DNA from: Peptostreptococcus russellii
GTDB lineage: Bacteria > Bacillota > Clostridia > Peptostreptococcales > Peptostreptococcaceae
Direction: 5' to 3'
Length of the DNA: 64,000 nucleotides
NCBI RefSeq assembly: GCF_003012055.1
Contig: NZ_JYGE01000003.1
Location: forward strand, 434,001-498,000
Positions within the stretch are counted from its first letter, which is position 1. Each line of letters starts with the position of its first letter. Position numbers and translations under genes: made by a program. Under the pieces are notes generated by a model. The model ran no database searches. It was not told where the DNA came from and saw only the letters and a program-made list of their open reading frames with translations. Below are positions 1-64,000 of the stretch, in pieces.

Positions 1-618
1 TGAACTAATAGGTAGAGTAAGAACCATCCCCATTACTACCGAAACTATAATCCCCATTAAAAATGGTTGTAACTCTGTTGATACCTGAATAAAATTGCCT
101 AAAGCCTGCATACCTTTAAATAGATATGGACCGATAAAGTAAGAGATTAGCGCCCCGACTATAATTGTTACAAATGGTGTAATCAAGATATCAATTTTTG
201 TTTTGCCAGATACCAATCTTCCAACTTCTGCTGCAATAACTACAGCTATAAAGGCTCCTAAAGGATCTCCAGGACCAGATACTATTATTTGGCCTGTATC
301 AGAAACAATGTTGCCACTAGCAAAAGCAGAACCAAAAGCTCCTATAAAACCTGTCACTCCCGATGCCAAAATTACAAGCTTTGGAGAATTAAGAGCATGA
401 GCTACACCTATTCCAATTACCGGACCAGTAAGTGAAGTTGCTACACTTGCAGATGCTATTAAAAACATAGATATTGGACCTGATAAGCTTGTTCCTATTT
501 GTTTAATAATGAGTCCTATAATAAGCGTACAAAATAGTCCCAAAGCCATACCATTTAATCCTACGATAAAGTATCTATGAAAAAATTTCCAAGCTAAATT
601 ATTCTTTTTTTTAGACAT
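1..618 (-). CDS. PTS-type membrane protein, EIIC_2 family (partial)
   Basis: Reading the minus strand from ATG at 618 gives 206 uninterrupted codons that run off the left edge, so the C-terminus is missing. The product is a polytopic membrane protein with Gly/Ala/Ser-rich hydrophobic segments. The stretches GLNGMALGLFCTLIIG, TGPVIGIGVAHAL and DTGQIIVSGPGDPLGAFIA resemble the PTS_EIIC_2 family, a group related to phosphotransferase IIC subunits whose substrates are mostly unknown. An AGGAGG-like site (AGGAGGC on the minus strand, about 624-630) precedes the start. No PTS EIIA/EIIB partner lies within the window. A role in sugar transport is a family inference; the substrate cannot be read from the sequence. 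Confidence 0.75.
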   Translation of the reverse strand, partial: MSKKKNNLAWKFFHRYFIVGLNGMALGLFCTLIIGLIIKQIGTSLSGPISMFLIASASVATSLTGPVIGIGVAHALNSPKLVILASGVTGFIGAFGSAFASGNIVSDTGQIIVSGPGDPLGAFIAVVIAAEVGRLVSGKTKIDILITPFVTIIVGALISYFIGPYLFKGMQALGNFIQVSTELQPFLMGIIVSVVMGMVLTLPISS

Positions 619-807
619 AAAAGCCTCCTATTTATTTTTTTGAGTATACCTCTGTCATGACATATATATTATATCTTAATTCTATCATATATTCAATATA
701 ATTAAGATATCGTATTAATTTTTAATATGAAGTATAATAATAATTTGATAAAAATGATTATTTGATATATAATTTATTTGAATTTAATTAAATATACGGA
801 GGCAGAA

Positions 808-2439
808 ATGAATTTTAATGATATAGAGTATGAGAGAGTAGATTATGAATATATAAAAAAGCAGTATTTAAAAATACTACATAAAATAGAGAACAGCAGT
901 GATTTTTCAAAAGTAAAAAATCTTATTAGGAAGTTAAATGTTTGTAGAAAAACAGTTCTTACTATGAGTACAATAGCTAGTATAAGATTTTCTATCAATA
1001 CAAATGATGAATTTTATAAGGATGAAAAAAAATATTGGGATGAATATTCACCTTTATTTTCTGATTTAGACATAAAGTTTTATAAAGTTCTTTTAGATAG
1101 TCCTTTTGAAAGTGAGATAAAAGATGAGTTTGGTGAACAATTTTATAGATATATAAAAACATTAGTAGATTCATTTTCAGAAGAAATTATAGAAGACCTT
1201 CAGGAAGAAAATATCTTAATGTCAGAGTACACTTCACTTTTGGCATCTGCTAAGATTGAGTTTGACAGTAAAGTGTGTAATCTTTCAGATATGTCTATAT
1301 ACACAAGCTCCAATGATGAAAAGCTTAGAAAAAGTGCGATAAAAGCCCATACAAGATTTTTTGAAGAAAATGAAGATAAATTCGATGAACTGTTTGATAA
1401 ACTAGTAAAAGTTAGAGATAAAATGGCGAAAAAGATGGGATTTGATAACTTTATAGAACTTGGATATCTTTTGATGAATAGAACTGATTATAATGAGAAG
1501 ATGGTGGATAATTTAAGAAAAAATGTAATTAAAAAATATATTCCTCTTGCAAATGAGCTTTATAAAGAGCAGGCTAATAGGATAAATATAGATAAGTTAA
1601 CTTATTATGATGAACAATTGGAGTTTTTAGATGGAAATGCAAAGGCAGCTGGTGACGGAAATTATATAATGAATCAAGGAAGAAAAATGTATGCGGAAAT
1701 GTCCAAAGAAACAAATGATTTTATAAGCTTTCTTCTTGAAAATAATTTATTTGATATTGAGGCTAGAGAAGGCAAGGCAATGGGAGGATACTGCACTATA
1801 ATATACGATTATAATGAACCTTTTATTTTTGGAAACTTTAATGGAACAGTAGATGATGTAGATGTTCTTACTCATGAAGCAGGACACGCTTTTCAGGTAT
1901 ATATGTCTAAAGAGGAAGAAATGCCTGAATTGGTTTTTCCAACTTTAGATAGCTGTGAAATTTTTTCTATGAGTATGGAGTTTTTCACATATCCTTGGAT
2001 GGATTTATTCTTTGCTGAAGATGCAGAAAAATATAAGAAGTATCACTATGATTCAGCAATTAAATTTTTACCATACGGATCTCTAGTAGATCATTTTCAA
2101 CATGAAATATATGCTCATCCAGAATATAGTTCAGAAAAGAGAAAAGAAGTATGGAGAAATTTAGAAAAGATATATCTTCCTCACAGAGATTATGCTGATT
2201 TAGATTTTCTTGAAAAGGGTGGATTCTGGTTTAGACAAGGTCATATTTTTAAAAATCCTTTTTATTATGTCGATTACGTTTTAGCTCAAATATGCGCACT
2301 TCAATTTCATGATTTGATGGAAGTTGATAGGCAAGATGCTTGGCAAAGATATTTAAAGATAAGTAAGCTCGGTGGGAGATATTCCTTCCTTGAGCTAGTA
2401 GATATAGCAGGATTAGAAAATCCATTTAAATTAATATAG
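808..2439 (+). CDS. pepF: M3-family oligoendopeptidase (PepF-like)
   Basis: Zinc metallopeptidase of 543 residues that cleaves short peptides in the cytoplasm. The signature HEAGH is at residues 356-360, and the third zinc ligand is probably Glu384 in SCEIFSMSMEFF, about 25 residues downstream as in the M3 family. The C-terminal FWFRQGHIFKNPFYYVDY stretch is also typical of clostridial PepF/M3 enzymes. I start at ATG 808 because GGAGG lies at 798-802; an upstream in-frame TTG at 778 has no such site. The gene is monocistronic: the previous gene diverges and a strong hairpin follows. Likely role: recycling of peptides taken up by a peptide-fermenting anaerobe. Confidence 0.92.
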   Translation: MNFNDIEYERVDYEYIKKQYLKILHKIENSSDFSKVKNLIRKLNVCRKTVLTMSTIASIRFSINTNDEFYKDEKKYWDEYSPLFSDLDIKFYKVLLDSPFESEIKDEFGEQFYRYIKTLVDSFSEEIIEDLQEENILMSEYTSLLASAKIEFDSKVCNLSDMSIYTSSNDEKLRKSAIKAHTRFFEENEDKFDELFDKLVKVRDKMAKKMGFDNFIELGYLLMNRTDYNEKMVDNLRKNVIKKYIPLANELYKEQANRINIDKLTYYDEQLEFLDGNAKAAGDGNYIMNQGRKMYAEMSKETNDFISFLLENNLFDIEAREGKAMGGYCTIIYDYNEPFIFGNFNGTVDDVDVLTHEAGHAFQVYMSKEEEMPELVFPTLDSCEIFSMSMEFFTYPWMDLFFAEDAEKYKKYHYDSAIKFLPYGSLVDHFQHEIYAHPEYSSEKRKEVWRNLEKIYLPHRDYADLDFLEKGGFWFRQGHIFKNPFYYVDYVLAQICALQFHDLMEVDRQDAWQRYLKISKLGGRYSFLELVDIAGLENPFKLI

Positions 2440-2445
2440 CATAGA

Positions 2446-2476
2446 AAAACAGACTGTGTATACACAGTCTGTTTTT
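2446..2476 (+). terminator. Rho-independent terminator after pepF
   Basis: AACAGACTGTG and CACAGTCTGTT form a near-perfect stem around a TATA loop, followed by a T run. The guaB gene ends just beyond on the other strand, and the A run on the left arm means the hairpin may serve both directions. Its right half shares 15 bases with a site at 24487-24501. Confidence 0.9.
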
Positions 2477-2505
2477 AAAATTATATAATTTTATTAATCA
2501 AGCGA

Positions 2506-4005
2506 TTATAAATTCTTATTGTCCTTTAATATAACATCATGAGCTCCACCTTCTACTATTGAAGTTGAAGATACTAAAGTAAGCTTTGCGTTTTTCTGTA
2601 GATCTGGTATTGAAAGAGAACCACAGTTACACATAGTTGATTTAACCTTAGATAAAGTCATATTAACATTGTCCTTAAGTGAACCTGCATATGGAACATA
2701 AGAGTCAACACCTTCTTCAAAAGAAAGTTTCTTGTCTCCACCAAGGTCATATCTCTGCCAGTTTCTAGCTCTTGCAGAACCTTCACCCCAGTATTCCTTC
2801 ATATATGCACCGTTGATATTTACTTTGTTTGTTGGTGATTCATCAAATCTTGAGAAATATCTTCCTAACATTACAAAGTCAGATCCCATTGCAAGTGCAA
2901 GTGTGATGTGATGATCGTATACTATACCACCGTCAGAACAAATTGGTACATAGATACCAGTTTCTTCAAAGTATTCATCTCTAGCTTTTGCTACGTCTAT
3001 AATTGAAGTTGCCTGTCCACGTCCGATTCCCTTTTGTTCTCTCGTGATACAGATAGAACCGCCACCGATACCAACCTTTATAAAGTCAGCACCTGCTTCA
3101 GCTAAGAATCTAAATCCATCTCTGTCTACAACATTACCAGCACCGATTTTTACAGTTTCTCCATACTTTTCTCTTACCCAAGCAATTGTTCTAGATTGCC
3201 ATTCTGAGAAACCTTCTGAAGAGTCTATACAAAGAATATCTGCACCAGCTTCTAATAAAGCAGGGATTCTTTCTTCATAGTCTCTAGTATTAATACCAGC
3301 ACCTACTACATATCTCTTTAGCTTATCATGAAGCTCATTTGGGTTTTCCTTATGAGAATCATAATCTTTTCTAAATACCATATATAACAACTTACCTTCA
3401 TCATCCAATATTGGAAGAGAGTTAAGCTTGTTATCCCAAATTATATTGTTTGCTTCCTTTAAAGTAACATCCTTTGGAGCAAATATAATTTTTTCAATAG
3501 GTGTCATAAAGTTACGAACCTTAGTATCAGGGTCCATTCTGCTAACTCTGTAGTCACGGCTAGCAACTATACCTAATAATTTACCATCACTTGTTCCGTC
3601 ATCTGTTATTGCAACAGTAGAATGACCTGTTTTTTCCTTTAAGTCTAAAATATCACTTAAAGTATTTTCTGGAGTAAGATTTGAGTCACTTACTACAAAA
3701 CCTGCCTTATGAGATTTAACTCTTGCAATCATAGCAGCCTGATTTTCTATTGATTGTGAACCATAAACGAAAGAAATACCACCTTCTTTTGCAAGTGCGA
3801 CAGCCATCTTGTCGTCAGATACCGCCTGCATAACTGCAGATACTAGTGGTATATACATCTTTATTTCTGGTTCTTCACCCTTCTTAAATTTTACAACTGG
3901 AGTTTCCAAACTAACATTTGCTGGGACACACTCAGCAGATGAATAACCTGGAACTAATAAATACTCACTAAATGTTCTTGATGGAGTATCAAAGTAAAAA
4001 GCCAT
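2506..4005 (-). CDS. guaB: IMP dehydrogenase, Tritrichomonas-like type
   Basis: Oxidises IMP to XMP with NAD, the first committed step to guanine nucleotides. The 499-residue protein has a catalytic barrel interrupted by a CBS pair (about residues 90-220). The catalytic loop [13 protein letters not shown] places Cys at 319; Arg418-Tyr419 in NWQRYDLGG is the catalytic dyad. The shared start at ATG 4005 is chosen because AAAAGGAG ends only at the upstream ATG (4014), leaving proper spacing for 4005. The numbering and the loop sequence match the well-studied enzyme of the protozoan Tritrichomonas foetus rather than the usual bacterial loop GSICTTR. It diverges from xpt, so purine salvage and guanine synthesis share one intergenic region. 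Confidence 0.95.
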
Positions 4006-4296
4006 TAATTTCATCTCCTTTTAACTAAATTATACGTCTTTTACATTATATTAAACTTAAATTTTAAATTTTAATAATGTATAAACAGTTAAAGAGAATT
4101 TTAGCACTAAATTAATGAATTGTCCACTAAAAAGTAGAAAAATTTATAAATTTGTGTAAATAGATAACCAAATACTAAGCTTTACTAATAAAGATATGGA
4201 AAAAGGGCTATTTATGATATATAATAGAAAATAGAGTTTTAATATATGGATTATTTTTAGTTTATATCATTATATTGATAGTTGAAAGGAAATTTT

Positions 4297-4869
4297 ATGG
4301 AATTATTAAAGAATAAAATATTAACTGACGGAACAGTTAATAATGAAGAAGTGTTAAAGGTAGATAGTTTTTTGAATCACCAAATAGAGGCAGCTCTTTT
4401 AAATGAAATTGGAAAAGAATTTAAGAGAAGATTTGCTGATGTTAAGGTAGATAGAATCCTCACAGTAGAAGCTTCAGGCATTGCTATAGCAGTTATGGCT
4501 GCTCAATATTTTGGGAATGTACCAGTAGTATTTGCCAAGAAGCAAGAGTCTAGAAATCTAGATGCAGATATATATAGATCAAAGGTTTATTCTTTTACAA
4601 AAGATAAAGAATACGAAATTATGGTGTCAAAGAGGTATATATCTGAAGGTGAAAATGTACTTATTGTAGATGATTTTCTTGCAAAAGGCGGGGCAGTTTT
4701 AGGTATGACAGATATTATAAATCAAGCAGGAGCCAACTTAGTTGGTGTTGGTATAGTAATAGAAAAATCATATCAAGATGGTAGCCAGATACTTCAAGAA
4801 AAGGGTATTAGAGTTGAGTCTCTTGCTTGTATAAAGTCACTTAAGGATAAAACAATTAGATTTAAATAA
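4297..4869 (+). CDS. xpt: Xanthine phosphoribosyltransferase
   Basis: Converts xanthine and PRPP to XMP. The 190-residue length fits Xpt. The PRPP-binding motif [12 protein letters not shown] is present, as are the N-terminal [14 protein letters not shown] and the [14 protein letters not shown] segment typical of this family. ATG 4297 is chosen over an in-frame TTG at 4282 because GAAAGGA lies at 4284-4290. The gene diverges from guaB; both lead to XMP/GMP. I looked for a purine riboswitch in the 4015-4296 gap and saw none of its conserved elements. The downstream aldolase begins 58 bases later with its own strong ribosome binding site, so co-transcription is possible. Confidence 0.93.
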
Positions 4870-4927
4870 TTAGATTTAAATAATTAAAGTTAAAAATAGT
4901 TAAATTTAAATTTTGGAGGTTATATAT

Positions 4928-5578
4928 ATGAAGTTTTTTATTGATACAGCAAACATAGAAGAAATAAAGGAAGCTAATGAGCTTGGTGTTATTTGTGGAG
5001 TAACTACAAATCCATCACTAATAGCAAAAGAAGGAAGAGATTTTACTGAAGTTGTAAACGAAATAGTAGACATAGTAGATGGACCTATAAGCGCTGAAGT
5101 ATTGAGCATGAATCACGAAAAAATGATTGAAGAAGCTGAAAAACTTGCCGATATCCATGAAAATATAGTTATTAAAATACCTATGTGTGCAGAAGGATTA
5201 AAGGCAGTTAAGGCACTTTCTGATAAGGGAATAAAGACAAATGTTACTCTTATTTTCTCAGCGAGTCAAGCACTTTTGGCAGCAAGAGCAGGAGCTTCAT
5301 ATGTTAGCCCATTTGTTGGAAGATTAGATGATATATCTTTTGATGGTTTATCATTGATAAGCGAAATAACTGAAATATTTGCAACAAACTACATAGCTAC
5401 AGAAGTTATAGTAGCAAGCGTAAGAAATCCTCTACACGTTATAGAGTCAGCTAAGATGGGAGCAGATATAGCAACAGTGCCATATAAGGTTATTATGCAG
5501 ATGATAAATCACCCACTTACAGATAGAGGAATAGAAGCTTTCAATAAAGATGCTGAAAAGGCCTCATTAAATATATAA
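4928..5578 (+). CDS. fsa: Transaldolase-like fructose-6-phosphate aldolase
   Basis: 216-residue member of the short transaldolase family (MipB/TalC/FSA). The start [15 protein letters not shown] and the segment [16 protein letters not shown] are diagnostic. Lys83 in VIKIPM is the expected Schiff-base lysine. Short members either act as transaldolase in the pentose phosphate pathway or cleave fructose 6-phosphate; sequence alone does not separate the two. ATG 4928 follows GGAGG at 4915-4919. It lies between xpt and a phosphohexomutase, so the local theme is nucleotide and sugar-phosphate metabolism. Confidence 0.9.
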
Positions 5579-5676
5579 TTATATATTTTATAGATTGGCA
5601 TTTTAAATTTTTTATTTAAAAGAAAAATGTATATCTGATTATATACTAGAAAATATAAAAAAGAGGGAATTTATTA

Positions 5677-7176
5677 ATGGACAAACTATATAGATTACAA
5701 AATGGAACAGATATAAGAGGAGTCGCTTATAAAGATGAAAATAGCGAACTTGAAATAACTTTAAGAACAGAAGATGTACAGGATATAGCTTCTGGATTTG
5801 CAACATGGCTTACTGATAAGCTTAAAAAAAGCAATATAAAAATAGCTATAGGTATGGACTCAAGAATAACAGGTCCAGCTCTTAGAGAGGCTTGTGCAGA
5901 AAGATTTGTAGAGCTTGGAGTAGATATAGTTGATTGCGGGCTTGCAACAACTCCTGCTATGTTCATGTCTACTATAATGGATGACTATAAATGTGATGGT
6001 GCCATAATGTTTACCGCAAGTCATATGCCATACATATATAATGGAATGAAGATGTTTACGAGCGAAGGTTGTCTAGAAAAATCTGATCTTAAGGATCTAT
6101 TAGATATAAGTGTCTCAGGGAACTTTATATCTAGTAATATCCAAGGTATAAAGACAGAAAGAAACTTAATAGATGACTATTCTGCTTTACTTGTAAATAA
6201 AATAAAAAAGGGCGTTAACTCTAAGGACAACTTTGATAAACCACTTGATGGGATGAAGATAGTTGTCGATGCAGGTAACGGTTCTGGAGGTTTCTTTGCT
6301 CAAAAGGTTCTTGGAGAACTTGGTGCAAATACAGATGGAAGTCAGTTTTTAGATCCAGATGGAATGTTTCCAAATCATATACCAAACCCTGAAAATAAAG
6401 AGGCAATGAAAAGTATTACTGATGCAACTTTAAAAAATAATGCCGATATGGGTATAATTTTTGACACAGATGTTGATAGAGCTGCAATAGTTGGATCTAA
6501 CGGAAAACCTATAAATAAAAATGCATTAATTGCACTTATATCAAAAATAATCTTGAAGGAACATCCTGAAAGTACTATAGTTACAGATTCTGTTACATCT
6601 AATGGTCTTGCAGAATTTATAAAAGAGAATGCTGGGATACATCATAGATTTAAAAGAGGATATAAGAATGTAATAAATGAATCTATCAGACTTAATGAAG
6701 AAGGTATAGAGTCCTATCTAGCAATAGAAACATCAGGACATGCAGCACTTAAAGAAAATTACTTCCTTGATGATGGAGCTTATTTGGTATCAAAAATACT
6801 AATGGAAGCAGCAAAGCTTCATAAAGATGGTAAGGATATTGCAGATTTAATAGATGGATTAAAAGAAGCAAAGGAAGATTGTGAGTATAGAATAAAAATC
6901 AACAAAGAAGATTTCAAAGATTATGCAAATGAGATTCTTGAAGATTTGAAGCTATATTCATCAAAGATATCTAATTGGGATAGAGTAGAAAAAAACTATG
7001 AAGGTATCAGAGTTAATTGTAACTCAGAAGATGAGAAGGGATGGTTTTTAATGAGAGTATCTCTTCATGAACCACTTCTTGTTTTAAATATAGAGTCAGA
7101 CCTAGATGGTGGATGTGAAAAGATATATTCAAAACTTTCTAACTTTTTAAGTGACTACAGTTTATCCTTAAAATAA
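5677..7176 (+). CDS. Phosphohexomutase (PMM/PGM family), variant active site
   Basis: 499-residue alpha-D-phosphohexomutase that interconverts hexose 1- and 6-phosphates. Family elements in order: phosphoserine loop TASHMPYIYNGMK (about residue 114), metal loop DTDVDRAA (about 265), and sugar loop ETSGHAAL (about 350), with a C-terminal phosphate-binding domain. The serine loop reads TASHMP rather than the common TASHNP, a departure seen in a side branch of the family, so substrate (glucose, mannose or glucosamine phosphate) is uncertain. ATG 5677 is preceded by GAGGG at 5663-5667. A second, standard phosphohexomutase is at 49646-51340; the two are clearly not recent duplicates. Confidence 0.85.
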   Translation: MDKLYRLQNGTDIRGVAYKDENSELEITLRTEDVQDIASGFATWLTDKLKKSNIKIAIGMDSRITGPALREACAERFVELGVDIVDCGLATTPAMFMSTIMDDYKCDGAIMFTASHMPYIYNGMKMFTSEGCLEKSDLKDLLDISVSGNFISSNIQGIKTERNLIDDYSALLVNKIKKGVNSKDNFDKPLDGMKIVVDAGNGSGGFFAQKVLGELGANTDGSQFLDPDGMFPNHIPNPENKEAMKSITDATLKNNADMGIIFDTDVDRAAIVGSNGKPINKNALIALISKIILKEHPESTIVTDSVTSNGLAEFIKENAGIHHRFKRGYKNVINESIRLNEEGIESYLAIETSGHAALKENYFLDDGAYLVSKILMEAAKLHKDGKDIADLIDGLKEAKEDCEYRIKINKEDFKDYANEILEDLKLYSSKISNWDRVEKNYEGIRVNCNSEDEKGWFLMRVSLHEPLLVLNIESDLDGGCEKIYSKLSNFLSDYSLSLK

Positions 7177-7357
7177 AAGAAGATTAAGTAATACTTTTGA
7201 AAAATTAATTATAAATAGCATATTAACTAAAAAGGTGTTTTTTTAAATCTTTGTAATAATTCTGTAAATATGTTGACGACCTTGTAATCGATTAAAAACC
7301 TATTTATGTGGTATCATATAAGTATAGGATAAATTAAATTGAAAAGGGAGTGATATT

Positions 7358-8014
7358 ATGAAGAAGAATTTATTTGCTATAGTATTAATACTAGCAGGGG
7401 CACTATCTATAAGTCCTTTAACTTTTGCACTGGAGGGTCAGCAAGCAAAAGAGGAGTTACCAGATGTTATGTATGCTACTAACAGAGAAGCTGCAGAGAA
7501 AAATATTGATAAGTCAGAAGTAGAAAAAGATAATAGCAAGTTAGATTACGATTCTAGTATTGCTAAAGATACAGATTCATCTGTAAATACAGTTAAAAAT
7601 AGCACTGATAATAATGCTATTGTAAGTCAATCTAACAACAAAGATACTAATAAAAATATATCAAGCACTAATAGAGATGTGAAAGCTAATAATAGTTATG
7701 TAGCTAATAAGCCTTCTCAAAAGTCTGATGTAAATAGAAGTATAGAAGCTAATAAGCCAAATACTGATGTAGATTATAAAAATAGAAAAGCACTAAGTAA
7801 GGAAGAAGCTCTTGATTTATTAAATAAAGAAAATGATAATAATCAAGAATACGGATACATGGGTGACGAAAATGCTTTTAATGTTTTAAAAGAAAAAGGT
7901 CATGAAGGCTATGTATTTGTACCAGATGTTTCAACAGATTTAGGTCTTTTCGTAGATAAAAATACTAGCGAAGTATATGTATTCCATCCATCTGGAAGTT
8001 TAGATCTTTACTAA
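7358..8014 (+). CDS. Secreted Asn/Asp/Lys-rich protein, unknown function
   Basis: 218 residues. The N-terminus has a clear signal peptide (basic MKKN, hydrophobic core LFAIVLILAGALSISPLTFA), with likely cleavage near residue 25. Residues about 50-140 are low-complexity, rich in Asn, Asp, Lys and Ser, and probably a disordered spacer. The last about 75 residues (from KALSKEEALDLL) look folded, with YGYMGDENAFNVLKEKGHEGYVFVPD and an aromatic C-terminal end. No sortase motif or membrane anchor is seen, so the protein is either released or wall-associated through the basic linker. I do not recognise the family. GGGAG at 7346-7350 supports the start; a terminator follows, so it is a single-gene unit. 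Confidence 0.75.
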   Translation: MKKNLFAIVLILAGALSISPLTFALEGQQAKEELPDVMYATNREAAEKNIDKSEVEKDNSKLDYDSSIAKDTDSSVNTVKNSTDNNAIVSQSNNKDTNKNISSTNRDVKANNSYVANKPSQKSDVNRSIEANKPNTDVDYKNRKALSKEEALDLLNKENDNNQEYGYMGDENAFNVLKEKGHEGYVFVPDVSTDLGLFVDKNTSEVYVFHPSGSLDLY

Positions 8015-8083
8015 AGTTACTATATAGATAAGAGGATGATTTGATACTTTCTAGGTACTTGTTACTTAATATCAAAATAAATT

Positions 8084-8122
8084 AAGCACTCAAATCCATA
8101 TAATGGATCTTGGGTGCTTTTT
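8084..8122 (+). terminator. Terminator after the secreted protein gene
   Basis: AAGCACTCAA-ATCCAT pairs with ATGGATC-TTGGGTGCTT around a short loop, followed by a T run. It separates the secreted protein gene from asnB. Confidence 0.85.
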
Positions 8123-8247
8123 CTAATAGTGTTATTGAATGTGCTATAATTTTATGATATTATAAAATGTGAGAAAATATATTATTTATTATATATTTTA
8201 AGTTTAAAAAAAATAAAACTAATTATAAATAGGAAAGGATAGAGAAT

Positions 8248-10101
8248 ATGTGTGGATTTGTTGGATTCTTTGATAACAATGAAAATAAAGAGGTTATCTT
8301 GGATAAAATGATGGATAGAATAATCCATAGAGGCCCTGATATGGGGGGAAAATTTTATGATGATAATGCAGCTTTAGGGTTTAGAAGATTAAGTATACTT
8401 GATCTATCTGAGGCAGGTTGTCAGCCTTTGTACAGTGAGGATAAGAACTTAGTTCTAGTATTTAATGGAGAAATATATAATTATTTGGACATAAAGGAAG
8501 ATCTAATAGCTAAAGGATATAAATTTAATAGTAATACTGATAGTGAAGTACTAATACATGGATATGCAGAATATGGAGAAAAATTAGTGGACAAGCTTAG
8601 AGGTATGTTCGCATTTTGCATATGGGATAAAGCTGAAAAGAAAGCATTTGGTGCTAGAGATCATTTTGGAATAAAACCATACTATTTCTATGAATACGAG
8701 CAAAATGGAAAGAAATCAATGATGATAGCCTCTGAAATTAAGAGTTTCTTAGATCATCCAAATTTTGTTAAGGAAGTTAATGAAAAAGCATTAAAGCCTT
8801 ATATGACTTTCCAGTATTCATCTCAGCCAGATGAAACATTTTTCAAGGGAGTGCAGAGATTAAGACCTGGTCATTTCTTTACTTATCAAGATGGAAAGAT
8901 GGATATAAAGAATTATTGGGATATAAACTTTGATGATAAGCATAATACAGTAGAAGAAAATATTGCCAAAATAGAAGAGGTTGTAGAGGAATCAGTAAGA
9001 GTACACAACCATGCAGATGTTCCAATAGGATCATTTTTATCTGGTGGAGTTGACTCAAGCTATATAACTGCTTGCCTAATGCCAGACAAGACTTTTTCAA
9101 TAGGATTTGAACAAGAAAAATTTGATGAATCAAATCTAGCAGCTGAGCTTTCTCAAATATTGGGAATAGAGAATGTAAGAGAAACAATTACAGGGGACGA
9201 TTGCTTAGGTAAACTATCAGATATACAATATCATATGGATGAACCACAATCAAACCCATCTACGCTTCCTCTTTATTTCTTATCAAAGTTGGCAAGAGAT
9301 CACGGTGTAACAGTTGTCTTATCAGGAGAAGGAGCAGATGAAATATTCGGTGGGTATGAGTGGTATGATCTAGATGAAGGACAAAAGAAACTAAAGAAGC
9401 TTCCTTCATTTATGTTAAAGGGAGCAGCATCTATTGCAAAGCACCTTCCTCAGTTCCATGGTAAAACTACACTTCTTAGAGCAGGTAGACCTGTAGAAGA
9501 AACATTTATAGGTGAAGCTGTGATATTTGATGAAGAAGAGGCAAAAGATATATTAAAGCCAGGATATCAAAATTCAAGGACTATAAGGGAAATAACTCAA
9601 CCAGTATATGATATGGTTAAGGGTAAAGATGATGTTACTAAAAAACAGATGATAGATATCAAATTATTTATGGAGGGTGACATACTTCAAAAGGCAGATA
9701 AGATGAGTATGGCTCATTCTCTTGAATTAAGAGTGCCATTTTTAGATAAGGAAGTAATGAAGGTTGGAGAAGAAATAGGCTCTGATCAAAAAATTAGCAA
9801 TGGTACAACTAAGTATATCCTTAGAAAAGCTGCTGAAAAGAAACTTCCAGAAGATTGGTATAAGAGAAAGAAAAAGGGATTCCCTGTTCCTATAAAGTTA
9901 TGGTTTAGAGAAGAAAAACATTATAATTATGTTAAGGAATACTTCAATGCAGACTTTGTAGACCAGTTCTTTGATAAGCAAAAGATAAATCAGCTTTTAG
10001 ACGATCACTACAATGATGTAACAAATAATGCTAGAAAGATATACACAATACTTGTATTTTTAGTATGGTATAAGAGATACTTTGTAGACGAAGCTAATTA
10101 A
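8248..10101 (+). CDS. asnB: Asparagine synthetase (glutamine-hydrolysing)
   Basis: Makes asparagine from aspartate, ATP and glutamine. The product has 617 residues. Cys2 directly after Met is the glutaminase nucleophile, followed by GFVGFFDN and the RGPD loop. The synthetase half carries the ATP pyrophosphatase P-loop SGGVDSS (Ser265 onward). The C-terminal ELRVPFLDKEVM and KKGFPVPIKLW segments are typical of AsnB. No key residue is missing. A GGAAAGGA site precedes the ATG. Unlike asnS downstream, it has no T-box leader, so aminoacylation of tRNA-Asn does not obviously control it. It is separated from the next gene by 63 bases. Confidence 0.95.
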   Translation: MCGFVGFFDNNENKEVILDKMMDRIIHRGPDMGGKFYDDNAALGFRRLSILDLSEAGCQPLYSEDKNLVLVFNGEIYNYLDIKEDLIAKGYKFNSNTDSEVLIHGYAEYGEKLVDKLRGMFAFCIWDKAEKKAFGARDHFGIKPYYFYEYEQNGKKSMMIASEIKSFLDHPNFVKEVNEKALKPYMTFQYSSQPDETFFKGVQRLRPGHFFTYQDGKMDIKNYWDINFDDKHNTVEENIAKIEEVVEESVRVHNHADVPIGSFLSGGVDSSYITACLMPDKTFSIGFEQEKFDESNLAAELSQILGIENVRETITGDDCLGKLSDIQYHMDEPQSNPSTLPLYFLSKLARDHGVTVVLSGEGADEIFGGYEWYDLDEGQKKLKKLPSFMLKGAASIAKHLPQFHGKTTLLRAGRPVEETFIGEAVIFDEEEAKDILKPGYQNSRTIREITQPVYDMVKGKDDVTKKQMIDIKLFMEGDILQKADKMSMAHSLELRVPFLDKEVMKVGEEIGSDQKISNGTTKYILRKAAEKKLPEDWYKRKKKGFPVPIKLWFREEKHYNYVKEYFNADFVDQFFDKQKINQLLDDHYNDVTNNARKIYTILVFLVWYKRYFVDEAN

Positions 10102-10164
10102 TAAATTAAATAAATGTTTGATAATATATAAGAAACAATGTACCTAAGATGGGGCGGTGATATT

Positions 10165-11757
10165 ATGAATAAAAAAAAGATTGGAATGATACTCGCTATA
10201 CCACTAATGTTAGGAATTTTATATTCTGGTTTAAGATTTGGATATATAAGTCCAATGGTAAAAGGCCTAGATGTGCATATACTAGGCGGTACATTTATAA
10301 CAAATATAAATAAATATGTTATCAAAGTGGGGGATAAAGTTGGTTTGTCAGCAGGTAATTATATTGTTGTACCAACTTTTTCCAAAGAACCCACTTTGAA
10401 GTTTGCTGTGCTTGATGATAGTGGTGTACTGTCAGTAGAGAATAATACTTTGATAGCCAATAAAGAAGGTATTTCATCTATTGGTATATTAAATAAAAAT
10501 AGAGTACTTAAAAAGACTACTATAATGGTAGTTAATCCAACTATAAAGAATATGGAAACCGCTGTCAACAACAGAATTAAGTACTATGGTGATAAAGCTA
10601 AAATTGCAAGCACAGTAAATATTGATGATTATAAAAAACTGGAAAAAGGTTATAAACTTAATTACTCAACAACAGATCCAAATATACTTAAAATTAGTGG
10701 TGATACAGTTGAGGCTGTAGGAGTTGGAGAGGCAAAACTTATCAGTAGATATGATAGAAAAGAAATTCAAACTAGCTTTAATATACTTCCTAGAGTAGAT
10801 AGTCTTAATATTGATAATATATACAGCCTTGAAGAGGGTCAAAGTATACAGTTACACCCGAAAATAGTTACAAGCCCAGAAGGATCAAAGTCGAATATTA
10901 AATACAAGGTTTTGGGAAGTTCGAATTACAAGAAATTTGATAAAGATAAATATGACGAAAATAAACTTGTACACTTTGGAGATATTGGTCTTGAAAAAAG
11001 CTTAGGTATAACTGTTGATAAAGATGGAAATATTAAAGCGAATAGAATAGGAACTTATCTGATAGAACTTTCTTCTGGTGAAAAAAGTAAAAAAACTAGT
11101 GTGGAAGTAAAGGAACGATCATTTGAAAACATTGAAGTTAAAAATCTTCAGTATTTATTTGAAAAGAAAAAAGACGAGATAGATTTGGAGCTAGGATGGG
11201 ACTATAATGATAGAGTCAATAACTATAGAATATATGTTAAGGATGCTTCTGATGAAGAGTTTTCTATCTTTACAACAATTAAAACAAATAAAAACTTTGT
11301 ATCAAATGGAAACAGAGTTTCTGAACTTCTAAAATTGAGTTTAGACAAAGAAAACTCTGACTCATATGACTTCCAAGTGTATGTAGTGGGATATAATGGA
11401 GCGAAAGAGACAAAAAAAAGCAATACAATTAGAATAAACAATAAGAGCACAGAGGACTTCCAAAAGAAACATGTAAGCAATATAAAGTATAGAACTGACA
11501 GAGAAAACAGTACAATATCTTTCAAATGGAGTCCAATAGATAATAAAAAGTATACTTACAGAATATATTATAAAAATATGGAGCTAAAAGAGCCAGGATA
11601 TAAGCTTGTAGCTAAAAATATAGAAAAAAATACTACTACTATAAGGGTAGATGACAATATGATTAACTATAATTTCTATATTGTTGCTATAAATGAAGAG
11701 GGGCAAATTTCTGCTTTTAGTAAACCTGTAAGAATTAAGGAGAACTTCTCCGAATAA
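10165..11757 (+). CDS. Membrane-anchored protein with Ig-like and FN3-like domains
   Basis: 530 residues. The N-terminus NKKKIGMILAIPLMLGILYSG is a single membrane segment or uncleaved signal, so the rest faces outside. About residues 40-260 contain bacterial Ig-like (BIG2-type) modules, seen as GVLSVENNTLIANKEG and STTDPNILKISGDTVEAVGVGEAKLI. About residues 330-530 hold two FN3-like repeats with the phrases NYRIYVKD, FQVYVVGYNG and YRIYYKN, FYIVAIN. No enzyme domain or sortase motif is seen. ATG 10165 is favoured because GGGGCGGTG lies at 10151-10159; an upstream in-frame ATG at 10138 lacks a good site. Probably a surface adhesin or scaffold; the function is inference. The RpiR gene follows after 21 bases, suggesting co-transcription. 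Confidence 0.75.
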   Translation: MNKKKIGMILAIPLMLGILYSGLRFGYISPMVKGLDVHILGGTFITNINKYVIKVGDKVGLSAGNYIVVPTFSKEPTLKFAVLDDSGVLSVENNTLIANKEGISSIGILNKNRVLKKTTIMVVNPTIKNMETAVNNRIKYYGDKAKIASTVNIDDYKKLEKGYKLNYSTTDPNILKISGDTVEAVGVGEAKLISRYDRKEIQTSFNILPRVDSLNIDNIYSLEEGQSIQLHPKIVTSPEGSKSNIKYKVLGSSNYKKFDKDKYDENKLVHFGDIGLEKSLGITVDKDGNIKANRIGTYLIELSSGEKSKKTSVEVKERSFENIEVKNLQYLFEKKKDEIDLELGWDYNDRVNNYRIYVKDASDEEFSIFTTIKTNKNFVSNGNRVSELLKLSLDKENSDSYDFQVYVVGYNGAKETKKSNTIRINNKSTEDFQKKHVSNIKYRTDRENSTISFKWSPIDNKKYTYRIYYKNMELKEPGYKLVAKNIEKNTTTIRVDDNMINYNFYIVAINEEGQISAFSKPVRIKENFSE

Positions 11758-11778
11758 ACAAATGGGGATGATATATAA

Positions 11779-12630
11779 ATGAGCATTATAGGAAGTATAA
11801 ACCGTCCGAAATTTAGACCGACAAAGTCCGATAAATTGATTATGCGGTATATTTTAGATAATATAGATAGTGTGCCATATATGCAGATTTCGAATATGGC
11901 TAAAAATATCGGGACAGGTGAAGCTACGATTACAAGATATGTAAAAAAATTGGGCTGTAATGGATTTCAGGAATTTAAGCTGGGATTAGCAAAAGAAATT
12001 ACTATTAGAGAACAAAATAATATCTTAGATAGTAGTATAAAGCAAAATGAACCAACTATAGAAACGGCATCTAAGTTAGTATCTTCAAATTTAAAGGTTC
12101 TTGATGAAACTTTATGTTTGCTAGATAGTAGTAAAATTGAGATGGCTGCCAAACATATATTAAAAGCAAGAAAAGTATGTTTTATTGGTATAGGTTTTTC
12201 TGGCATAGTTGCTCTTGATTCCAGCTATAAATTTATGAGAATAGGTATAGATTGTTCTAGCTATGACAATAATCACATGATGGTTATGATGGCATCTATT
12301 ATAAGAGAAGGGGATCTTGTATTTGCTATATCAAACTCAGGAGAAACTAGTGAGTTGATAAATACAATCAGAATTGCAAAAGATAATGGAGCCAATATAG
12401 TTTCGATTCTAGGAGATGAAGATTCAACTCTAGCAAAGATATCTGATCTATTTATTTCATACTATTCAGATGAATCTCTTTTGGAAGCTGGCTCTATGTC
12501 AACTAAGATGTCACAGATATTTATAGTCGAGTTGATATACACTGAAGTTGTTAAGTTCAATATTATTGAATCTACAAATAATAAATTGAGAACAACAGAT
12601 GCTATAAAAAAATTAAGTGATAACAAATAA
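11779..12630 (+). CDS. RpiR/MurR-family transcriptional regulator
   Basis: 283 residues. The N-terminal HTH_6 domain (about 1-77) includes YMQISNMAKNIGTGEATITRYVKKLG, the recognition helix region. The C-terminal SIS domain (about 110-270) carries ISNSGETSELINTIRIAKDNGA, which binds a phosphosugar effector in this family. Such proteins control sugar-phosphate or amino-sugar genes. No adjacent catabolic gene points to its target. It follows the Ig/FN3 protein gene by 21 bases, and the next transcription unit begins with its own promoter at 12640. Confidence 0.9.
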   Translation: MSIIGSINRPKFRPTKSDKLIMRYILDNIDSVPYMQISNMAKNIGTGEATITRYVKKLGCNGFQEFKLGLAKEITIREQNNILDSSIKQNEPTIETASKLVSSNLKVLDETLCLLDSSKIEMAAKHILKARKVCFIGIGFSGIVALDSSYKFMRIGIDCSSYDNNHMMVMMASIIREGDLVFAISNSGETSELINTIRIAKDNGANIVSILGDEDSTLAKISDLFISYYSDESLLEAGSMSTKMSQIFIVELIYTEVVKFNIIESTNNKLRTTDAIKKLSDNK

Positions 12631-12639
12631 TTTATGATA

Positions 12640-12668
12640 TTGACAAATAGTTGTAAACTTGCTATACT
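12640..12668 (+). promoter_or_regulatory. Promoter of the asnS T-box transcript
   Basis: TTGACA at 12640-12645 and TATACT at 12663-12668 with a 17-base spacer, a near-consensus housekeeping promoter placed just upstream of the T-box leader. Confidence 0.8.
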
Positions 12669-12689
12669 CATAAATATTAAAAGAGAATA

Positions 12690-12940
12690 TAAAACGAAGA
12701 AGAGAAGAGTAGCTATCTATCCCTTATACAGCGAGTTGGTGACGGTGTAAGACCAATATAATATGGTTAGTGAAGAACCCCTCAGAGTTTCTGACCGAAC
12801 GTAATCTAGTAGGCTCAGACGGTTTGATACCGTTAACATCATCTAAGATGCCAATGAGTTATTATTGGTAAATTAGGGTGGTACCACGATTATATACACA
12901 CATCGTCCCTTTCACAGGGATTATGTGTGTTTTTTATTTA
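12690..12940 (+). promoter_or_regulatory. T-box leader (Asn specifier) upstream of asnS
   Basis: Classic tRNA-sensing leader. Stem I landmarks include GAGAGTAGC, AGCGAGTTGGTGACGGTG and CCTCAGAG; then AGTAGG and ACGG; then the T-box AGGGTGGTACCACG at 12875-12888; and a terminator at 12896-12936 (ACACACAT..TCCCT / AGGGA..ATGTGTGT plus T run). The proposed specifier is AAC at 12776-12778. It sits nine bases upstream of the conserved TCAGAG end, as TGG does in the second T-box of this window. Uncharged tRNA-Asn would stabilise the antiterminator and allow asnS expression. Confidence 0.93.
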
Positions 12941-12966
12941 TATTATAATTATTTTTAGGAGGAGTT

Positions 12967-14367
12967 ATGCAAAAAGAATTTTTAGAAGTAAAAAATTTAT
13001 ACAGAGATAAAGAAGAATACCTTGGTAAAACTATTCGTGTAGCAGGTTGGATGAGAACATCAAGAATATCTAAGAAATTTGGATTTGTAGAATTAAATGA
13101 TGGATCGTTTTTTAAAAATATTCAGGTCGTTGTAGATGAAGCAAAGGTGGACAATTTTAAAGAAATTTCAAAACTAGCAATTTCATCAGCAATAATAGTA
13201 GAGGGTGAGCTTGTATCAGTAGATAATGCTAAAAACCCTATAGAAATACAGGCAAGCAAAATAATAATAGAGGGAGAATCTGATTCTTCTTATCCACTAC
13301 AAAAGAAAAAACATTCTTTTGAATACCTTAGAACAATTGCTCACTTGAGACCAAGAAGTAACACTTTTTCAGCAGTATTTAGAGTAAGATCAGTAGTAGC
13401 ATATGCTATACATAAGTTCTTCCAAGAAAGAAATTTCGTATATGCCCACACTCCAATTATAACTGGTAGTGATGCTGAAGGTGCTGGAGAAATGTTCCAA
13501 ATTACAACTTTGGATATGAAAAACCCACCTTTAACAGAAGAGGGTGCTATTGATTATTCAGAAGATTTCTTTGGCAAGGAAACTAATTTGACAGTGTCAG
13601 GTCAGCTTAATGCAGAAATAATGGCACTTGCATTCAGAAATGTATATACTTTTGGACCTACTTTTAGAGCAGAAAACTCTTATACAGGTAGACATGCTTC
13701 TGAGTTTTGGATGGTTGAACCTGAGATAACTTTCGGTGATCTTGAAGATAATATGGAACTTGCAGAGGATCTTATAAAGTATATAATCAACTATGTTTTA
13801 GAGAATTGCCCTGAAGAAATGGACTTTTTCAATAAATTTATAGATAAGGGACTACTGGAAAGATTAAATAGTATAGTAAACTCTGATTTTGTTAGAATAA
13901 GCTATACAAAGGCTGTTGAGCTATTAATTGAATCAGGACACAAATTCGATTATCCTGTAGAGTGGGGATGTGACCTTCAGACTGAACATGAAAGATTTAT
14001 AACTGAGCAAATATATAAATCTCCAGTGTTTGTAACTGATTATCCTAAGGACATTAAGGCATTCTACATGAGAATGAATGAAGATGGAAAAACTGTAAGA
14101 GCTATGGATTTATTAGTTCCTGGAGTTGGTGAAATAATAGGCGGATCACAAAGAGAAGAAAGATATGATGTTTTAATGAGTAAGATAAAGGAAATGGGAC
14201 TACATGAAGAAGAGTATTGGTGGTACCTTGAACTTAGAAAGTTTGGTACAGCAACACACTCTGGATTTGGATTAGGATTTGAAAGAATTATAATGTATCT
14301 GACTGGAATGTCAAATATAAGAGATGTAATACCTTTCCCAAGAACACCAAAGAACGCAGAATTCTAA
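12967..14367 (+). CDS. asnS: Asparaginyl-tRNA synthetase
   Basis: Class II aminoacyl-tRNA synthetase of 466 residues. The N-terminal OB-fold anticodon-binding domain (about 1-115) begins [25 protein letters not shown]. Motif 2 appears as [25 protein letters not shown], and motif 3 as [16 protein letters not shown] near the C-terminus. The [13 protein letters not shown] segment is typical of AsnRS rather than AspRS. AGGAGG immediately upstream fixes the ATG. Expression is governed by the preceding T-box leader, and a terminator follows, so it is a one-gene unit. Confidence 0.96.
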
Positions 14368-14389
14368 AAATAACAGTGATTTTTAAATT

Positions 14390-14432
14390 ACAGCATCTTG
14401 AAGGATTACCTTTTAGATGCTGTAAATTTTTT
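14390..14432 (+). terminator. Terminator after asnS
   Basis: ACAGCATCT (14390-14398) pairs with AGATGCTGT (14414-14422), followed by AAATTTTTT. Confidence 0.85.
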
Positions 14433-14581
14433 AAAAAGGAATAATTACTAAAGTATTTTATTATAAATTTTTATAGACTATTAGATTACTATCCTTATAT
14501 TTCGGGTGAGTATTTATGTAGATTTATACTTATATATATCGTATAATGTATATAGAAAGTAGAATTGGATGGTGGTATGAC

Positions 14582-15484
14582 TTGAAAGAGATAAAAGAAT
14601 CAAAAATAAGAATTAAAAAGGACGAAAAAAAAGATGAGTATGATACTTTAGGCATAACTATGGAACTCGAAAAATCTTTGAGAATAGATGATGAAGTCAA
14701 GAAGGAAAAGCATCGCAAAAAAGAAAGAGCTCGTAAAAAAATATTGAAAAATATTACAATTTTATTGTTAGGCCTAGCAGTTACAGCTGTTTGTATATTT
14801 TTTATATGGCTAAATGATACTTATAAAACAAATGAGTATTCTAGTCACTATATGCTTTCCACAGGTCATGTGGAAGTTAAAACTGAAAAAAATGGTTCTG
14901 TAGAATTTATTCCAAAAGCGAATGCGAAAAATGTTGGTGTAATAATTTATCCGGGACAAAAAATAGAACCTAAGTCTTATGCAAGGCTTTCAAATATTAT
15001 AGCTAATAGCAAATATAATGTATTTGTACCTAAGCTTAGATTTAATTTTTCTCCGTTTTCATCAAACTTAGCTACTAATATAATTAAGGATAACCCTGAA
15101 ATAAACACATGGTATCTAGTAGCACATTCAAGTAGTGGAGATATTGCTTTAAATGAAGCTGCCAATCAAAAGAAAATTTCGGGAGTGGTATTTTTAGGAA
15201 CATATCCAAGTGGAGATGATTTAAAGCTTATCAACAAGCCTGTTTTATCTATTTGGGGAACTAAAGATGGAGTATTGGACTTAACTAGATTTAATGAATA
15301 TAAAAACAATATGCCAGCAAATGCCCATTTTTATGAGATAATTGGTGGAAATAACACTAACTTTGCAGATATAGAAACCGTTCAAGGTGATAACAAAGCT
15401 ATAATAAGTGCTGAATCACAGCAGATGCAATCTGCTAATGAGATAATAGCATTTATAAATAACTCAATGAAAACTAAAAATTAG
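14582..15484 (+). CDS. Membrane-anchored alpha/beta-hydrolase-like protein, catalytic His replaced
   Basis: 300 residues. A charged cytoplasmic N-terminus (about 60 residues, Lys/Glu rich) is followed by one membrane segment ([23 protein letters not shown]) and an exported hydrolase domain. The domain matches the Abhydrolase_5 group: [15 protein letters not shown], nucleophile Ser183 in AHSSSG, and Asp in WGTKDGVLD. The usual GGNHAQF motif reads GGNNTNF, so the catalytic His is Asn258. A TTG start at 14582 is chosen because GGATGGTGG lies just upstream; an earlier ATG at 14546 overlaps a TATAAT at 14542-14547 and would not be in that transcript. glpK follows 10 bases later. Confidence 0.75.
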
Positions 15485-15494
15485 GAGACTCTAT

Positions 15495-16991
15495 ATGAAT
15501 AAAAAATATATAATGGCTCTAGATGCGGGAACAACAAGTTGCAGGGCCATATTGTTTGATAAAGAGGGAAATATAGTAAGGATTTCTCAAAAGGAATTTA
15601 CTCAGTACTATCCACATTCAGCTTGGGTAGAACATGATGCTATGGAAATATGGGGAACAATGATGGGGGTAATGAGAGAGGTAATTGAAACTTCTCTTAT
15701 TTCACCTGAAGATATATCATGTATCGGAATAACAAATCAAAGAGAAACGACTGTTGTATGGAATAAGGAAACTGGAAAACCTATTTATAATGCAATTGTA
15801 TGGCAGTGTAGAAGAACTGCAGATTATTGTGAAGAGTTGGAAAAAGAGGGTTATTCAGAAGTTGTAAAGTCTAAGACTGGATTAAAAATAGACGCTTATT
15901 TTTCAGCAACAAAAATAAAATGGATATTGGAAAATGTTGAAGGTGCTAGAGAGTTAGCAGATGAAGGTAAACTTTTATTTGGAACGATAGACACTTGGCT
16001 TATATGGAATTTAACTAGAGGAAAATCTCATGTAACAGACTATACAAATGCATCTAGAACTATGATATTTAATATTAATGACCTAACTTGGGATAAAGAT
16101 TTAATAGAAAAGTTTGATATTCCTGAGAGTATGCTCCCAGAAGCAAAAGCTTCTAGTACAATATTTGGTCATACTGATGAAAAGATGCTTGCAGGAGCAA
16201 GGATACCAATCTCAGGCTGTGCAGGAGACCAACAAGCATCTATGTTTGGGCAGGCTTGTTTCGATATTGGAGATGTCAAAAATACATATGGTACAGGCTG
16301 TTTTGTGATGATGAATACTGGTAACAAGCCTATATATTCAAATTATGGCTTGCTTACTACAATTGCTTGGGGAATAGACAATGAAGTGGAATATGCACTA
16401 GAGGGAAGTATATTTATAGGTGGATCTTTAATACAATGGTTGAGAGATGAACTTAAAATGATTGATACTTCTGAGGATAGTGAATATTATTCAAATAAGG
16501 TAAAAGATAATAATGGTGTATATATAGTGCCAGCATTTACAGGCTTAGGAGCTCCTTATTGGGATATGTACGCCCGAGGAACTATTGTGGGACTTACTAG
16601 AGGAGCAAAGAAGGAACATATTATTAGAGCGGCTCTAGAGGCTATAGCATATCAGAGTAAGGATGTAATGATGTCTATGAAAGATGACTCTAATATTGAT
16701 ATAAATAAGCTAAAGGTAGATGGAGGAGCTAGCAATAATGGATTTCTTATGCAATTTCAATCTGACCTTTTAGGTATAGATGTATATAAATCAAAGCTTT
16801 CTGAAAGTACTGCTTTAGGAGCTGCCTTTTTAGCAGGACTTGGAATAGGTATGTATAAAGATAAAGAAGAAATAAAAAGCATTTGTTCATATGACAAAAT
16901 ATACACTCCTAGTAGTGAAAATGATAAATTTGATGAATACTATAATACCTGGAAAAATGCAGTTAAAAGATCACTTGACTGGGCTAAATAA
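15495..16991 (+). CDS. glpK: Glycerol kinase
   Basis: Phosphorylates glycerol to glycerol 3-phosphate with ATP. 498 residues, the usual length. FGGY-family motifs are present: [15 protein letters not shown] at the N-terminus, [23 protein letters not shown], and the C-terminal [41 protein letters not shown] is specific to GlpK. AGGAG upstream supports the ATG. It lies 10 bases after the hydrolase-like gene and 20 bases before the NRPS-like gene, so the three are probably one operon. No glpF or glpD is in the window. Confidence 0.95.
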
Positions 16992-17011
16992 AATATAAGG
17001 TGGTGAGCTAT

Positions 17012-19207
17012 TTGGCTAAGAATAAACATTACCGTCTTGCTGAAAAATATTGGACTAAATTACTAGGAGACTATATTACACTAGCAAGAGTTCCAAATGA
17101 TTTTTTAAAAGAAGACAATGGAAAGTTTAATATGATACAAAAGAGTATTAAAAAGTCTATGTACAGTGAAATTCTTCAATATTGTGATGATAATGAATTG
17201 TCACTGGAATCTGTACTAGATACAATATATGGAATCGTGCTTCAAAGGTTTACATATGAAGATGATGTTGTTTTTGGAAAAAATAATATCATGACACCAG
17301 TAAGAGTAAAAACAAAAAATCCAAAAATGAAATTTATTGATTTATGTAAGATAATAATGAAACAAACAGAGGAGTCAAAGGAATATGACTATTATATGAT
17401 GTCTCAGAGCAACTATAAGAATGCTCTCAATGACAAGCTTATAAATACATTGTTTATAGTAAACATACTCGGAGAACCGATGGTAAAGTCTGAACAAGCT
17501 AAAAAACTTGATATGTATCTCAAGGTTAGTGTATCTAACGGAATAAGGCTTAAGCTTATGTATAAGTCATCTTTCTATGATAAAAGAACTGCCAGAAGTA
17601 TAGTCTATTTATATAGGTATATACTTAAGCAAGTAATTTCAAATAAGGATATAAAGTTAGATGAAATTCAAAATATGAAAGAAGAGCACAAAGAAAATTT
17701 CTCTCATATGTTTGATGAAAATAAATTTGAGTTTGACAAAAATATAAGTTATGTAAGTCTTCTTAAAGAACAAGTTAAAAAGACTCCAAATAATATAGCA
17801 ATATCTGATTTTGATTCAAATATAAGCTATAAAGAAATGGATGAATTGACTGATAAGGTTGCTGCATACTTAAATCATCTAGGTATAGGAGAGGGCGACA
17901 CAGTCGCTGTATTGCAACAACGTGACAAACACGTAGTATTGTCTGCTATATCTGTTTTAAAGGCAGGAGCCATATTTTTCCCAATAGATAGGACTAACCC
18001 AGATGAGAGGCTCGGGTATCTGTTGGAAGATGGTCAAACTAAGCTTATTTTGACATGCAAATCTATGCTTCCAAGAATAAATAAAAGATTTCCTGAATAC
18101 AATGTTTTAAGTATAGAAAATGAAGATTTAATAAAACATAATTATGAAGTAACAGGCAAGATCTATCCTGAAAATGAAGCCTATAGAATCTCTACTTCTG
18201 GTACAACGGGAAGGCCAAAGTGTATTAGTATAAGACATGATAGTTTGATGAATATGTGTCATTACTCTATTGACTATATTGATGCAAATGAAAATGACAA
18301 GTGTGGTGTATATCTTAGTTTTAGTTTTGATGCAATTATGAAGCAAATTTTTCCATATTTACTTGTCGGTGCAAGCGTTGATATTTTACCAGAATATGCA
18401 CGTATAAATGAAAAAGAAGTAGAAGGGTATTGTATTAGAAATAATGTTACAATACTCGCTTTACCTGCTATAATGGGAAAATTATTTATGATGAATTGCC
18501 CATGTAAGGGACTAAGAGTTCTTCAAGTTGGTGGAGATAAATTTAAGGGGTATGTAAAAAGAGACTATAAAATTTATAATGAGTATGGACCTGCAGAATT
18601 CACTGTACTATGTACTCAGTTTCATGTGGATAAATACTATGAATTAGTACCTGTAGGGAGACCTATATACAATACAGAAGCTTATATACTAGATAAAAAC
18701 AATAATGTATGTGCGATTGGTGTTCCAGGTGAGCTCTGTCTTTCGGGAATACAGATTTCCAATGGCTATTTAAATAGAGAAGATCAAAACAAATTAACAT
18801 TTGTCGATAATCCATTTGCCCACGACAGCTACACTCAGAAAATGTATAGAACAGGTGACTTGGCCAAGTGGATAGATGAAGATGGTACAATAGCTATTTT
18901 AGGAAGAATGGATTCCCAGATTAAAATTAACGGTATAAGAATAGAAATTTTCGAAATCGAAAATATGATCAATATGATTCCTGAAATTAAAAACAGTGTT
19001 GTTGCAAAGAGGGAAGATGAAAATGGAGATAAGTATCTTGATGCTTATTTTGTTCCATATGAAGATTATTATGACCCAGATAAGGTAAGAAAATTCTTGG
19101 AAGATAATCTACCTCCACATATGATACCAAAAAACATTACAAGACTGTGTGTATTACCAGTCACTCCAATAGGTAAGGTAGATAAGAAAGCTTTACCAAA
19201 AGTATAG
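17012..19207 (+). CDS. Stand-alone NRPS-like protein: partial condensation plus adenylation domain
   Basis: 731 residues. Residues 1 to about 225 resemble the C-terminal half of an NRPS condensation domain (EYDYYMMSQ, LFIVNILG), without the HHxxxDG active-site half. Residues about 240-731 form a complete amino-acid adenylation domain: A3 STSGTTGRPK (Ser394), A4 FSFDA with the Asp that binds the alpha-amino group, A5 YNEYGPAEFT, A7 YRTGDLAKW, A8 GRMDSQIKINGIRIE, A10 PIGKVDKKAL. It stops there; no carrier domain follows. It should activate an amino acid and load a carrier supplied elsewhere. TTG 17012 is preceded by GGTGGTG; GTG 17000 is an alternative. It ends the glpK operon. Confidence 0.85.
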   Translation: MAKNKHYRLAEKYWTKLLGDYITLARVPNDFLKEDNGKFNMIQKSIKKSMYSEILQYCDDNELSLESVLDTIYGIVLQRFTYEDDVVFGKNNIMTPVRVKTKNPKMKFIDLCKIIMKQTEESKEYDYYMMSQSNYKNALNDKLINTLFIVNILGEPMVKSEQAKKLDMYLKVSVSNGIRLKLMYKSSFYDKRTARSIVYLYRYILKQVISNKDIKLDEIQNMKEEHKENFSHMFDENKFEFDKNISYVSLLKEQVKKTPNNIAISDFDSNISYKEMDELTDKVAAYLNHLGIGEGDTVAVLQQRDKHVVLSAISVLKAGAIFFPIDRTNPDERLGYLLEDGQTKLILTCKSMLPRINKRFPEYNVLSIENEDLIKHNYEVTGKIYPENEAYRISTSGTTGRPKCISIRHDSLMNMCHYSIDYIDANENDKCGVYLSFSFDAIMKQIFPYLLVGASVDILPEYARINEKEVEGYCIRNNVTILALPAIMGKLFMMNCPCKGLRVLQVGGDKFKGYVKRDYKIYNEYGPAEFTVLCTQFHVDKYYELVPVGRPIYNTEAYILDKNNNVCAIGVPGELCLSGIQISNGYLNREDQNKLTFVDNPFAHDSYTQKMYRTGDLAKWIDEDGTIAILGRMDSQIKINGIRIEIFEIENMINMIPEIKNSVVAKREDENGDKYLDAYFVPYEDYYDPDKVRKFLEDNLPPHMIPKNITRLCVLPVTPIGKVDKKALPKV

Positions 19208-19255
19208 TATAAATATATAATTGAAAATTATTGTAAATATAAAATAAAGTAAAAT

Positions 19256-19287
19256 AAAAATGTCGACCTAATTAGGTCGACATTTTT
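19256..19287. terminator. Bidirectional terminator between the NRPS-like gene and ddl
   Basis: A perfect 32-base palindrome: AAAAATGTCGACCT, AATT, then AGGTCGACATTTTT. A and T runs on both flanks suit convergent termination of the NRPS-like gene and ddl. Confidence 0.95.
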
Positions 19288-19290
19288 ATT

Positions 19291-20190
19291 TTATAGACTA
19301 TATTCAATTAGTTTATCAAGTAATCCTGAATAATCAAAACCTCTAGCTTTTGCACTCTTTGGTATAAGGCTTGTCTCAGTCATTCCAGGAAGTGTATTTA
19401 GTTCAAGTAAATATATATCACCGTCATCTGTTATAATATAATCTGCTCTTACATATCCCTTACAATTGAAGGCTTTCCAACATTTTTCTGAGTAAGACTT
19501 TAGTCTTTTATCCAAGTCTTCAGGAAGTTCAACAACAACTTCTTCAGCACCCTTTGTAGTAGAATATTTAGCTTCATAATCAAAAAATTCATTATCAGAA
19601 GTTATTCTAAGTGTGGGGAAGACCTCTCCATTTAGTATAAAAGATGTATGTTCTACTCCCTTTATGTATTTTTCAATCATTACTATTTCATCATACTTAA
19701 GACCTTCTCTTACAGCATTTTCCACGTCTTCTTTAGATTTTATAAAAAATGTTGCAACACTTGATCCTCCAGAATTAGGTTTGATAAATACAGGGTAACC
19801 CATATTTTCGATTGCCTTATAATCTATATCCTCAACACTCTTAACAGTCAACCAATCAGCAGTTAAAACCTCATTTTGTCTCGAGATTATTTTAGTGAAA
19901 TTCTTGTCCATAAGTATACCACTAGTCAAAGGATCGCATCCACAATATTTGATTCCCATAGCTTCTAGAATCGATTGAATTGATCCATCTTCACCAAACT
20001 TGCCATGAAGTCCAATTAGGGCTATATCAATGTCCATTTCATTTAACTTAAAGACATCAGTCATTTCATCAATTTTAAAATCTATAACCTCATACTTATT
20101 TCTATCAAGGTTTTTTACCATAGAGGCACCAGATTTTAAAGAAACTTCTCTCTCAGAAGAAACTCCTCCATATATTACTGCAACTTTCAT
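19291..20190 (-). CDS. ddl: D-alanine--D-alanine ligase
   Basis: ATP-grasp enzyme joining two D-Ala for peptidoglycan. 299 residues, a short Ddl. N-terminal KVAVIYGGVSSEREVSLKSG and LIGLHGKFGEDGSIQSILE are diagnostic, with EKYIKGVEHTSFILNG in the central domain and the metal/ATP motif LELNTLPGMTETSLIPKSA at the C-terminus. AGGAGG upstream fixes the ATG at 20190. It converges with the NRPS-like gene at a shared terminator and diverges from cinA. No vancomycin-resistance partners (vanX, vanH) lie next to it, so I read it as the housekeeping enzyme. Confidence 0.93.
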   Translation of the reverse strand: MKVAVIYGGVSSEREVSLKSGASMVKNLDRNKYEVIDFKIDEMTDVFKLNEMDIDIALIGLHGKFGEDGSIQSILEAMGIKYCGCDPLTSGILMDKNFTKIISRQNEVLTADWLTVKSVEDIDYKAIENMGYPVFIKPNSGGSSVATFFIKSKEDVENAVREGLKYDEIVMIEKYIKGVEHTSFILNGEVFPTLRITSDNEFFDYEAKYSTTKGAEEVVVELPEDLDKRLKSYSEKCWKAFNCKGYVRADYIITDDGDIYLLELNTLPGMTETSLIPKSAKARGFDYSGLLDKLIEYSL

Positions 20191-20499
20191 ATATACTTCC
20201 TCCTATTTTATTCAATTATCTGTTTTTTAGTTTTATCTCAATTTTAATCTACATATATCATTATATACACAAGAAGCATTTCTTTGCAAGAAAAAAATCG
20301 AAAAAAACAGATTAAACTTTATGTTATTAAACTTGAAAGCTTTAAAAAAGATTTTTAGCTTTAAAAATATACCGTAAATAGGTAAATATAATTTGTTTTT
20401 AAGTAGCATTTTGAAATGTTATCATTTTTGCAACTTGTTTAATTATAATATATTTGATAAAATAATAATATTATAGGTTATTACTTAGGAGGATTTCTA
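20191..20499. other. Divergent intergenic region between ddl and cinA
   Basis: 309 AT-rich bases with no gene seen. A possible cinA promoter is TTGTTT at 20435-20440 and TAAAAT at 20458-20463 with a 17-base spacer. An AGGAGG site lies just before cinA. The ddl side carries AGGAGGAAG on the minus strand. Confidence 0.5.
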
Positions 20500-21774
20500 A
20501 TGAATATTGAAATAATTTCTGTAGGTACAGAACTACTTTTGGGAGATATTGTAAATAGCAACTCGCAATATTTATCTAAGCAATTAGCTCTTTTGGGCAT
20601 GAATGTATATAGACAAGTAACAGTTGGTGACAATATAGATAGACTTGTAAAATGCTTTGAAGCAGCATTTGATGCAGGGGCAGATGTTGTAATTACTACT
20701 GGTGGACTTGGTCCAACAGCTGATGATATAACTAAGGAATCAGCTGCTAAATATTTTGGACAAGAAATGTTTTTAGATGAGGAATCTTGGGAAGATATTC
20801 AAGAGAAGTGCTCTAAATTTAGTGGCAGTAGAAAGAATATACCAAAAAATAATATAAAACAGGCAATGTTTCCCCTAGAAGCAGATATTATACCTAATCC
20901 AAATGGTACTGCTCCAGGGGCTATATTTAAGGATAAAAGTGGTAAAAAAAGAATTATGGTTATGCCTGGACCACCTAGGGAAATGAGATCTATGTTTTTA
21001 AATAGTATCTTGCCTTTATTAAGATCTGATGCGGATGTGGTATTTAAATCAAAATATATTAGGTTCTTTGGAGTTGGCGAGTCTGCACTAGAAATTCAAT
21101 TGATGGATCTTTTAACAAAGCAAACTAATCCGACAGTTGCGCTTTATGCAAAGGAAGGTGAAGTTCTTATAAGAGTCACTGCAAGTGCTTTTTCAGAAGA
21201 GAAGTGTGAAGAGATGATTCAAGAAAAAATTGATGAAGTGTCAAGTATATGTGGCGATAAAATATACTTGATAGGAGATGATAGTATTTCGTCAACTCAA
21301 ACAGAAATGGATAACGTGGTTGCAAAGATGTTGTTAGAAAGAAAAAAAACAATATCTGTTGCAGAATCTTGTACAGGAGGACTGATTGCCTCTTATCTTG
21401 TTAATTACTCAGGAATATCAGACTCGCTTTTAGAAGCATGTGTTACATATTCAAATGAGGCCAAAATAAAAAGGTTAGGTGTATCTAAGGATATATTGGA
21501 TAACTATGGCGCAGTAAGTCCTCAAGTTGCAGAAGCAATGGCAAAGGGGGCGGCAGAGTCTCTAGGCTCTGATATAGGTATTTCTACCACAGGAGTCGCT
21601 GGACCAGATGGAGGAAGTGATGAGAAGCCTGTGGGACTAGTATACATAGGTGTATACTATCAGGGAAAGTCTACTTCAATTAAAAAAATATTTAGTGGAG
21701 ATAGAAGAAAAGTAAGAGAAAGAGCCGCGAGAGAGGCCTTAAATCAAGTTAGACTTTTGCTTTTAAATAAATAA
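20500..21774 (+). CDS. cinA: CinA-family protein, nicotinamide-nucleotide amidohydrolase
   Basis: 424 residues, full-length two-domain CinA. The N-terminal MoCF-like domain (about 1-170) starts NIEIISVGTELLLGDIVNSN and includes TTGGLGPTADDITKE. The C-terminal PncC-type deamidase domain (about 270-424) has SVAESCTGGLIASYL and STTGVAGPDGGSDEKPVGLVYIG. The family recycles pyridine nucleotides by deamidating NMN, with ADP-ribose pyrophosphatase activity in the N-domain. TTAGGAGGA upstream supports the ATG. Head of a run of co-oriented genes; the HAD phosphatase starts 23 bases after its stop. Confidence 0.94.
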   Translation: MNIEIISVGTELLLGDIVNSNSQYLSKQLALLGMNVYRQVTVGDNIDRLVKCFEAAFDAGADVVITTGGLGPTADDITKESAAKYFGQEMFLDEESWEDIQEKCSKFSGSRKNIPKNNIKQAMFPLEADIIPNPNGTAPGAIFKDKSGKKRIMVMPGPPREMRSMFLNSILPLLRSDADVVFKSKYIRFFGVGESALEIQLMDLLTKQTNPTVALYAKEGEVLIRVTASAFSEEKCEEMIQEKIDEVSSICGDKIYLIGDDSISSTQTEMDNVVAKMLLERKKTISVAESCTGGLIASYLVNYSGISDSLLEACVTYSNEAKIKRLGVSKDILDNYGAVSPQVAEAMAKGAAESLGSDIGISTTGVAGPDGGSDEKPVGLVYIGVYYQGKSTSIKKIFSGDRRKVRERAAREALNQVRLLLLNK

Positions 21775-21797
21775 AAAGTAAAAAATGGAGGTAATAT

Positions 21798-22601
21798 ATG
21801 ATAAAGCATATATTTTGCGATCTAGATGGAACACTTTATAGAGAGGGTATAACAGATAAAGATCTTGAATCAATTCTTATGGCTCAAGAAAATAATATTA
21901 AATTTCACATAGCAACAGGTAGAGTATACAGCCATACTGTATCAATTATAGAAAAGGCTCAAGTGAATGGATACTCTATATGTGAAAATGGATCATATAT
22001 ATATAGTAATGATGGAAATTGTATCTATAGTGCAACAATGAGTGATATTCAAATAAAAAAAATAATTGATTTATATCAAAGACTAGATTATATAAATAAA
22101 GAAGATGATGTAATATACTTTAAATATGATGGAACGATTGTTGTTCCAGTAGATACATCTTCTGTGGAGTATTTTTCAAAGGGATATACTGTTGATGAAG
22201 ACATACTAGAAAAGGAAAGTTACAACTCTTCAGTAGGAAATATAGGTATACTTACTTATGATACAGAAAAACTCGAAAAGTTAGTCAAGGAGTATAGATC
22301 TGCCTATGGAAATGAATTTGATGTTTATATATCAGGGCCAACAACTATGAATATAGTTCCAAAAGGAGTTTCAAAGTTAGAAGCAATAAAAATTGTCTGT
22401 AAAAAAGAAGCTGCCGGAGTGGATGAAATAGTAACAATTGGAGACTCACCAAACGATATATCAATGCTTAAAAATATAAAAATGAGCTTTGCTATGTCTG
22501 AGGCTCCAGAATCAGTAAAATCAGTTGCAGGCTTTGAGACGCCATCTGTTGCAGATGCAGTAAAAATGGTAGTTGATTTTAATAACGAAATTTTAAAATA
22601 A
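21798..22601 (+). CDS. Cof-type HAD hydrolase
   Basis: 267 residues. Haloacid dehalogenase superfamily phosphatase of the Cof/YidA type. Motif I is FCDLDGTLY at the N-terminus with the nucleophile Asp9; motif II is HIATGR; motif III Lys is in PKGVSKLEAI; motif IV is IGDSPNDISML. The cap domain (about 85-190) is the C2 type typical of sugar-phosphate phosphatases. The substrate cannot be predicted. TGGAGG upstream supports the ATG at 21798. It follows cinA by 23 bases. Confidence 0.9.
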   Translation: MIKHIFCDLDGTLYREGITDKDLESILMAQENNIKFHIATGRVYSHTVSIIEKAQVNGYSICENGSYIYSNDGNCIYSATMSDIQIKKIIDLYQRLDYINKEDDVIYFKYDGTIVVPVDTSSVEYFSKGYTVDEDILEKESYNSSVGNIGILTYDTEKLEKLVKEYRSAYGNEFDVYISGPTTMNIVPKGVSKLEAIKIVCKKEAAGVDEIVTIGDSPNDISMLKNIKMSFAMSEAPESVKSVAGFETPSVADAVKMVVDFNNEILK

Positions 22602-22782
22602 AGATTTTGAAATAAATAGAGATAAAATACATTATATGTATGGATTATGAGTTTATAGTAAGCTATAAATATTAAAAAACAATATATTTACTTGCTATAA
22701 AGAAGGAAAAAACTCTACTTATCTTCAGTGAAAATCTTATAGATACATTTAGTAATTATTTATATTTTGTAGGTGGGTGGTG

Positions 22783-23340
22783 ATGTATATGTTTTTAAAC
22801 TTTAATTTAAATAATTTATACAATAAAAAAAATAGTCGAAAGTTGATAATCTTAGGAGTAATACTTTTAGCTGTGGGTGCTTATTGCTTGTCTAGAAAAA
22901 CAGTTGGTGTCAACGTGTTTTCTTGGGGAATAGCTATTGCTTTTTTATATGGTGCTTGGCTAAAGCTAAAAGATTTCAATGAACTAAGCAGATATGCAGA
23001 TAAGTCAGAAATTAAAAAGGCCAGAAATATTAGTATAATCCTGTTTATTATAGCTTTATTATTATTTATATTTCCAAAGTATATAAATATGGCACTATCG
23101 ATAGCACTAGGTGCCTATATTTTATACTATGAAATGTCTAGATACTTAAGAAATAGAAGGTATTCAACATATTATTTCGGGACATGGAATATGTTGAAAA
23201 TAGTAATAGCTGTTCTCCTAATAGTATCCCCTTTATTTTTGACTAAATTCTTGGTAAGTATATTATCATTTATAGCAATAATATTTGGGATAAACTTTAT
23301 GACTACAGGAATAAAATTAAGAAATGGTGAGAGGTTTTAA
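22783..23340 (+). CDS. HdeD/DUF308-like membrane protein
   Basis: About 185 residues with roughly six membrane segments arranged in short hydrophobic pairs (LIILGVILLAVGAYCL, VFSWGIAIAFLYGAWL, ISIILFIIALLLFIF, MALSIALGAYILYY). The final FLVSILSFIAIIFGINFMTTGIKL is characteristic of the HdeD/DUF308 group. The function is not known. The start is uncertain: AGGTGGGTGG precedes GTG 22777, ATG 22783 and ATG 22789, all in frame. Its stop TAA directly abuts the ATG of the radical SAM gene, which indicates translational coupling. Confidence 0.7.
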   Translation: MYMFLNFNLNNLYNKKNSRKLIILGVILLAVGAYCLSRKTVGVNVFSWGIAIAFLYGAWLKLKDFNELSRYADKSEIKKARNISIILFIIALLLFIFPKYINMALSIALGAYILYYEMSRYLRNRRYSTYYFGTWNMLKIVIAVLLIVSPLFLTKFLVSILSFIAIIFGINFMTTGIKLRNGERF

Positions 23341-24273
23341 ATGACGAAATTTAAATATAGTATAGAGAATAAAAGATACCATACATGGAATTACTATTTA
23401 AGGAAAAAATTTAATAGTAAGGTATTCAAAGTCTCTATAAATGCTGGATTCACTTGTCCAAATATAGATGGAACAATCGGCTATGGTGGATGTAGCTATT
23501 GCAGTAAGGAAGGGTCAGGAGACTTTGCAGGTAATCCAAATGATAATCTAATCAAGCAGTTTGAAGATATAAAGGAAATGATGAAAAAAAAATGGCATAA
23601 TGCTAAATATATTGGATATTTTCAAGCATTTACAAATACTTATGCCCCAGTAGAAGTTTTGAAGGAAAAATATGAAACTATTTTGAAGCAAGAAGATGTA
23701 GTAGGCTTATCTATATCGACAAGACCAGATTGTATTCCTGATGATGTTTTAGAATACCTTAGTGAGCTAAATAAGAAAACAAATCTATGGGTTGAATTGG
23801 GGCTTCAAAGCATTCATGAAAGTACATCTAAAATAATCAATAGAGGACATGATTTTGAAGCCTTCAGAGAGTGCGTAGAGCGATTGAGAAGCCATAATAT
23901 TGATGTTGTGGTACACATTATTGATGGACTTCCTGGTGAGGACTATGATATGATTATGGAAACAACAAAAAAAATAGCCAAGATGGATATTCAAGGAATA
24001 AAAATACATCTTCTACATGTAATTAAAAATACACAAATGTCAAGGATGCTTGATAATGATGAGATAAAACTTTTAGAAAAAGATGAATATGTAAAACTTA
24101 TTTGCGATCAGCTTGAAGTATTACCTCAAGAAATGGTTATACATAGGCTTACAGGCGATGGGAAAAAAGAAGATTTGCTAGGCCCTCTATGGAGTCTCAA
24201 AAAATGGGAAGTTCTAAATGCAATCGATGATGAGTTAAAAAGAAGAGATAGTTGGCAGGGGAAATACTTTTAA
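23341..24273 (+). CDS. Radical SAM protein, YtqA/TIGR01212 family
   Basis: 310 residues. Cys39, Cys51 and Cys54 in FTCPNIDGTIGYGGCSYC form the 4Fe-4S cluster site with the CX11CX2C spacing of the TIGR01212 family instead of the usual CX3CX2C. FQAFTNTYAPVEVLKEKYE, ISTRPDC and WVELGLQS are family signatures. Members resemble the catalytic half of Elp3 and are suspected in RNA modification, but the substrate here is unproven. It begins at the base after the previous stop codon. Its own terminator overlaps the last codons. Confidence 0.92.
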   Translation: MTKFKYSIENKRYHTWNYYLRKKFNSKVFKVSINAGFTCPNIDGTIGYGGCSYCSKEGSGDFAGNPNDNLIKQFEDIKEMMKKKWHNAKYIGYFQAFTNTYAPVEVLKEKYETILKQEDVVGLSISTRPDCIPDDVLEYLSELNKKTNLWVELGLQSIHESTSKIINRGHDFEAFRECVERLRSHNIDVVVHIIDGLPGEDYDMIMETTKKIAKMDIQGIKIHLLHVIKNTQMSRMLDNDEIKLLEKDEYVKLICDQLEVLPQEMVIHRLTGDGKKEDLLGPLWSLKKWEVLNAIDDELKRRDSWQGKYF

Positions 24274-24287
24274 GTATTTCCTTTTTT
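24260..24287 (+). terminator. Terminator overlapping the end of the radical SAM gene
   Basis: GGAAATACTT (24260-24269) and AAGTATTTCC (24272-24281) form a perfect 10-bp stem around TT, followed by six T. The stop codon TAA lies inside the hairpin. Confidence 0.9.
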
Positions 24288-24312
24288 AAAAATATTGAAA
24301 CAATCTTATCTT

Positions 24313-24410
24313 ATATTCTTTATATAATAAAATGATAATATTATTTTGTTATATAAAGAATATAGCAAAAAAACTTTATCTATAGAATTTCTTTAGAAAT
24401 TCTATAGATA
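24313..24410. repeat. Two consecutive AT-rich inverted repeats
   Basis: First hairpin 24313-24363: outer arms ATATTCTTTATATAA and TTATATAAAGAATAT are perfect, with further partly paired bases inside. Second hairpin 24377-24410: TATCTATAGAATTTCT and AGAAATTCTATAGATA are perfect 16-base arms around TT. Neither has a T run, and the terminator for the previous gene lies upstream, so their role is unexplained. Confidence 0.8.
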
Positions 24411-24534
24411 ATCTTATGTATATTATCGATATAAAACTATTGAAAAATTGATGATTTAGTATTACAATCAGTTTATAGAGAATTTGTATACACAGTCTGT
24501 ATACATTATATGTTTGAAATGAGGGCGATAACAA

Positions 24535-25110
24535 ATGATGATGAAGACGCATATTATTATATCAAAGTCTTTACTAGATAATACAGATGATGATAAAAAG
24601 TTTTTTTTAAGTGAAAAGAACTTTACATATGGAAATATAAAACCAGATATTCTATCAAAATATAAATTAAAAAAACATTATATGTATGAATCATATGATA
24701 TGGTAAAAAATAAAATAGAATTTTTAAGTAGCTTAGATCTAGATACACTTGAAAAACATTATAACAGAGCCGAATTTTCTCAGGAGATGGGAGTAATCTG
24801 CCATTTTTTAACGGATTTTTTCTGTGTTGCTCATAGTGAAAGATGGGAGTTTAAACACAGTCTAAAAATTCATGTCAAATATGAAAGCGGACTAACAAAG
24901 GTTGCTAAAGATTTTAATATTAAAAATGATAGAACACAATATGTTGATAATATAGACAGATTTTTTGAAAAGCTGTATACTGAATATAAGGCTAATGGTA
25001 ACTTCGAAGAAAATGATTTAAAGTATTCTACATATATGTGCAATACAGTTACTAATTATATATTAGACTGTATACTTAGTAATACTGTTAAGTCTCATTC
25101 AGTAGCATAA
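24535..25110 (+). CDS. Zinc-dependent phospholipase C-like protein
   Basis: 191 residues. The spacing of His and Asp residues follows the PF00882 group: THIIISK at the N-terminus, GNIKPDI, then GVICHFLTDFFCVAHSERW and HSLKIHVKYE. There is no signal peptide, unlike the secreted clostridial alpha-toxin type, so this belongs to the intracellular or uncharacterised branch. GAGGG at 24521-24525 precedes three consecutive ATG codons (24535, 24538, 24541). It is a single-gene unit with a terminator downstream. Confidence 0.75.
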   Translation: MMMKTHIIISKSLLDNTDDDKKFFLSEKNFTYGNIKPDILSKYKLKKHYMYESYDMVKNKIEFLSSLDLDTLEKHYNRAEFSQEMGVICHFLTDFFCVAHSERWEFKHSLKIHVKYESGLTKVAKDFNIKNDRTQYVDNIDRFFEKLYTEYKANGNFEENDLKYSTYMCNTVTNYILDCILSNTVKSHSVA

Positions 25111-25127
25111 TTAAAGAAAAATACTAT

Positions 25128-25155
25128 GGAGGAATATTATTGATTCCTCCTTTTA
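25128..25155 (+). terminator. Terminator after the phospholipase-like gene
   Basis: GGAGGAAT (25128-25135) pairs with ATTCCTCC (25143-25150), followed by TTTT. A second hairpin, AAATACTAG / CTAGTATTT at 25173-25207, follows at once and lies just upstream of the next ribosome binding site. Confidence 0.75.
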
Positions 25156-25228
25156 AATTAATAAGATTTTTTAAATACTAGATAATTTATATAATTGCCT
25201 AGTATTTTTATTAAAAAGAGGTGATATT

Positions 25229-25981
25229 ATGATGCAATCTATTGAGCACATTTTATACCTAGCACAAGATTATTGGATATTATCAATTGCTTTGGGATTT
25301 TTTGCAGCTTTTGTAGAAAGTTTTATACCAGCATTGCCCCTGATGGCTATTGCAGCTATAAATGCAGCAATTAACGGTTTTATCATAGGATTTACTACTT
25401 CTTGGTTGGGCTCGTGTGTCGGAACAATTACAGTTTTTTATATAATTAGAAAAATTTTGGATACAGAATTTTTTCAAAGAATTTGGATGCAAAGGTTAAA
25501 AGATAAGCTAGATGTCATAATAAGTAAGGTAAATCGTTCGGAATTTAAAGCTTTATTTGTTTTCTATGCAATACCAGTACTTCCAAGTTCTCTTCTTACT
25601 CTTGCTTCTGCAATTTGTGATATAAAATATAAAGTTTTTATACCACCTATGATGTTCGGTAAGTTTCTGATGATGTTTTTGGTAAGTTATGTTGGAAGTG
25701 ATATTAAAGGTTTTTTACACAGCCCAGTTAAAATTTTAGTAGTTGTAGCGATTTCAGTTCTTTCTTATTTTATTGCCAATAAAATGAAAGATGATATGGA
25801 AACACATGAAGATGAAGCCCTTATTGAGTATAAGAGGTTTAAAAATAAGAGACTTATAAAGAAACAAACAAATAAATTAATCAGTAAATACCACAGTGAA
25901 AATCAACTATCTAGACAATATCTTTCAAATGAATTTTTAAGATTAATTGAAAGGATAATAGAATTTTTCAGAAGAAGGTAA
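25229..25981 (+). CDS. VTT/TVP38-like membrane protein
   Basis: 250 residues. About five hydrophobic segments in the first 180 residues, with a central FYAIPVLPSSLLTLASAICDIKYKVFI that fits the VTT (DedA/TVP38/TMEM64-like) fold. Family proteins are linked to lipid scrambling and envelope homeostasis. The C-terminal 70 residues are strongly charged and Lys/Arg rich, likely a cytoplasmic coiled tail. GAGGTG upstream supports ATG 25229 or the adjacent 25232. The RNase H gene follows after 16 bases, suggesting co-transcription. Confidence 0.7.
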   Translation: MMQSIEHILYLAQDYWILSIALGFFAAFVESFIPALPLMAIAAINAAINGFIIGFTTSWLGSCVGTITVFYIIRKILDTEFFQRIWMQRLKDKLDVIISKVNRSEFKALFVFYAIPVLPSSLLTLASAICDIKYKVFIPPMMFGKFLMMFLVSYVGSDIKGFLHSPVKILVVVAISVLSYFIANKMKDDMETHEDEALIEYKRFKNKRLIKKQTNKLISKYHSENQLSRQYLSNEFLRLIERIIEFFRRR

Positions 25982-25997
25982 ATATTAAGAGGTGAAT

Positions 25998-26651
25998 ATG
26001 TCTAAACAGAAATATTATGTTGTGAAAAATGGAAAAATTAATGGAATTTTTTTAAATTGGGATGATTGTAAGAAAATGATACATGGTCATAAAAATGCTT
26101 TATACAAATCATTTTTTGATCCTCATGAAGCAATTGATTATTTGATTTCTAATAACTCAACTATATTGAAAGAAGAAAATAGTTCTAGTGATGAAAAGCT
26201 AAATATAAAAGAAAATGCAAATACGGACTCTTTAGATCTAATAGAGGCCTATGTAGATGGGAGTTTTGATGTTTCGTCACAGAGTTACGGATCTGGTGGA
26301 GTATTACTAAAAGACGGTAAAATTATAGAAACTTTCTCTAAAAAAGGAAGTAATAAAGAAAATGTTTCAATGAGAAATGTTGCTGGTGAAATAGAAGCTG
26401 CTATGATTGCAATGCAGTACTGCTATGATAATAATTATAAAAATTTACGTATATATTTTGATTATAATGGTATTGAAAAGTGGTGTACAGGAGACTGGAA
26501 AGCCAATAAAATTGGAACAAAAAAATATAAGGAATTTTGTGATGAAATGAAGAAAAAAGTAAATATTTCTTTTCAAAAGGTAAAGGCTCATAGTGGAGTT
26601 GAATATAATGAGCTTGCCGATAAACTAGCAAAGGAGTCTATTTTTTACTAA
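25998..26651 (+). CDS. rnhA: Ribonuclease H with N-terminal viroplasmin-like domain
   Basis: 217 residues. Residues 1-50 (KYYVVKNGKINGIFLNWDDCK) form the caulimovirus viroplasmin/RNase H N-terminal domain that binds RNA:DNA hybrids. Residues about 80-217 are the type 1 RNase H domain with the catalytic acids: Asp in AYVDGSF, Glu in AGEIEAA, Asp in IYFDYNG and Asp in NELADKLAK. It removes RNA from hybrids, such as primers and R-loops. AGAGGTG at 25988-25994 supports ATG 25998 over the overlapping in-frame GTG at 25992. It follows the VTT gene closely. Confidence 0.92.
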   Translation: MSKQKYYVVKNGKINGIFLNWDDCKKMIHGHKNALYKSFFDPHEAIDYLISNNSTILKEENSSSDEKLNIKENANTDSLDLIEAYVDGSFDVSSQSYGSGGVLLKDGKIIETFSKKGSNKENVSMRNVAGEIEAAMIAMQYCYDNNYKNLRIYFDYNGIEKWCTGDWKANKIGTKKYKEFCDEMKKKVNISFQKVKAHSGVEYNELADKLAKESIFY

Positions 26652-26818
26652 GATAAGGGGTTTTTATGAATAATTTACGAATTTAATCCACTTTTTTTAA
26701 AAAATTGTTAGAAATATTAAAAAACTAATTGATAAAAGTGTCATAATTTGTTATTATGTTATTAGTAATGATTAAGATCCTAGTTGGTATTATAAAAATA
26801 CGCTAGAATAAGGGGAGG

Positions 26819-27157
26819 ATGGTGAAAATATTGAAAGACATTATAGTCAAAGCTAGCAGTTTTTTTAGTCGTGCAATTAGATACTTCGTATTTTCAACAT
26901 TAATTTCTTTTAGCGTATGTACTATATTAGTGGTAGCAAATCTTTTTATGGGAGTGAGAGTATCCCTAGGTTTTTACATGCTGTTATCCCTAGCTTTTGA
27001 TTTGGCACTAACGACACTTATCTGCATATATAATGGTCATAAGTTATTCTTACCTATCAACAAACCTCTAATAATGAAGTTAGAGCGTGAAAGAGTTGAA
27101 AGAGCTAGACAGTCTAAGAAAAGACAAGAGAGAAAATATAAAAAGAAAATATCTTAG
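26819..27157 (+). CDS. Small two-segment membrane protein, unknown
   Basis: About 112 residues. Two hydrophobic segments (YFVFSTLISFSVCTILVVANLF and VSLGFYMLLSLAFDLALTTLICIY) are followed by a highly basic tail (ERERVERARQSKKRQERKYKKK) that should stay in the cytoplasm. I do not recognise the family. The start is unclear: AGGGGAGG (26811-26818) directly abuts ATG 26819, so GTG 26822 or TTG 26831 may be used instead. A terminator follows, so it is monocistronic. Confidence 0.65.
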   Translation: MVKILKDIIVKASSFFSRAIRYFVFSTLISFSVCTILVVANLFMGVRVSLGFYMLLSLAFDLALTTLICIYNGHKLFLPINKPLIMKLERERVERARQSKKRQERKYKKKIS

Positions 27158-27168
27158 TTTGTATATAT

Positions 27169-27196
27169 AAGCACAGCTTTTAGCTGTGCTTTTTTA
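27169..27196 (+). terminator. Terminator after the small membrane protein gene
   Basis: AAGCACAGCT and AGCTGTGCTT pair around TTT, followed by a T run. Confidence 0.93.
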
Positions 27197-27371
27197 ATAG
27201 AATTTTTATTATTAATAGCTAAAACTTTTATTTTAAAAGTAAATAAATACGTTTAAATATAAAACTATTGGATAATAATATATATTAGATGTATCTTAGG
27301 ATAGTTGTACATATAAACTTAGAACCATTCAAATTGTAATGATTTGTAATGCTTTTTTATCGGTATATATA

Positions 27372-27401
27372 TTGATTGACTTGAGTTTGATATGATATAA
27401 T
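27372..27401 (+). promoter_or_regulatory. Probable promoter for the vanW-like gene
   Basis: TTGATT at 27372-27377, an 18-base spacer, and an extended -10 element TGATATAAT ending at 27401. The rest of the 27197-27545 gap holds AT-rich sequence and an unused AAAGGAG at 27506-27512. Confidence 0.65.
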
Positions 27402-27545
27402 TAGTATCGTTCAAAGTATTTTGAAAATATATTTTTTAAATACTAAAATTAACTTACACATAATTTGTGTTAGTTGCTATCTTTATTAATATTAAAAGTA
27501 ATCAGAAAGGAGATTTACCTATAGTATATTTAAATTTAAAATTTA

Positions 27546-28991
27546 GTGGCTATAGTAAAAGTGAATAAAATGGACTTTTTAAAAAAGAATAAGAAAATAA
27601 TTATCCCAGTTGCAATAGTTATTGGCGTGATTGGAATCGGAATGGCAGCTTTAAGCGCACAAGTAAATTCTGATAAAATAGCAAATAATATAGAGGTTTC
27701 TGGAATTGATATAAGCGACCTAAATAAGCAGGAAGCTATTAAAAAGTTAGAATCTCAAAAAAAATTCAAAAATGTAAATCTTAAATTTGGAAATAGCAAG
27801 TGGACTATAGACAACTCCGAAATAGATTTAAAAATAGATTTTAAAAAAACTGCTGAAAATGCATATAATATTACAAGAGAGAATTCATATTTTTCCAATC
27901 TCGGAAAAACTTTAAAATCTGACTTGGGAGATAAAAATATAGTCAATCTTGAAATGAGCTATAATAAAGAAAAATTAGAGAAAAAACTGGAAAGAATAAA
28001 AAAAGAATTAGACTCCCCAATGAAAAATGCAAGCCTTGAATTTGTTGATGATAAAATAAAAATAATAAAAGAAGAGCCTGGAAGAGATATGATAGTAAAA
28101 TCATCACTTCATGAGATAGACTATAATTTAAAGCAAGATAACTTCGATATAGATTTGATAGTAAAATTAAAAGAATCAGCTATTAAGTCAAGTGACTTAA
28201 AGGGGATTGATAGTTTACTTGCTGAATATTCTACTACATTTGCAGGTATGCCTAGCAGAGATTATAATATAAGAAAATCCGCAGTAGATACAAGTGGAGT
28301 ACTATTAAAGCCAGGGGAAGAGTTTTCTTTCAATGATATCGCAGGAGAAAAATCTATTTCAAATGGATATAAAAATGCACCAGTAATAGAAAGTGGTAAG
28401 TTGGTTCCTGGACCAGGCGGAGGAGTTTGTCAGACTTCTTCAACTATATTTAATACTGCACTTCTTTCTGGTATGGAGATTACTACTAGAAAAAATCACA
28501 GTATTCCTTCAAATTATGTTGATTTAGGAAGAGATGCAACAATAGTAGATGGAGATCCGGGTCAGGACTTTAAATTTAAAAATCCTTATAAGCATCCAGT
28601 TTATGTTCAAAATCTAGCTTATGATAATAAGATTGTTTCTCAAATATATGGTGCAAGTGAAGATAAGCCTAATATAGATATCGCTACAGAGATGACAGGG
28701 TCATTTGGCGGTGGAAATAGAACAATTGCAGATGCAAGTCTACCTGCTGGAAGCAGAGTTGTAGAAAAATATGGAAGACCTGGATATAATGTAGTCACAT
28801 ATAGAATATTTAAAGATGAAAAAGGAAATAAAATAAAAACTGAAAAAGTAGCAGTTAGTAGCTATCCTTCTCAAACAGGTATTATAAGAGTAGGTGCAGC
28901 TGCTCCTAAAAAGCCAGTAGCTAATCCTGTAGCTCAAGGTCCAGCAATTGCAGCAGCTCCTAGGAAAGCTCCTGTATCAGCTACAAATTAA
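27546..28991 (+). CDS. VanW-family membrane-anchored protein
   Basis: 481 residues. One N-terminal membrane segment (KIIIPVAIVIGVIGIGMAAL), then a region with PG-binding_4-like character (VSGIDISDLNKQEAIKKL), then the VanW domain (about 240-370) with LKPGEEFSFNDIAGE, PGPGGGVCQTSSTIFNTAL and the C-terminal G5-like part. The last 40 residues are Pro/Ala rich. VanW proteins are common in Gram-positive envelopes, are named from a vancomycin cluster, and have no proven function. The start is uncertain: GTG 27546 opens the frame but has no ribosome binding site, and ATG 27570 is also poor, whereas an AAAGGAG lies at 27506-27512 with no start codon at normal distance. Confidence 0.8.
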   Translation: MAIVKVNKMDFLKKNKKIIIPVAIVIGVIGIGMAALSAQVNSDKIANNIEVSGIDISDLNKQEAIKKLESQKKFKNVNLKFGNSKWTIDNSEIDLKIDFKKTAENAYNITRENSYFSNLGKTLKSDLGDKNIVNLEMSYNKEKLEKKLERIKKELDSPMKNASLEFVDDKIKIIKEEPGRDMIVKSSLHEIDYNLKQDNFDIDLIVKLKESAIKSSDLKGIDSLLAEYSTTFAGMPSRDYNIRKSAVDTSGVLLKPGEEFSFNDIAGEKSISNGYKNAPVIESGKLVPGPGGGVCQTSSTIFNTALLSGMEITTRKNHSIPSNYVDLGRDATIVDGDPGQDFKFKNPYKHPVYVQNLAYDNKIVSQIYGASEDKPNIDIATEMTGSFGGGNRTIADASLPAGSRVVEKYGRPGYNVVTYRIFKDEKGNKIKTEKVAVSSYPSQTGIIRVGAAAPKKPVANPVAQGPAIAAAPRKAPVSATN

Positions 28992-29087
28992 ATAAAATAA
29001 AATAATTTTTTATAAAAAGAATATATGTAAGCATTTTATAGATATAAAACAAATTATAAGTAATATTATATTATAAAAATTAAGTTG

Positions 29088-29118
29088 GAAAGCTCAGTTT
29101 ACTGGGCTTTCTCTTTTT
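29088..29118 (+). terminator. Terminator after the vanW-like gene
   Basis: GAAAGCTCAGT pairs with ACTGGGCTTTC (one G-T pair) around TT, followed by TCTTTTT. Confidence 0.88.
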
Positions 29119-29197
29119 ATATTTTTATATTTTTTTGCAAAATTAATTCATATGTTATAAAATAGTATAAAAGATTATAATTAATTTGGAGGAGACA

Positions 29198-30064
29198 ATG
29201 AGTCAAGTAAAAGATAGATTGCGTGAGCACCCAAGTTTAAGAATGGTGACAATGATACTGGGTCTATTTATATCTGCACTAGGTGTAAATGGTTTTTTAA
29301 GACAGGCACATTTACTGAGTGGTGGAGTAACTGGTTTTGCTACAGCAATCAACTATGTAAGCGGAATTAATGTCGGTTTAATGGCATTTCTATTAAATAT
29401 ACCTATATTTATTATTGGTTTTATATATCTTGAAAAAGATTTTTGCATATTTAGTTTAATAAATATGATAATTTATTCCCTTATATTAGGTCTTACTCAG
29501 GACATAGGTTCTATTATTCCCGTACATGATAAGTTTATTCAAACAATATACGGTGGTTTCTTAAACGGACTTGGAATAGGCTTAGTATTTAGAGCAAAAA
29601 CATCAACAGGTGGAACAGATATAATAGCTGCAATACTAAAAATAAAAAAGAATATAGAAATAAAAAATACAAGTTTTGCTGCAAATGTTATAGTTGTTCT
29701 TTTGGGTAGTGTAATGTTTGGACTGACTCTTGGTTTATATACTTTAATTGGTTTTTATATAAATTCACTGGCCTTAGGATTTATAAAGGATGCAATGAAT
29801 TATCAAAAATCACTTATAATTATATCTGATAAGCCAGAAGAGATAGCTGATGACATTATGAAAGAACTAATAAGAGGGGTAACTTTCCTGCATGCAGAAG
29901 GTGCATACACAGGTGAAAACAAAAAGCTTGTATATACTATTGTGTCGTCAAATGAAATTCCTAAGATAAAGGAAATAGCTTTTAAACATGACCCTAGAGC
30001 TTTTGTAACGATAAATGAAGTAAATGAAGTAAAGGGGAGAGGGTTTAAATCAAAAGATTTATAA
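29198..30064 (+). CDS. YitT-family membrane protein with DUF2179 domain
   Basis: 288 residues. Five or six membrane segments (about 20-210), with the repeated signatures GLFISALGVNGFLRQAHLLSGGVTGFA and GLVFRAKTSTGGTDIIAAIL. The C-terminal DUF2179 domain follows (about 215-280: SLIIISDKPEEIADDIMKELIRGVTFLHAEGAYTG). This is the full-length YitT arrangement; the function is uncharacterised. GGAGGAGA upstream supports ATG 29198. A shorter relative without the DUF2179 domain is at 59317-59958. Confidence 0.92.
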   Translation: MSQVKDRLREHPSLRMVTMILGLFISALGVNGFLRQAHLLSGGVTGFATAINYVSGINVGLMAFLLNIPIFIIGFIYLEKDFCIFSLINMIIYSLILGLTQDIGSIIPVHDKFIQTIYGGFLNGLGIGLVFRAKTSTGGTDIIAAILKIKKNIEIKNTSFAANVIVVLLGSVMFGLTLGLYTLIGFYINSLALGFIKDAMNYQKSLIIISDKPEEIADDIMKELIRGVTFLHAEGAYTGENKKLVYTIVSSNEIPKIKEIAFKHDPRAFVTINEVNEVKGRGFKSKDL

Positions 30065-30240
30065 AGTAAATGGCCATTGCGAATTTACAGGAAAAGATAT
30101 TTCTTCCTTTAAATTTTTTATTTCAATGGTCTTTAATTTTGTTAGAAATATTTTTCTTGTTTTAAAAGTTAAGGAAATATACTATAATAGATATAATGAA
30201 TATAAATTAAAAACAAACAATTATGATTGGAGGTATTAAT

Positions 30241-31200
30241 TTGAGCCTATCAAAAAATTATGTAGAGCTTTATAGCAACTACTTTAATGAAATAGATGAT
30301 ATAAATAAAAGTTTAAAAATGTTCAAATTAAAGAAGAATAACGCTCTGAAAAAAGGTATTTTTGCTTCTGATGAAGAAGTATATGAATTGGAAACTCAAT
30401 TAATGGGTCAACCTTCAGATAAATTAGAGAAACTAATAGAAACAACAAAAGCTGACAACGAATATGTAGAGTCACAGAAGGAAGAAATATCTAAAAATAA
30501 AAATTTAGCAGATGTATTAAATATTCTCGAAGATTCTGATGAAGATAAGTTGGAAATGGCAAAAGAAAATGATATGGTACAGATATATAGATTTAGCAAT
30601 GGAGATATGTATATTGGCCGTTTATTAGATGGAAAGATGATAGGAGTTGGATCTTATATATTCTCTCCAGATAGCGAAGAGAATGATGGCAATATAAATA
30701 CTGAGTATATTGGTAACTTTGTAAATGGTATTAGAGATGGTAAGGGAATCTTTACATTTTCTAATGGTAATGAGTATATCGGTAGTTTTAAAAATAATAA
30801 AAGCACTGGTATAGGTAGAATGAAGTACAATAATGGAGATGAATATCTAGGAAACTGGCTAGATGGAAAAAAAGATGGTCTAGGAATATATACGTGGAAT
30901 GACGGATATATTTATATAGGTAATTTTAAAGACAGTAAAATGGATGGTATTGGATCTTGTTTCAATTCAAAAGGAGAGCTTGTCTATGATGGCGAGTGGA
31001 AAAAGGGTCAAATACACGGAAAAGGTAGATATATGTGGAGCAAGCATAAGTGGTACGAAGGTGAATTTCAACAGGGGCAAAAGCATGGTGAAGGTATCTT
31101 TTATTTAAACAATGATCCTATCTATAATGGGACTTGGAAATATGATAAACCATCTATCTTTAATAAAACGTTTGAAGAGGTTTTTTCGAATTTTAATTAG
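30241..31200 (+). CDS. MORN-repeat protein with coiled-coil N-terminus
   Basis: 319 residues. Residues 1-100 are charged and helical, probably coiled coil. From about residue 112 there are around eight MORN repeats (pattern YxGxxxxGxxxGxGxxxxxNG), for example EYIGSFKNNKSTGIGRMKY and EYLGNWLDGKKDGLGIYTW. MORN repeats mediate protein or lipid contacts at membranes; no enzyme domain is attached and no signal peptide is seen, so a cytoplasmic scaffold is likely. TTG 30241 follows GGAGG at 30229-30233 with 7-base spacing. folB starts 33 bases later and may be co-transcribed. Confidence 0.85.
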   Translation: MSLSKNYVELYSNYFNEIDDINKSLKMFKLKKNNALKKGIFASDEEVYELETQLMGQPSDKLEKLIETTKADNEYVESQKEEISKNKNLADVLNILEDSDEDKLEMAKENDMVQIYRFSNGDMYIGRLLDGKMIGVGSYIFSPDSEENDGNINTEYIGNFVNGIRDGKGIFTFSNGNEYIGSFKNNKSTGIGRMKYNNGDEYLGNWLDGKKDGLGIYTWNDGYIYIGNFKDSKMDGIGSCFNSKGELVYDGEWKKGQIHGKGRYMWSKHKWYEGEFQQGQKHGEGIFYLNNDPIYNGTWKYDKPSIFNKTFEEVFSNFN

Positions 31201-31233
31201 TTATTCTTGTGAATATTTTAGGGAGGCGGTTAT

Positions 31234-31596
31234 ATGGATAAACTTATACTAAAATCATGTAAGTTCTATGGATATCACGGTTCTGCCGAGAATGAAAGAA
31301 TGTTTGGTCAATCTTTTATCGTTGATGTTGAACTATATCTTGATACTCGTTTGGCAGGAGAAACCGACCTTGTATCTGATGCCGTTGATTATGGTAGGGT
31401 CTACGATATTATTGAAGATCACGTAGAAAATGAATCTTTTTCACTAATAGAGTCTTTAGCTGAAAAAATTTCATCTAATGTTTTAGAGGAGTTTGCTATT
31501 GTAAATGGTATTTTGGTTAGAATTAAAAAACCACAGTCAAAGATTATGGGCAAGTATGACTATGTTGCAATCGAAATAGAACGTTTTAGAGAATAG
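31234..31596 (+). CDS. folB: Dihydroneopterin aldolase
   Basis: 120 residues, the standard FolB length. It converts dihydroneopterin to 6-hydroxymethyldihydropterin in folate synthesis. Family motifs are LKSCKFYGYHGSAENERMFGQSF, the SDAVDYGRVYDII segment, SLIESLAEKIS with the catalytic-site Glu, and the C-terminal KPQSKIMGKYDYVAIEIER. GGGAGG upstream supports the ATG. The usual folate partners folK, folP and folE are not adjacent, so the gene is either isolated or its partners lie elsewhere. It follows the MORN gene and ends before a hairpin. Confidence 0.92.
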   Translation: MDKLILKSCKFYGYHGSAENERMFGQSFIVDVELYLDTRLAGETDLVSDAVDYGRVYDIIEDHVENESFSLIESLAEKISSNVLEEFAIVNGILVRIKKPQSKIMGKYDYVAIEIERFRE

Positions 31597-31607
31597 CAAG
31601 TTATAAA

Positions 31608-31652
31608 TTGATAAGGATTCTTTGTTTTTTTAAGGCAAAGAATCCTTGTCAA
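31608..31652 (+). terminator. Long hairpin after folB, probable terminator
   Basis: TTGATAAGGATTCTTTG pairs with CAAAGAATCCTTGTCAA with one mismatch. The T run after it is short, so termination may be incomplete. Confidence 0.7.
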
Positions 31653-31846
31653 TTTAAGAGAAAAATAAATATATATGGAGTATATAGAAATCTGATTATT
31701 CTATATAATTTAAATATATTTTCTTAATTATACAAATAATAAAAGTTTTTTCAAAAAAAAAATTATTATTTGTGGATAAAAAAAAGGAGTTTTGACTTAT
31801 GTGTCGAAATGTATATATTATGGCTTGACAAATATTATATTTAATG

Positions 31847-31865
31847 TGACAATATAATATTGTCA
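31847..31865. promoter_or_regulatory. Perfect palindrome over the dnaG promoter, operator candidate
   Basis: TGACAATATAATATTGTCA is a perfect dyad with one central base. It covers a TATAAT (31853-31858), with TTGACA at 31825-31830 further upstream. It lies 18 bases before the dnaG start codon, where a repressor could block transcription or initiation. Confidence 0.6.
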
Positions 31866-31883
31866 GCAATAAAGGATGATATT

Positions 31884-33707
31884 ATGGAAGATTTTAAGGA
31901 TATAATTGAAGAAATAAAGATAAGAAATGATATTTCTGAAATAATTTCAGGATATATACAATTAAAGTCATCGGGTTCAAATTATAAGGGATTGTGTCCT
32001 TTTCACAATGAAAAAACACCTTCCTTTCACGTAAATACAGCAAAGCAAATATATAAATGCTTTGGTTGTGGTGAAGGTGGAGATGTTATATCATTTATAA
32101 TGAAAATGGAAAATCTCGATTTTATGGATTCTGTGAAGTTTCTTGCAAATAGAAGTGGTATTGAAATCAATGATAATATTGATGAGGGAACGAAAAAGAA
32201 ACTTGAAAAAATAAAAAGGTTTCAAGAGATTCATATCACTAGTGCAAGATTTTTTTATGCTAATTTGATGGATAAAAAAAACATAGGCTATAAATACCTT
32301 ATAAAAAGAGGCCTTGATGAAAAGACCATTAAGAACTTTGGTCTGGGTTATTCATCAGATTCTTGGGATGCTCTTAAAAATTATCTCTTATCAAAAAACT
32401 ATAGCATAGAAGAGATTCAAGAGTGCGGACTTATAGGACAAAGCAAGAAAAATAATAATTATTATGATAAATTTAGAAATCGAGTGATGTTTCCAATATT
32501 TGATTACAAGGGAAATGTAATTGGCTTTGGTGGTAGAGTATTAGATGACTCACTTCCAAAATATTTAAATTCACAAGATTCTCTTATATTCAATAAAAGA
32601 TATAACTTATATGGGTTAAATTTTGCTAGGAAACATATTACTAATAGGACTCTACTTCTTGTAGAAGGATATATGGATTTGATTTCAATGAATCAATATG
32701 GAATCAAAAATGTTGTGGCAACTCTTGGAACTGCACTCACTGATGCACAAGCTGAGTTGATAAAAAAGTTTGCTGATAATGTAGTATTGTCTTACGATTC
32801 AGATCAAGCTGGAATAACAGCTAGCTTGAGGGCTATAAAAATTCTAGAAAAAAATGGTCTAAAGGCAAAAGTTTTTAATCTAGGAAAGAGCAAAGATCCA
32901 GATGAATATATAAGAGCAAATGGACTTTCTAAAATGATGAATGGAATAGAAGCAGCGGATGAGGCAACTAAATTCAAGATAGATACACTGCATAGAAATT
33001 ATAATTTAGATGATAGTAAGGAATCTGTGGAATTTCTAAAAGAGGCTGTTAAAGTTTTAAATACCATAAAAAGCCCCTTGGAATTGGATTATTACATTAA
33101 GTATCTTTCTAGTATGACTGGGATAGAAGCTAATATTATCAAATTAGAATTAAATAATAATAGTAAGCCTAGAGGCAATAAAAAAACAAATCGTTTAATT
33201 AATAAAAAACAAGATTTTATTAGGGTAAAGAAAATGAAAGAGGTTGAAGATGGTAACATCTTTGTAGAAATAAACCTTATAAAGGCAATGTTAGAAAGCA
33301 AAAAAGCAAGAGATATTATACCCTTAAAAGTCAGTCTAGAAGATTTTTCTGATGAAAATAACAAAAAAGTATATTCAAAAGTTTTATCTCTTGACAAACA
33401 GGGCATTATTAAGGTAAGCGACTTAAATGATGATAGCTTTGATGTTGACTATCTTAAAAAATTAGACGAGGTGGATTTATCCGAAATTAACTTAGAAGAT
33501 GCCTTGGAAATAGGTAAAATCGTCAATCAACTTTTGAATTTCAATTCAAAAGAGAAAATTAATAAACTATCTGATAGGCAAAAAATACTTGAAGATAGAA
33601 GAAAGACTATAAAAAATAATACTGAAGAAGCAAAAGAGGTAGATTTGGAAATTATGAAAATAGCTTTAGAAATTGTATCTGAAAACAAAAAATTGAAATC
33701 TTTATAG
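31884..33707 (+). CDS. dnaG: DNA primase
   Basis: 607 residues. Synthesises RNA primers at the replication fork. The N-terminal zinc-binding domain carries CPFHNEKTPSFHVN and CFGCGEGGD. The TOPRIM core follows, with LLVEGYMDLISMNQYG and the metal-binding SYDSDQAG. The C-terminal DnaB-binding region is divergent, as usual. ATG 31884 is selected because AAAGGA is at 31871-31876; an upstream TTG at 31860 lies inside the promoter palindrome. rpoD follows after 15 bases, forming the classic dnaG-rpoD macromolecular synthesis operon. Confidence 0.95.
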   Translation: MEDFKDIIEEIKIRNDISEIISGYIQLKSSGSNYKGLCPFHNEKTPSFHVNTAKQIYKCFGCGEGGDVISFIMKMENLDFMDSVKFLANRSGIEINDNIDEGTKKKLEKIKRFQEIHITSARFFYANLMDKKNIGYKYLIKRGLDEKTIKNFGLGYSSDSWDALKNYLLSKNYSIEEIQECGLIGQSKKNNNYYDKFRNRVMFPIFDYKGNVIGFGGRVLDDSLPKYLNSQDSLIFNKRYNLYGLNFARKHITNRTLLLVEGYMDLISMNQYGIKNVVATLGTALTDAQAELIKKFADNVVLSYDSDQAGITASLRAIKILEKNGLKAKVFNLGKSKDPDEYIRANGLSKMMNGIEAADEATKFKIDTLHRNYNLDDSKESVEFLKEAVKVLNTIKSPLELDYYIKYLSSMTGIEANIIKLELNNNSKPRGNKKTNRLINKKQDFIRVKKMKEVEDGNIFVEINLIKAMLESKKARDIIPLKVSLEDFSDENNKKVYSKVLSLDKQGIIKVSDLNDDSFDVDYLKKLDEVDLSEINLEDALEIGKIVNQLLNFNSKEKINKLSDRQKILEDRRKTIKNNTEEAKEVDLEIMKIALEIVSENKKLKSL

Positions 33708-33722
33708 GAGGGGAGGTTAATT

Positions 33723-34895
33723 ATGGCTGAAGAAAAAAAGAAAATAGTTATGAATAAAGCGGCCCAGAAGAAACTTTTTGAAAAGGGCAAAAAAGAAGGA
33801 ACTGTAACACTTATGGACGTCATGGAGGCATTTCAGGATACCGAAATGGATAAAGAAGTTGCAGAAAACCTTTATGAAACATTGGGAAGTCTTGGGATCG
33901 AAGTAGTCGATGGTAAAGAAATAAAAGCAAACATAGATTTAACTGAACCTGATGATTTAGATATCAAGTCAATTGACAAGGAAGAAGAGGAAGATGAAAA
34001 GGAAGAAAAGTCATCAAAAACTAAGAAAGAAAAAAAATCTGCAGAAATTGCAGTTCCTAAGGGAGTTAGCATTGATGACCCAGTAAGAATGTACTTAAAA
34101 GAAATTGGTAAAATTCCTTTACTTAAGCCACATGAAGAGGTTGAATATGCTAAGAGAATGGGTGAAGGAGATGCTTATGCTAAAGAAAGACTTGTTGAAG
34201 CAAATCTTAGACTAGTTGTTAGTATAGCCAAGAGATATGTAGGTAGAGGTATGTTATTCCTTGATTTAATTCAGGAGGGTAACCTTGGACTAATTAAAGC
34301 AGTTGAAAAATTCGACTATACAAAGGGCTTTAAGTTCTCTACATATGCTACATGGTGGATTAGACAGGCAATAACAAGAGCAATAGCTGACCAGGCTAGA
34401 ACTATAAGAATACCTGTTCATATGGTTGAAACTATAAATAAGTTGATAAGAGTTTCTAGACAACTATTACAGGAGCTAGGAAGAGATCCAAAGCCTGAAG
34501 AAATTGCAAAAGAAATGAATATGTCAGAAGACAAAGTAAGAGAAATAATGAAGATTGCTCAAGACCCAGTCTCATTAGAAACACCTATAGGTGAAGAAGA
34601 AGATTCACACTTAGGAGATTTCATACCAGATGAGGATGCTCCAGCACCAGCTGAGGCAGCAGCTTATTCTTTATTGAGAGAACAGATAGCAGTTGTGCTA
34701 GATACTCTAAATGAGAGAGAACAGAAGGTATTGAAGCTAAGATTTGGTCTTGAAGATGGCAGATCTCGTACATTAGAAGAAGTTGGAAAAGAATTTGATG
34801 TAACTAGAGAGAGAATAAGACAGATAGAAGCCAAAGCACTTAGAAAGCTTAGACACCCTAGTAGATCTAAGTTAGTAAGAGACTTTTTAGACTAA
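33723..34895 (+). CDS. rpoD: RNA polymerase primary sigma factor
   Basis: 390 residues, SigA type. Region 1.1 is present as a short N-terminal helical domain, followed by an acidic/Lys-rich linker (about 80-110). Region 1.2 is [17 protein letters not shown]; region 2 includes [21 protein letters not shown] and the -10 recognition helix [17 protein letters not shown]; region 3 begins at [10 protein letters not shown]; region 4 includes [20 protein letters not shown], the -35 helix-turn-helix. GGAGGGGAGG precedes ATG 33723. It is second in the dnaG operon and ends at a strong terminator. Confidence 0.97.
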
Positions 34896-34918
34896 TATCA
34901 CAATTATATGAATTTATT

Positions 34919-34956
34919 AGGTATATGTCTATGTTATTATTGACATATACCTTTTT
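34919..34956 (+). terminator. Terminator after rpoD
   Basis: AGGTATATGTC (34919-34929) and GACATATACCT (34942-34952) form a perfect 11-bp stem, followed by TTTTT. Confidence 0.92.
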
Positions 34957-34983
34957 AAACTAAAAATTTATTAGGAGAAATAT

Positions 34984-35685
34984 ATGAAATTAACAAAAAG
35001 ATTAGAAAAAATTGCATCTCTTGTAAGTGCTGATATAAAACTGGCAGATATAGGCACTGATCATGGCTATATACCAGTATATTTATTAAAGGAAGATAAA
35101 ATAAAAAGTGCTATTTTAGCAGATATTAATAAAGGTCCCTTAAATAATGCTCGTGAAGAAATAAAAAAAATGTCTTTAGAAAGTAAAACTGATTTAAGAT
35201 TGGGCAGTGGAGTAAGTGTGCTAGAAGCTAATGAAGTAGATGAAATTATTATTGCAGGCATGGGGGGCGTTTTAATCTCTGAAATAATAGAAGATGGATT
35301 GGAAGTATGCAAGTCTTGTAAGAAGCTAATATTACAGCCAATGCAGGCCCCAGAAGAGCTAAGAAGATACTTATTAGATAATAACTTTGAAATACTTGAT
35401 GAACATATGGTAAACGAAGATTTTCGAATATATGAAATTATAGAGGCAAGGTATAATCCTGACTATAAGATTGAGACTGAAGATATTTACCTAGAACTAG
35501 CAAAACCACTTATAGATAGAAAAGAACCTTTAATGAAAGCTGTGATTTTGAAGAAAATAAAGGAATGCGAATCAATTTTAGAAAAAATTTCAAATAATAG
35601 TGGTGAAAGCATAGAGGCGAGAGTAAAATATTTGAAGTTGAGAAAAGAAAAGCTTGAAAATATTATTAAATCAATGGAGGATTAA
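34984..35685 (+). CDS. trmK: tRNA (adenine-22-N1)-methyltransferase
   Basis: 233 residues. SAM-dependent methyltransferase of the TrmK (YqfN) family, modifying A22 in the D-loop of tRNA. The SAM motif is ADIGTDHGYIPVYLL, followed by DINKGPLNNAREEI, the IIAGMGGVLISEII segment and LILQPMQAPEELRRYL, all typical of this family. The C-terminal third is helical and charged. TTAGGAG upstream supports the ATG. It follows rpoD in the same order as in Bacillus and many Clostridia, and is only 3 bases from nif3. Confidence 0.93.
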   Translation: MKLTKRLEKIASLVSADIKLADIGTDHGYIPVYLLKEDKIKSAILADINKGPLNNAREEIKKMSLESKTDLRLGSGVSVLEANEVDEIIIAGMGGVLISEIIEDGLEVCKSCKKLILQPMQAPEELRRYLLDNNFEILDEHMVNEDFRIYEIIEARYNPDYKIETEDIYLELAKPLIDRKEPLMKAVILKKIKECESILEKISNNSGESIEARVKYLKLRKEKLENIIKSMED

Positions 35686-35688
35686 GTA

Positions 35689-36492
35689 ATGATTTTAAAT
35701 GAAGTTTTAGATATTATAAATCAAAAATACCCAGAATACATTCAATATGACTGGGACAATTCTGGACTTAATATTGGTGATGAGGATTCAGAAATAAAAA
35801 AAATAATGCTTACTCTAGAGATAACTGAAAAGGTAATTGATGAGGCTATAGAAAATAAGGTTGATCTAATTATTTCGCATCATCCATTTCTATTTAGCAA
35901 AATAAATAAAATTAATAAAAAGGATATTAAAGGAAATCTTATCTATAAATTAATATCAAATTCAATCTCAGTTTATTGTATGCATACGAGCTATGATCTT
36001 GCTGCAGACGGTTTAAATGACTATCTTCTCAAACTTTTGGGTATAAGTAGTGACTATACTCTAGAGGAAGTATCTTCAAATGAAAACTATCAAAATGGTG
36101 AAACATATGGTTTAGGAAGAGTTGCTAGTCTGGAAAAAAGTATGGATGTTAGGGAATTTATATTAGAATTAAAGTCAAAACTCAACATTGATAATGTTAG
36201 ATATGTGGGTAGATTAGATAAAAATATTAAAACAATAGCAATCGTAACTGGATCAGGTGCAGATTTTTTTGAAAAAGCAAAAAAACTTGATATAGACCTT
36301 TTAATTACAGGGGATATGAAATACCATCAAGCAATGGATGCCCTAGAAATGGACATGAACGTTGTTGACTGTGGACATTATGGAACGGAGCATATCTTTG
36401 CAGATTCAATTATAACTTTCCTAGAAGATAGTTTAGAGGATATAGAGATTACGATTAGCAAAAATATAGTAGATCCTTTTATGGATTTATAA
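35689..36492 (+). CDS. Nif3-like dinuclear metal centre protein
   Basis: 267 residues, the short form without the inserted PII-like domain. It matches the YqfO/Nif3 family: DWDNSGLNIGD, the metal-binding ISHHPFLF, VYCMHTSYDLAADGLNDYL and the C-terminal VDCGHYGTEH. Members have GTP cyclohydrolase-like folds, but no agreed function. GGAGG lies in the end of trmK, and the gene starts 3 bases after it, so the two are translationally coupled. It ends before a gap containing the trpP leader. Confidence 0.92.
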   Translation: MILNEVLDIINQKYPEYIQYDWDNSGLNIGDEDSEIKKIMLTLEITEKVIDEAIENKVDLIISHHPFLFSKINKINKKDIKGNLIYKLISNSISVYCMHTSYDLAADGLNDYLLKLLGISSDYTLEEVSSNENYQNGETYGLGRVASLEKSMDVREFILELKSKLNIDNVRYVGRLDKNIKTIAIVTGSGADFFEKAKKLDIDLLITGDMKYHQAMDALEMDMNVVDCGHYGTEHIFADSIITFLEDSLEDIEITISKNIVDPFMDL

Positions 36493-36628
36493 ATATTTTA
36501 ATCAGCTAGTTTGTTTATATACTTTGATATCGGCATATAAACAAAAAATAAAGCTTATTAAATATTTTTTATATTTAGATTATACTATTTAAATTTATAG
36601 AAAAGTTCAAATAATATAAAAAAAGTAC

Positions 36629-36657
36629 TTGACTTTATAAATTTTTTGTACTATCAT
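36629..36657 (+). promoter_or_regulatory. Promoter of the trpP T-box transcript
   Basis: TTGACT at 36629-36634 and TATCAT at 36652-36657 with a 17-base spacer, just upstream of the T-box leader. Confidence 0.7.
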
Positions 36658-36674
36658 TAAATCATAATAATTAA

Positions 36675-36945
36675 TCCATTGAAGAGAAGGAGTAGCTTAA
36701 TTATTCTTTTATAGAGAGTCGATGATGGTGGAATATCGACAAAGGGTACTAAGTGAATGGGTCTCAGAGGAGTGAATCGAAATTTTAGTAGACTTCACCG
36801 TGGGCTGCACGTTATAGCGGATAGGGAATCATGTCGTTCCCGAAATAGAGATATGCAGATATATATTTTTGGTATAGCTGTATAAATTAGGTGGCAACGC
36901 GAATTAGTACTTCGTCCTATTATTAGGACGGAGTTTTTTTTTACC
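36675..36945 (+). promoter_or_regulatory. T-box leader (Trp specifier) upstream of trpP
   Basis: Landmarks in order: GAAGGAGTAGC near the 5' end, GATGATGGTGG, the specifier region GAATGGGTCTCAGAG, AGTAG followed by CACCG, the T-box AGGTGGCAACGCG at 36889-36901, and a terminator at 36910-36942 (CTTCGTCCTA / AGGACGGAG plus T run). The proposed specifier is TGG at 36758-36760, nine bases before TCAGAG, as AAC is in the asnS leader. The T-box has UGGC, which can pair with G at the discriminator of tRNA-Trp. Confidence 0.92.
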
Positions 36946-37023
36946 CAATTATTCTCAATGTAGATAATTATTATAGGCATATTTAAGTCAATAATTTTAA
37001 AAGAGGAAAATGGAGGATTAAAA

Positions 37024-37575
37024 ATGAGAAATTCAAGAACAAAGAAAATGATTTTAAATGCAATTTTATTGGGGATAGGCTTGATTATACATCAAATATT
37101 CCCTGCTCTTGGAGGCGGTGTGACACCTGATGTATCACTTGTTATGCTATTTTGTATAATGATAATGAATAGAGATGATTATAAAACATGTCTTATGTCT
37201 GGTATAATTGCAGGTATTTTTGCAGGTATGACTACTAAGTTTCCTGCCGGTCAGCTTCCAAACTTTATAGATAAGTTAATAACTGTAAATGTGATGTATG
37301 GTGTTATGAAATTAATATATGTAACTCCTTTGATTCAAAAGCTTGGAAAAAAAGGAGATCAAATAGCTATTATTATAATGACATTTATAGGAACTTTAGT
37401 CAGTGGATTTGCATTTTTATCATTAGCTTCTATAATGGTTGGCTTACCAGTAGCACTTACAAAGCTTTTTATAGCTGTGGTTTTACCAGCAACTCTAATA
37501 AACGTCGTATCAGCAATAGTTTTATTTAATGTAATTGTTACTTCTCTTAAGAGAACAAGTTTTCAATTAAATTAA
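37024..37575 (+). CDS. trpP: Tryptophan transporter, TrpP/YhaG family
   Basis: 183 residues with five or so membrane segments. The start RTKKMILNAILLGIGLIIHQIFPALGGGVTPDVSL and the segment GIIAGIFAGMTTKFPAGQLPNFIDK are hallmarks of the TrpP family, predicted tryptophan importers of Firmicutes. The Trp-specific T-box leader upstream independently supports the substrate, because it would raise expression when tRNA-Trp is uncharged. GGAGG upstream supports ATG 37024. Monocistronic, with a strong terminator downstream. Confidence 0.93.
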   Translation: MRNSRTKKMILNAILLGIGLIIHQIFPALGGGVTPDVSLVMLFCIMIMNRDDYKTCLMSGIIAGIFAGMTTKFPAGQLPNFIDKLITVNVMYGVMKLIYVTPLIQKLGKKGDQIAIIIMTFIGTLVSGFAFLSLASIMVGLPVALTKLFIAVVLPATLINVVSAIVLFNVIVTSLKRTSFQLN

Positions 37576-37657
37576 TAATTAACTTAATTTATATATAATA
37601 ATCGTATTTACGATTTTATAAATAACAGATTTTATATAATATATAAAGTTTACCTAA

Positions 37658-37710
37658 TAATGGCAAAGTGTATACTTTCACTCAGTATATACTTTGCCAT
37701 TATATTTTTT
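37658..37710 (+). terminator. Terminator after trpP
   Basis: TAATGGCAAAGTGTATACT pairs with AGTATATACTTTGCCATTA (one G-T pair), followed by TATTTTTT. Confidence 0.9.
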
Positions 37711-37753
37711 ATAAAGTACTTTTAAATGCATTATAAAAAAAACAAAAATACTA

Positions 37754-37783
37754 AAAAAGGAGAGATAATTATCTCTCCTTTTT
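37754..37783. terminator. Palindromic terminator serving the yhgE-like gene
   Basis: A perfect 30-base palindrome: AAAAAGGAGAGATAA then TTATCTCTCCTTTTT. It lies 45 bases beyond the end of the minus-strand gene and can act in both directions. Confidence 0.9.
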
Positions 37784-37827
37784 CTTTTATATACTAATAT
37801 CTTAATTATTTACTTTAAAGTTAAATT

Positions 37828-40212
37828 TTAGTGACCAATTAAGAAACTATTGTTAAACATCTTATTTAGAGGGTGTCCTAGTCTGTTAATAGGACCTTTA
37901 AATAAGATTGCAAATACAAGCGGTATAATCATAAATACCAATAGTGCCCTTAAATCATGATATAAGTTTGGAAGGTAAATACCTCCGACAGCCTCTCTAC
38001 AAGCATTAATACCATATGTAAATGGTATTACACTATTTATTGCCTTGAAGAAGTCTGGTGTCATCTGTATAGGGAATGTACCTCCTGAACCACCTATTTG
38101 TATAACCAGAAGGAAGACACAGATTCCCTTTCCGACCGTTCCAAACAAGGACACCGTAGAGTATATGATGACGGTAAACACAATACTACAGAAGACCAGT
38201 ATAAGTGTAAACAATACTGGATGCTTTGCGGTTACTCCTAATATAAAGAAATCTCCTAAAGCAATTATTAAAGACTGTCCTATTGCAAGTGTAATGTATA
38301 ACATCATTCGCCCAAAATACTCATCAACAGCTCTATTCTTTCCAGGCACCTTAGTTGATAGGACTGCAACTAGCACTAGTCCTCCTACCCAAGCTGCAAG
38401 TACACTGTAGAAAGGTGTCATAGCAGAACCATAGTTTTCCATTTTATAAATCTTATTTTCTTTTAAGTTTATTGGATTTTTCAAAAAATCAACTCTATCA
38501 AGTATATTTGACTTAATTATACTGTTGAAATCCTTAAAATCTTTATTATTTTGTATATCTTCTATATTTTTTATTGAATCACTAACTTGTTCTTTAAGAA
38601 TCTTAATCGAATCTTGAGTTATAGCTGTAGTTCCCTTAAGGGTAGAAGTGATTGATGTTGCATCTGATAGCAAGGTATTTATACCAGGATATATTTTGTT
38701 AGCATCATCCATAACCTTACCTAAATCATTTGTAACAGTCATAGTACTTCTATGAATCTTATTGATTGGATTTGAAATCTTCGTATCGAAATGTGATAAC
38801 AAATCGTCAACTCGTCTATTCAAGCTATCTGATAAAAGAACCATCTTGCTAAGTGCATCACTTGATAAATCATGACCAGATTCTGCCAATCGTATAGAGT
38901 CAGATATGGTATTATTTAAGTCTTCAAGTATTTTCAAACTATCATTTAAATCTGATATAGCACTGTTAAGCAGAGGAGAGTCCCTTCTGTTTATTCTTTC
39001 TAGAACATCTATAAGTCCTTCAATCATATTTATCGTACTGTTTGTTTTAGACTTCATTCTAAGAAGCAAAGCTATAGCATCTTCATTTACTATTTCACCC
39101 TTATCCGATATTCCAGATGCCAAGTCGGAAAGCTGGCCTATCAGATCACTTGTGAGCTCTAAATCAGTTTTGATTTCAGGTGTTATATCATTGAAAGAAG
39201 TGTTTGCATCCTTAAGACTATTTTGTATACTGGAGTTTAATTTTTTAGAATCATTTATAGTTGCTTGTATATTTGGCATACCATTCTTTGTAGTATTCAA
39301 AGTTTTTTCTAAATCATTTAAAGTTTTATCTCCTGTACTAGACAGCTTATTCAAGTTATCTAACTGCCTGTCTAAACGTCTAAGAGTATCTTTCATTTTA
39401 TCTAGCTTTGGATCCATATCGCCTATAGCGTTGGATACACCGCCCAAGGCTCCTAATGAAACCTTACTTACCGTTTCAACCAAAGTTTTATTTATCTGCT
39501 GGGTAATAGCATTTGCTCCACTATCAGTTATTTTAGGAGCAACAGCATTTATTTTTTCATTGACTGTATAATCTATAGTTGCTTTTTTAACCTCTTTTTT
39601 AGTTACAGAAGTTAAATCGCTTGAAAACTCAGGTGGAATAAGTATGATTGCATAGTATTCACCAGTTTTTAGGCCTACTTCAGCCTTACTTTTACTAACA
39701 AACTGCCAATCTAGAGCAGGGTTTGATTTTAAGTTTTCTACAACCTTTTCACCCATATTTAGTTCTTGCTCTCTAAACTTGTCTCCTTTATCTTGATTTA
39801 CAACCGCAACTTTTAGATATTTTGTGCTTCCGTATGGATCCCAAAAGGCTTTTATATTAAACCAAGCATATAATGAAGGAACAATTGTTAGTCCCAAAAT
39901 AACTACCAAAACTGCAAAATTTCGACTTAATTCTCTAAGGTCATTTTTATAGATATTGAAAACCACACGAGGGTTCATTAGATATCTTTCTTTCCATAGT
40001 TTTGGATTAAAAAACTTCTTCTTTTTCTTAGAGTTTGTTACTCTAGAAGTAGGAGTAGTTTCATTTTTATTTTTTCTATCTTTGTTTTTGATATTAGTAT
40101 TTTTTTCTTTTTCTTTTACGGAACTTAGAGATTCTTTAGTATCCTTAACTGTCTCAGAATCATTCCGTACATTTTTTTTAGTATCAATATTGTTTGTCTC
40201 ATTTTTTTTCAT
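37828..40212 (-). CDS. YhgE/Pip-family membrane protein
   Basis: 794 residues. A cytoplasmic N-terminal tail of about 70 residues, rich in Lys, Asn and Thr, precedes the YhgE start FNIYKNDLRELSRNFAVLVVILGLTIVPSLYAWFNIKAFWDPYGST. A long extracellular helical region follows (about 130-580). Five or six membrane segments from about 600 end the protein (PFYSVLAAWVGGLVLVAVL onward). Relatives include the phage-infection protein of Lactococcus and type VII secretion-linked proteins such as EsaA. The Lys-rich tail is unusually long for the family. GAAGGTG upstream supports ATG 40212. Transcribed alone. Confidence 0.88.
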   Translation of the reverse strand: MKKNETNNIDTKKNVRNDSETVKDTKESLSSVKEKEKNTNIKNKDRKNKNETTPTSRVTNSKKKKKFFNPKLWKERYLMNPRVVFNIYKNDLRELSRNFAVLVVILGLTIVPSLYAWFNIKAFWDPYGSTKYLKVAVVNQDKGDKFREQELNMGEKVVENLKSNPALDWQFVSKSKAEVGLKTGEYYAIILIPPEFSSDLTSVTKKEVKKATIDYTVNEKINAVAPKITDSGANAITQQINKTLVETVSKVSLGALGGVSNAIGDMDPKLDKMKDTLRRLDRQLDNLNKLSSTGDKTLNDLEKTLNTTKNGMPNIQATINDSKKLNSSIQNSLKDANTSFNDITPEIKTDLELTSDLIGQLSDLASGISDKGEIVNEDAIALLLRMKSKTNSTINMIEGLIDVLERINRRDSPLLNSAISDLNDSLKILEDLNNTISDSIRLAESGHDLSSDALSKMVLLSDSLNRRVDDLLSHFDTKISNPINKIHRSTMTVTNDLGKVMDDANKIYPGINTLLSDATSITSTLKGTTAITQDSIKILKEQVSDSIKNIEDIQNNKDFKDFNSIIKSNILDRVDFLKNPINLKENKIYKMENYGSAMTPFYSVLAAWVGGLVLVAVLSTKVPGKNRAVDEYFGRMMLYITLAIGQSLIIALGDFFILGVTAKHPVLFTLILVFCSIVFTVIIYSTVSLFGTVGKGICVFLLVIQIGGSGGTFPIQMTPDFFKAINSVIPFTYGINACREAVGGIYLPNLYHDLRALLVFMIIPLVFAILFKGPINRLGHPLNKMFNNSFLIGH

Positions 40213-40614
40213 CGCATCACCTTCAAATATTATTTTTTCTAACTTCTTTTTAGAAAATTTAATATTATTATTTCGCTTTTAAATAATAATAAATCTTATC
40301 ACCACCTATAAGATTATAATATAACTCTTGCTCAATGTAAAGCAAAAGAAGAAGTCTCTTTTTTTATGCTATTTTATATTAAATATATACATATAATTTT
40401 ATTAATCATTTTTCCATATTTACATTTAAAAATATTATAAAAATAGTAGATATTATATAAATTATTAATATCTATAAGTTTAAAAATATTAAACTACTTA
40501 ATAACATGTTAACATATATAAGTTGAAAAAAAAATAGCAAAATCTTGATTATTAAACAAAGTATAGACTATAATATAATTATAGTAATAAAATTTTATTA
40601 AGAGGTGACATAAT
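40213..40614. other. Divergent intergenic region with the adh promoter
   Basis: 402 AT-rich bases. On the plus strand TTGATT at 40545-40550 and TATAAT at 40569-40574 with an 18-base spacer fit an alcohol dehydrogenase promoter. No gene or structured RNA was recognised in the remainder. Confidence 0.5.
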
Positions 40615-41787
40615 ATGTATAATTTCAATTTTCAAGTAGCAACAAAAGTGTTGTTTGGTGAAGGTCAAATAAAGCATCTTGGTGAGGAAATAGCCAAGTA
40701 TACAGATAAAGTATTATTAGTTTACGGTGGAGGAAGTATTAAGAGAAATGGAATATATGATTCTGCTGTTGAACAATTAAAAAAACATAAGGTAAAGGTA
40801 TTTGAACTTTCAAATGTAGATCCTAATCCTAGAATAGAGTCTGTAAGAGAAGGTGTAGCTATATGTAAGGAAAATTCAATAGGTGGAGTACTTGCTATTG
40901 GCGGTGGTAGTTCAATTGATTGCTCTAAGGTTATTTCTGCTGGTGTTAAATATGATGGAGATCCATGGGACCTTGTAGTAGATAAAAGCTTGGTAAAGGA
41001 TTCTATACCAGTATTTACTGTGTTAACACTTGCGGCAACAGGTTCTGAAATGAATGGAAATGCTGTTATATCAAATATGGAGACAAATGAAAAAATTGGC
41101 ACATATGGAAGATGCCTTATTCCAAAACTTTCTGTCTTAGATCCTACTTATACTTTTTCTGTTCCAGCCAGACACACTGCAGCAGGAACAGCGGATATAA
41201 TAAGTCATACATTTGAAAACTACTTCACTAATGTAGATGGTGGATACTTACAGTCAAGAATGGCAGAAGCTATTTTGAAAACTTGTTTTCATTATGGTCC
41301 TATTGCCTATAATGATCCTACTAACTATGATGCAAGAGCAAATTTAATGTGGGCATCAAGTTGGGCAATAAATGGTCTTATATCTGCAGGCTCAGCAAAT
41401 AACTGGTCAGTTCATCCTATGGAACATGAGCTTAGTGCTTTTTATGATGTTACACATGGAGAAGGTCTAGCAATTCTTACTCCACACTGGATGAGACACA
41501 TACTAAGTGATGATACAGTTTCTAAATTTGTAGAATATGGTGTAAATGTTTGGGGAATAGATTCTTCTTTAGACAGATTTGATATTGCAAATATGGCAAT
41601 AGATAAGACAGAAGAGTTTTTCACAAAAGAGTTACATATACCAGCTACTTTAAGAGAGCTAAACTTAACTAACAAAGATTTTGATAAGATGGCTAAAAAG
41701 GCAGTTCAAGTAAAGGGAGGATCTATACAAGGATTTGTAGAACTTCACGCTGAAGATGTAAAGAAAATATATGAAATGTCATTATAA
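40615..41787 (+). CDS. Iron-containing alcohol dehydrogenase (BDH/YqhD-like)
   Basis: 390 residues, group III alcohol dehydrogenase. The cofactor site GGGSSIDCSKVISAG is present, as are the metal ligands in GTADIISHTFENYF (Asp, His) and HPMEHELSAFYDVTHGEGLA (two His). It resembles butanol dehydrogenase and YugJ proteins, which reduce aldehydes to alcohols, usually with NADPH; Gly37-Gly38 in LLVYGGGSIKRNGIYD is typical. Fermentative redox balancing is the likely job. GAGGTGACATA lies upstream of ATG 40615. Single gene. Confidence 0.92.
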   Translation: MYNFNFQVATKVLFGEGQIKHLGEEIAKYTDKVLLVYGGGSIKRNGIYDSAVEQLKKHKVKVFELSNVDPNPRIESVREGVAICKENSIGGVLAIGGGSSIDCSKVISAGVKYDGDPWDLVVDKSLVKDSIPVFTVLTLAATGSEMNGNAVISNMETNEKIGTYGRCLIPKLSVLDPTYTFSVPARHTAAGTADIISHTFENYFTNVDGGYLQSRMAEAILKTCFHYGPIAYNDPTNYDARANLMWASSWAINGLISAGSANNWSVHPMEHELSAFYDVTHGEGLAILTPHWMRHILSDDTVSKFVEYGVNVWGIDSSLDRFDIANMAIDKTEEFFTKELHIPATLRELNLTNKDFDKMAKKAVQVKGGSIQGFVELHAEDVKKIYEMSL

Positions 41788-41819
41788 AGCTGTATAATGT
41801 TTTTAAAATTAAAAATAGC

Positions 41820-41847
41820 TTGACATTTACTTTTATTACGATATACT
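41820..41847 (+). promoter_or_regulatory. Promoter of the lysine riboswitch transcript
   Basis: TTGACA at 41820-41825 and TATACT at 41842-41847 with a 16-base spacer. Confidence 0.75.
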
Positions 41848-41872
41848 TGTATATAGTGATAAGTAATTAAAT

Positions 41873-42082
41873 AAAAGGTAGAGGAGCAAGTATTATTAGT
41901 AACTGCGTAAAAGATTGAAGCATCTGCAGCGAAAGGAGTATTTGCCGAAGTGGTGTAGTTAGCTTTATGACTATATCTACTGGGGGTGTGTATAATATGC
42001 GCATCACTGTCACAGTATTTCTGTGTTGGGCTATCATGAGTGTTTGAATCCAAGCCTCGGAAGCCTACTTCCGGGGCTTTTA
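41873..42082 (+). promoter_or_regulatory. Lysine riboswitch (L-box) with terminator
   Basis: Conserved L-box elements appear in order: AGAGGAGCAAG, AGTAACTG, AAAGGAGTATTTGCCGAAG, CTACTGGGGGTG, CACTGTCACAG and GTGTTGGGCTATC. An intrinsic terminator follows at 42052-42082 (AAGCCTCGGAAG / CTTCCGGGGCTT, then T). Lysine binding should favour the terminator and shut off the transporter gene 103 bases downstream. Confidence 0.93.
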
Positions 42083-42185
42083 ATTTTGAATATTTTTATA
42101 GCTTCTAATATAATTATCCCCACTAATCAATTAATTTTGATCAGAAATTTTTATTTAATGCATATATTAAAAGGGAGGTTCTATT

Positions 42186-43946
42186 ATGAACAAGAGAAAT
42201 TTTAGAGTAGTCTTAACATCTTTAATGTTACTGGCAATGACGGTTGTTCCTGCATTTGCAGAAGATATTGACAAGATTGCACAGGCTAACTCAAACAAGT
42301 TTGGAATAATCACTATTATTCCACCATTATTAGCCATATTATTGGCATTTATTACAAAGAATGTTGTAATATCATTATTTTTAGGTGTTATGTCAGGATG
42401 TTTAATTCTTCAAGTTGGAACTGGTACTAATTTATTATCCGCAATTGTACTTTCATTTTTAGATTTTATCTCAAGAGCATTAAACTCACTAGCTGACCCA
42501 TGGAATGCGGGTATTATACTGCAAGTTCTATGTATAGGAGGAGTAATCAACCTAGTTGGAAAGATGGGCGGTGCAAAGGCAGTTGCTGAATCATTAGCTG
42601 ACAAGGCAAAGTCTTCAAGAAGCGCTCAGATTATATCATGGTTTTTAGGAATATTAGTATTCTTTGATGACTATGCAAACTCATTAATAGTTGGTCCTAT
42701 AATGAGACCTGTATTTGATAAGATGAATATCTCTAGAGAAAAGTTAGCATTTGTAATAGATGCTACAGCAGCTCCGATTGCAGGTTTAGCTATTATATCT
42801 ACATGGATAGGACTTGAAGTTGGTTTAATACATGATGCCTTTGGTAGTATTGGAGTAAATGTTGATGCCTTTGGTGTTTTTCTACAAACTATACCATATA
42901 GATTCTACAATATACTGATACTTGCTTTTATATTAATTAGTGCAATTATGGTAAGAGAATTTGGACCAATGAGAAAGGCTGAGTATATAGCTCACAGAAA
43001 AGAAAATATTACTAGTGATTTAGATCAGGGAGTAGAAGAATTAGATGATATGGCTCCTAAAGAAGGAGTAAAGCTAAGTATATGGAACGCTATAATTCCT
43101 ATAGGCGTGCTAATTGTAAGTGCTCTTGTTGCATTTTATTACAGTGGATATAGCTCTATAATGGACGGAAATAACCAAGGTCTTATAACTTCTATAAATG
43201 CTAGTCCATTTTCTTTTAACAGTATAAAAGATTGTTTCTCTGCATCTGATGCATCTGTAGCACTGTTTCAATCAGCACTATTTTCTTCAATAGTAGCTAT
43301 ATTAATGGCTAAGTTCAAGAAAATATATACAGTATCAGAAGCAATAGAAGTTTGGATTGATGGAATGAAGACACTGATGATTACAGGTGTTATATTAATA
43401 CTTGCTTGGTCACTTAGTTCTGTAATCAAGGAAGTTGGAACAGCAAAGTTCTTAATACAGTATCTATCAGGATCTATTCCAGCATTCTTATTGCCAAGTA
43501 TTATATTTATACTAGGATCAATAATTTCATTCTCAACAGGTACAGCATACGGTACTATGGGTATTTTGATGCCTCTAGCAATACCTCTTGCTCACTCTAT
43601 TTCACCTGAAATGGGATATGTAGTAGTTTCAACATCTGCAGTTCTTACAGGAGCTATATTTGGAGATCACTGTTCTCCTATATCTGATACAACTATTCTT
43701 TCATCAATGGGAGCAGGTTGTAATCATATAGACCATGTTAAGACACAGATGCCTTACTCATTATTCATAGCAACTATAGCTATACTGTTTGGATATATAC
43801 CAGCAGGAATGGGTCTTCCAGCTATAGTAGTGCTACCAGTTGCTTTATTGGCAGTTGTACTAGGTCTTAGAATATTCGGTAAGAGAACTGATGTAGATGA
43901 TAAGACTTTTGAAGCTAAGTTAGAAAAAGAAGGTATAACTTTTTAA
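42186..43946 (+). CDS. NhaC-family transporter, predicted lysine importer (LysW-like)
   Basis: 586 residues, about 12 membrane segments. The N-terminus has a signal-like segment ending VVPAFA. Family features are PPLLAILLAFITKNVVISLFLG, FFDDYANSLIVGPIMRPVFD, and FGDHCSPISDTTILSSMGAGCNHIDHV. NhaC proteins are annotated as Na+/H+ antiporters, but members placed under lysine riboswitches have been proposed to be lysine transporters (LysW). The riboswitch immediately upstream makes lysine the likely substrate here. GGGAGG precedes ATG 42186. Terminated right after the stop. Confidence 0.9.
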   Translation: MNKRNFRVVLTSLMLLAMTVVPAFAEDIDKIAQANSNKFGIITIIPPLLAILLAFITKNVVISLFLGVMSGCLILQVGTGTNLLSAIVLSFLDFISRALNSLADPWNAGIILQVLCIGGVINLVGKMGGAKAVAESLADKAKSSRSAQIISWFLGILVFFDDYANSLIVGPIMRPVFDKMNISREKLAFVIDATAAPIAGLAIISTWIGLEVGLIHDAFGSIGVNVDAFGVFLQTIPYRFYNILILAFILISAIMVREFGPMRKAEYIAHRKENITSDLDQGVEELDDMAPKEGVKLSIWNAIIPIGVLIVSALVAFYYSGYSSIMDGNNQGLITSINASPFSFNSIKDCFSASDASVALFQSALFSSIVAILMAKFKKIYTVSEAIEVWIDGMKTLMITGVILILAWSLSSVIKEVGTAKFLIQYLSGSIPAFLLPSIIFILGSIISFSTGTAYGTMGILMPLAIPLAHSISPEMGYVVVSTSAVLTGAIFGDHCSPISDTTILSSMGAGCNHIDHVKTQMPYSLFIATIAILFGYIPAGMGLPAIVVLPVALLAVVLGLRIFGKRTDVDDKTFEAKLEKEGITF

Positions 43947-43966
43947 ATTTTAAAAGTTATATATTT

Positions 43967-43999
43967 TAAAAGACTAGGATATTTATCCTAGTCTTTTTT
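43967..43999 (+). terminator. Terminator after the NhaC-family gene
   Basis: AAAAGACTAGGAT pairs with ATCCTAGTCTTTT, followed by T residues. Confidence 0.92.
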
Positions 44000-44169
44000 A
44001 TATTAATTATAAAATTTTTCTTATTAAAAATTATATCTTCAAAGCCTTCGATCTATACTATATTAAACAAAATTTAATTACTATGCAAAAACAGGGTCAA
44101 AGTCTCGATATTAGATATTCACATAGTTTTAGACAAACATTTTCTTACTATTTAATATATAATCTTTAA

Positions 44170-44826
44170 CTATATAAGATCCTTATGCTTCAATAAAAAA
44201 TCCTTTATTGCAAATGTGAGCATTTCTCCCTTTTTTTCTTCTGTATTATTGCACAATCTATCAAATGCTGCCCAAACATCATTATCTACAACAGCACTTA
44301 TTCTTTTCTTAGTCTTTATAATATCATCTTCAATTTTTATAGACGTTTTTTTTATTTTTGTCTTTTCTTTTATAATATCTAAGTCTTTTACTTGCATATA
44401 CCAGTCATATACCTCACAAAGCTTGTCCATATCTTCTTGTGAAACAGAGACCTTGGAGTTTCTACCCTTGACCGTTCTTTTTGAACTAGCTTTTTTTGCG
44501 GGGGAAGCAGTAGTTTTTTTACTAGTAGCAGCATTTTTTTTATTTGTTGTTTTCTTTGAGCTAACACTCTCTTTCTTAGAAGCTTTTTTTTCAGTAGAAC
44601 TTTTGCTATTTGCGTCTTTGTTTTTGCTATTTACTTTTTTAATTGTACTCGCTGTCTTTTTATTTGTACTTTTTGTCTTCTTTTTTAAATCTGTTGATTC
44701 AACTTTATCCTTGCCATTTTTTATATTTTCACTATTTTTTTTTCTTGAAGATTTGGCATTAGAATTTTCGTTTTTTTTCAAATCGCTTTCTAATAAATTC
44801 TCAAATTTCACTTGTTTGTTAGCCAT
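44170..44826 (-). CDS. Lys/Ser-rich protein with C-terminal ribbon-helix-helix-like segment
   Basis: 218 residues. Residues about 10-125 are extremely rich in Lys, Ser, Thr, Asn and Ala, with SSKKTTNKK and SPAKKASSK patterns like the tails of histone H1-like bacterial proteins. The C-terminal about 45 residues (KKRISAVVDNDVWAAFDRLC onward) have a beta strand followed by two helices, similar to CopG/Arc ribbon-helix-helix domains. DNA binding is therefore plausible, but this is inference from composition. AAGAGGAG upstream supports ATG 44826. No clear terminator on its 3' side. Large hydrophobic open frames on the opposite strand are compositional artefacts. Confidence 0.7.
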   Translation of the reverse strand: MANKQVKFENLLESDLKKNENSNAKSSRKKNSENIKNGKDKVESTDLKKKTKSTNKKTASTIKKVNSKNKDANSKSSTEKKASKKESVSSKKTTNKKNAATSKKTTASPAKKASSKRTVKGRNSKVSVSQEDMDKLCEVYDWYMQVKDLDIIKEKTKIKKTSIKIEDDIIKTKKRISAVVDNDVWAAFDRLCNNTEEKKGEMLTFAIKDFLLKHKDLI

Positions 44827-45046
44827 TATATTCTCCTCTTAGTTTTATTATAATTGATTTAGTATTTATTATTATATCACAATAGATATAATGGTGTAAA
44901 AAAGCAAACTATCAATTGAAATAATTATTATAGATATGATATTATATAATATATAAAGATTTTTTATTATTTGATATTGATATAATTAAAAACACATCCA
45001 AAATAAAAAATAATTTAGCTTTAATCTTGTAAAGGAGATGAAAAAA

Positions 45047-45721
45047 ATGAAAATATTAATAGTAGAGGATAACAAAACTCTTCAAAATGATATGAAAAAA
45101 GAGTTATCCAAGCATTTTGAAATAGAAACATGTATAGATGGAGAAGAGGGTCTATATTTAATATCACAAGGAATATATGATTTAGTAGTTTTAGATTTAA
45201 TGTTGCCAAATATGGATGGAATAACTATTTTAAAAGAAGCAAGAAAGCAGGGGATAGATACTCCTATACTGATTTTAACAGCTAAGGAGTCTCTGGATGA
45301 CAAAATGGAGGCCTTTACACTTGGTGCCAATGATTATCTTACAAAGCCATTTTATATGGATGAATTGGTCGCTAGAGTCTTTGCAATACTAAGGACAAAC
45401 GGTAAAATAAAAGATAATAAATATCTAGAATTTAAAGATTTAAAGATAGACTCTGAGAAAAACACAGTTTATGTAAATGAAGAAGAATTAGAACTTCAAA
45501 ATAAACAATTTAAATTGTTAGAGTACTTTGTTTTAAATAAGGGTTCTATTTTATTGAAAGAACAAATATATGATAGAATCTGGGGGATAGACTCAGATGC
45601 AACCATTGAAATTGTAGAAGTATATGTAAGTAACCTAAGAAAAAAATTATCAAAATATGGATATGATAAATATATTAAGACAAAAAGAAAGGTTGGATAT
45701 ATACTAGATGATAAACAATAA
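45047..45721 (+). CDS. OmpR-family response regulator
   Basis: 224 residues. Receiver domain 1-115: VEDN acidic pocket, phospho-acceptor Asp50 in VVLDLMLPNMDG, Thr in ILTAKES, and Lys in LTKPF. Winged-helix output domain about 125-224 with the usual KQFKLLEYFVLNKG and EVYVSNLRKKL segments. ATG 45047 is chosen since AAAGGAG ends at 45037, directly adjoining the alternative ATG at 45038. Its end overlaps the kinase gene by 14 bases, so the pair is one operon. Targets are unknown; no transporter gene is linked. Confidence 0.93.
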   Translation: MKILIVEDNKTLQNDMKKELSKHFEIETCIDGEEGLYLISQGIYDLVVLDLMLPNMDGITILKEARKQGIDTPILILTAKESLDDKMEAFTLGANDYLTKPFYMDELVARVFAILRTNGKIKDNKYLEFKDLKIDSEKNTVYVNEEELELQNKQFKLLEYFVLNKGSILLKEQIYDRIWGIDSDATIEIVEVYVSNLRKKLSKYGYDKYIKTKRKVGYILDDKQ

Positions 45722-46973
45722 TGTATTTATAAAAACTCGAAAAAAATTAATTATAAATATTATGCTAGTTGTTGAAATTTTTATGATTCTTATGAGTTTT
45801 TTTATATATAATTATTTTAAAGTAGGTATATATAATACAATAGATAGAGCTTTGCTTGATGAATTTCATTTTGTAAACAATCAATTTAGTGGTCAGTCTA
45901 TAATGGATCCAATTGTACTTCAAGATCCTAAAGATATAGTGTATATATATGAAGGTAATAAAGTTATTTATTATACACAGAATAGATATTTTAGTGGAAG
46001 TGTTCCTTTAAATACTATAAATAGAGATTATGGAAATTTCTTTGAGGGATACAATGGATATAATTTTAGAACTGCGATTATAAAAAATGATCATTATGAA
46101 TTTAGAATAATGAGAAATATTGATTCAGAAAAAGAAAGTCTTAGTCATATGCTAGTTCTTTTAATTTCCGCAGACTTTTTCTCTTTATTGCTAGTATATA
46201 TTATAGCAAAATATCTCTCAAAAAAAGCATTAAAACCTATTGAAATGTCCTGGAACAACCAAGTTAAATTTGTTCAAGATGCATCTCATGAGCTTCGTAC
46301 ACCAGTGGCAATTATTCAATCAAAATTGGAAAGTCTTTTAAAAACTCCTGAATCTACAATTGAAGATGAGGCTGAAACAGTTGCTGTGGCTATGAGAGAA
46401 ACTAGGCAGCTTAAAAAAATGATTTCAGAACTATTGTCTCTTACTAAGGAAGAATCAATTGTATCTGTAAATAATAGTCTATTTAGCATAGAAGATTTGT
46501 TTGCTGAAATATTTGAAAGCTATCATGAAATAGCAGAGTATCAAAATAAAACATTTGATTATAGTATAGACATGAAAAATTATAATATTTATACAGATAG
46601 AAATAAAATGACAAATCTTATAAGAATTTTAATAGATAATGCCTTTAAATATACTGAAGAGGGTGATTTTATTACTATAAAATCGTCTGAGAAGGGGAGA
46701 GATAGAATTCAAATAATAGTATCAGATACTGGTATTGGAATATCTGAAAATGATCAAAAACATATATTTGAAAGGTTCTTTAGAAGCAGTAGTGTTCGAG
46801 CAACAGAGATAGAGGGCTCTGGGATAGGGCTTTCTATTGCAGCTATTATAACTAATACCTTGGGAGGGCACATTAAGGTTAAATCTACTCTAGGAGAGGG
46901 TACGAGCTTTATAATAGACCTTGCTAGAGGCAGGGAAGTAAAAAAGAAAAAATCTAACAAGAAAAAAATGTAA
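45708..46973 (+). CDS. Sensor histidine kinase
   Basis: 421 residues. Two membrane segments (about 15-37 and 150-168) flank an extracellular sensor region of about 110 residues. The HisKA box VQDASHELRTPVAII contains the phospho-acceptor His194. The HATPase region has N-box RILIDNAFKYTEEGD, G1 VSDTGIGISENDQ, F-box IFERFFR and G2 EGSGIGLSIA. The C-terminal REVKKKKSNKKKM is strongly basic. No clear HAMP domain is seen between the second segment and HisKA; the linker is short. It overlaps the response regulator gene by 14 bases, consistent with coupling. The signal is unknown. Confidence 0.92.
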   Translation: MINNNVFIKTRKKLIINIMLVVEIFMILMSFFIYNYFKVGIYNTIDRALLDEFHFVNNQFSGQSIMDPIVLQDPKDIVYIYEGNKVIYYTQNRYFSGSVPLNTINRDYGNFFEGYNGYNFRTAIIKNDHYEFRIMRNIDSEKESLSHMLVLLISADFFSLLLVYIIAKYLSKKALKPIEMSWNNQVKFVQDASHELRTPVAIIQSKLESLLKTPESTIEDEAETVAVAMRETRQLKKMISELLSLTKEESIVSVNNSLFSIEDLFAEIFESYHEIAEYQNKTFDYSIDMKNYNIYTDRNKMTNLIRILIDNAFKYTEEGDFITIKSSEKGRDRIQIIVSDTGIGISENDQKHIFERFFRSSSVRATEIEGSGIGLSIAAIITNTLGGHIKVKSTLGEGTSFIIDLARGREVKKKKSNKKKM

Positions 46974-47084
46974 GATTTTTTATTACTATTTAATTAAAAA
47001 TGTTTGAAAGACCTTTTTTATGGTATTATATATAATATAAGAATACGATAAAATCGATAAAATAAAAATTTTGGAGGTAATGAT

Positions 47085-47402
47085 ATGGCAAATGTAATTA
47101 ATGCACAGGATTTCGCTAAGAATGTAAAGGAAAATAAGGGAGTTGCAGTTATAGACTTTTTCGCAACTTGGTGTGGACCTTGTAATATGTTAGGACCAGT
47201 TTTCGCAGAGACAGCAGAAGAAAATAAGGATGAAGCTTTCTTTGCAAAGGTAGACATTGATCAGAGTATGGAATTAGCTCAGGAGTTTGGAGTTAATACA
47301 GTTCCTACTGTTATATTCTTTAAAGATGGTAAGGAAGTAAATAGAGAAATTGGTTTTATGCCTAAGGAAAAAATAGTAGCTGGATTAAATGCAGCTAAGT
47401 AA
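47085..47402 (+). CDS. trxA: Thioredoxin
   Basis: 105 residues, the standard length. The redox site is WCGPCNM with Cys30 and Cys33, preceded by VIDFFATW. The cis-Pro loop is VNTVPTVIFFKDGKE. It reduces protein disulfides using thioredoxin reductase, which is not in the window. GGAGGTAATG-type site upstream. The gene has its own terminator at 47474-47509 and no linked partner. Confidence 0.95.
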   Translation: MANVINAQDFAKNVKENKGVAVIDFFATWCGPCNMLGPVFAETAEENKDEAFFAKVDIDQSMELAQEFGVNTVPTVIFFKDGKEVNREIGFMPKEKIVAGLNAAK

Positions 47403-47853
47403 GTTGATTTTTTCAGTAAAATTACAACTTTTAAAAAAACACTTTCATAAAGTGTAATATAATTTGCTAATAAAAAGAGGTAGGATTTAATTTATCCTAT
47501 CTTTTTTTTATTTTCAGCACACTTTAATAATAAAAATATTAAATTTATTTTAAGAAAATTCAGTGCTTTTACAGGCAATTTACTTTAAAAAATATTATTA
47601 TAGCTATATTTATTTATTATATTTAAAAGTATTCCTAGTATTTAATGTAAATATGACACAAATAATAAATATTATGTAATTTGTTAAAAATATAGAATAA
47701 TGCAATTGATTTTAAAAACTATGCAAAAAATATTGTAAATATGGGTATAATATTGTATAATAGTTATAAATTATGAATAATTTATTTTTACAATGTTATT
47801 TAGAGTTATTTAGAAAATTTATTTTAAGGTAACATTGCTTAGAGGAGGATTTT
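47403..47853. other. Intergenic region after trxA: terminator and symporter promoter
   Basis: A terminator at 47474-47509 (AAAGAGGTAGGAT / ATCCTATCTTT plus T run) ends trxA. A promoter TTGTAA 47733-47738 and TATAAT 47756-47761 with a 17-base spacer precedes the symporter. AGAGGAGG lies before the symporter start. No riboswitch was recognised. Confidence 0.7.
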
Positions 47854-49308
47854 ATGGGAATTATAAATGGGATTTATAGCGCGCTAATGTCTTTTAGTGA
47901 CTTGCTATGGTCAAAAGTACTGATAATACTTCTAGTAGGAGCAGGTTTGTTTTTTACAGTCAAGACAGGCTTTGTGCAATTTAGGTATTTCAAAGAACAG
48001 TTCAAGCTTTTGATTGATAAGGAAAGTATCAAGGATGCAAAATCAAAGGGAGCAATATCATCTTTTGGAGCTTTTTGTATAAGTACTGCTTCTAGAGTTG
48101 GTACTGGAAATATAGCAGGAATAGCAATTGCAATAGTCGGTGGTGGACCAGGAGCGATTTTCTGGATGTGGCTAATAGCCATTATTGGATCAGCATCTGC
48201 TTTTGTTGAGGCTACACTTGCTCAAATTTTTAAGGTTCCAAATGGCACTGCAACAAAAGGTGGGCCAGCATACTATATGGAACAAGGTTTAAATGCAAGA
48301 TGGTTAGGTGTAGTATTTGCAATATTAATAACTGTAACATATGGCTTTGTATTTAATGCTGTTCAGGCAAATACAATGTCAATTGCACTTAACAATTCAT
48401 TTGGAATAAACAGAACAGTATTAGGACTTATAATTGCTGTTTTAACTGCCTTGGTAATATTTGGTGGAGTTCATAGAATATCTAAAGTAAGCGAAATAAT
48501 AGTACCAATATTCGCACTATTATACATAGCTGTTGCATTAATAGTTATTTTATTGAATTTACCAGCTATTCCTTCAGCAATCAAATCAATATTTGTAGGA
48601 GCTTTTAGTACAAAAGAGTTTCTTGCTGGTACAGGGGCAGGTTTAATGACAACAATACTTACTGGTGCAAAGAGAGGACTATTCTCAAATGAAGCTGGTA
48701 TGGGTTCTGCTCCAAATGCTTCAGCTACTGCTGATGTTTCTCATCCAGTAGTTTAGGGATTGATTCAATCACTAGGTGTATTTACAGATACAATTGTTAT
48801 ATGTAGCTGTACTGCATTTATAGTATTATTATTTAGTGGATATGGAGCTAGTGCAAACGAAGGAATTCTTCTTACTCAAGAAGCTCTAAATTTCCATCTT
48901 GGACCAGTTGGTGGAATATTCCTATCAGTGTGTGTATTTTTATTTGCTTTCTCTTCAATTGTAGGTAACTATTACTATGGAGAATCAAATATACAGTTTA
49001 TGTGCAATGGAAATAAAAAGAAAGAAAAGATAATACTAAATGCTACAAGAGTTTTCGTATGCTTATTCGTGTTTTATGGATCACTAGTAAAAATGGAAGT
49101 TGTTTGGAATTTTGCCGATTTATTTATGGCACTGATGGCACTTCTAAACTTAACAGTAATTATAATTCTTGGTAAGTATGCATATTCTGCACTTAATGAT
49201 TATACTTTACAAAAGAAAAATGGTATAAGTAAACCTATATTTTATAAAAATACAATACCAGAATTAAAAGATATAATAGAAATGTGGCCAGAAGAAAAAG
49301 AAAATTAA
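47854..49308 (+). pseudogene. Alanine/glycine:cation symporter (AGCS), interrupted by in-frame TAG
   Basis: 484 codons in one frame with a single internal TAG at 48754-48756 after codon 300. The first part has GAGLFFTVKTGFVQFRYFKEQFKLL and GTGNIAGIAIAIVGGGPGAIFWMW, signatures of the AgcS/AlsT family of Na+- or H+-coupled Ala/Gly symporters. The break falls in NASATADVSHPVV-stop-GLIQSLGVFTDT, where relatives read HPVKQGL, so CAG to TAG is the simplest change. The downstream 182 codons are intact and family-like, with YYYGESNIQFM and a normal C-terminus. Only one nonsense change, so the loss is recent or the base is an error. Later genes end with TAG, so recoding is unlikely. Confidence 0.85.
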
Positions 49309-49328
49309 TTTATTATTAAAATAAAGGA

Positions 49329-49358
49329 AAGGAATCGATTTCAATCGGTTCCTTTTTT
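49329..49358 (+). terminator. Terminator after the symporter gene
   Basis: GGAATCGATT and AATCGGTTCC form the stem around TC, followed by six T. Confidence 0.88.
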
Positions 49359-49377
49359 AAATAGAAAAATTAGTTTT

Positions 49378-49469
49378 AAGTATAGAAAGCTAGATATAAT
49401 AAGTATAGAAAGCTAGATATAATAAGTATAGAAAGCTAGATATAATAAGTATAGAAAGCTAGATATAAA
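49378..49469. repeat. Four tandem copies of a 23-base repeat
   Basis: Copies at 49378-49400, 49401-49423, 49424-49446 and 49447-49469 are identical except for the last base of the fourth. The unit begins AAGTATAGAAAGC and ends TAGATATAAT. It lies between the symporter terminator and the phosphoglucomutase gene. No spacers occur, so it is a minisatellite, not a CRISPR. Confidence 0.95.
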
Positions 49470-49645
49470 TAGTTATTATTTTTTTTTGGTATTTATAGCA
49501 TATATTAACTTTTATTAAGTAAACTTTTTATGAAAGATTATTAAATAAAAATTCAGAATTTAAAAAACTCTTCTTTACTTAAGTGGGGAAAAAGCTTAAA
49601 ATAAGAATAAGATTGAAATAATAAAAATACATAAGGGGTGATTTT

Positions 49646-51340
49646 ATGGATTATATGAAAATTTATAATAATTGGCTTGAATCAGATTATTTTGATAGAG
49701 ATACCAAGGAAGAACTTTTATCAATTAAAAATGATGAAAAAGAAATTGAAGACAGATTCTATCGTGATTTAGAATTTGGTACTGCAGGTCTTAGAGGTAT
49801 AGTGGAGGCTGGTACAAATAGGATGAATCTGTATACAATCAGAAAGACTTCTTATGGACTAGCAAAGTATTTTTTAAATAATCATGTTGATGCAAGCGAA
49901 AGAGGAATAGTAATAGCACATGATAATAGAAATATGTCTCGAGAGTTTTGTATGGAAGTAGCTCAAACATTTGCTTCAGCAGGAATCAAAGTATATTATT
50001 TTGACAATCTAAGAACTACACCGATGCTTTCTTATTCAGTTAGAAAGTTAAACTGTATTGGTGGTATAGTTATAACTGCCAGTCATAATCCACCACAATA
50101 CAATGGATATAAAGTTTATGGTGAAAATGGTGCACAGATTATGCCAGATGTTGCAGATAAAGTACTAAATGAAATTGAATCAATAAAGGATTTTTCAGAT
50201 ATTCCAACTTTCAAAGAGGAAGATTCCTCAATGATGATTCTTTTAGATAAAAGCATAGATGATGACTTTATAGAAGCAGTCGAAAAAAATCTAATAAGAA
50301 AAGAAATGATAAGTGATTATGCAAAAGACTTTAAGGTTGTATATACTCCTTTATGCGGTACAGGTAGAGTAGCAGTTTTAAGAGTTCTAAAAGATAGTGG
50401 CTTTGAAAATGTTATCGTAGTTCCAGAAGAAGAGATGCCAGATCCAAACTTTGCAGGTATTAAGACTCCAAACCCAGAGGAAAGTGTAGCTCTTACTCGT
50501 GGTATAAATTTACTTAAAAAAGAAGACGCAGATATATTAATTGCCAATGATCCAGATTGTGATAGAGTTGGTGTAGCTGTTAAAAATTCAGTGGGCGAAG
50601 TAGTACTTCTTACTGGAAATCAGATCGGTGGTCTTTTAACAGACTATGTAATTGAAGGATTAAAAGAAAAAGATAGACTAGCAGATAATGCTTGTATAAT
50701 TAAAACAATTGTTACTTCTGAGTTTGGTTCTGATATAGCAAAAGCTAATGGGGTAGATGTTGTAAGTATTTTAACTGGATTTAAATTTATGGGTGATAAA
50801 ATGACTCAATATGCTCGTGATGGCTCAAAAACTTTTATTATGGGTTATGAGGAAAGTTATGGATACTTAATTGGCGATCAGTGCAGAGATAAGGATGGAG
50901 TTGTTGCAACACTAATGATTGCTGAAATGGCGATTTACTATAGAAGTAAAGGTAAAAGCCTATACGAAGCTTTAATAGAATTATATGAAAAATATGGATT
51001 TTATAGAGAAAAAACAACTTCAATATACCTAGAAGGCAAAGAAGGTAGTGAAAAAATAGATAGAATAATGAAATATCTAAGAGAAAATCCACTTAAAGAG
51101 ATTGCATCTATAGATGTTTTAAAGTTAGAAGATTTTAAGTTGGGTGTGGATGGATTTCCAAAATCAAACGTTCTAAAATACTATCTAATAGATGGATCAT
51201 GGATAGCCTTAAGACCATCAGGAACTGAACCAAAGATAAAGATTTACATAGGTACTCATGATAAATCCGATAAAATTGCTACTGAGAGATTAAATAGTAT
51301 CGATACTTTTGTTTTAGATATAGTAAAATCAATTAATTAA
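49646..51340 (+). CDS. pgcA: Phosphoglucomutase/phosphomannomutase
   Basis: 564 residues, the length of PgcA-type alpha-phosphohexomutases. It interconverts glucose 1- and 6-phosphate for UDP-glucose and glycolipid or polysaccharide synthesis. Elements: substrate-entry FGTAGLRGIVEAGTNRMN, phosphoserine loop TASHNPPQYNGYKVYG, metal loop NDPDCDRVGVAV, sugar-binding EESYGY, and phosphate-binding RPSGTEPKIKIYIG. All key residues are present. GGGGTGAT precedes ATG 49646. It differs from the shorter 499-residue homologue at 5677-7176 in every active-site loop. Confidence 0.94.
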   Translation: MDYMKIYNNWLESDYFDRDTKEELLSIKNDEKEIEDRFYRDLEFGTAGLRGIVEAGTNRMNLYTIRKTSYGLAKYFLNNHVDASERGIVIAHDNRNMSREFCMEVAQTFASAGIKVYYFDNLRTTPMLSYSVRKLNCIGGIVITASHNPPQYNGYKVYGENGAQIMPDVADKVLNEIESIKDFSDIPTFKEEDSSMMILLDKSIDDDFIEAVEKNLIRKEMISDYAKDFKVVYTPLCGTGRVAVLRVLKDSGFENVIVVPEEEMPDPNFAGIKTPNPEESVALTRGINLLKKEDADILIANDPDCDRVGVAVKNSVGEVVLLTGNQIGGLLTDYVIEGLKEKDRLADNACIIKTIVTSEFGSDIAKANGVDVVSILTGFKFMGDKMTQYARDGSKTFIMGYEESYGYLIGDQCRDKDGVVATLMIAEMAIYYRSKGKSLYEALIELYEKYGFYREKTTSIYLEGKEGSEKIDRIMKYLRENPLKEIASIDVLKLEDFKLGVDGFPKSNVLKYYLIDGSWIALRPSGTEPKIKIYIGTHDKSDKIATERLNSIDTFVLDIVKSIN

Positions 51341-51448
51341 TCTACTAAAAAACATTAAGTTAAAATAATCATTATGATTACTATATATTAATTAAGTAAG
51401 AAGGTAAGCAAGGGTAAATTTAAAATTTAATAGAATAGAAAAACTTAT

Positions 51449-51496
51449 AAAGCGTATATATTTGTTTATTATAATCAATATTGCGCTTTGTTTTTT
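51449..51496 (+). terminator. Possible terminator after pgcA
   Basis: AAAGCG and CGCTTT arms with a long AT-rich loop and some additional pairing, then a T run. Weak and distant from the gene end, so low confidence. Confidence 0.4.
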
Positions 51497-51591
51497 TAAA
51501 AATAAATTATTTTATCTTTTTATATCGTAAATAAAATATTTAAGTGCAAAAGACTAGCCAATATGATAAAATAAAGCTAAAGGAGGTTGAC

Positions 51592-52440
51592 ATGCAAAAA
51601 ATTTGGTTAATACTCAAGCCTTTAATTAAACAATTTAATCTACCAGATTTATATTCAAGGACAGCTGAGATGGCTTTTTATTTAACCGTGTCAATTTTTC
51701 CTTCAATGATATTTATAATCTGTGCCTTAGCATATATACCAGATGTTAATTTGATCAAAATACAGACCTCACTAGCTCAATTAATTCCAAACGAGGCTTT
51801 TATAATTGTTCAAACTCTTATAACATCTGCTGTAAGTAATAGAAGTTTACACCTGTTATTTTTTTCATTCATGTTGGCTACATGGACTTTTTCTAAGGCA
51901 GTAAAGTCTATGATTAAAGGACAAAACATGGCTTTTGGGTTTAAAGAAACGAGGTCGTTTATAAAACTAAATATCTTCTGCATTGTATATGCAGTTGGTT
52001 TTTTTATAGTAACTTTATTATGTGTTGCATTTTTAGTATATGGTAATAAACTGAGTTTTTTATTTAGAAAGGTTGTAGGTGATTTCTTTATATTGAATTT
52101 GCTCTACAACTTAATGAGATATTTAATCCCGATAGCTGTTATGATATATATTTTTATAAATTTATTTACACTTGGTCCTTGTGGAAACTTAAAGTTCAAG
52201 CAAGCTATTCCGGGTGCGATTACAACAACATTGTTATGGTTGATATTTTCTTTAATATACTCATTTTATGCGAATTATTTCTTTAAATCAAAAGAAATTT
52301 ATGGTAGCATATCATCAATTATAATACTTTTAACATGGCTCTATCTCTGTGGTATGGCAATAACTATAGGTTATAAGTTAAATGCTATAATATACCATCA
52401 AGAAGCTGCTAGAAGAAGGTCTAATTCAAGAGTTAATTAA
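51592..52440 (+). CDS. YihY/UPF0761-family membrane protein
   Basis: 282 residues with about six membrane segments. The N-terminal AEMAFYLTVSIFPSMIFIICAL and the C-terminal SSIIILLTWLYLCGMAITIGYKLNAIIY match the YihY (formerly BrkB) family. The family has been annotated as ribonuclease BN by mistake; it is an integral membrane protein of unknown activity. GGAGGTTGAC before ATG 51592 supports this start over an in-frame TTG or GTG further upstream. A terminator follows. Confidence 0.88.
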   Translation: MQKIWLILKPLIKQFNLPDLYSRTAEMAFYLTVSIFPSMIFIICALAYIPDVNLIKIQTSLAQLIPNEAFIIVQTLITSAVSNRSLHLLFFSFMLATWTFSKAVKSMIKGQNMAFGFKETRSFIKLNIFCIVYAVGFFIVTLLCVAFLVYGNKLSFLFRKVVGDFFILNLLYNLMRYLIPIAVMIYIFINLFTLGPCGNLKFKQAIPGAITTTLLWLIFSLIYSFYANYFFKSKEIYGSISSIIILLTWLYLCGMAITIGYKLNAIIYHQEAARRRSNSRVN

Positions 52441-52452
52441 TTTTTTTAAAAT

Positions 52453-52482
52453 AAAAAGCACTTTTAAAAGGGTGCTTTTTTT
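52453..52482 (+). terminator. Terminator after yihY
   Basis: AAGCACTTTT pairs imperfectly with AAAAGGGTGCTT, followed by a T run. Confidence 0.75.
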
Positions 52483-52582
52483 ATTGCCAATAATTACTAT
52501 TTTCTTTCATTAAAAAGTCTATTTTATTGATTGTTATATATGCTATAATAGAATAGTAACTTAAAAAATGGAGGAATATAAA

Positions 52583-53941
52583 TTGACAACTACAAAAAAT
52601 AAGTACAGTACTTGTACGTATTTTCCAAGGGAATATGTTGTTTTAGACCTAGAGGCTACAGGAACGTCTGAGTTTAACTATATAATAGAGCTTAGTGCAT
52701 TTAAGATTTCAGATGGGAAAATTATTGATGAATATAGCACACTTGTCAAACCACCTAGATATAGATTGTTTAGCAAAAGAAGAAGAAAGGTTCAGTCTTT
52801 TTGTGAGAAAAACGGAAAAAAGATTTATTACATAGATAAATTTATAGAAAATCTTACTGGAATAGATAATAAAATGATTAGCAGTGCTAAAAATGAAGCA
52901 AATGTAATCAAGGAATTCTATGAATTTATAGGGGAATCCGTACTGGTTGGACACGGAATGGGAAATGACTTAACTATTATAAATAAATCATTCAATAGAG
53001 TTCTAAAGAAAGAACTTACTAACAATTATCTAGACACATTTGTAATTGCACTTTTTCTAGATAATAAGGAATATTCACTGGTAAATCTATGCAATCGATT
53101 TGGAATTGAGAATCAAGATATACATAGGGCTAAATCAGATGCATATAGAACTTACTTATGCTATGAAGCCTTGATAAAAGAGTTGAAACAGAAGTATCCA
53201 AACTCTGTAAATGAGGATTTTATTACTTGGAATACAATTAGACAACAAAAGCAAACAAAGATACTAAAAAATAAGGTAATGAGATCTTTAAATAAAAAAA
53301 GATGGTCAGACCTAAAAAAATATATGTTTGAACATGGCAACTGTGAAGAGGTTTTAAATGGTACCAATGTAGTAATATCTAATAAGATAAGCAAAAATGA
53401 TCAAGAGTATATAGTAAATCAATTGAATCTTATAGATGCCCATATAAGTAACAGACTAGGCATAAAAACAGATTATTATATATCAGAAAAGAAAGAGTTT
53501 TCTATTGGTAATATTAATTTAGAAGATAAAAAATTAAGAAAAATTATTAATATGAATAAGAAGGGAAGTCATATTCGTATATTTGACAGTGATGAAGTAA
53601 TTGAAATTTTCAAAAAAGAATATAATCCTTCATATATCTATGAAGGTGAAAGTTTCAAAAAAATAGATTTTTCAAATCAATATTTCTATATATATAATGA
53701 TTTTTTATCACTTACAAATGATGAACTGATAGAAAGCATTCAATTAAGGTCTGGGATTGTAACGGACAAGTTAGATAGCAAGGTGAATTGGATAATAGTT
53801 GGTGAGAATCGAGATAAAGATATTTTTAATGATTCTTATGAAAATGAAGTTTTTTTATCACTACTTGCTTTTGGTTGTGATATCTCGGTTTCAAATGAAG
53901 CATTTTTTATAAAAAGTATTGAAAAAAATGAAAATAACTAA
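52583..53941 (+). CDS. DEDDh exonuclease with BRCT-like domains
   Basis: 452 residues. The exonuclease domain (about 15-200) has ExoI VLDLEATG, ExoII VGHGMGNDLTIIN and ExoIII HRAKSDAYRTY, all acidic residues present. A basic insertion (RLFSKRRRKVQ) lies between ExoI and ExoII. The middle (VLNGTNVVISNKISKND, LGIKTDYYIS) and the end (RSGIVTDKLDSKVNWIIVGEN) resemble degenerate BRCT modules, as in DinG/PolC-type exonuclease-BRCT proteins. It probably trims DNA in repair or replication. TTG 52583 is chosen because GGAGG at 52570-52574 sits at the right distance; ATG 52568 overlaps that site. Single gene. Confidence 0.78.
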   Translation: MTTTKNKYSTCTYFPREYVVLDLEATGTSEFNYIIELSAFKISDGKIIDEYSTLVKPPRYRLFSKRRRKVQSFCEKNGKKIYYIDKFIENLTGIDNKMISSAKNEANVIKEFYEFIGESVLVGHGMGNDLTIINKSFNRVLKKELTNNYLDTFVIALFLDNKEYSLVNLCNRFGIENQDIHRAKSDAYRTYLCYEALIKELKQKYPNSVNEDFITWNTIRQQKQTKILKNKVMRSLNKKRWSDLKKYMFEHGNCEEVLNGTNVVISNKISKNDQEYIVNQLNLIDAHISNRLGIKTDYYISEKKEFSIGNINLEDKKLRKIINMNKKGSHIRIFDSDEVIEIFKKEYNPSYIYEGESFKKIDFSNQYFYIYNDFLSLTNDELIESIQLRSGIVTDKLDSKVNWIIVGENRDKDIFNDSYENEVFLSLLAFGCDISVSNEAFFIKSIEKNENN

Positions 53942-53959
53942 TATTAATAAATCTATAAT

Positions 53960-54000
53960 AAGCAGCTTTTTAGTTTAAAACGAAAAGCTGCTTATTTTTT
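53960..54000 (+). terminator. Terminator after the exonuclease gene
   Basis: AAGCAGCTTTT pairs with AAAAGCTGCTT around a loop of about 11 bases, followed by ATTTTTT. Confidence 0.9.
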
Positions 54001-54563
54001 AAAAGAATATCTTTATTGTAAAGTAGTGTATATTTGATTTTAAAGCAAATCTTGCGTATAATATAGATAATGGAAATCTAGTTTTGTAATTTTTATTTTT
54101 TAAAGCTATATTAATAGCAGGAGGTAGTGAGATCTAATATTTTTGTATTAATTTATATTCAATGAATATATTAAGAGCAATTTTTTAAAAAATATCTTTA
54201 ATATACAATTAGTTTATAATTTACTACAGCTTATATTCAATCAAATTCTATAAAAATGATGAATTATTTTTTATAATTCCGTCAGCATTTTACTTATTGA
54301 GTTATATATAGGACTTAAGTATATATTTAATAGGCAATATATACTTTTAAATTATAGCTAAACAATATTAATAAATATGAATAAATGCTATGCTTAAAAA
54401 TATATTTTAGCAAAAATCACTAATATTTTTATATATAAAGCTTAATTTACCTAGATAAATATTACTAAATCCTTGAAAATACTTTTAGGAAAACGGTATA
54501 AAACTTTAGAAATATATAGAACTTTGCAAGGAAATAAAAAAATAAATCATTATGATTAAGTGA
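54001..54563. other. Gene-less AT-rich region with an orphan promoter
   Basis: About 560 bases without a recognisable gene. TTGATT 54034-54039 and TATAAT 54057-54062 with a 17-base spacer form a promoter, and AGGAGG lies at 54119-54124 with a GTG at 54127. That GTG opens only a 12-codon frame ending at TGA 54163-54165. A short dyad, TATATTCA-A-TGAATATA, is near 54154-54170. This may be a decayed gene or a small RNA. Confidence 0.5.
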
Positions 54564-54592
54564 TTGACAATTAATACCTTAAGATGTATATT
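54564..54592 (+). promoter_or_regulatory. Promoter of the 54.6-58.4 kb operon
   Basis: TTGACA 54564-54569 and TATATT 54587-54592 with a 17-base spacer. A palindrome AATCATTATGATT lies immediately upstream at 54545-54557, where an activator or repressor could bind; an identical core is at 51367-51379. Confidence 0.75.
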
Positions 54593-54646
54593 AGTGGATA
54601 TAAATAACATTATTAATTATTACTAATTTATTTTTAGGAGGAAAAA

Positions 54647-55387
54647 ATGAAAGTAGATACTTTTGGTAATCCTGAGAAGCCAGTGGCTTTATTAGTACAC
54701 AGTATTTTTTACCCAGGCGTTACCAGCTATAAATCAATACTTCCAATATTGATTGAAAAATATTATGTGGTAGTACCTAATTTAAATGGACTAACATACC
54801 CACACACGGATTTTACATCAACTAGAGAACAAGCAGATGAAATAATAGAGTGGTTAAAGGAAAATGACATTAAGCACATACATTTCTTGCTTGGATCCTC
54901 ATATGGATCATCAGTTGCTTTTGAAATACTTAAAGAGCAATGGTTAGAGATAGATAATGCTGCGCTTGATTCGCCAGCACTTAAAAATAGTAAATTTCAT
55001 GGTCTTTTATTTTATCATGAAATGAGAAAAATGGTTAAAAAAATAAAAAGAGAAGGTCTTGAGGCTTTAAAGGAGTCCGTTAAATACAGATATCTTACAA
55101 ACAAAGATGAAGAATATTGTATGAAAGTATATCAATGTATGGATGAAAAAACACTTAGAGATATTTCTTTTTCATGTTATGAATATATATTACCTTCACA
55201 ACTATATAGGAAGGGAACAGAAGTTAAATTTTTGTTTGGAGAAAATGATAAAGCAAAAGTAAATCTGCCTGAAGTAAGAAAACTTAAATCAGGTGAAATT
55301 AAAATTGTAGATGGTATGGATCATCTTCAGTTTATGTTTGAAAAGCCAGTTGAGTTTCTTGAAGAATGTGGACTTGACTTAGGATAA
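54647..55387 (+). CDS. Alpha/beta hydrolase
   Basis: 246 residues, no signal peptide, so cytoplasmic. Features: LLVHSIFYPG (oxyanion region), nucleophile motif GSSYGS, Asp in FGENDKAK and His in GMDHLQFM, a full triad. Cap-like helices lie between the nucleophile and the Asp. The substrate is unknown; esters or thioesters are typical. GGAGGAAAAA precedes ATG 54647. It is the first gene after the promoter at 54564, and the next gene starts 27 bases after its stop, so it probably leads the operon. Confidence 0.82.
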   Translation: MKVDTFGNPEKPVALLVHSIFYPGVTSYKSILPILIEKYYVVVPNLNGLTYPHTDFTSTREQADEIIEWLKENDIKHIHFLLGSSYGSSVAFEILKEQWLEIDNAALDSPALKNSKFHGLLFYHEMRKMVKKIKREGLEALKESVKYRYLTNKDEEYCMKVYQCMDEKTLRDISFSCYEYILPSQLYRKGTEVKFLFGENDKAKVNLPEVRKLKSGEIKIVDGMDHLQFMFEKPVEFLEECGLDLG

Positions 55388-55414
55388 TACATTATTATGC
55401 AGGAGGTAAAGACT

Positions 55415-55792
55415 ATGAAAAAAATGTTTTTAGGAGTAGTGCTAGGAGCTGTAGCTGGAGCTGTCGGTTATAAGCTATATAAAGAAAGAGAAGATGAAAT
55501 AAAAGATTTTTTAGATGAATATATAACAGATGATGACTTTGACGTTGATTCAGTTGACGTTGAAGATTTAGAAGATTTACGTGACTGCATAGATGAAATG
55601 ATTGATACAAAACTAAATGTTGAGAATTCATTTACTGAAGATAAATTTACATCTACAGATGACTTTGTAAACGATGAAAATAAAGATGATGAAGAATATA
55701 TCTTTATAAATAATGATGATCATGAAATTATAGATTTAACTAAAGAGTCTTCTAATCAAGAAAGTAAATTTTCAGATAATAATCTAAAGTAA
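55415..55792 (+). CDS. YtxH-like small membrane protein with acidic tail
   Basis: 125 residues. KKMFLGVVLGAVAGAVGYKLYKER is a Gly/Ala-rich single membrane segment typical of YtxH-like proteins. The rest is strongly acidic (DDDFDVDSVDVEDLEDL), probably disordered and cytoplasmic. ATG 55415 follows AGGAGG at 55401-55406; an upstream in-frame ATG at 55397 lacks a site. Function unknown. It lies 18 bases before the nucleotidyltransferase-like gene and so belongs to the operon by position. Confidence 0.7.
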   Translation: MKKMFLGVVLGAVAGAVGYKLYKEREDEIKDFLDEYITDDDFDVDSVDVEDLEDLRDCIDEMIDTKLNVENSFTEDKFTSTDDFVNDENKDDEEYIFINNDDHEIIDLTKESSNQESKFSDNNLK

Positions 55793-55810
55793 ATAGGAGG
55801 AGTATTAATT

Positions 55811-56488
55811 TTGAAAAGAGGTCTAATAATTTTTACTAGGCTACCAATTGCAGGCAAAACAAAAACAAGATTGGAAAAAAAGCTTGCCCAAGATGAATGT
55901 GCTTCTCTTCATATAAATATGTTAAAAGATTTAAACGAAACAGCAAAATCAGTAGATGCTGATATTTTTATATCCTTCACACCAAATGGAGATAAAAGTT
56001 TAATATCAGAAATTTTTACTGTTAAAAACAAAATGTTCCTTCAAAAAGAAGATGCTGATATATGGGAAAGAATGTTTTTTGCTATGGAAAATGTTTTTAA
56101 TAGAGGATATGATCAAGTAATTCTTATTGGAGCTGATATTCCAGAGATTACTTCTGGATATATAAACAGCTCTTTTGATAAATTAAGAGATAATGACCTT
56201 GTTATAACACCGACAGAAGATTATGGATACTGCTTAATTGGGCTGAATGCTCCAAATAAGGATGTTTTTAAATTACAAGGTTTTAAAAAAGGAAATGTTT
56301 TTTCAAATACTTTAAATCTTGCATTTGAGTCTGGAAATACAGTACATATAAATGAAAAGCTTTTAGATTTAGATGAAAGTGAAGACTTGCATATGCTCGT
56401 AACTTCAGGAAGATATGACAAAGACTCTTGTAAAAACACATTAAAATATTTGAAAAGTTTAGGATATCAGGAGAAAATCAATGCTTAA
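55811..56488 (+). CDS. CofC-like nucleotidyl/glycosyltransferase, TIGR04282 (DUF2064) type
   Basis: 225 residues with a GT-A-like Rossmann fold. The N-terminal FTRLPIAGKTKTRLEKKLAQDE is the nucleotide-binding region. ILIGADIPEITSGYINSSFDKL and TPTEDYGYCLIGLN match the family, with Asp residues likely binding metal. Family members are named in databases after an arsenosugar pathway, but no arsenic gene is present here; the sequence supports only transfer of a nucleotidyl or glycosyl group. TTG 55811 follows TAGGAGG. The next gene overlaps it by 8 bases. Confidence 0.8.
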   Translation: MKRGLIIFTRLPIAGKTKTRLEKKLAQDECASLHINMLKDLNETAKSVDADIFISFTPNGDKSLISEIFTVKNKMFLQKEDADIWERMFFAMENVFNRGYDQVILIGADIPEITSGYINSSFDKLRDNDLVITPTEDYGYCLIGLNAPNKDVFKLQGFKKGNVFSNTLNLAFESGNTVHINEKLLDLDESEDLHMLVTSGRYDKDSCKNTLKYLKSLGYQEKINA

Positions 56489-57566
56489 TATTGATAAGGT
56501 GAAAAAGCTTGTAAATACAGCAGAATTTATAGAAAAATATGCTCAGGGGAGAAATTTTCCCCTGAACTTTTATTGTTATAAAGTATCTGTAGAAAATCTT
56601 GCAAATGGTGAGTACAATTTTAACTATAAAATAAATATTGTGATAAAATATCATGAAATAGAAGAAATAAATGAAAGTGCAGTTTTTAGAGTAAATTATG
56701 GAAGTCAAATGAATTTAGAAAATCAATTAGAGTATGAATATGAAGCTCTTTTGTATTTAAAAGATAGTTCTTTTACTCCAAAAGCAATTTTTCTAGATAC
56801 TTCCAAAAGCTTAATTGATAAAGATTATCTTGTAATGGAATTTCTTCAAGGCAGAAGCTTAGACTATAAAATTGACTTAGATAAAGCAGCAAATTGTTTG
56901 GCTGGAGTACATAAATATAATAAGATTAGAAATTTTGAATTTATAGAAGCAGAAAATCCTTTTGAGGCTATATTAGATGAATGTTACTCTATGTATCAAA
57001 AATATCTCGATAGCGATTTATTTGATAGTAGAGTAGATAAAAGAATAAAACTTGTTTTTAATAAAGTGGAAAGTATATTAGAAGATAAGAAAACTTCTTC
57101 CAAAGAACTTTTTAATCTAGATAAAACCTTAATAAATACCGAGGTCAACTCTTCTAACTTCATCGTAAATAATAAAGACTGTTACTTAATAGATTGGGAA
57201 AAACCAATTATAGGGGAAAAAGAACAAGATTTGGGACATTTTTTAGCCCCAACAACTAGTTTTTGGAAGACTGATATCGTATTTAATAGAGATGAAATTG
57301 ATTCATTTTTATATGAATACTATCTCATTTACAATAGTTTAGATGTTCAAGATAAAAAAGATGATGATTTTATAAAATTCAAAAGAAAAGTATATGATTA
57401 TATAATATTCAACTGTCTGAGAGGTTTAACTTGGTGCTCTATGGCTTGGGTAGAATATAATAAGAATGAAAAAGAACTTATAAATGAATTTACTTTTAAA
57501 AAACTACAAGGCTATTTAAATATTAGCTTTATAGATAATATAGTAGAAAACTTTATAAATATTTAA
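56481..57566 (+). CDS. APH/choline-kinase-fold protein with altered catalytic loop
   Basis: 361 residues. The N-lobe includes VFRVNYGSQMNLENQLEYEYEALLYL, and VMEFLQGRSL is the hinge. The catalytic loop, normally HGDLHPGN, reads NTEVNSSN: Asn219 replaces His, Glu221 replaces the catalytic Asp, and Asn226 is kept. The metal motif is kept as LIDWEKPIIGEKEQDLGHFL (Asp238). The fold is that of small-molecule kinases, but activity is uncertain; Glu could act as base. It overlaps the upstream gene by 8 bases, so translation is coupled and the two proteins probably work on one pathway. The glycosyltransferase follows after 79 bases. Confidence 0.75.
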   Translation: MLNIDKVKKLVNTAEFIEKYAQGRNFPLNFYCYKVSVENLANGEYNFNYKINIVIKYHEIEEINESAVFRVNYGSQMNLENQLEYEYEALLYLKDSSFTPKAIFLDTSKSLIDKDYLVMEFLQGRSLDYKIDLDKAANCLAGVHKYNKIRNFEFIEAENPFEAILDECYSMYQKYLDSDLFDSRVDKRIKLVFNKVESILEDKKTSSKELFNLDKTLINTEVNSSNFIVNNKDCYLIDWEKPIIGEKEQDLGHFLAPTTSFWKTDIVFNRDEIDSFLYEYYLIYNSLDVQDKKDDDFIKFKRKVYDYIIFNCLRGLTWCSMAWVEYNKNEKELINEFTFKKLQGYLNISFIDNIVENFINI

Positions 57567-57570
57567 CTTT

Positions 57571-57610
57571 GAGTTGCTATATAGTATATTTAATATGTTA
57601 TTAGCAACTC
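57571..57610 (+). other. Intercistronic hairpin before the GT2 gene
   Basis: GAGTTGCTA (57571-57579) and TAGCAACTC (57602-57610) pair perfectly, with inner ATAT pairs. There is no T run, so it is more likely an RNA processing or stability element than a terminator. Confidence 0.65.
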
Positions 57611-57645
57611 ATAATAAAATACTTATAAAACTAGAGGTATGATGA

Positions 57646-58383
57646 ATGTATAGAAAATTATCAATTATAATTCCAATATATAATGAGTTTGAAAATGTAA
57701 AAAAAATAATAAACAACTTGAAAAATATAGATAATATTTATGAGGTTATCTTTTCGGATGCATCGAATGACTATAAATCTAAGAGAGAAATAGTTGAAGC
57801 AGATAGGAAAAATAATAGCACTGTCTTTAAGTACGTTCAATCTGCTAAGGGAAGATCCATTCAAATGAATGAAGGTTACAAACATTCAAATGGAGATATA
57901 GTAATGTTTCTTCACTGTGATAGTATTGTAGAAGAAAACTTTGCTTCAAAGATTATAGACTCTATTAATAAGAATGTGGAGTTTGGTTGTTTATCTATAT
58001 ATTTTGATGATAGTAGACTTTTGATGAAAATATGTGGATATATGTCTAGGAGAAGAGCTAAAAATAGAAAAATCGCTTTTGGCGATCAAGGGATGTTTTT
58101 TACAAGGCATATGTTTGAACTACTTGGAATGTTTCCTGAAATAGCTCTTATGGAAGATTATGAAATGTCTATAAAGGCCAAAAAAATCACTGATTTAAAA
58201 CAAATAGATTCTAAAATAATAACTTCTTCTAGAAAATATTATTCAAATAAGGGGATATTCAATAAAGGGCTATTGAGCTTTATAGGTATTTTAAAAACAA
58301 TGTTGGATATGCAAATTTTCCAATATCAATATAGAAAGGGAATATCAGCTGATAACTTATATAAAAGATATTATAAAAATTGA
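57646..58383 (+). CDS. Family 2 glycosyltransferase, TIGR04283 type
   Basis: 245 residues. LSIIIPIYNEFENVKKII starts the GT2 nucleotide-binding fold; SAKGRSIQMNEGYKHSNGDIVMFLHCDS is the TIGR04283 signature, containing the metal Asp; FGDQGMFFTRHMFELLGMFPEIALMEDYEMSIK is the acceptor region with the catalytic acid. Pairing of this family with the TIGR04282 type is frequent. The product family is called arsenosugar-related by name only. The ATG follows an AGAGGTATG site. Last gene of the operon; the next gene has its own promoter-like TATAAT. Confidence 0.82.
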   Translation: MYRKLSIIIPIYNEFENVKKIINNLKNIDNIYEVIFSDASNDYKSKREIVEADRKNNSTVFKYVQSAKGRSIQMNEGYKHSNGDIVMFLHCDSIVEENFASKIIDSINKNVEFGCLSIYFDDSRLLMKICGYMSRRRAKNRKIAFGDQGMFFTRHMFELLGMFPEIALMEDYEMSIKAKKITDLKQIDSKIITSSRKYYSNKGIFNKGLLSFIGILKTMLDMQIFQYQYRKGISADNLYKRYYKN

Positions 58384-58495
58384 TATTTAGACTTCAAATA
58401 AGATTATATTTTGAAGTTTAAATATAATTATCGGAAAATTCATAAATATGTGATATAATTATAATAGTACTATTTATAATTTTATGGAGGTTGTT

Positions 58496-58966
58496 ATGAG
58501 TTTAGAAAATGTTAAAAAGTATTTTAAAGCTTTTAAAAGAGACAATGATATTATAGTTTTTGATAAGAGCAGCGCAACTGTAGAACTAGCTGCTATGGCA
58601 CTCAAGACAGAAGAGGCTAGGATCGCCAAAACCCTTGCTTTTATAAAAAATGATTCATTAATTTTAGTTTTAACTTCAGGTGATATGAAGATAGATAATA
58701 AAAAATATAAAAATGAATTTGCCTGTAAAGCAAAGATGATTCCTTATGAAGACACGGAGAAACTTATAGGACATCTGCCTGGAGGAATATGTCCATTTGC
58801 TATAAAAGATAATGTATTTGTTTATTTAGATGAATCTTTAAAAAGATTTGAAACATCTTTCCCAGCGGCAGGTAGTGCTAATTCTGCAATAGAACTCAAC
58901 TGTGAAGAGTTGATGAAATACTCTCAGAATTTTATAAAATGGGTGGATATTTGTAAAAGCAAGTGA
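58496..58966 (+). CDS. YbaK/EbsC-family aminoacyl-tRNA deacylase
   Basis: 156 residues. YbaK-like editing domain that hydrolyses mischarged aminoacyl-tRNA in trans, often Cys- or Ala-tRNA-Pro. Key segments: RIAKTLAFIKNDSLILVLTSGDMKID with the conserved Lys, and PGGICPFAIKDNVFVYLDESLKRFETSFPAAGSANSAIEL, the substrate pocket. Which tRNA it edits cannot be read. GGAGG at 58486-58490 supports ATG 58496. A TATAAT-like element lies about 40 bases upstream, so it may be transcribed separately from the glycosyltransferase operon. Confidence 0.9.
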   Translation: MSLENVKKYFKAFKRDNDIIVFDKSSATVELAAMALKTEEARIAKTLAFIKNDSLILVLTSGDMKIDNKKYKNEFACKAKMIPYEDTEKLIGHLPGGICPFAIKDNVFVYLDESLKRFETSFPAAGSANSAIELNCEELMKYSQNFIKWVDICKSK

Positions 58967-59316
58967 TTCCGTGGTTTAGTTATAGTAAACAAATAAAAAA
59001 ATTTAAAAAACATAAGTTCATAGATACTAAATTTTTTAGTTATATTGATAAATTTACTTATTAGTTAAAAACTCTATAACAGTTGAATTCAAAAGCTTTT
59101 TAAATAGTTTTTATTTTCGAGCTTAAAAAGCCTTAAATCCAAGTCAAAAACTTAACGAAAAAAGTCTTTTTTTGAAATAGTATTTTTGCTATTGTAAAGA
59201 GTCTTTTTTTTATGTATAATTAATTAACGTTAAGCTTAACAAATGAATATTAGGTAGGTAGCGCTTCCATAAAGAAGTAATTGCATTTTATTGCAAAAGA
59301 AAAGGAAGGTATTTTT
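58967..59316. other. Intergenic region with the promoter of the short yitT gene
   Basis: 350 AT-rich bases. TTGTAA 59192-59197 and TATAAT 59215-59220 with a 17-base spacer form a promoter. The perfect 12-base palindrome GTTAAGCTTAAC at 59229-59240 lies at the expected transcription start, an operator candidate. AAGGAAGG precedes the start codon. Nothing else was recognised; the first 200 bases contain no clear terminator. Confidence 0.65.
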
Positions 59317-59958
59317 ATGGACAAACGGTGTGTTATAAAAAAGTTATGTCTAATGACAATTGGTACTTTTATATTATCGTTTGGAGTATATAATTTTTAT
59401 TATCAAAATAGCATTACAGAAGGAGGAGTACTAGGAATACTTCTAATTCTTAAAAATCTATTTGATGTAAATCCGTCTATATCAAATGTTATAATAGATG
59501 GATTATTGATTTTATTAGGATTTAAATTTTTCGGAAAAGAATTTTTCGGATTTACTATATTTGCATCTCTATGTTTTTCAACTATGTATGCCATATGTGA
59601 AAAAGTAGGATTTTTAGTTACGATTAATAATAACATTATAGCTGCTATTTTAGGTGGCCTATGCGTAGGAGTAGGGTGTGCTATAATAATGAATGCAGGT
59701 GGTGCATCTGGTGGAGATGATGTATTGGCTATTGTTCTATCAAAGATATCAAAATGGAGAATAGGTGTAATATATTTATTAACAGATATCTCTGTTTTAT
59801 TACTTTCACTTATATATTTACCTTTGGACACAATGGTCTATTCAATAATAGCTGTTATAACAAGTGGTCAAGTGATAGACTTATTATATAAAAATGAGAA
59901 TGCTTTTATTTCGGAAACTATCTTAGCAGAAAAAGCAGATGAAAAATTAGCAGCATAA
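59317..59958 (+). CDS. Short YitT-family membrane protein
   Basis: 213 residues with about five membrane segments. The family signatures LSFGVYNFYYQNSITEGGVLG and IIMNAGGASGGDDVLAIVLSK are present. It lacks the C-terminal DUF2179 domain found in the relative at 29198-30064, so it is the membrane-only form. Function unknown. ATG 59317 follows AAGGAAGG at 59303-59310. It has its own promoter with an operator-like palindrome and appears to be a single-gene unit. Confidence 0.85.
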   Translation: MDKRCVIKKLCLMTIGTFILSFGVYNFYYQNSITEGGVLGILLILKNLFDVNPSISNVIIDGLLILLGFKFFGKEFFGFTIFASLCFSTMYAICEKVGFLVTINNNIIAAILGGLCVGVGCAIIMNAGGASGGDDVLAIVLSKISKWRIGVIYLLTDISVLLLSLIYLPLDTMVYSIIAVITSGQVIDLLYKNENAFISETILAEKADEKLAA

Positions 59959-60313
59959 TTTTATATAGTGTATCACAATATAAGTAAATTCATATTTAAA
60001 AGCAGATTATTCAGCTTTTAAAACTATATAACAAACATTTAAGGCTTGATCTATCTTGATTTAGTCTTTATTTATGTAGGTTTTTTCCTATTTTTTTATG
60101 TTTTTCTTTGACAAAATAGAATATTTTGCATTTTTTCTTAAATCATTACGAAATATTAAAAAATAGAATATATATATTGCATTATTAATATAAATAGTAT
60201 ACAATAAATATGTAAGAAGAAAATATATTACATACTATTGAGTTGTGATATCGTTTTTTTAGATATTAATGCAACAATAATATAATTATCATATACTATA
60301 CGGAGGAATTTAA
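59959..60313. other. Intergenic leader before gap
   Basis: 355 AT-rich bases. A TATAAT at 60281-60286 may belong to the gap promoter, with CGGAGGA just before the gene. No gene, terminator with a clear stem, or riboswitch was recognised. Confidence 0.4.
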
Positions 60314-61336
60314 ATGAAAATAAAAGTAGGTCTAAATGGATTTGGTAGAATAGGTAGAGCAGTCTTAAGAATAGCAGAAAGTTCAAATGATTATGATTTT
60401 GAAGTTGTAGCTATAAATGCAAGAGCAAATGCAGAAACTCTAGCACACCTTTTCCAATATGATTCAAGTTATGGAATTTTCCAGGGTGATGTAGAAGTAA
60501 AGAGCGAAGACTGTATATCTGTAAATGGAAGAGATATAGCAATCACTAGAGAAAATCATCCATCAGAAATACCTTGGAAGGATCTAGGAGTTGACATAGT
60601 AGTTGAAAATACAGGTAAATTTAAAACTAGAGAAGATGCTATAGGACATATAGAATCAGGTGCTAAGAAAGTTGTTATAACTTGCCCAGCAAAGGATGAA
60701 GACATAACAGTAGTTCTAGGAGTAAATGATAAGGATTATGATTCAGATTTACATAATATTATATCAAATGCTTCTTGTACAACTAACTGTCTAGCTCCAG
60801 TAGCAAAGGTAATCGATGAAAAGTTTGGAATTGAAAACGGTATGATGACAACTGTTCATGCATATACTAACGACCAGCAGGTATTAGATAAGACTCATAA
60901 GGACTTAAGAAGATCAAGAGCTTGTGGAGCATCAATAATACCAACAACTACTGGTGCAGCAAAAGCTGTTTCACTAGTATTACCACAGTTAAAGGGTAAA
61001 TTAAACGGTTTTTCTCTAAGAGTTCCTACTCAGACTGTATCAATTGTTGACTTAGTTGTAAATGTAAATAAGAAGGATGTTACAGCTGAAGAAGTAAATG
61101 CAGCTCTTAAGGAAGCTTCAGAAAATGAATTAAAGGGTATATTAGGATTCTCAGACAGACCTTTAGTATCAGTTGACTATAAGGGAGACGCTAGATCTTC
61201 TATAGTTGATGGATTATCTACTATGGTTATGGAAGATGGACTTGTAAAAGTATTATCTTGGTATGACAATGAATGGGCATACGCTGTTAGATCTGCAGAC
61301 CTAGTTAACCTAATCTGTAAAAAATTAAATAAGTAA
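60314..61336 (+). CDS. gap: Glyceraldehyde-3-phosphate dehydrogenase
   Basis: 340 residues, phosphorylating NAD-dependent GAPDH of glycolysis. NAD-binding KVGLNGFGRIGRAVLR at the N-terminus. Catalytic Cys155 in SNASCTTNCLAPVAK, with the activating His further on in the RVPTQTVSIVDLV region. WYDNEWAYAVRSADLV ends the protein. CGGAGG precedes the ATG. It stands alone; pgk, tpiA and the other glycolytic genes do not follow, unlike in many Firmicutes. It ends at a strong terminator. Confidence 0.97.
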   Translation: MKIKVGLNGFGRIGRAVLRIAESSNDYDFEVVAINARANAETLAHLFQYDSSYGIFQGDVEVKSEDCISVNGRDIAITRENHPSEIPWKDLGVDIVVENTGKFKTREDAIGHIESGAKKVVITCPAKDEDITVVLGVNDKDYDSDLHNIISNASCTTNCLAPVAKVIDEKFGIENGMMTTVHAYTNDQQVLDKTHKDLRRSRACGASIIPTTTGAAKAVSLVLPQLKGKLNGFSLRVPTQTVSIVDLVVNVNKKDVTAEEVNAALKEASENELKGILGFSDRPLVSVDYKGDARSSIVDGLSTMVMEDGLVKVLSWYDNEWAYAVRSADLVNLICKKLNK

Positions 61337-61371
61337 TCTTGCTTAAATAAGCTAATGGTTTAAAATATTTT

Positions 61372-61408
61372 AATCCCAATATAGAATTCTGTATTGGGAT
61401 TATTTTTA
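61372..61408 (+). terminator. Terminator after gap
   Basis: AATCCCAATA and TATTGGGATT form the stem, with AGAATTCT pairing inside, followed by ATTTTT. Confidence 0.92.
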
Positions 61409-61765
61409 TAGTTGATTTTAATATTAGTATATATTTTTCATACTATAATCTAAATAAAATATATAAACTTAATATTTCTAACGGTATATTTTGAAACATT
61501 AAGAAAGAATATAACTTAAACTGAAAGATATAATAAAGTAAAAACAGAAAAAATAAATATTTCAAATGAGCTTATTACTTGCTTTTGGCAAGTGAGAAAT
61601 ATTCTTAATTTTCAAGTTTATTTACTTTTATTCATTGCTAGTGCGATTTTTATTAAAACTCTGGGTATATATGTTATAATAAGAGGATATAAATGCTACT
61701 TAAAAAGTGGTGTCTATATCATTATTTTATGTAATAATTAGATTTTTATTTTAGGAGGTATTAAG
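61409..61765. other. Leader region of the activase gene
   Basis: 357 AT-rich bases. An extended -10 element TGTTATAAT ends at 61680, but no good -35 is seen. A small hairpin ACTTGC / GCAAGT is near 61577-61593. AGGAGG at 61754-61759 precedes the start. No other feature was recognised. Confidence 0.5.
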
Positions 61766-64000
61766 ATGGAAGGGATCTATAATTTAGGAATAGATATAGG
61801 ATCCACGACTGTTAAAGCCGTTGTACTATCGGATGAAGAAGATGTTGTATATAAGGAGTATAGAAGACATCTTTCTGATGTAAAAAAAGCTGTCAGCGAT
61901 CAATTAAAAGATATATTTAAAAAATTAGGTAATATAAATGTTAAAACCGTAATTACTGGCTCAGGTGGTATTGGATTGTCAAAAAAAATAGGAATAAAGT
62001 TTGAGCAGGAAGTTATTTCCAGCACAGAATCTATCAATCACTATCATCCAGAAACTGATGCAGTAATAGAATTAGGCGGAGAAGATGCAAAGGTGACATT
62101 TTTATCTGGAGGAATTGATCAGAGAATGAATGGAATCTGTGCAGGTGGTACAGGTGCATTTATTGATCAAATGGCATCTCTTCTAAAGACTGATGCTTCT
62201 GGTCTAAATGAACTTGCAAAAGACTATAAAGTTATATATCCAATTGCATCTAGATGTGGTGTATTTGCTAAAACAGATATACAGCCACTTATAAATGATG
62301 GTGCAAGTAAATCAGATATTGCTATGAGTATATTTAATTCTGTAGTAGTGCAAACAGTAAGCGTTCTTTCTTGTGGTAGAAAAATAGCAGGTAAAGTTGC
62401 TTTTTTAGGAGGGCCGTTATATTTCTTATCAGAACTTAGAAAGCAGTTCTCTACTGTATTAAAACTTGACGACGAAGATATTATATTCCCAGATGATGCC
62501 CAACTATATGTTGCTCTTGGAGCAGCTCTTTTATCTAAGAAAGAAGAAGCATTTTCTATAAAGGATTTGATTCAAAGAGTAAGCTCTATTGATTCACTTG
62601 AGGATGGAAATAGCGAAGAAATAGTTCCTTTATTTAAAGATGAAGATGATTATAGAAATTTTACAGATAGACACTCAAAAGCTACTGTAAAAACACGTGA
62701 TATAAACACTTATAAAGGTCGATGTTTTCTAGGTCTAGATGCTGGATCTACAACAACTAAGGCTGTATTAATTAGTGAAGACGGAGATATATTGTATACT
62801 CACTATGGAAGTAATGAAGGTAGTCCATTAGATATGAGTATAAAGATACTTAAAAATATTTATGAAGTTTTACCTGAAGGTTCAAGTATATCCAGAGCCA
62901 CTGTTACCGGATATGGTGAAGAACTTATCAAGAAAGCCTTGAGATTAGATGAGGGCGAAATAGAGACAATTGCACATTATAAGGCAGCAAAATTCTTTGA
63001 TCCAAAAGTTGATTTTATTTTGGATATTGGTGGTCAAGATATGAAATGTCTAAAGATAAAAAACGGAGTAATCGATCAAATAATACTTAATGAAGCCTGC
63101 TCTTCAGGTTGTGGTTCTTTCTTAGAGTCTTTCGCTAAGTCACTTCATATGGATGTCGTTGATTTTTCAAAAGAAGGTATTTCGGCTGATAATCCTGTTG
63201 ATTTGGGATCTAGATGTACAGTTTTTATGAATTCAAGAGTTAAGCAGGCTCAAAAAGAAGGTGCTACAGTTGCAGATATATCTTCTGGTCTAGCTTACTC
63301 AGTAGTTAAAAATGCTCTTTTCAAAGTTATAAAGTTAAGAGATGTTGAGGAGCTGGGTCAAAATGTGGTTGTTCAAGGTGGGACATTCTACAATGACTTG
63401 GTACTTAGATCATTTGAGATACTTACAGGCAGAGAAGTAACTAGGCCAGATATAGCAGGGCTTATGGGAGCTTTTGGAGCAGCATTGATTTCAAAAGAAA
63501 ACTTCAAGGGGATTAGATCTAATATACTTAATATAAATCAGCTAAATGACATCACTGTTGAATCAAGTGTAACAAGATGTAAGGGTTGCCCTAATAAATG
63601 TCTTTTAACTATAAATAAATTCTCTGAATCAGAAATATTTGTTTCAGGAAATAGATGTGAGGTTGGAGAAGCAATATACACTAATTCAAAGGTAAGGAAA
63701 GATAAAGATGTAATTAATCTGTATCAGTATAAGTATGATAAATTATTTTCTTATAAATCTCTAGATAAAAAACTTGCTCCTAGGGGAGAAATTGGAATCC
63801 CAAGAGTTCTAAATATGTATGAAAATTATCCATTTTGGCATACTTTTTTAACAGAACTAGGCTTTTCAGTAGTTTTATCTAGTAAATCTTCAAAGAAAAT
63901 ATTTGAAAAAGGGATAAGCTCGATAGCATCAGATACAGTTTGTTATCCTGCAAAGCTTGTACATGGTCATATTGAAGATTTAATTGAAAATGGAATTGAA
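61766..64000 (+). CDS. 2-hydroxyacyl-CoA dehydratase activase-related protein (partial)
   Basis: 745 codons, open to the right edge, so the C-terminus is missing. Two BadF/BadG/BcrA/BcrD ATPase domains in tandem: [17 protein letters not shown] at the start and [17 protein letters not shown] near residue 320. Phosphate-binding ELGGEDAKV and [11 protein letters not shown] follow, with Cys-rich [10 protein letters not shown] and [12 protein letters not shown], the regions that bridge the 4Fe-4S cluster in HgdC-type activators. After about residue 600, [13 protein letters not shown] begins the DUF2229 part. It matches the large activase-related proteins of amino-acid-fermenting Clostridia. The partner dehydratase is not in view. 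ATG 61766 follows AGGAGG. Confidence 0.9.

Follow-up and report, generated by a model that had tools for sequence, protein, structure and literature searches.

A conserved kinase-like, nucleotidyltransferase-like and glycosyltransferase gene triad in Peptostreptococcus russellii, with a candidate role in a nucleoside-derived sugar pathway

The five-gene locus

The window analysed here is a 64-kb stretch of Peptostreptococcus russellii DNA. Its plus strand carries five consecutive ORFs where the original prediction placed them, with intergenic gaps of 9, 18, -8 and 79 bases, so the tight spacing and the 8-base overlap between the third and fourth genes (T1 and APH) were read correctly. The features of the locus are as follows.

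54564..54592, plus strand: sigma-70-like promoter site, TTGACA-17-TATATT, 11/12 consensus positions, 5′ of HYD
54647..55387, plus strand: HYD, alpha/beta-hydrolase-like gene (Hydrolase_4 19.8 bits, below the cut-off of 27)
55397..55792, plus strand: small protein gene ("YtxH-like"), no family match over cut-off
55811..56488, plus strand, TTG start: T1, CofC/DUF2064-type nucleotidyltransferase-like, TIGR04282 (165.8 bits)
56481..57566, plus strand: APH, APH-fold kinase-like protein with an N219-T-E221-x-N-x-x-N226-F loop and D238-W-E240 (PF01636, motif)
57570..57611, plus strand: hairpin in the gap between the APH gene and T2, a possible processing or attenuation element (z -2.4 for 57560-57650)
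57646..58383, plus strand: T2, family 2 glycosyltransferase, TIGR04283 (190.5 bits)
58383..58425, plus strand: strong hairpin 3′ of T2, a possible transcript end (z -5.0 for 58381-58440)

A single promoter had been proposed for the five genes. A promoter-like site does lie 5′ of HYD, one of two that match at 11/12 positions between 52000 and 60500. However, the scan returned 68 sites against 64.2 in shuffled sequence, which is no enrichment, and the site at 54564-54592, which merely fits the consensus pattern, does not prove a promoter. The terminator scan gave no call for the hairpin at 58383..58425. Because of the hairpin at 57570-57611, expression of T2 may not follow that of APH one to one. 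The names given to the first two genes did not hold up: the alpha/beta-hydrolase match of HYD is sub-threshold, and the small protein has no match over cut-off in Pfam or NCBIfam (best E 0.073 and 0.022), to YtxH or otherwise.

A conserved unit of three genes

The other three family assignments were borne out. T1 passes TIGR04282 (cut-off 134 bits), APH passes PF01636 (31.9 bits, cut-off 23.2) and T2 passes TIGR04283 (cut-off 182 bits). Residues R10, K18, T19, R20, D109, D137, G139, D186 and D188 of T1 are invariant in 35/35 sequences, as are D38, D92, E170 and D171 of T2 in 46/46. Among solved relatives, T1 is closest to 3cgx (E 7e-45), a putative nucleotide-diphospho-sugar transferase. T1 shares a superfamily with the CofC/FbiD 2-phospholactate guanylyltransferase (PF01983, 51.4 bits), but it reaches only 44.7 bits against the CofC model TIGR03552, whose cut-off is 105, and CofC/F420 membership was rejected on that score. 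The substrate of CofC itself is a phospho-acid rather than a sugar phosphate.

The APH protein is set apart by its catalytic loop, which in canonical APH enzymes reads HxDxxxxN. In the window family N-T-E-x-N-x-x-N-F replaces it in 64/64 loci (63/63 plus G077; P. anaerobius is counted twice, as L002 and L038), and Asn and Glu stand where canonical enzymes have the catalytic His and Asp. The Mg-binding positions N226 and D238, and E240 of the DxE motif, are invariant in 39/39 sequences, and 48 columns are invariant among 21 diverse rows. The closest solved sequences by profile, the APH(9)-type spectinomycin phosphotransferase 3i0o (E 8e-6) and the APH-family protein 7s3l (E 8e-5), have the same loop and DW positions but retain the catalytic aspartate and histidine. 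Because the catalytic loop is changed, the putative kinase activity of APH is unproven.

Kinases of related fold that phosphorylate an anomeric hydroxyl, namely 5-methylthioribose (MTR) kinase and maltokinase, are described in two papers (PMC2194712, PMC4306142). The MTR kinase MtnK has an HGD loop and a DxE motif that binds Mg, according to PMC2194712, and maltokinase (Mak) shares the HGD loop. The window protein has the DxE motif (D238-W-E240) but NTE rather than HGD. A PDB search with its profile, read up to E 1, gave no MTR kinase, and no MTR kinase model was among the NCBIfam matches of the protein up to E 0.1. Membership of the MTR kinase family was therefore rejected. The AlphaFold model of APH (two sequences) has a mean pLDDT of 42 and is too poor for use. 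A plasmid-borne system was also rejected: a search of 72,556 plasmid records at E 1e-5 gave no match to the window APH.

Across the order, T2 and APH-family proteins occur together. Of 297 genomes taken from it, 42 carry both, 2 carry T2 only, 2 carry APH only and 251 carry neither, although the genomes are related, so Fisher p values overstate the case for co-occurrence. These counts take G162 as T2-positive at 175.8 bits (cut-off 182) and exclude the weak APH matches of G025 and G146 (about 124 bits); the genomes sampled from the order, class and phylum are draws. In 39/44 T2-positive genomes a stretch of no more than about 6.2 kb holds all of T1, APH and T2. T1 is fused to T2 in six genomes and to APH in four, and a VTT~T1~CCG fusion occurs in one. 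The ORF caller masks genes that lie under longer antisense ORFs (APH in G077, T2 in G076, L118 and L134, T1~T2 in G060), and a six-frame recheck covered 14 loci. A locus search from a single sequence reached P. anaerobius only.

Several genomes are discordant: G237 and G285 have ArsS (TIGR04167) and T1~T2 without APH, G206 and G253 have APH without T2, and loci L131 and L135 have APH with an importer and a hydrolase, and the stretch retrieved for them holds neither T1 nor T2. Co-occurrence, adjacency and fusions nonetheless support T1-APH-T2 as a real and widely conserved unit, and with it the reading of the three genes as a putative kinase, nucleotidyltransferase and glycosyltransferase acting in concert.

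The first two genes behave differently. HYD is present in 9/9 genomes of the genus, including two without the triad. HYD and the small gene adjoin at the matching position of G003, G015 and G064, with no triad at that site; G003 and G015 keep these two genes and lack the other three. Outside the genus, no mapped locus has either gene with the triad. Because HYD and the small gene occur without the triad, the five genes are not one conserved unit, and these two are best regarded as core neighbours outside it. The phosphorylate-activate-transfer route of the original prediction is thus supported for the last three genes and not for the first two. Rare co-occurrence of homologues had been named as evidence against such a route; it is what we see for HYD and the small gene with the triad, and not for T1, APH and T2 with one another.

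Arsenic genes and nucleoside sources

The four models of the NCBI "arsenosugar biosynthesis" set (TIGR04167, TIGR04169, TIGR04282 and TIGR04283) all have matches over cut-off in the P. russellii genome. In contrast to that set, the P. russellii copy is spread over two contigs, ArsM is absent, and the APH-fold kinase family is covered by none of the four models. ArsS lies on contig C6 (C6:118109-118981, 438.8 bits, cut-off 300) together with its AhpD-like partner (TIGR04169) and a C-GCAxxG-C-C gene, on a separate contig from T1 and T2. The statement that no radical SAM arsenosugar gene is present was therefore right near the locus but not genome-wide. The predicted absence of an arsenic methylase extends to the whole genome, where the best ArsM match (NF008823) is 31.8 bits against a cut-off of 263. 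A radical SAM enzyme of oxo-arsenosugar synthesis adenosylates arsenic, according to PMC12159101.

T2 is found in 17/18 ArsS genomes of the order, and within the genus 7/9 genomes have both and 2/9 have neither. ArsS lies in the triad's stretch in 7/17 genomes with ArsS and T2 (G064, G232, G209, G156, G165, G237 and G285). Conversely, ArsS is missing from 27/44 T2 genomes of the order and, outside the order, from 17/19 APH genomes. ArsM and PF01156 were searched in 47 chosen genomes, the 44 T2-positive ones plus G003, G015 and G136. ArsM passes its cut-off in 4/18 ArsS genomes and in 4/27 T2 genomes without ArsS. It does not track ArsS, and these counts weigh against an arsenic role. G060 encodes a fusion of ArsS with an ArsM-like domain.

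Many triads are surrounded by genes for an ABC importer, a nucleoside hydrolase, YedE/TusA and rhodanese. In relatives of P. russellii either the ArsS module or the importer/hydrolase module adjoins the triad. A PF01156 nucleoside hydrolase is present in 27/27 T2-positive genomes without ArsS, against 6/18 ArsS genomes; the only T2-negative background for the 27/27 count is G003 and G015, neither of which has a PF01156 match, and the family is widespread (5/14 control genomes). Within the triad's own stretch the contrast is 17/27 without ArsS against 0/17 with it. PF01156 is absent from G064, G162 and G219. One hydrolase subfamily occurs in 26 of the order's genomes (185 searched), of which 23 carry the triad; at least three triad carriers (G064, G162 and G141) lack it, the sole PF01156 match in G141 being of the ordinary kind (332.9 bits). 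In G136, one of the three subfamily genomes without the triad, the hydrolase adjoins ArsS. P. russellii has an ABC importer and a nucleoside hydrolase on contig C8, and MTA/SAH nucleosidase is found in 9/9 genomes of the genus. The gene families, their conserved clustering, the fusions, the co-occurrence and the presence of all modules in one genome are direct observations. The triad, the C6 module and the C8 module are mutually unlinked in P. russellii, and what suggests a link between them is comparative only.

A possible sugar pathway and its alternatives

The reading we prefer, with a probability of roughly 0.4, is that T1, APH and T2 make up the last part of a nucleoside-derived sugar pathway, in which the sugar is activated and transferred, and that the P. 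russellii genome keeps this pathway in three places. The sugar handled by the triad would probably be an unusual one, released from a nucleoside. We infer its reactions, substrate and step order, and any involvement of arsenic, as follows. The nucleoside would come from ArsS, acting as an adenosyl transferase on an arsenical or a comparable soft nucleophile, or would enter the cell through the C8 ABC transporter. A 5-substituted ribose would be freed by the C8 nucleoside hydrolase or by MTA/SAH nucleosidase. APH would phosphorylate it, most likely at the anomeric hydroxyl, by analogy with methylthioribose kinase and maltokinase. T1 would turn the phosphorylated sugar into a nucleotide sugar, and T2 would pass the sugar on to an acceptor that is perhaps a lipid. 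T2/APH co-occurrence, clustering, fusions, the ArsS/hydrolase patterns and the existence of anomeric sugar kinases of this fold were counted in favour of this pathway; the lack of ArsM, the carriers without ArsS, the discordant genomes, the wide spread of PF01156 and its absence from some carriers, the unlinked modules and the changed loop were counted against it. It is possible, though doubtful, that APH represents a new class of APH-fold sugar 1-kinases with an Asn-Thr-Glu loop, supplying in Peptostreptococcus and other members of the phylum the arsenosugar step (or that of a sister 5-substituted riboside) between nucleoside cleavage and nucleotide-sugar formation.

Arsenic might have no part in this chemistry. 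The same enzymes could act on an ordinary or a sulfur- or selenium-bearing pentose from imported or internal nucleosides, with ArsS as one optional source or a bystander. ArsS is missing from most of the carriers surveyed, P. russellii lacks ArsM, ArsM is no commoner with ArsS than expected from genomes without it, and importer, hydrolase, YedE/TusA and rhodanese genes are frequent neighbours, all of which favour such a scheme. The near-constant presence of T2 in ArsS genomes, the all-or-none pattern within the genus and the ArsM-like fusion in G060 argue against it, and we consider it somewhat unlikely. The loss of the catalytic His and Asp throughout the family, together with the T1~APH fusions, would also suit a non-catalytic role for APH, as a pseudokinase or as a protein that regulates or scaffolds T1. 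We think this quite improbable, since the Mg-binding residues and E240 are invariant, the 48 invariant columns exceed what we would expect of a scaffold, and APH also sits beside a nucleoside hydrolase without T1 or T2 (L135).

There is only a slim chance of a LicA/LicC-like route, in which APH would be a kinase for choline, glycerol or a similar alcohol, T1 a cytidylyl or guanylyl transferase, and T2 a separate sugar transferase acting on the same product. T1 is CofC-like, and the phospho-acid substrate of CofC fits such a role. The APH fold includes choline kinases, and their Mg-binding loop, DFE according to PMC4702295, resembles the DWE of APH. However, six genomes have a T1-glycosyltransferase fusion, and an alcohol route leaves unexplained the nucleoside hydrolase in every one of the 27 ArsS-less T2 genomes. 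Slimmer still is the chance that a single glycoconjugate pathway takes in all five genes of the locus, as originally proposed. Their close spacing, single strand and one good promoter-like site favour it, but it is already largely refuted: HYD is found throughout the genus, HYD and the small gene do not travel with the triad in the mapped loci outside it, and the sites in G003, G015 and G064 that hold these two genes without the triad led us to reject it.

In the literature searched, which most subscription journals lie outside, we found no enzymes assigned after ArsS in arsenosugar synthesis and no experimental work on T1, APH or T2. The nucleoside-derived pathway offers a concrete three-enzyme proposal for the steps that follow ArsS, and in the proposed scheme two alternative nucleoside sources, ArsS and import, would feed one triad. 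It also draws attention to a kinase family whose altered catalytic loop is invariant in all members checked. Finally, because most of the surveyed carriers lack ArsS both in the order and outside it, the name "arsenosugar biosynthesis glycosyltransferase" may have been inherited through neighbourhood.

The T1–APH–T2 unit and its putative kinase

Open reading frames in the window reproduced the originally predicted layout of five genes, including their gaps and the 8-base overlap of T1 and APH. T1 and T2 passed TIGR04282 and TIGR04283 in the NCBIfam profile search, and the APH-fold protein passed PF01636 in Pfam. The first gene, called a hydrolase, does match alpha/beta hydrolases, though below threshold, and the 'YtxH-like' name of the second is not upheld, as it had no family match over cut-off. 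The genome assembly comprises 2.08 Mb in 12 contigs, of which C4 carries the window. A congener, G162, shows a mirror gene map of the region; among named genomes the closest one found, that of Peptostreptococcus anaerobius (L002), has 52% APH protein identity.

The five genes had been proposed to form one unit, but the first two are core neighbours wrongly included. The hydrolase occurs in 9/9 genus genomes, and in three of them (G003, G015, G064; loci L137, L138, L139) it adjoins the small gene with no triad at that spot, the next genes being YitT and GAPDH, or GAPDH directly. Genome-wide TIGR04283 and APH profile searches found neither T2 nor APH in G003 or G015. The G064 triad lies about 24 kb from this site, clustered with the radical SAM gene ArsS, and its APH groups in the APH tree with fused T1~APH proteins from another family, which suggests acquisition by transfer. 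Of the six genus genomes whose triad occupies this site, five have a YbaK/Cys-tRNA(Pro)-deacylase-like gene after T2 (window 58484-58966); the three sites lacking the triad also lack this gene, so it may have moved together with the cassette. Upstream, a DnaQ-like exonuclease with a C-terminal BRCT domain (52568-53941) occupies the same site in 8/9 genus genomes.

The remaining three genes are a real conserved unit with an unusual kinase. TIGR04283 was over cut-off in 43/297 order genomes, or 44 when the G162 protein (175.8 bits) is counted as T2-positive. The APH profile A1 at E 1e-15 found 46 order genomes, 44 after the weak G025 and G146 were left out. T2 and APH occur together in 42, with T2 only in G237 and G285 and APH only in G206 and G253. 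In 39 of the 44 T2 genomes (G076 and G077 included) a single strand carries T1, APH and T2 in a span of about 6.2 kb; the exceptions are G224 (a short contig with T2 beside APH), G166 and G060 (APH on a separate contig), and G237 and G285 (no APH). T1~T2 is a single protein in G263, G077, G237, G285, G166 and G060, as is T1~APH in G064 and three genomes outside the order (G664, G549, G580), while G261 joins VTT, T1 and an Fe-S domain. Beyond the order, the APH family was also found in 9 genomes of the class (14/391 in all) and in 10 further phylum-sample genomes (11/398 including the window genome); plasmid records gave no match.

Twelve APH residues are invariant in 39 aligned rows (N219, T220, E221, N223, N226, F227, D238, W239, E240, K241, P242, R314), and an N-T-E-x-N-x-x-N-F loop is present in 63/63 mapped loci and in G077. 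E221 aligns with the catalytic aspartate of the closest solved relatives, and N219 with the histidine two before. In MTR kinase, Mg is bound through a DxE motif, and the Asp of the HGD loop serves to polarise the anomeric oxygen (PMC2194712); D238-W-E240 fits that DxE motif. Maltokinase shares the HGD loop and produces maltose 1-phosphate; it occurs fused to its pathway partner and often goes under the annotation APH (PMC4306142). The portions of PMC4702295, PMC4306142 and PMC2194712 consulted held no description of Glu replacing the catalytic Asp.

ArsS and arsenic

The original prediction held that an ArsS partner was absent, but the window genome encodes one on contig C6. TIGR04167 was over cut-off in 18/297 order genomes, including this one.

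ArsS of the window genome
G000:C6:118109-118981, ArsS, TIGR04167 438.8 bits

Ahead of it lie TIGR04169 (145.6 bits, cut-off 120) and a C-GCAxxG-C-C protein (52.8, cut-off 47.4). T2 is present in 17/18 ArsS genomes, G136 being the exception, and within the genus the two match exactly (both in 7/9, neither in 2/9). ArsS shares a fetched stretch with T1 and T2 in 7/17 (G064, G232, G209, G156, G165, G237, G285), as it does in G664 and G549 beyond the order; it occurs in 2/19 APH genomes outside the order. In the APH tree (51 rows), genus rows and T1~APH fusions fall on one side of a branch (96/89), where 9/10 rows are from ArsS genomes; a search confirmed that the tenth, G580, lacks ArsS. ArsS is absent from every genome in a well-supported group of 16 rows (100/100). 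The ArsS label requires 7 changes on the whole tree, versus 14.5 in shuffles.

The NCBIfam name 'arsenosugar biosynthesis' is already common to the two transferase families (TIGR04282 and TIGR04283), to TIGR04169 and to ArsS. The distribution of arsenite methyltransferase (ArsM, NF008823) counts against arsenic. Among 47 genomes searched for it, 8 had a match over cut-off: 4/18 with ArsS (G038, G156, G209, G224) and 4/27 T2 genomes without it (G037, G043, G242, G244). Long sub-cut-off matches occurred in G285, G166, G237 and G060, and two partial pieces in G232. The best match in the window genome is 31.8 bits, below cut-off; with TIGR04167 present, this genome thus has the C-As bond-forming enzyme family and no dedicated methylase. 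The ArsS product, a nucleoside, we take to be DDMAA.

ArsM-like and ArsS domains form one 676-residue protein in G060 (L089:8350-10377), and ArsS copies in G060 (L088) and G136 (L091) carry an N-terminal part of roughly 370 residues, that of L088 with no NCBIfam match. In all eight over-cut-off ArsM matches the reading frame is interrupted by one stop codon or two, and except in G043 these include a TGA; this agrees with PMC13188914, which lists arsenite methyltransferase as a selenoprotein. PMC12159101 describes adenosylation of arsenic by a radical SAM enzyme of oxo-arsenosugar synthesis.

A possible second nucleoside source

ArsS-less genomes often carry near the triad an ABC importer with a PRK11622-type binding protein, two permeases and an ATPase. 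The binding protein is in 18/27 triad stretches of ArsS-less T2 genomes and a PF01156 nucleoside hydrolase in 17/27, with neither in the 17 stretches of ArsS genomes. Genome-wide, PF01156 matches 27/27 T2-positive ArsS-less genomes versus 6/18 ArsS genomes; the one in G141 is an ordinary PF01156 protein. Of 185 order genomes, 26 have the hydrolase subfamily A5, 23 of them with the triad; the others are G136, where its neighbours are ArsS and an AhpD-like gene (L090), G183 and G048. Importer and hydrolase are together on C8 of the window genome (L124) and likewise in G038 and G159 (L141, L142), and the G027 stretch (L140) has the hydrolase and no importer. PF01156 had no match in G064, G162 or G219, where MTA/SAH nucleosidase, present in 9/9 genus genomes, could cleave the nucleoside.

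In two more distant genomes (L131, L135) APH neighbours the importer and hydrolase, and reading those stretches in six frames found neither T1 nor T2, which points to the freed sugar as the probable APH substrate; the L130 contig is too short to judge T1/T2 absence. Both sources, ArsS and importer with hydrolase, would lead to a ribose-type sugar, then activated by the triad. We infer this convergence on the triad substrate, and it is the main reason for choosing this mechanism. No description of the kinase, of the split arrangement or of the importer/nucleoside hydrolase alternative turned up in the literature searched.

Neighbouring genes and the product

Two T1~T2 fusions extend into a sugar transferase.

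Fusions with a sugar transferase domain
L042:9005-11050 (G237), T1~T2 joined to a bacterial sugar transferase domain, matched by PF02397 in L042
L044:8973-11030 (G285), counterpart fusion with a bacterial sugar transferase domain

Both adjoin more glycosyltransferases and an O-antigen-ligase-like protein, so the product may be attached to polysaccharide in these genomes. ArsS lies about 5.6 kb (L042) and 6.7 kb (L044) away. The T1~T2 fusion gene of G263 is overlapped by a UDP-galactopyranose mutase-type gene (L040:10918-12105), a hint that the sugar could be a furanose. VTT/TVP38-type membrane protein genes lie in the triad stretch of 30/44 genomes (e.g. L050:8090-9498), and the L066 protein has a weak resemblance to UptA, the undecaprenyl phosphate transporter (37.3 bits, cut-off 250), making a lipid-linked product possible.
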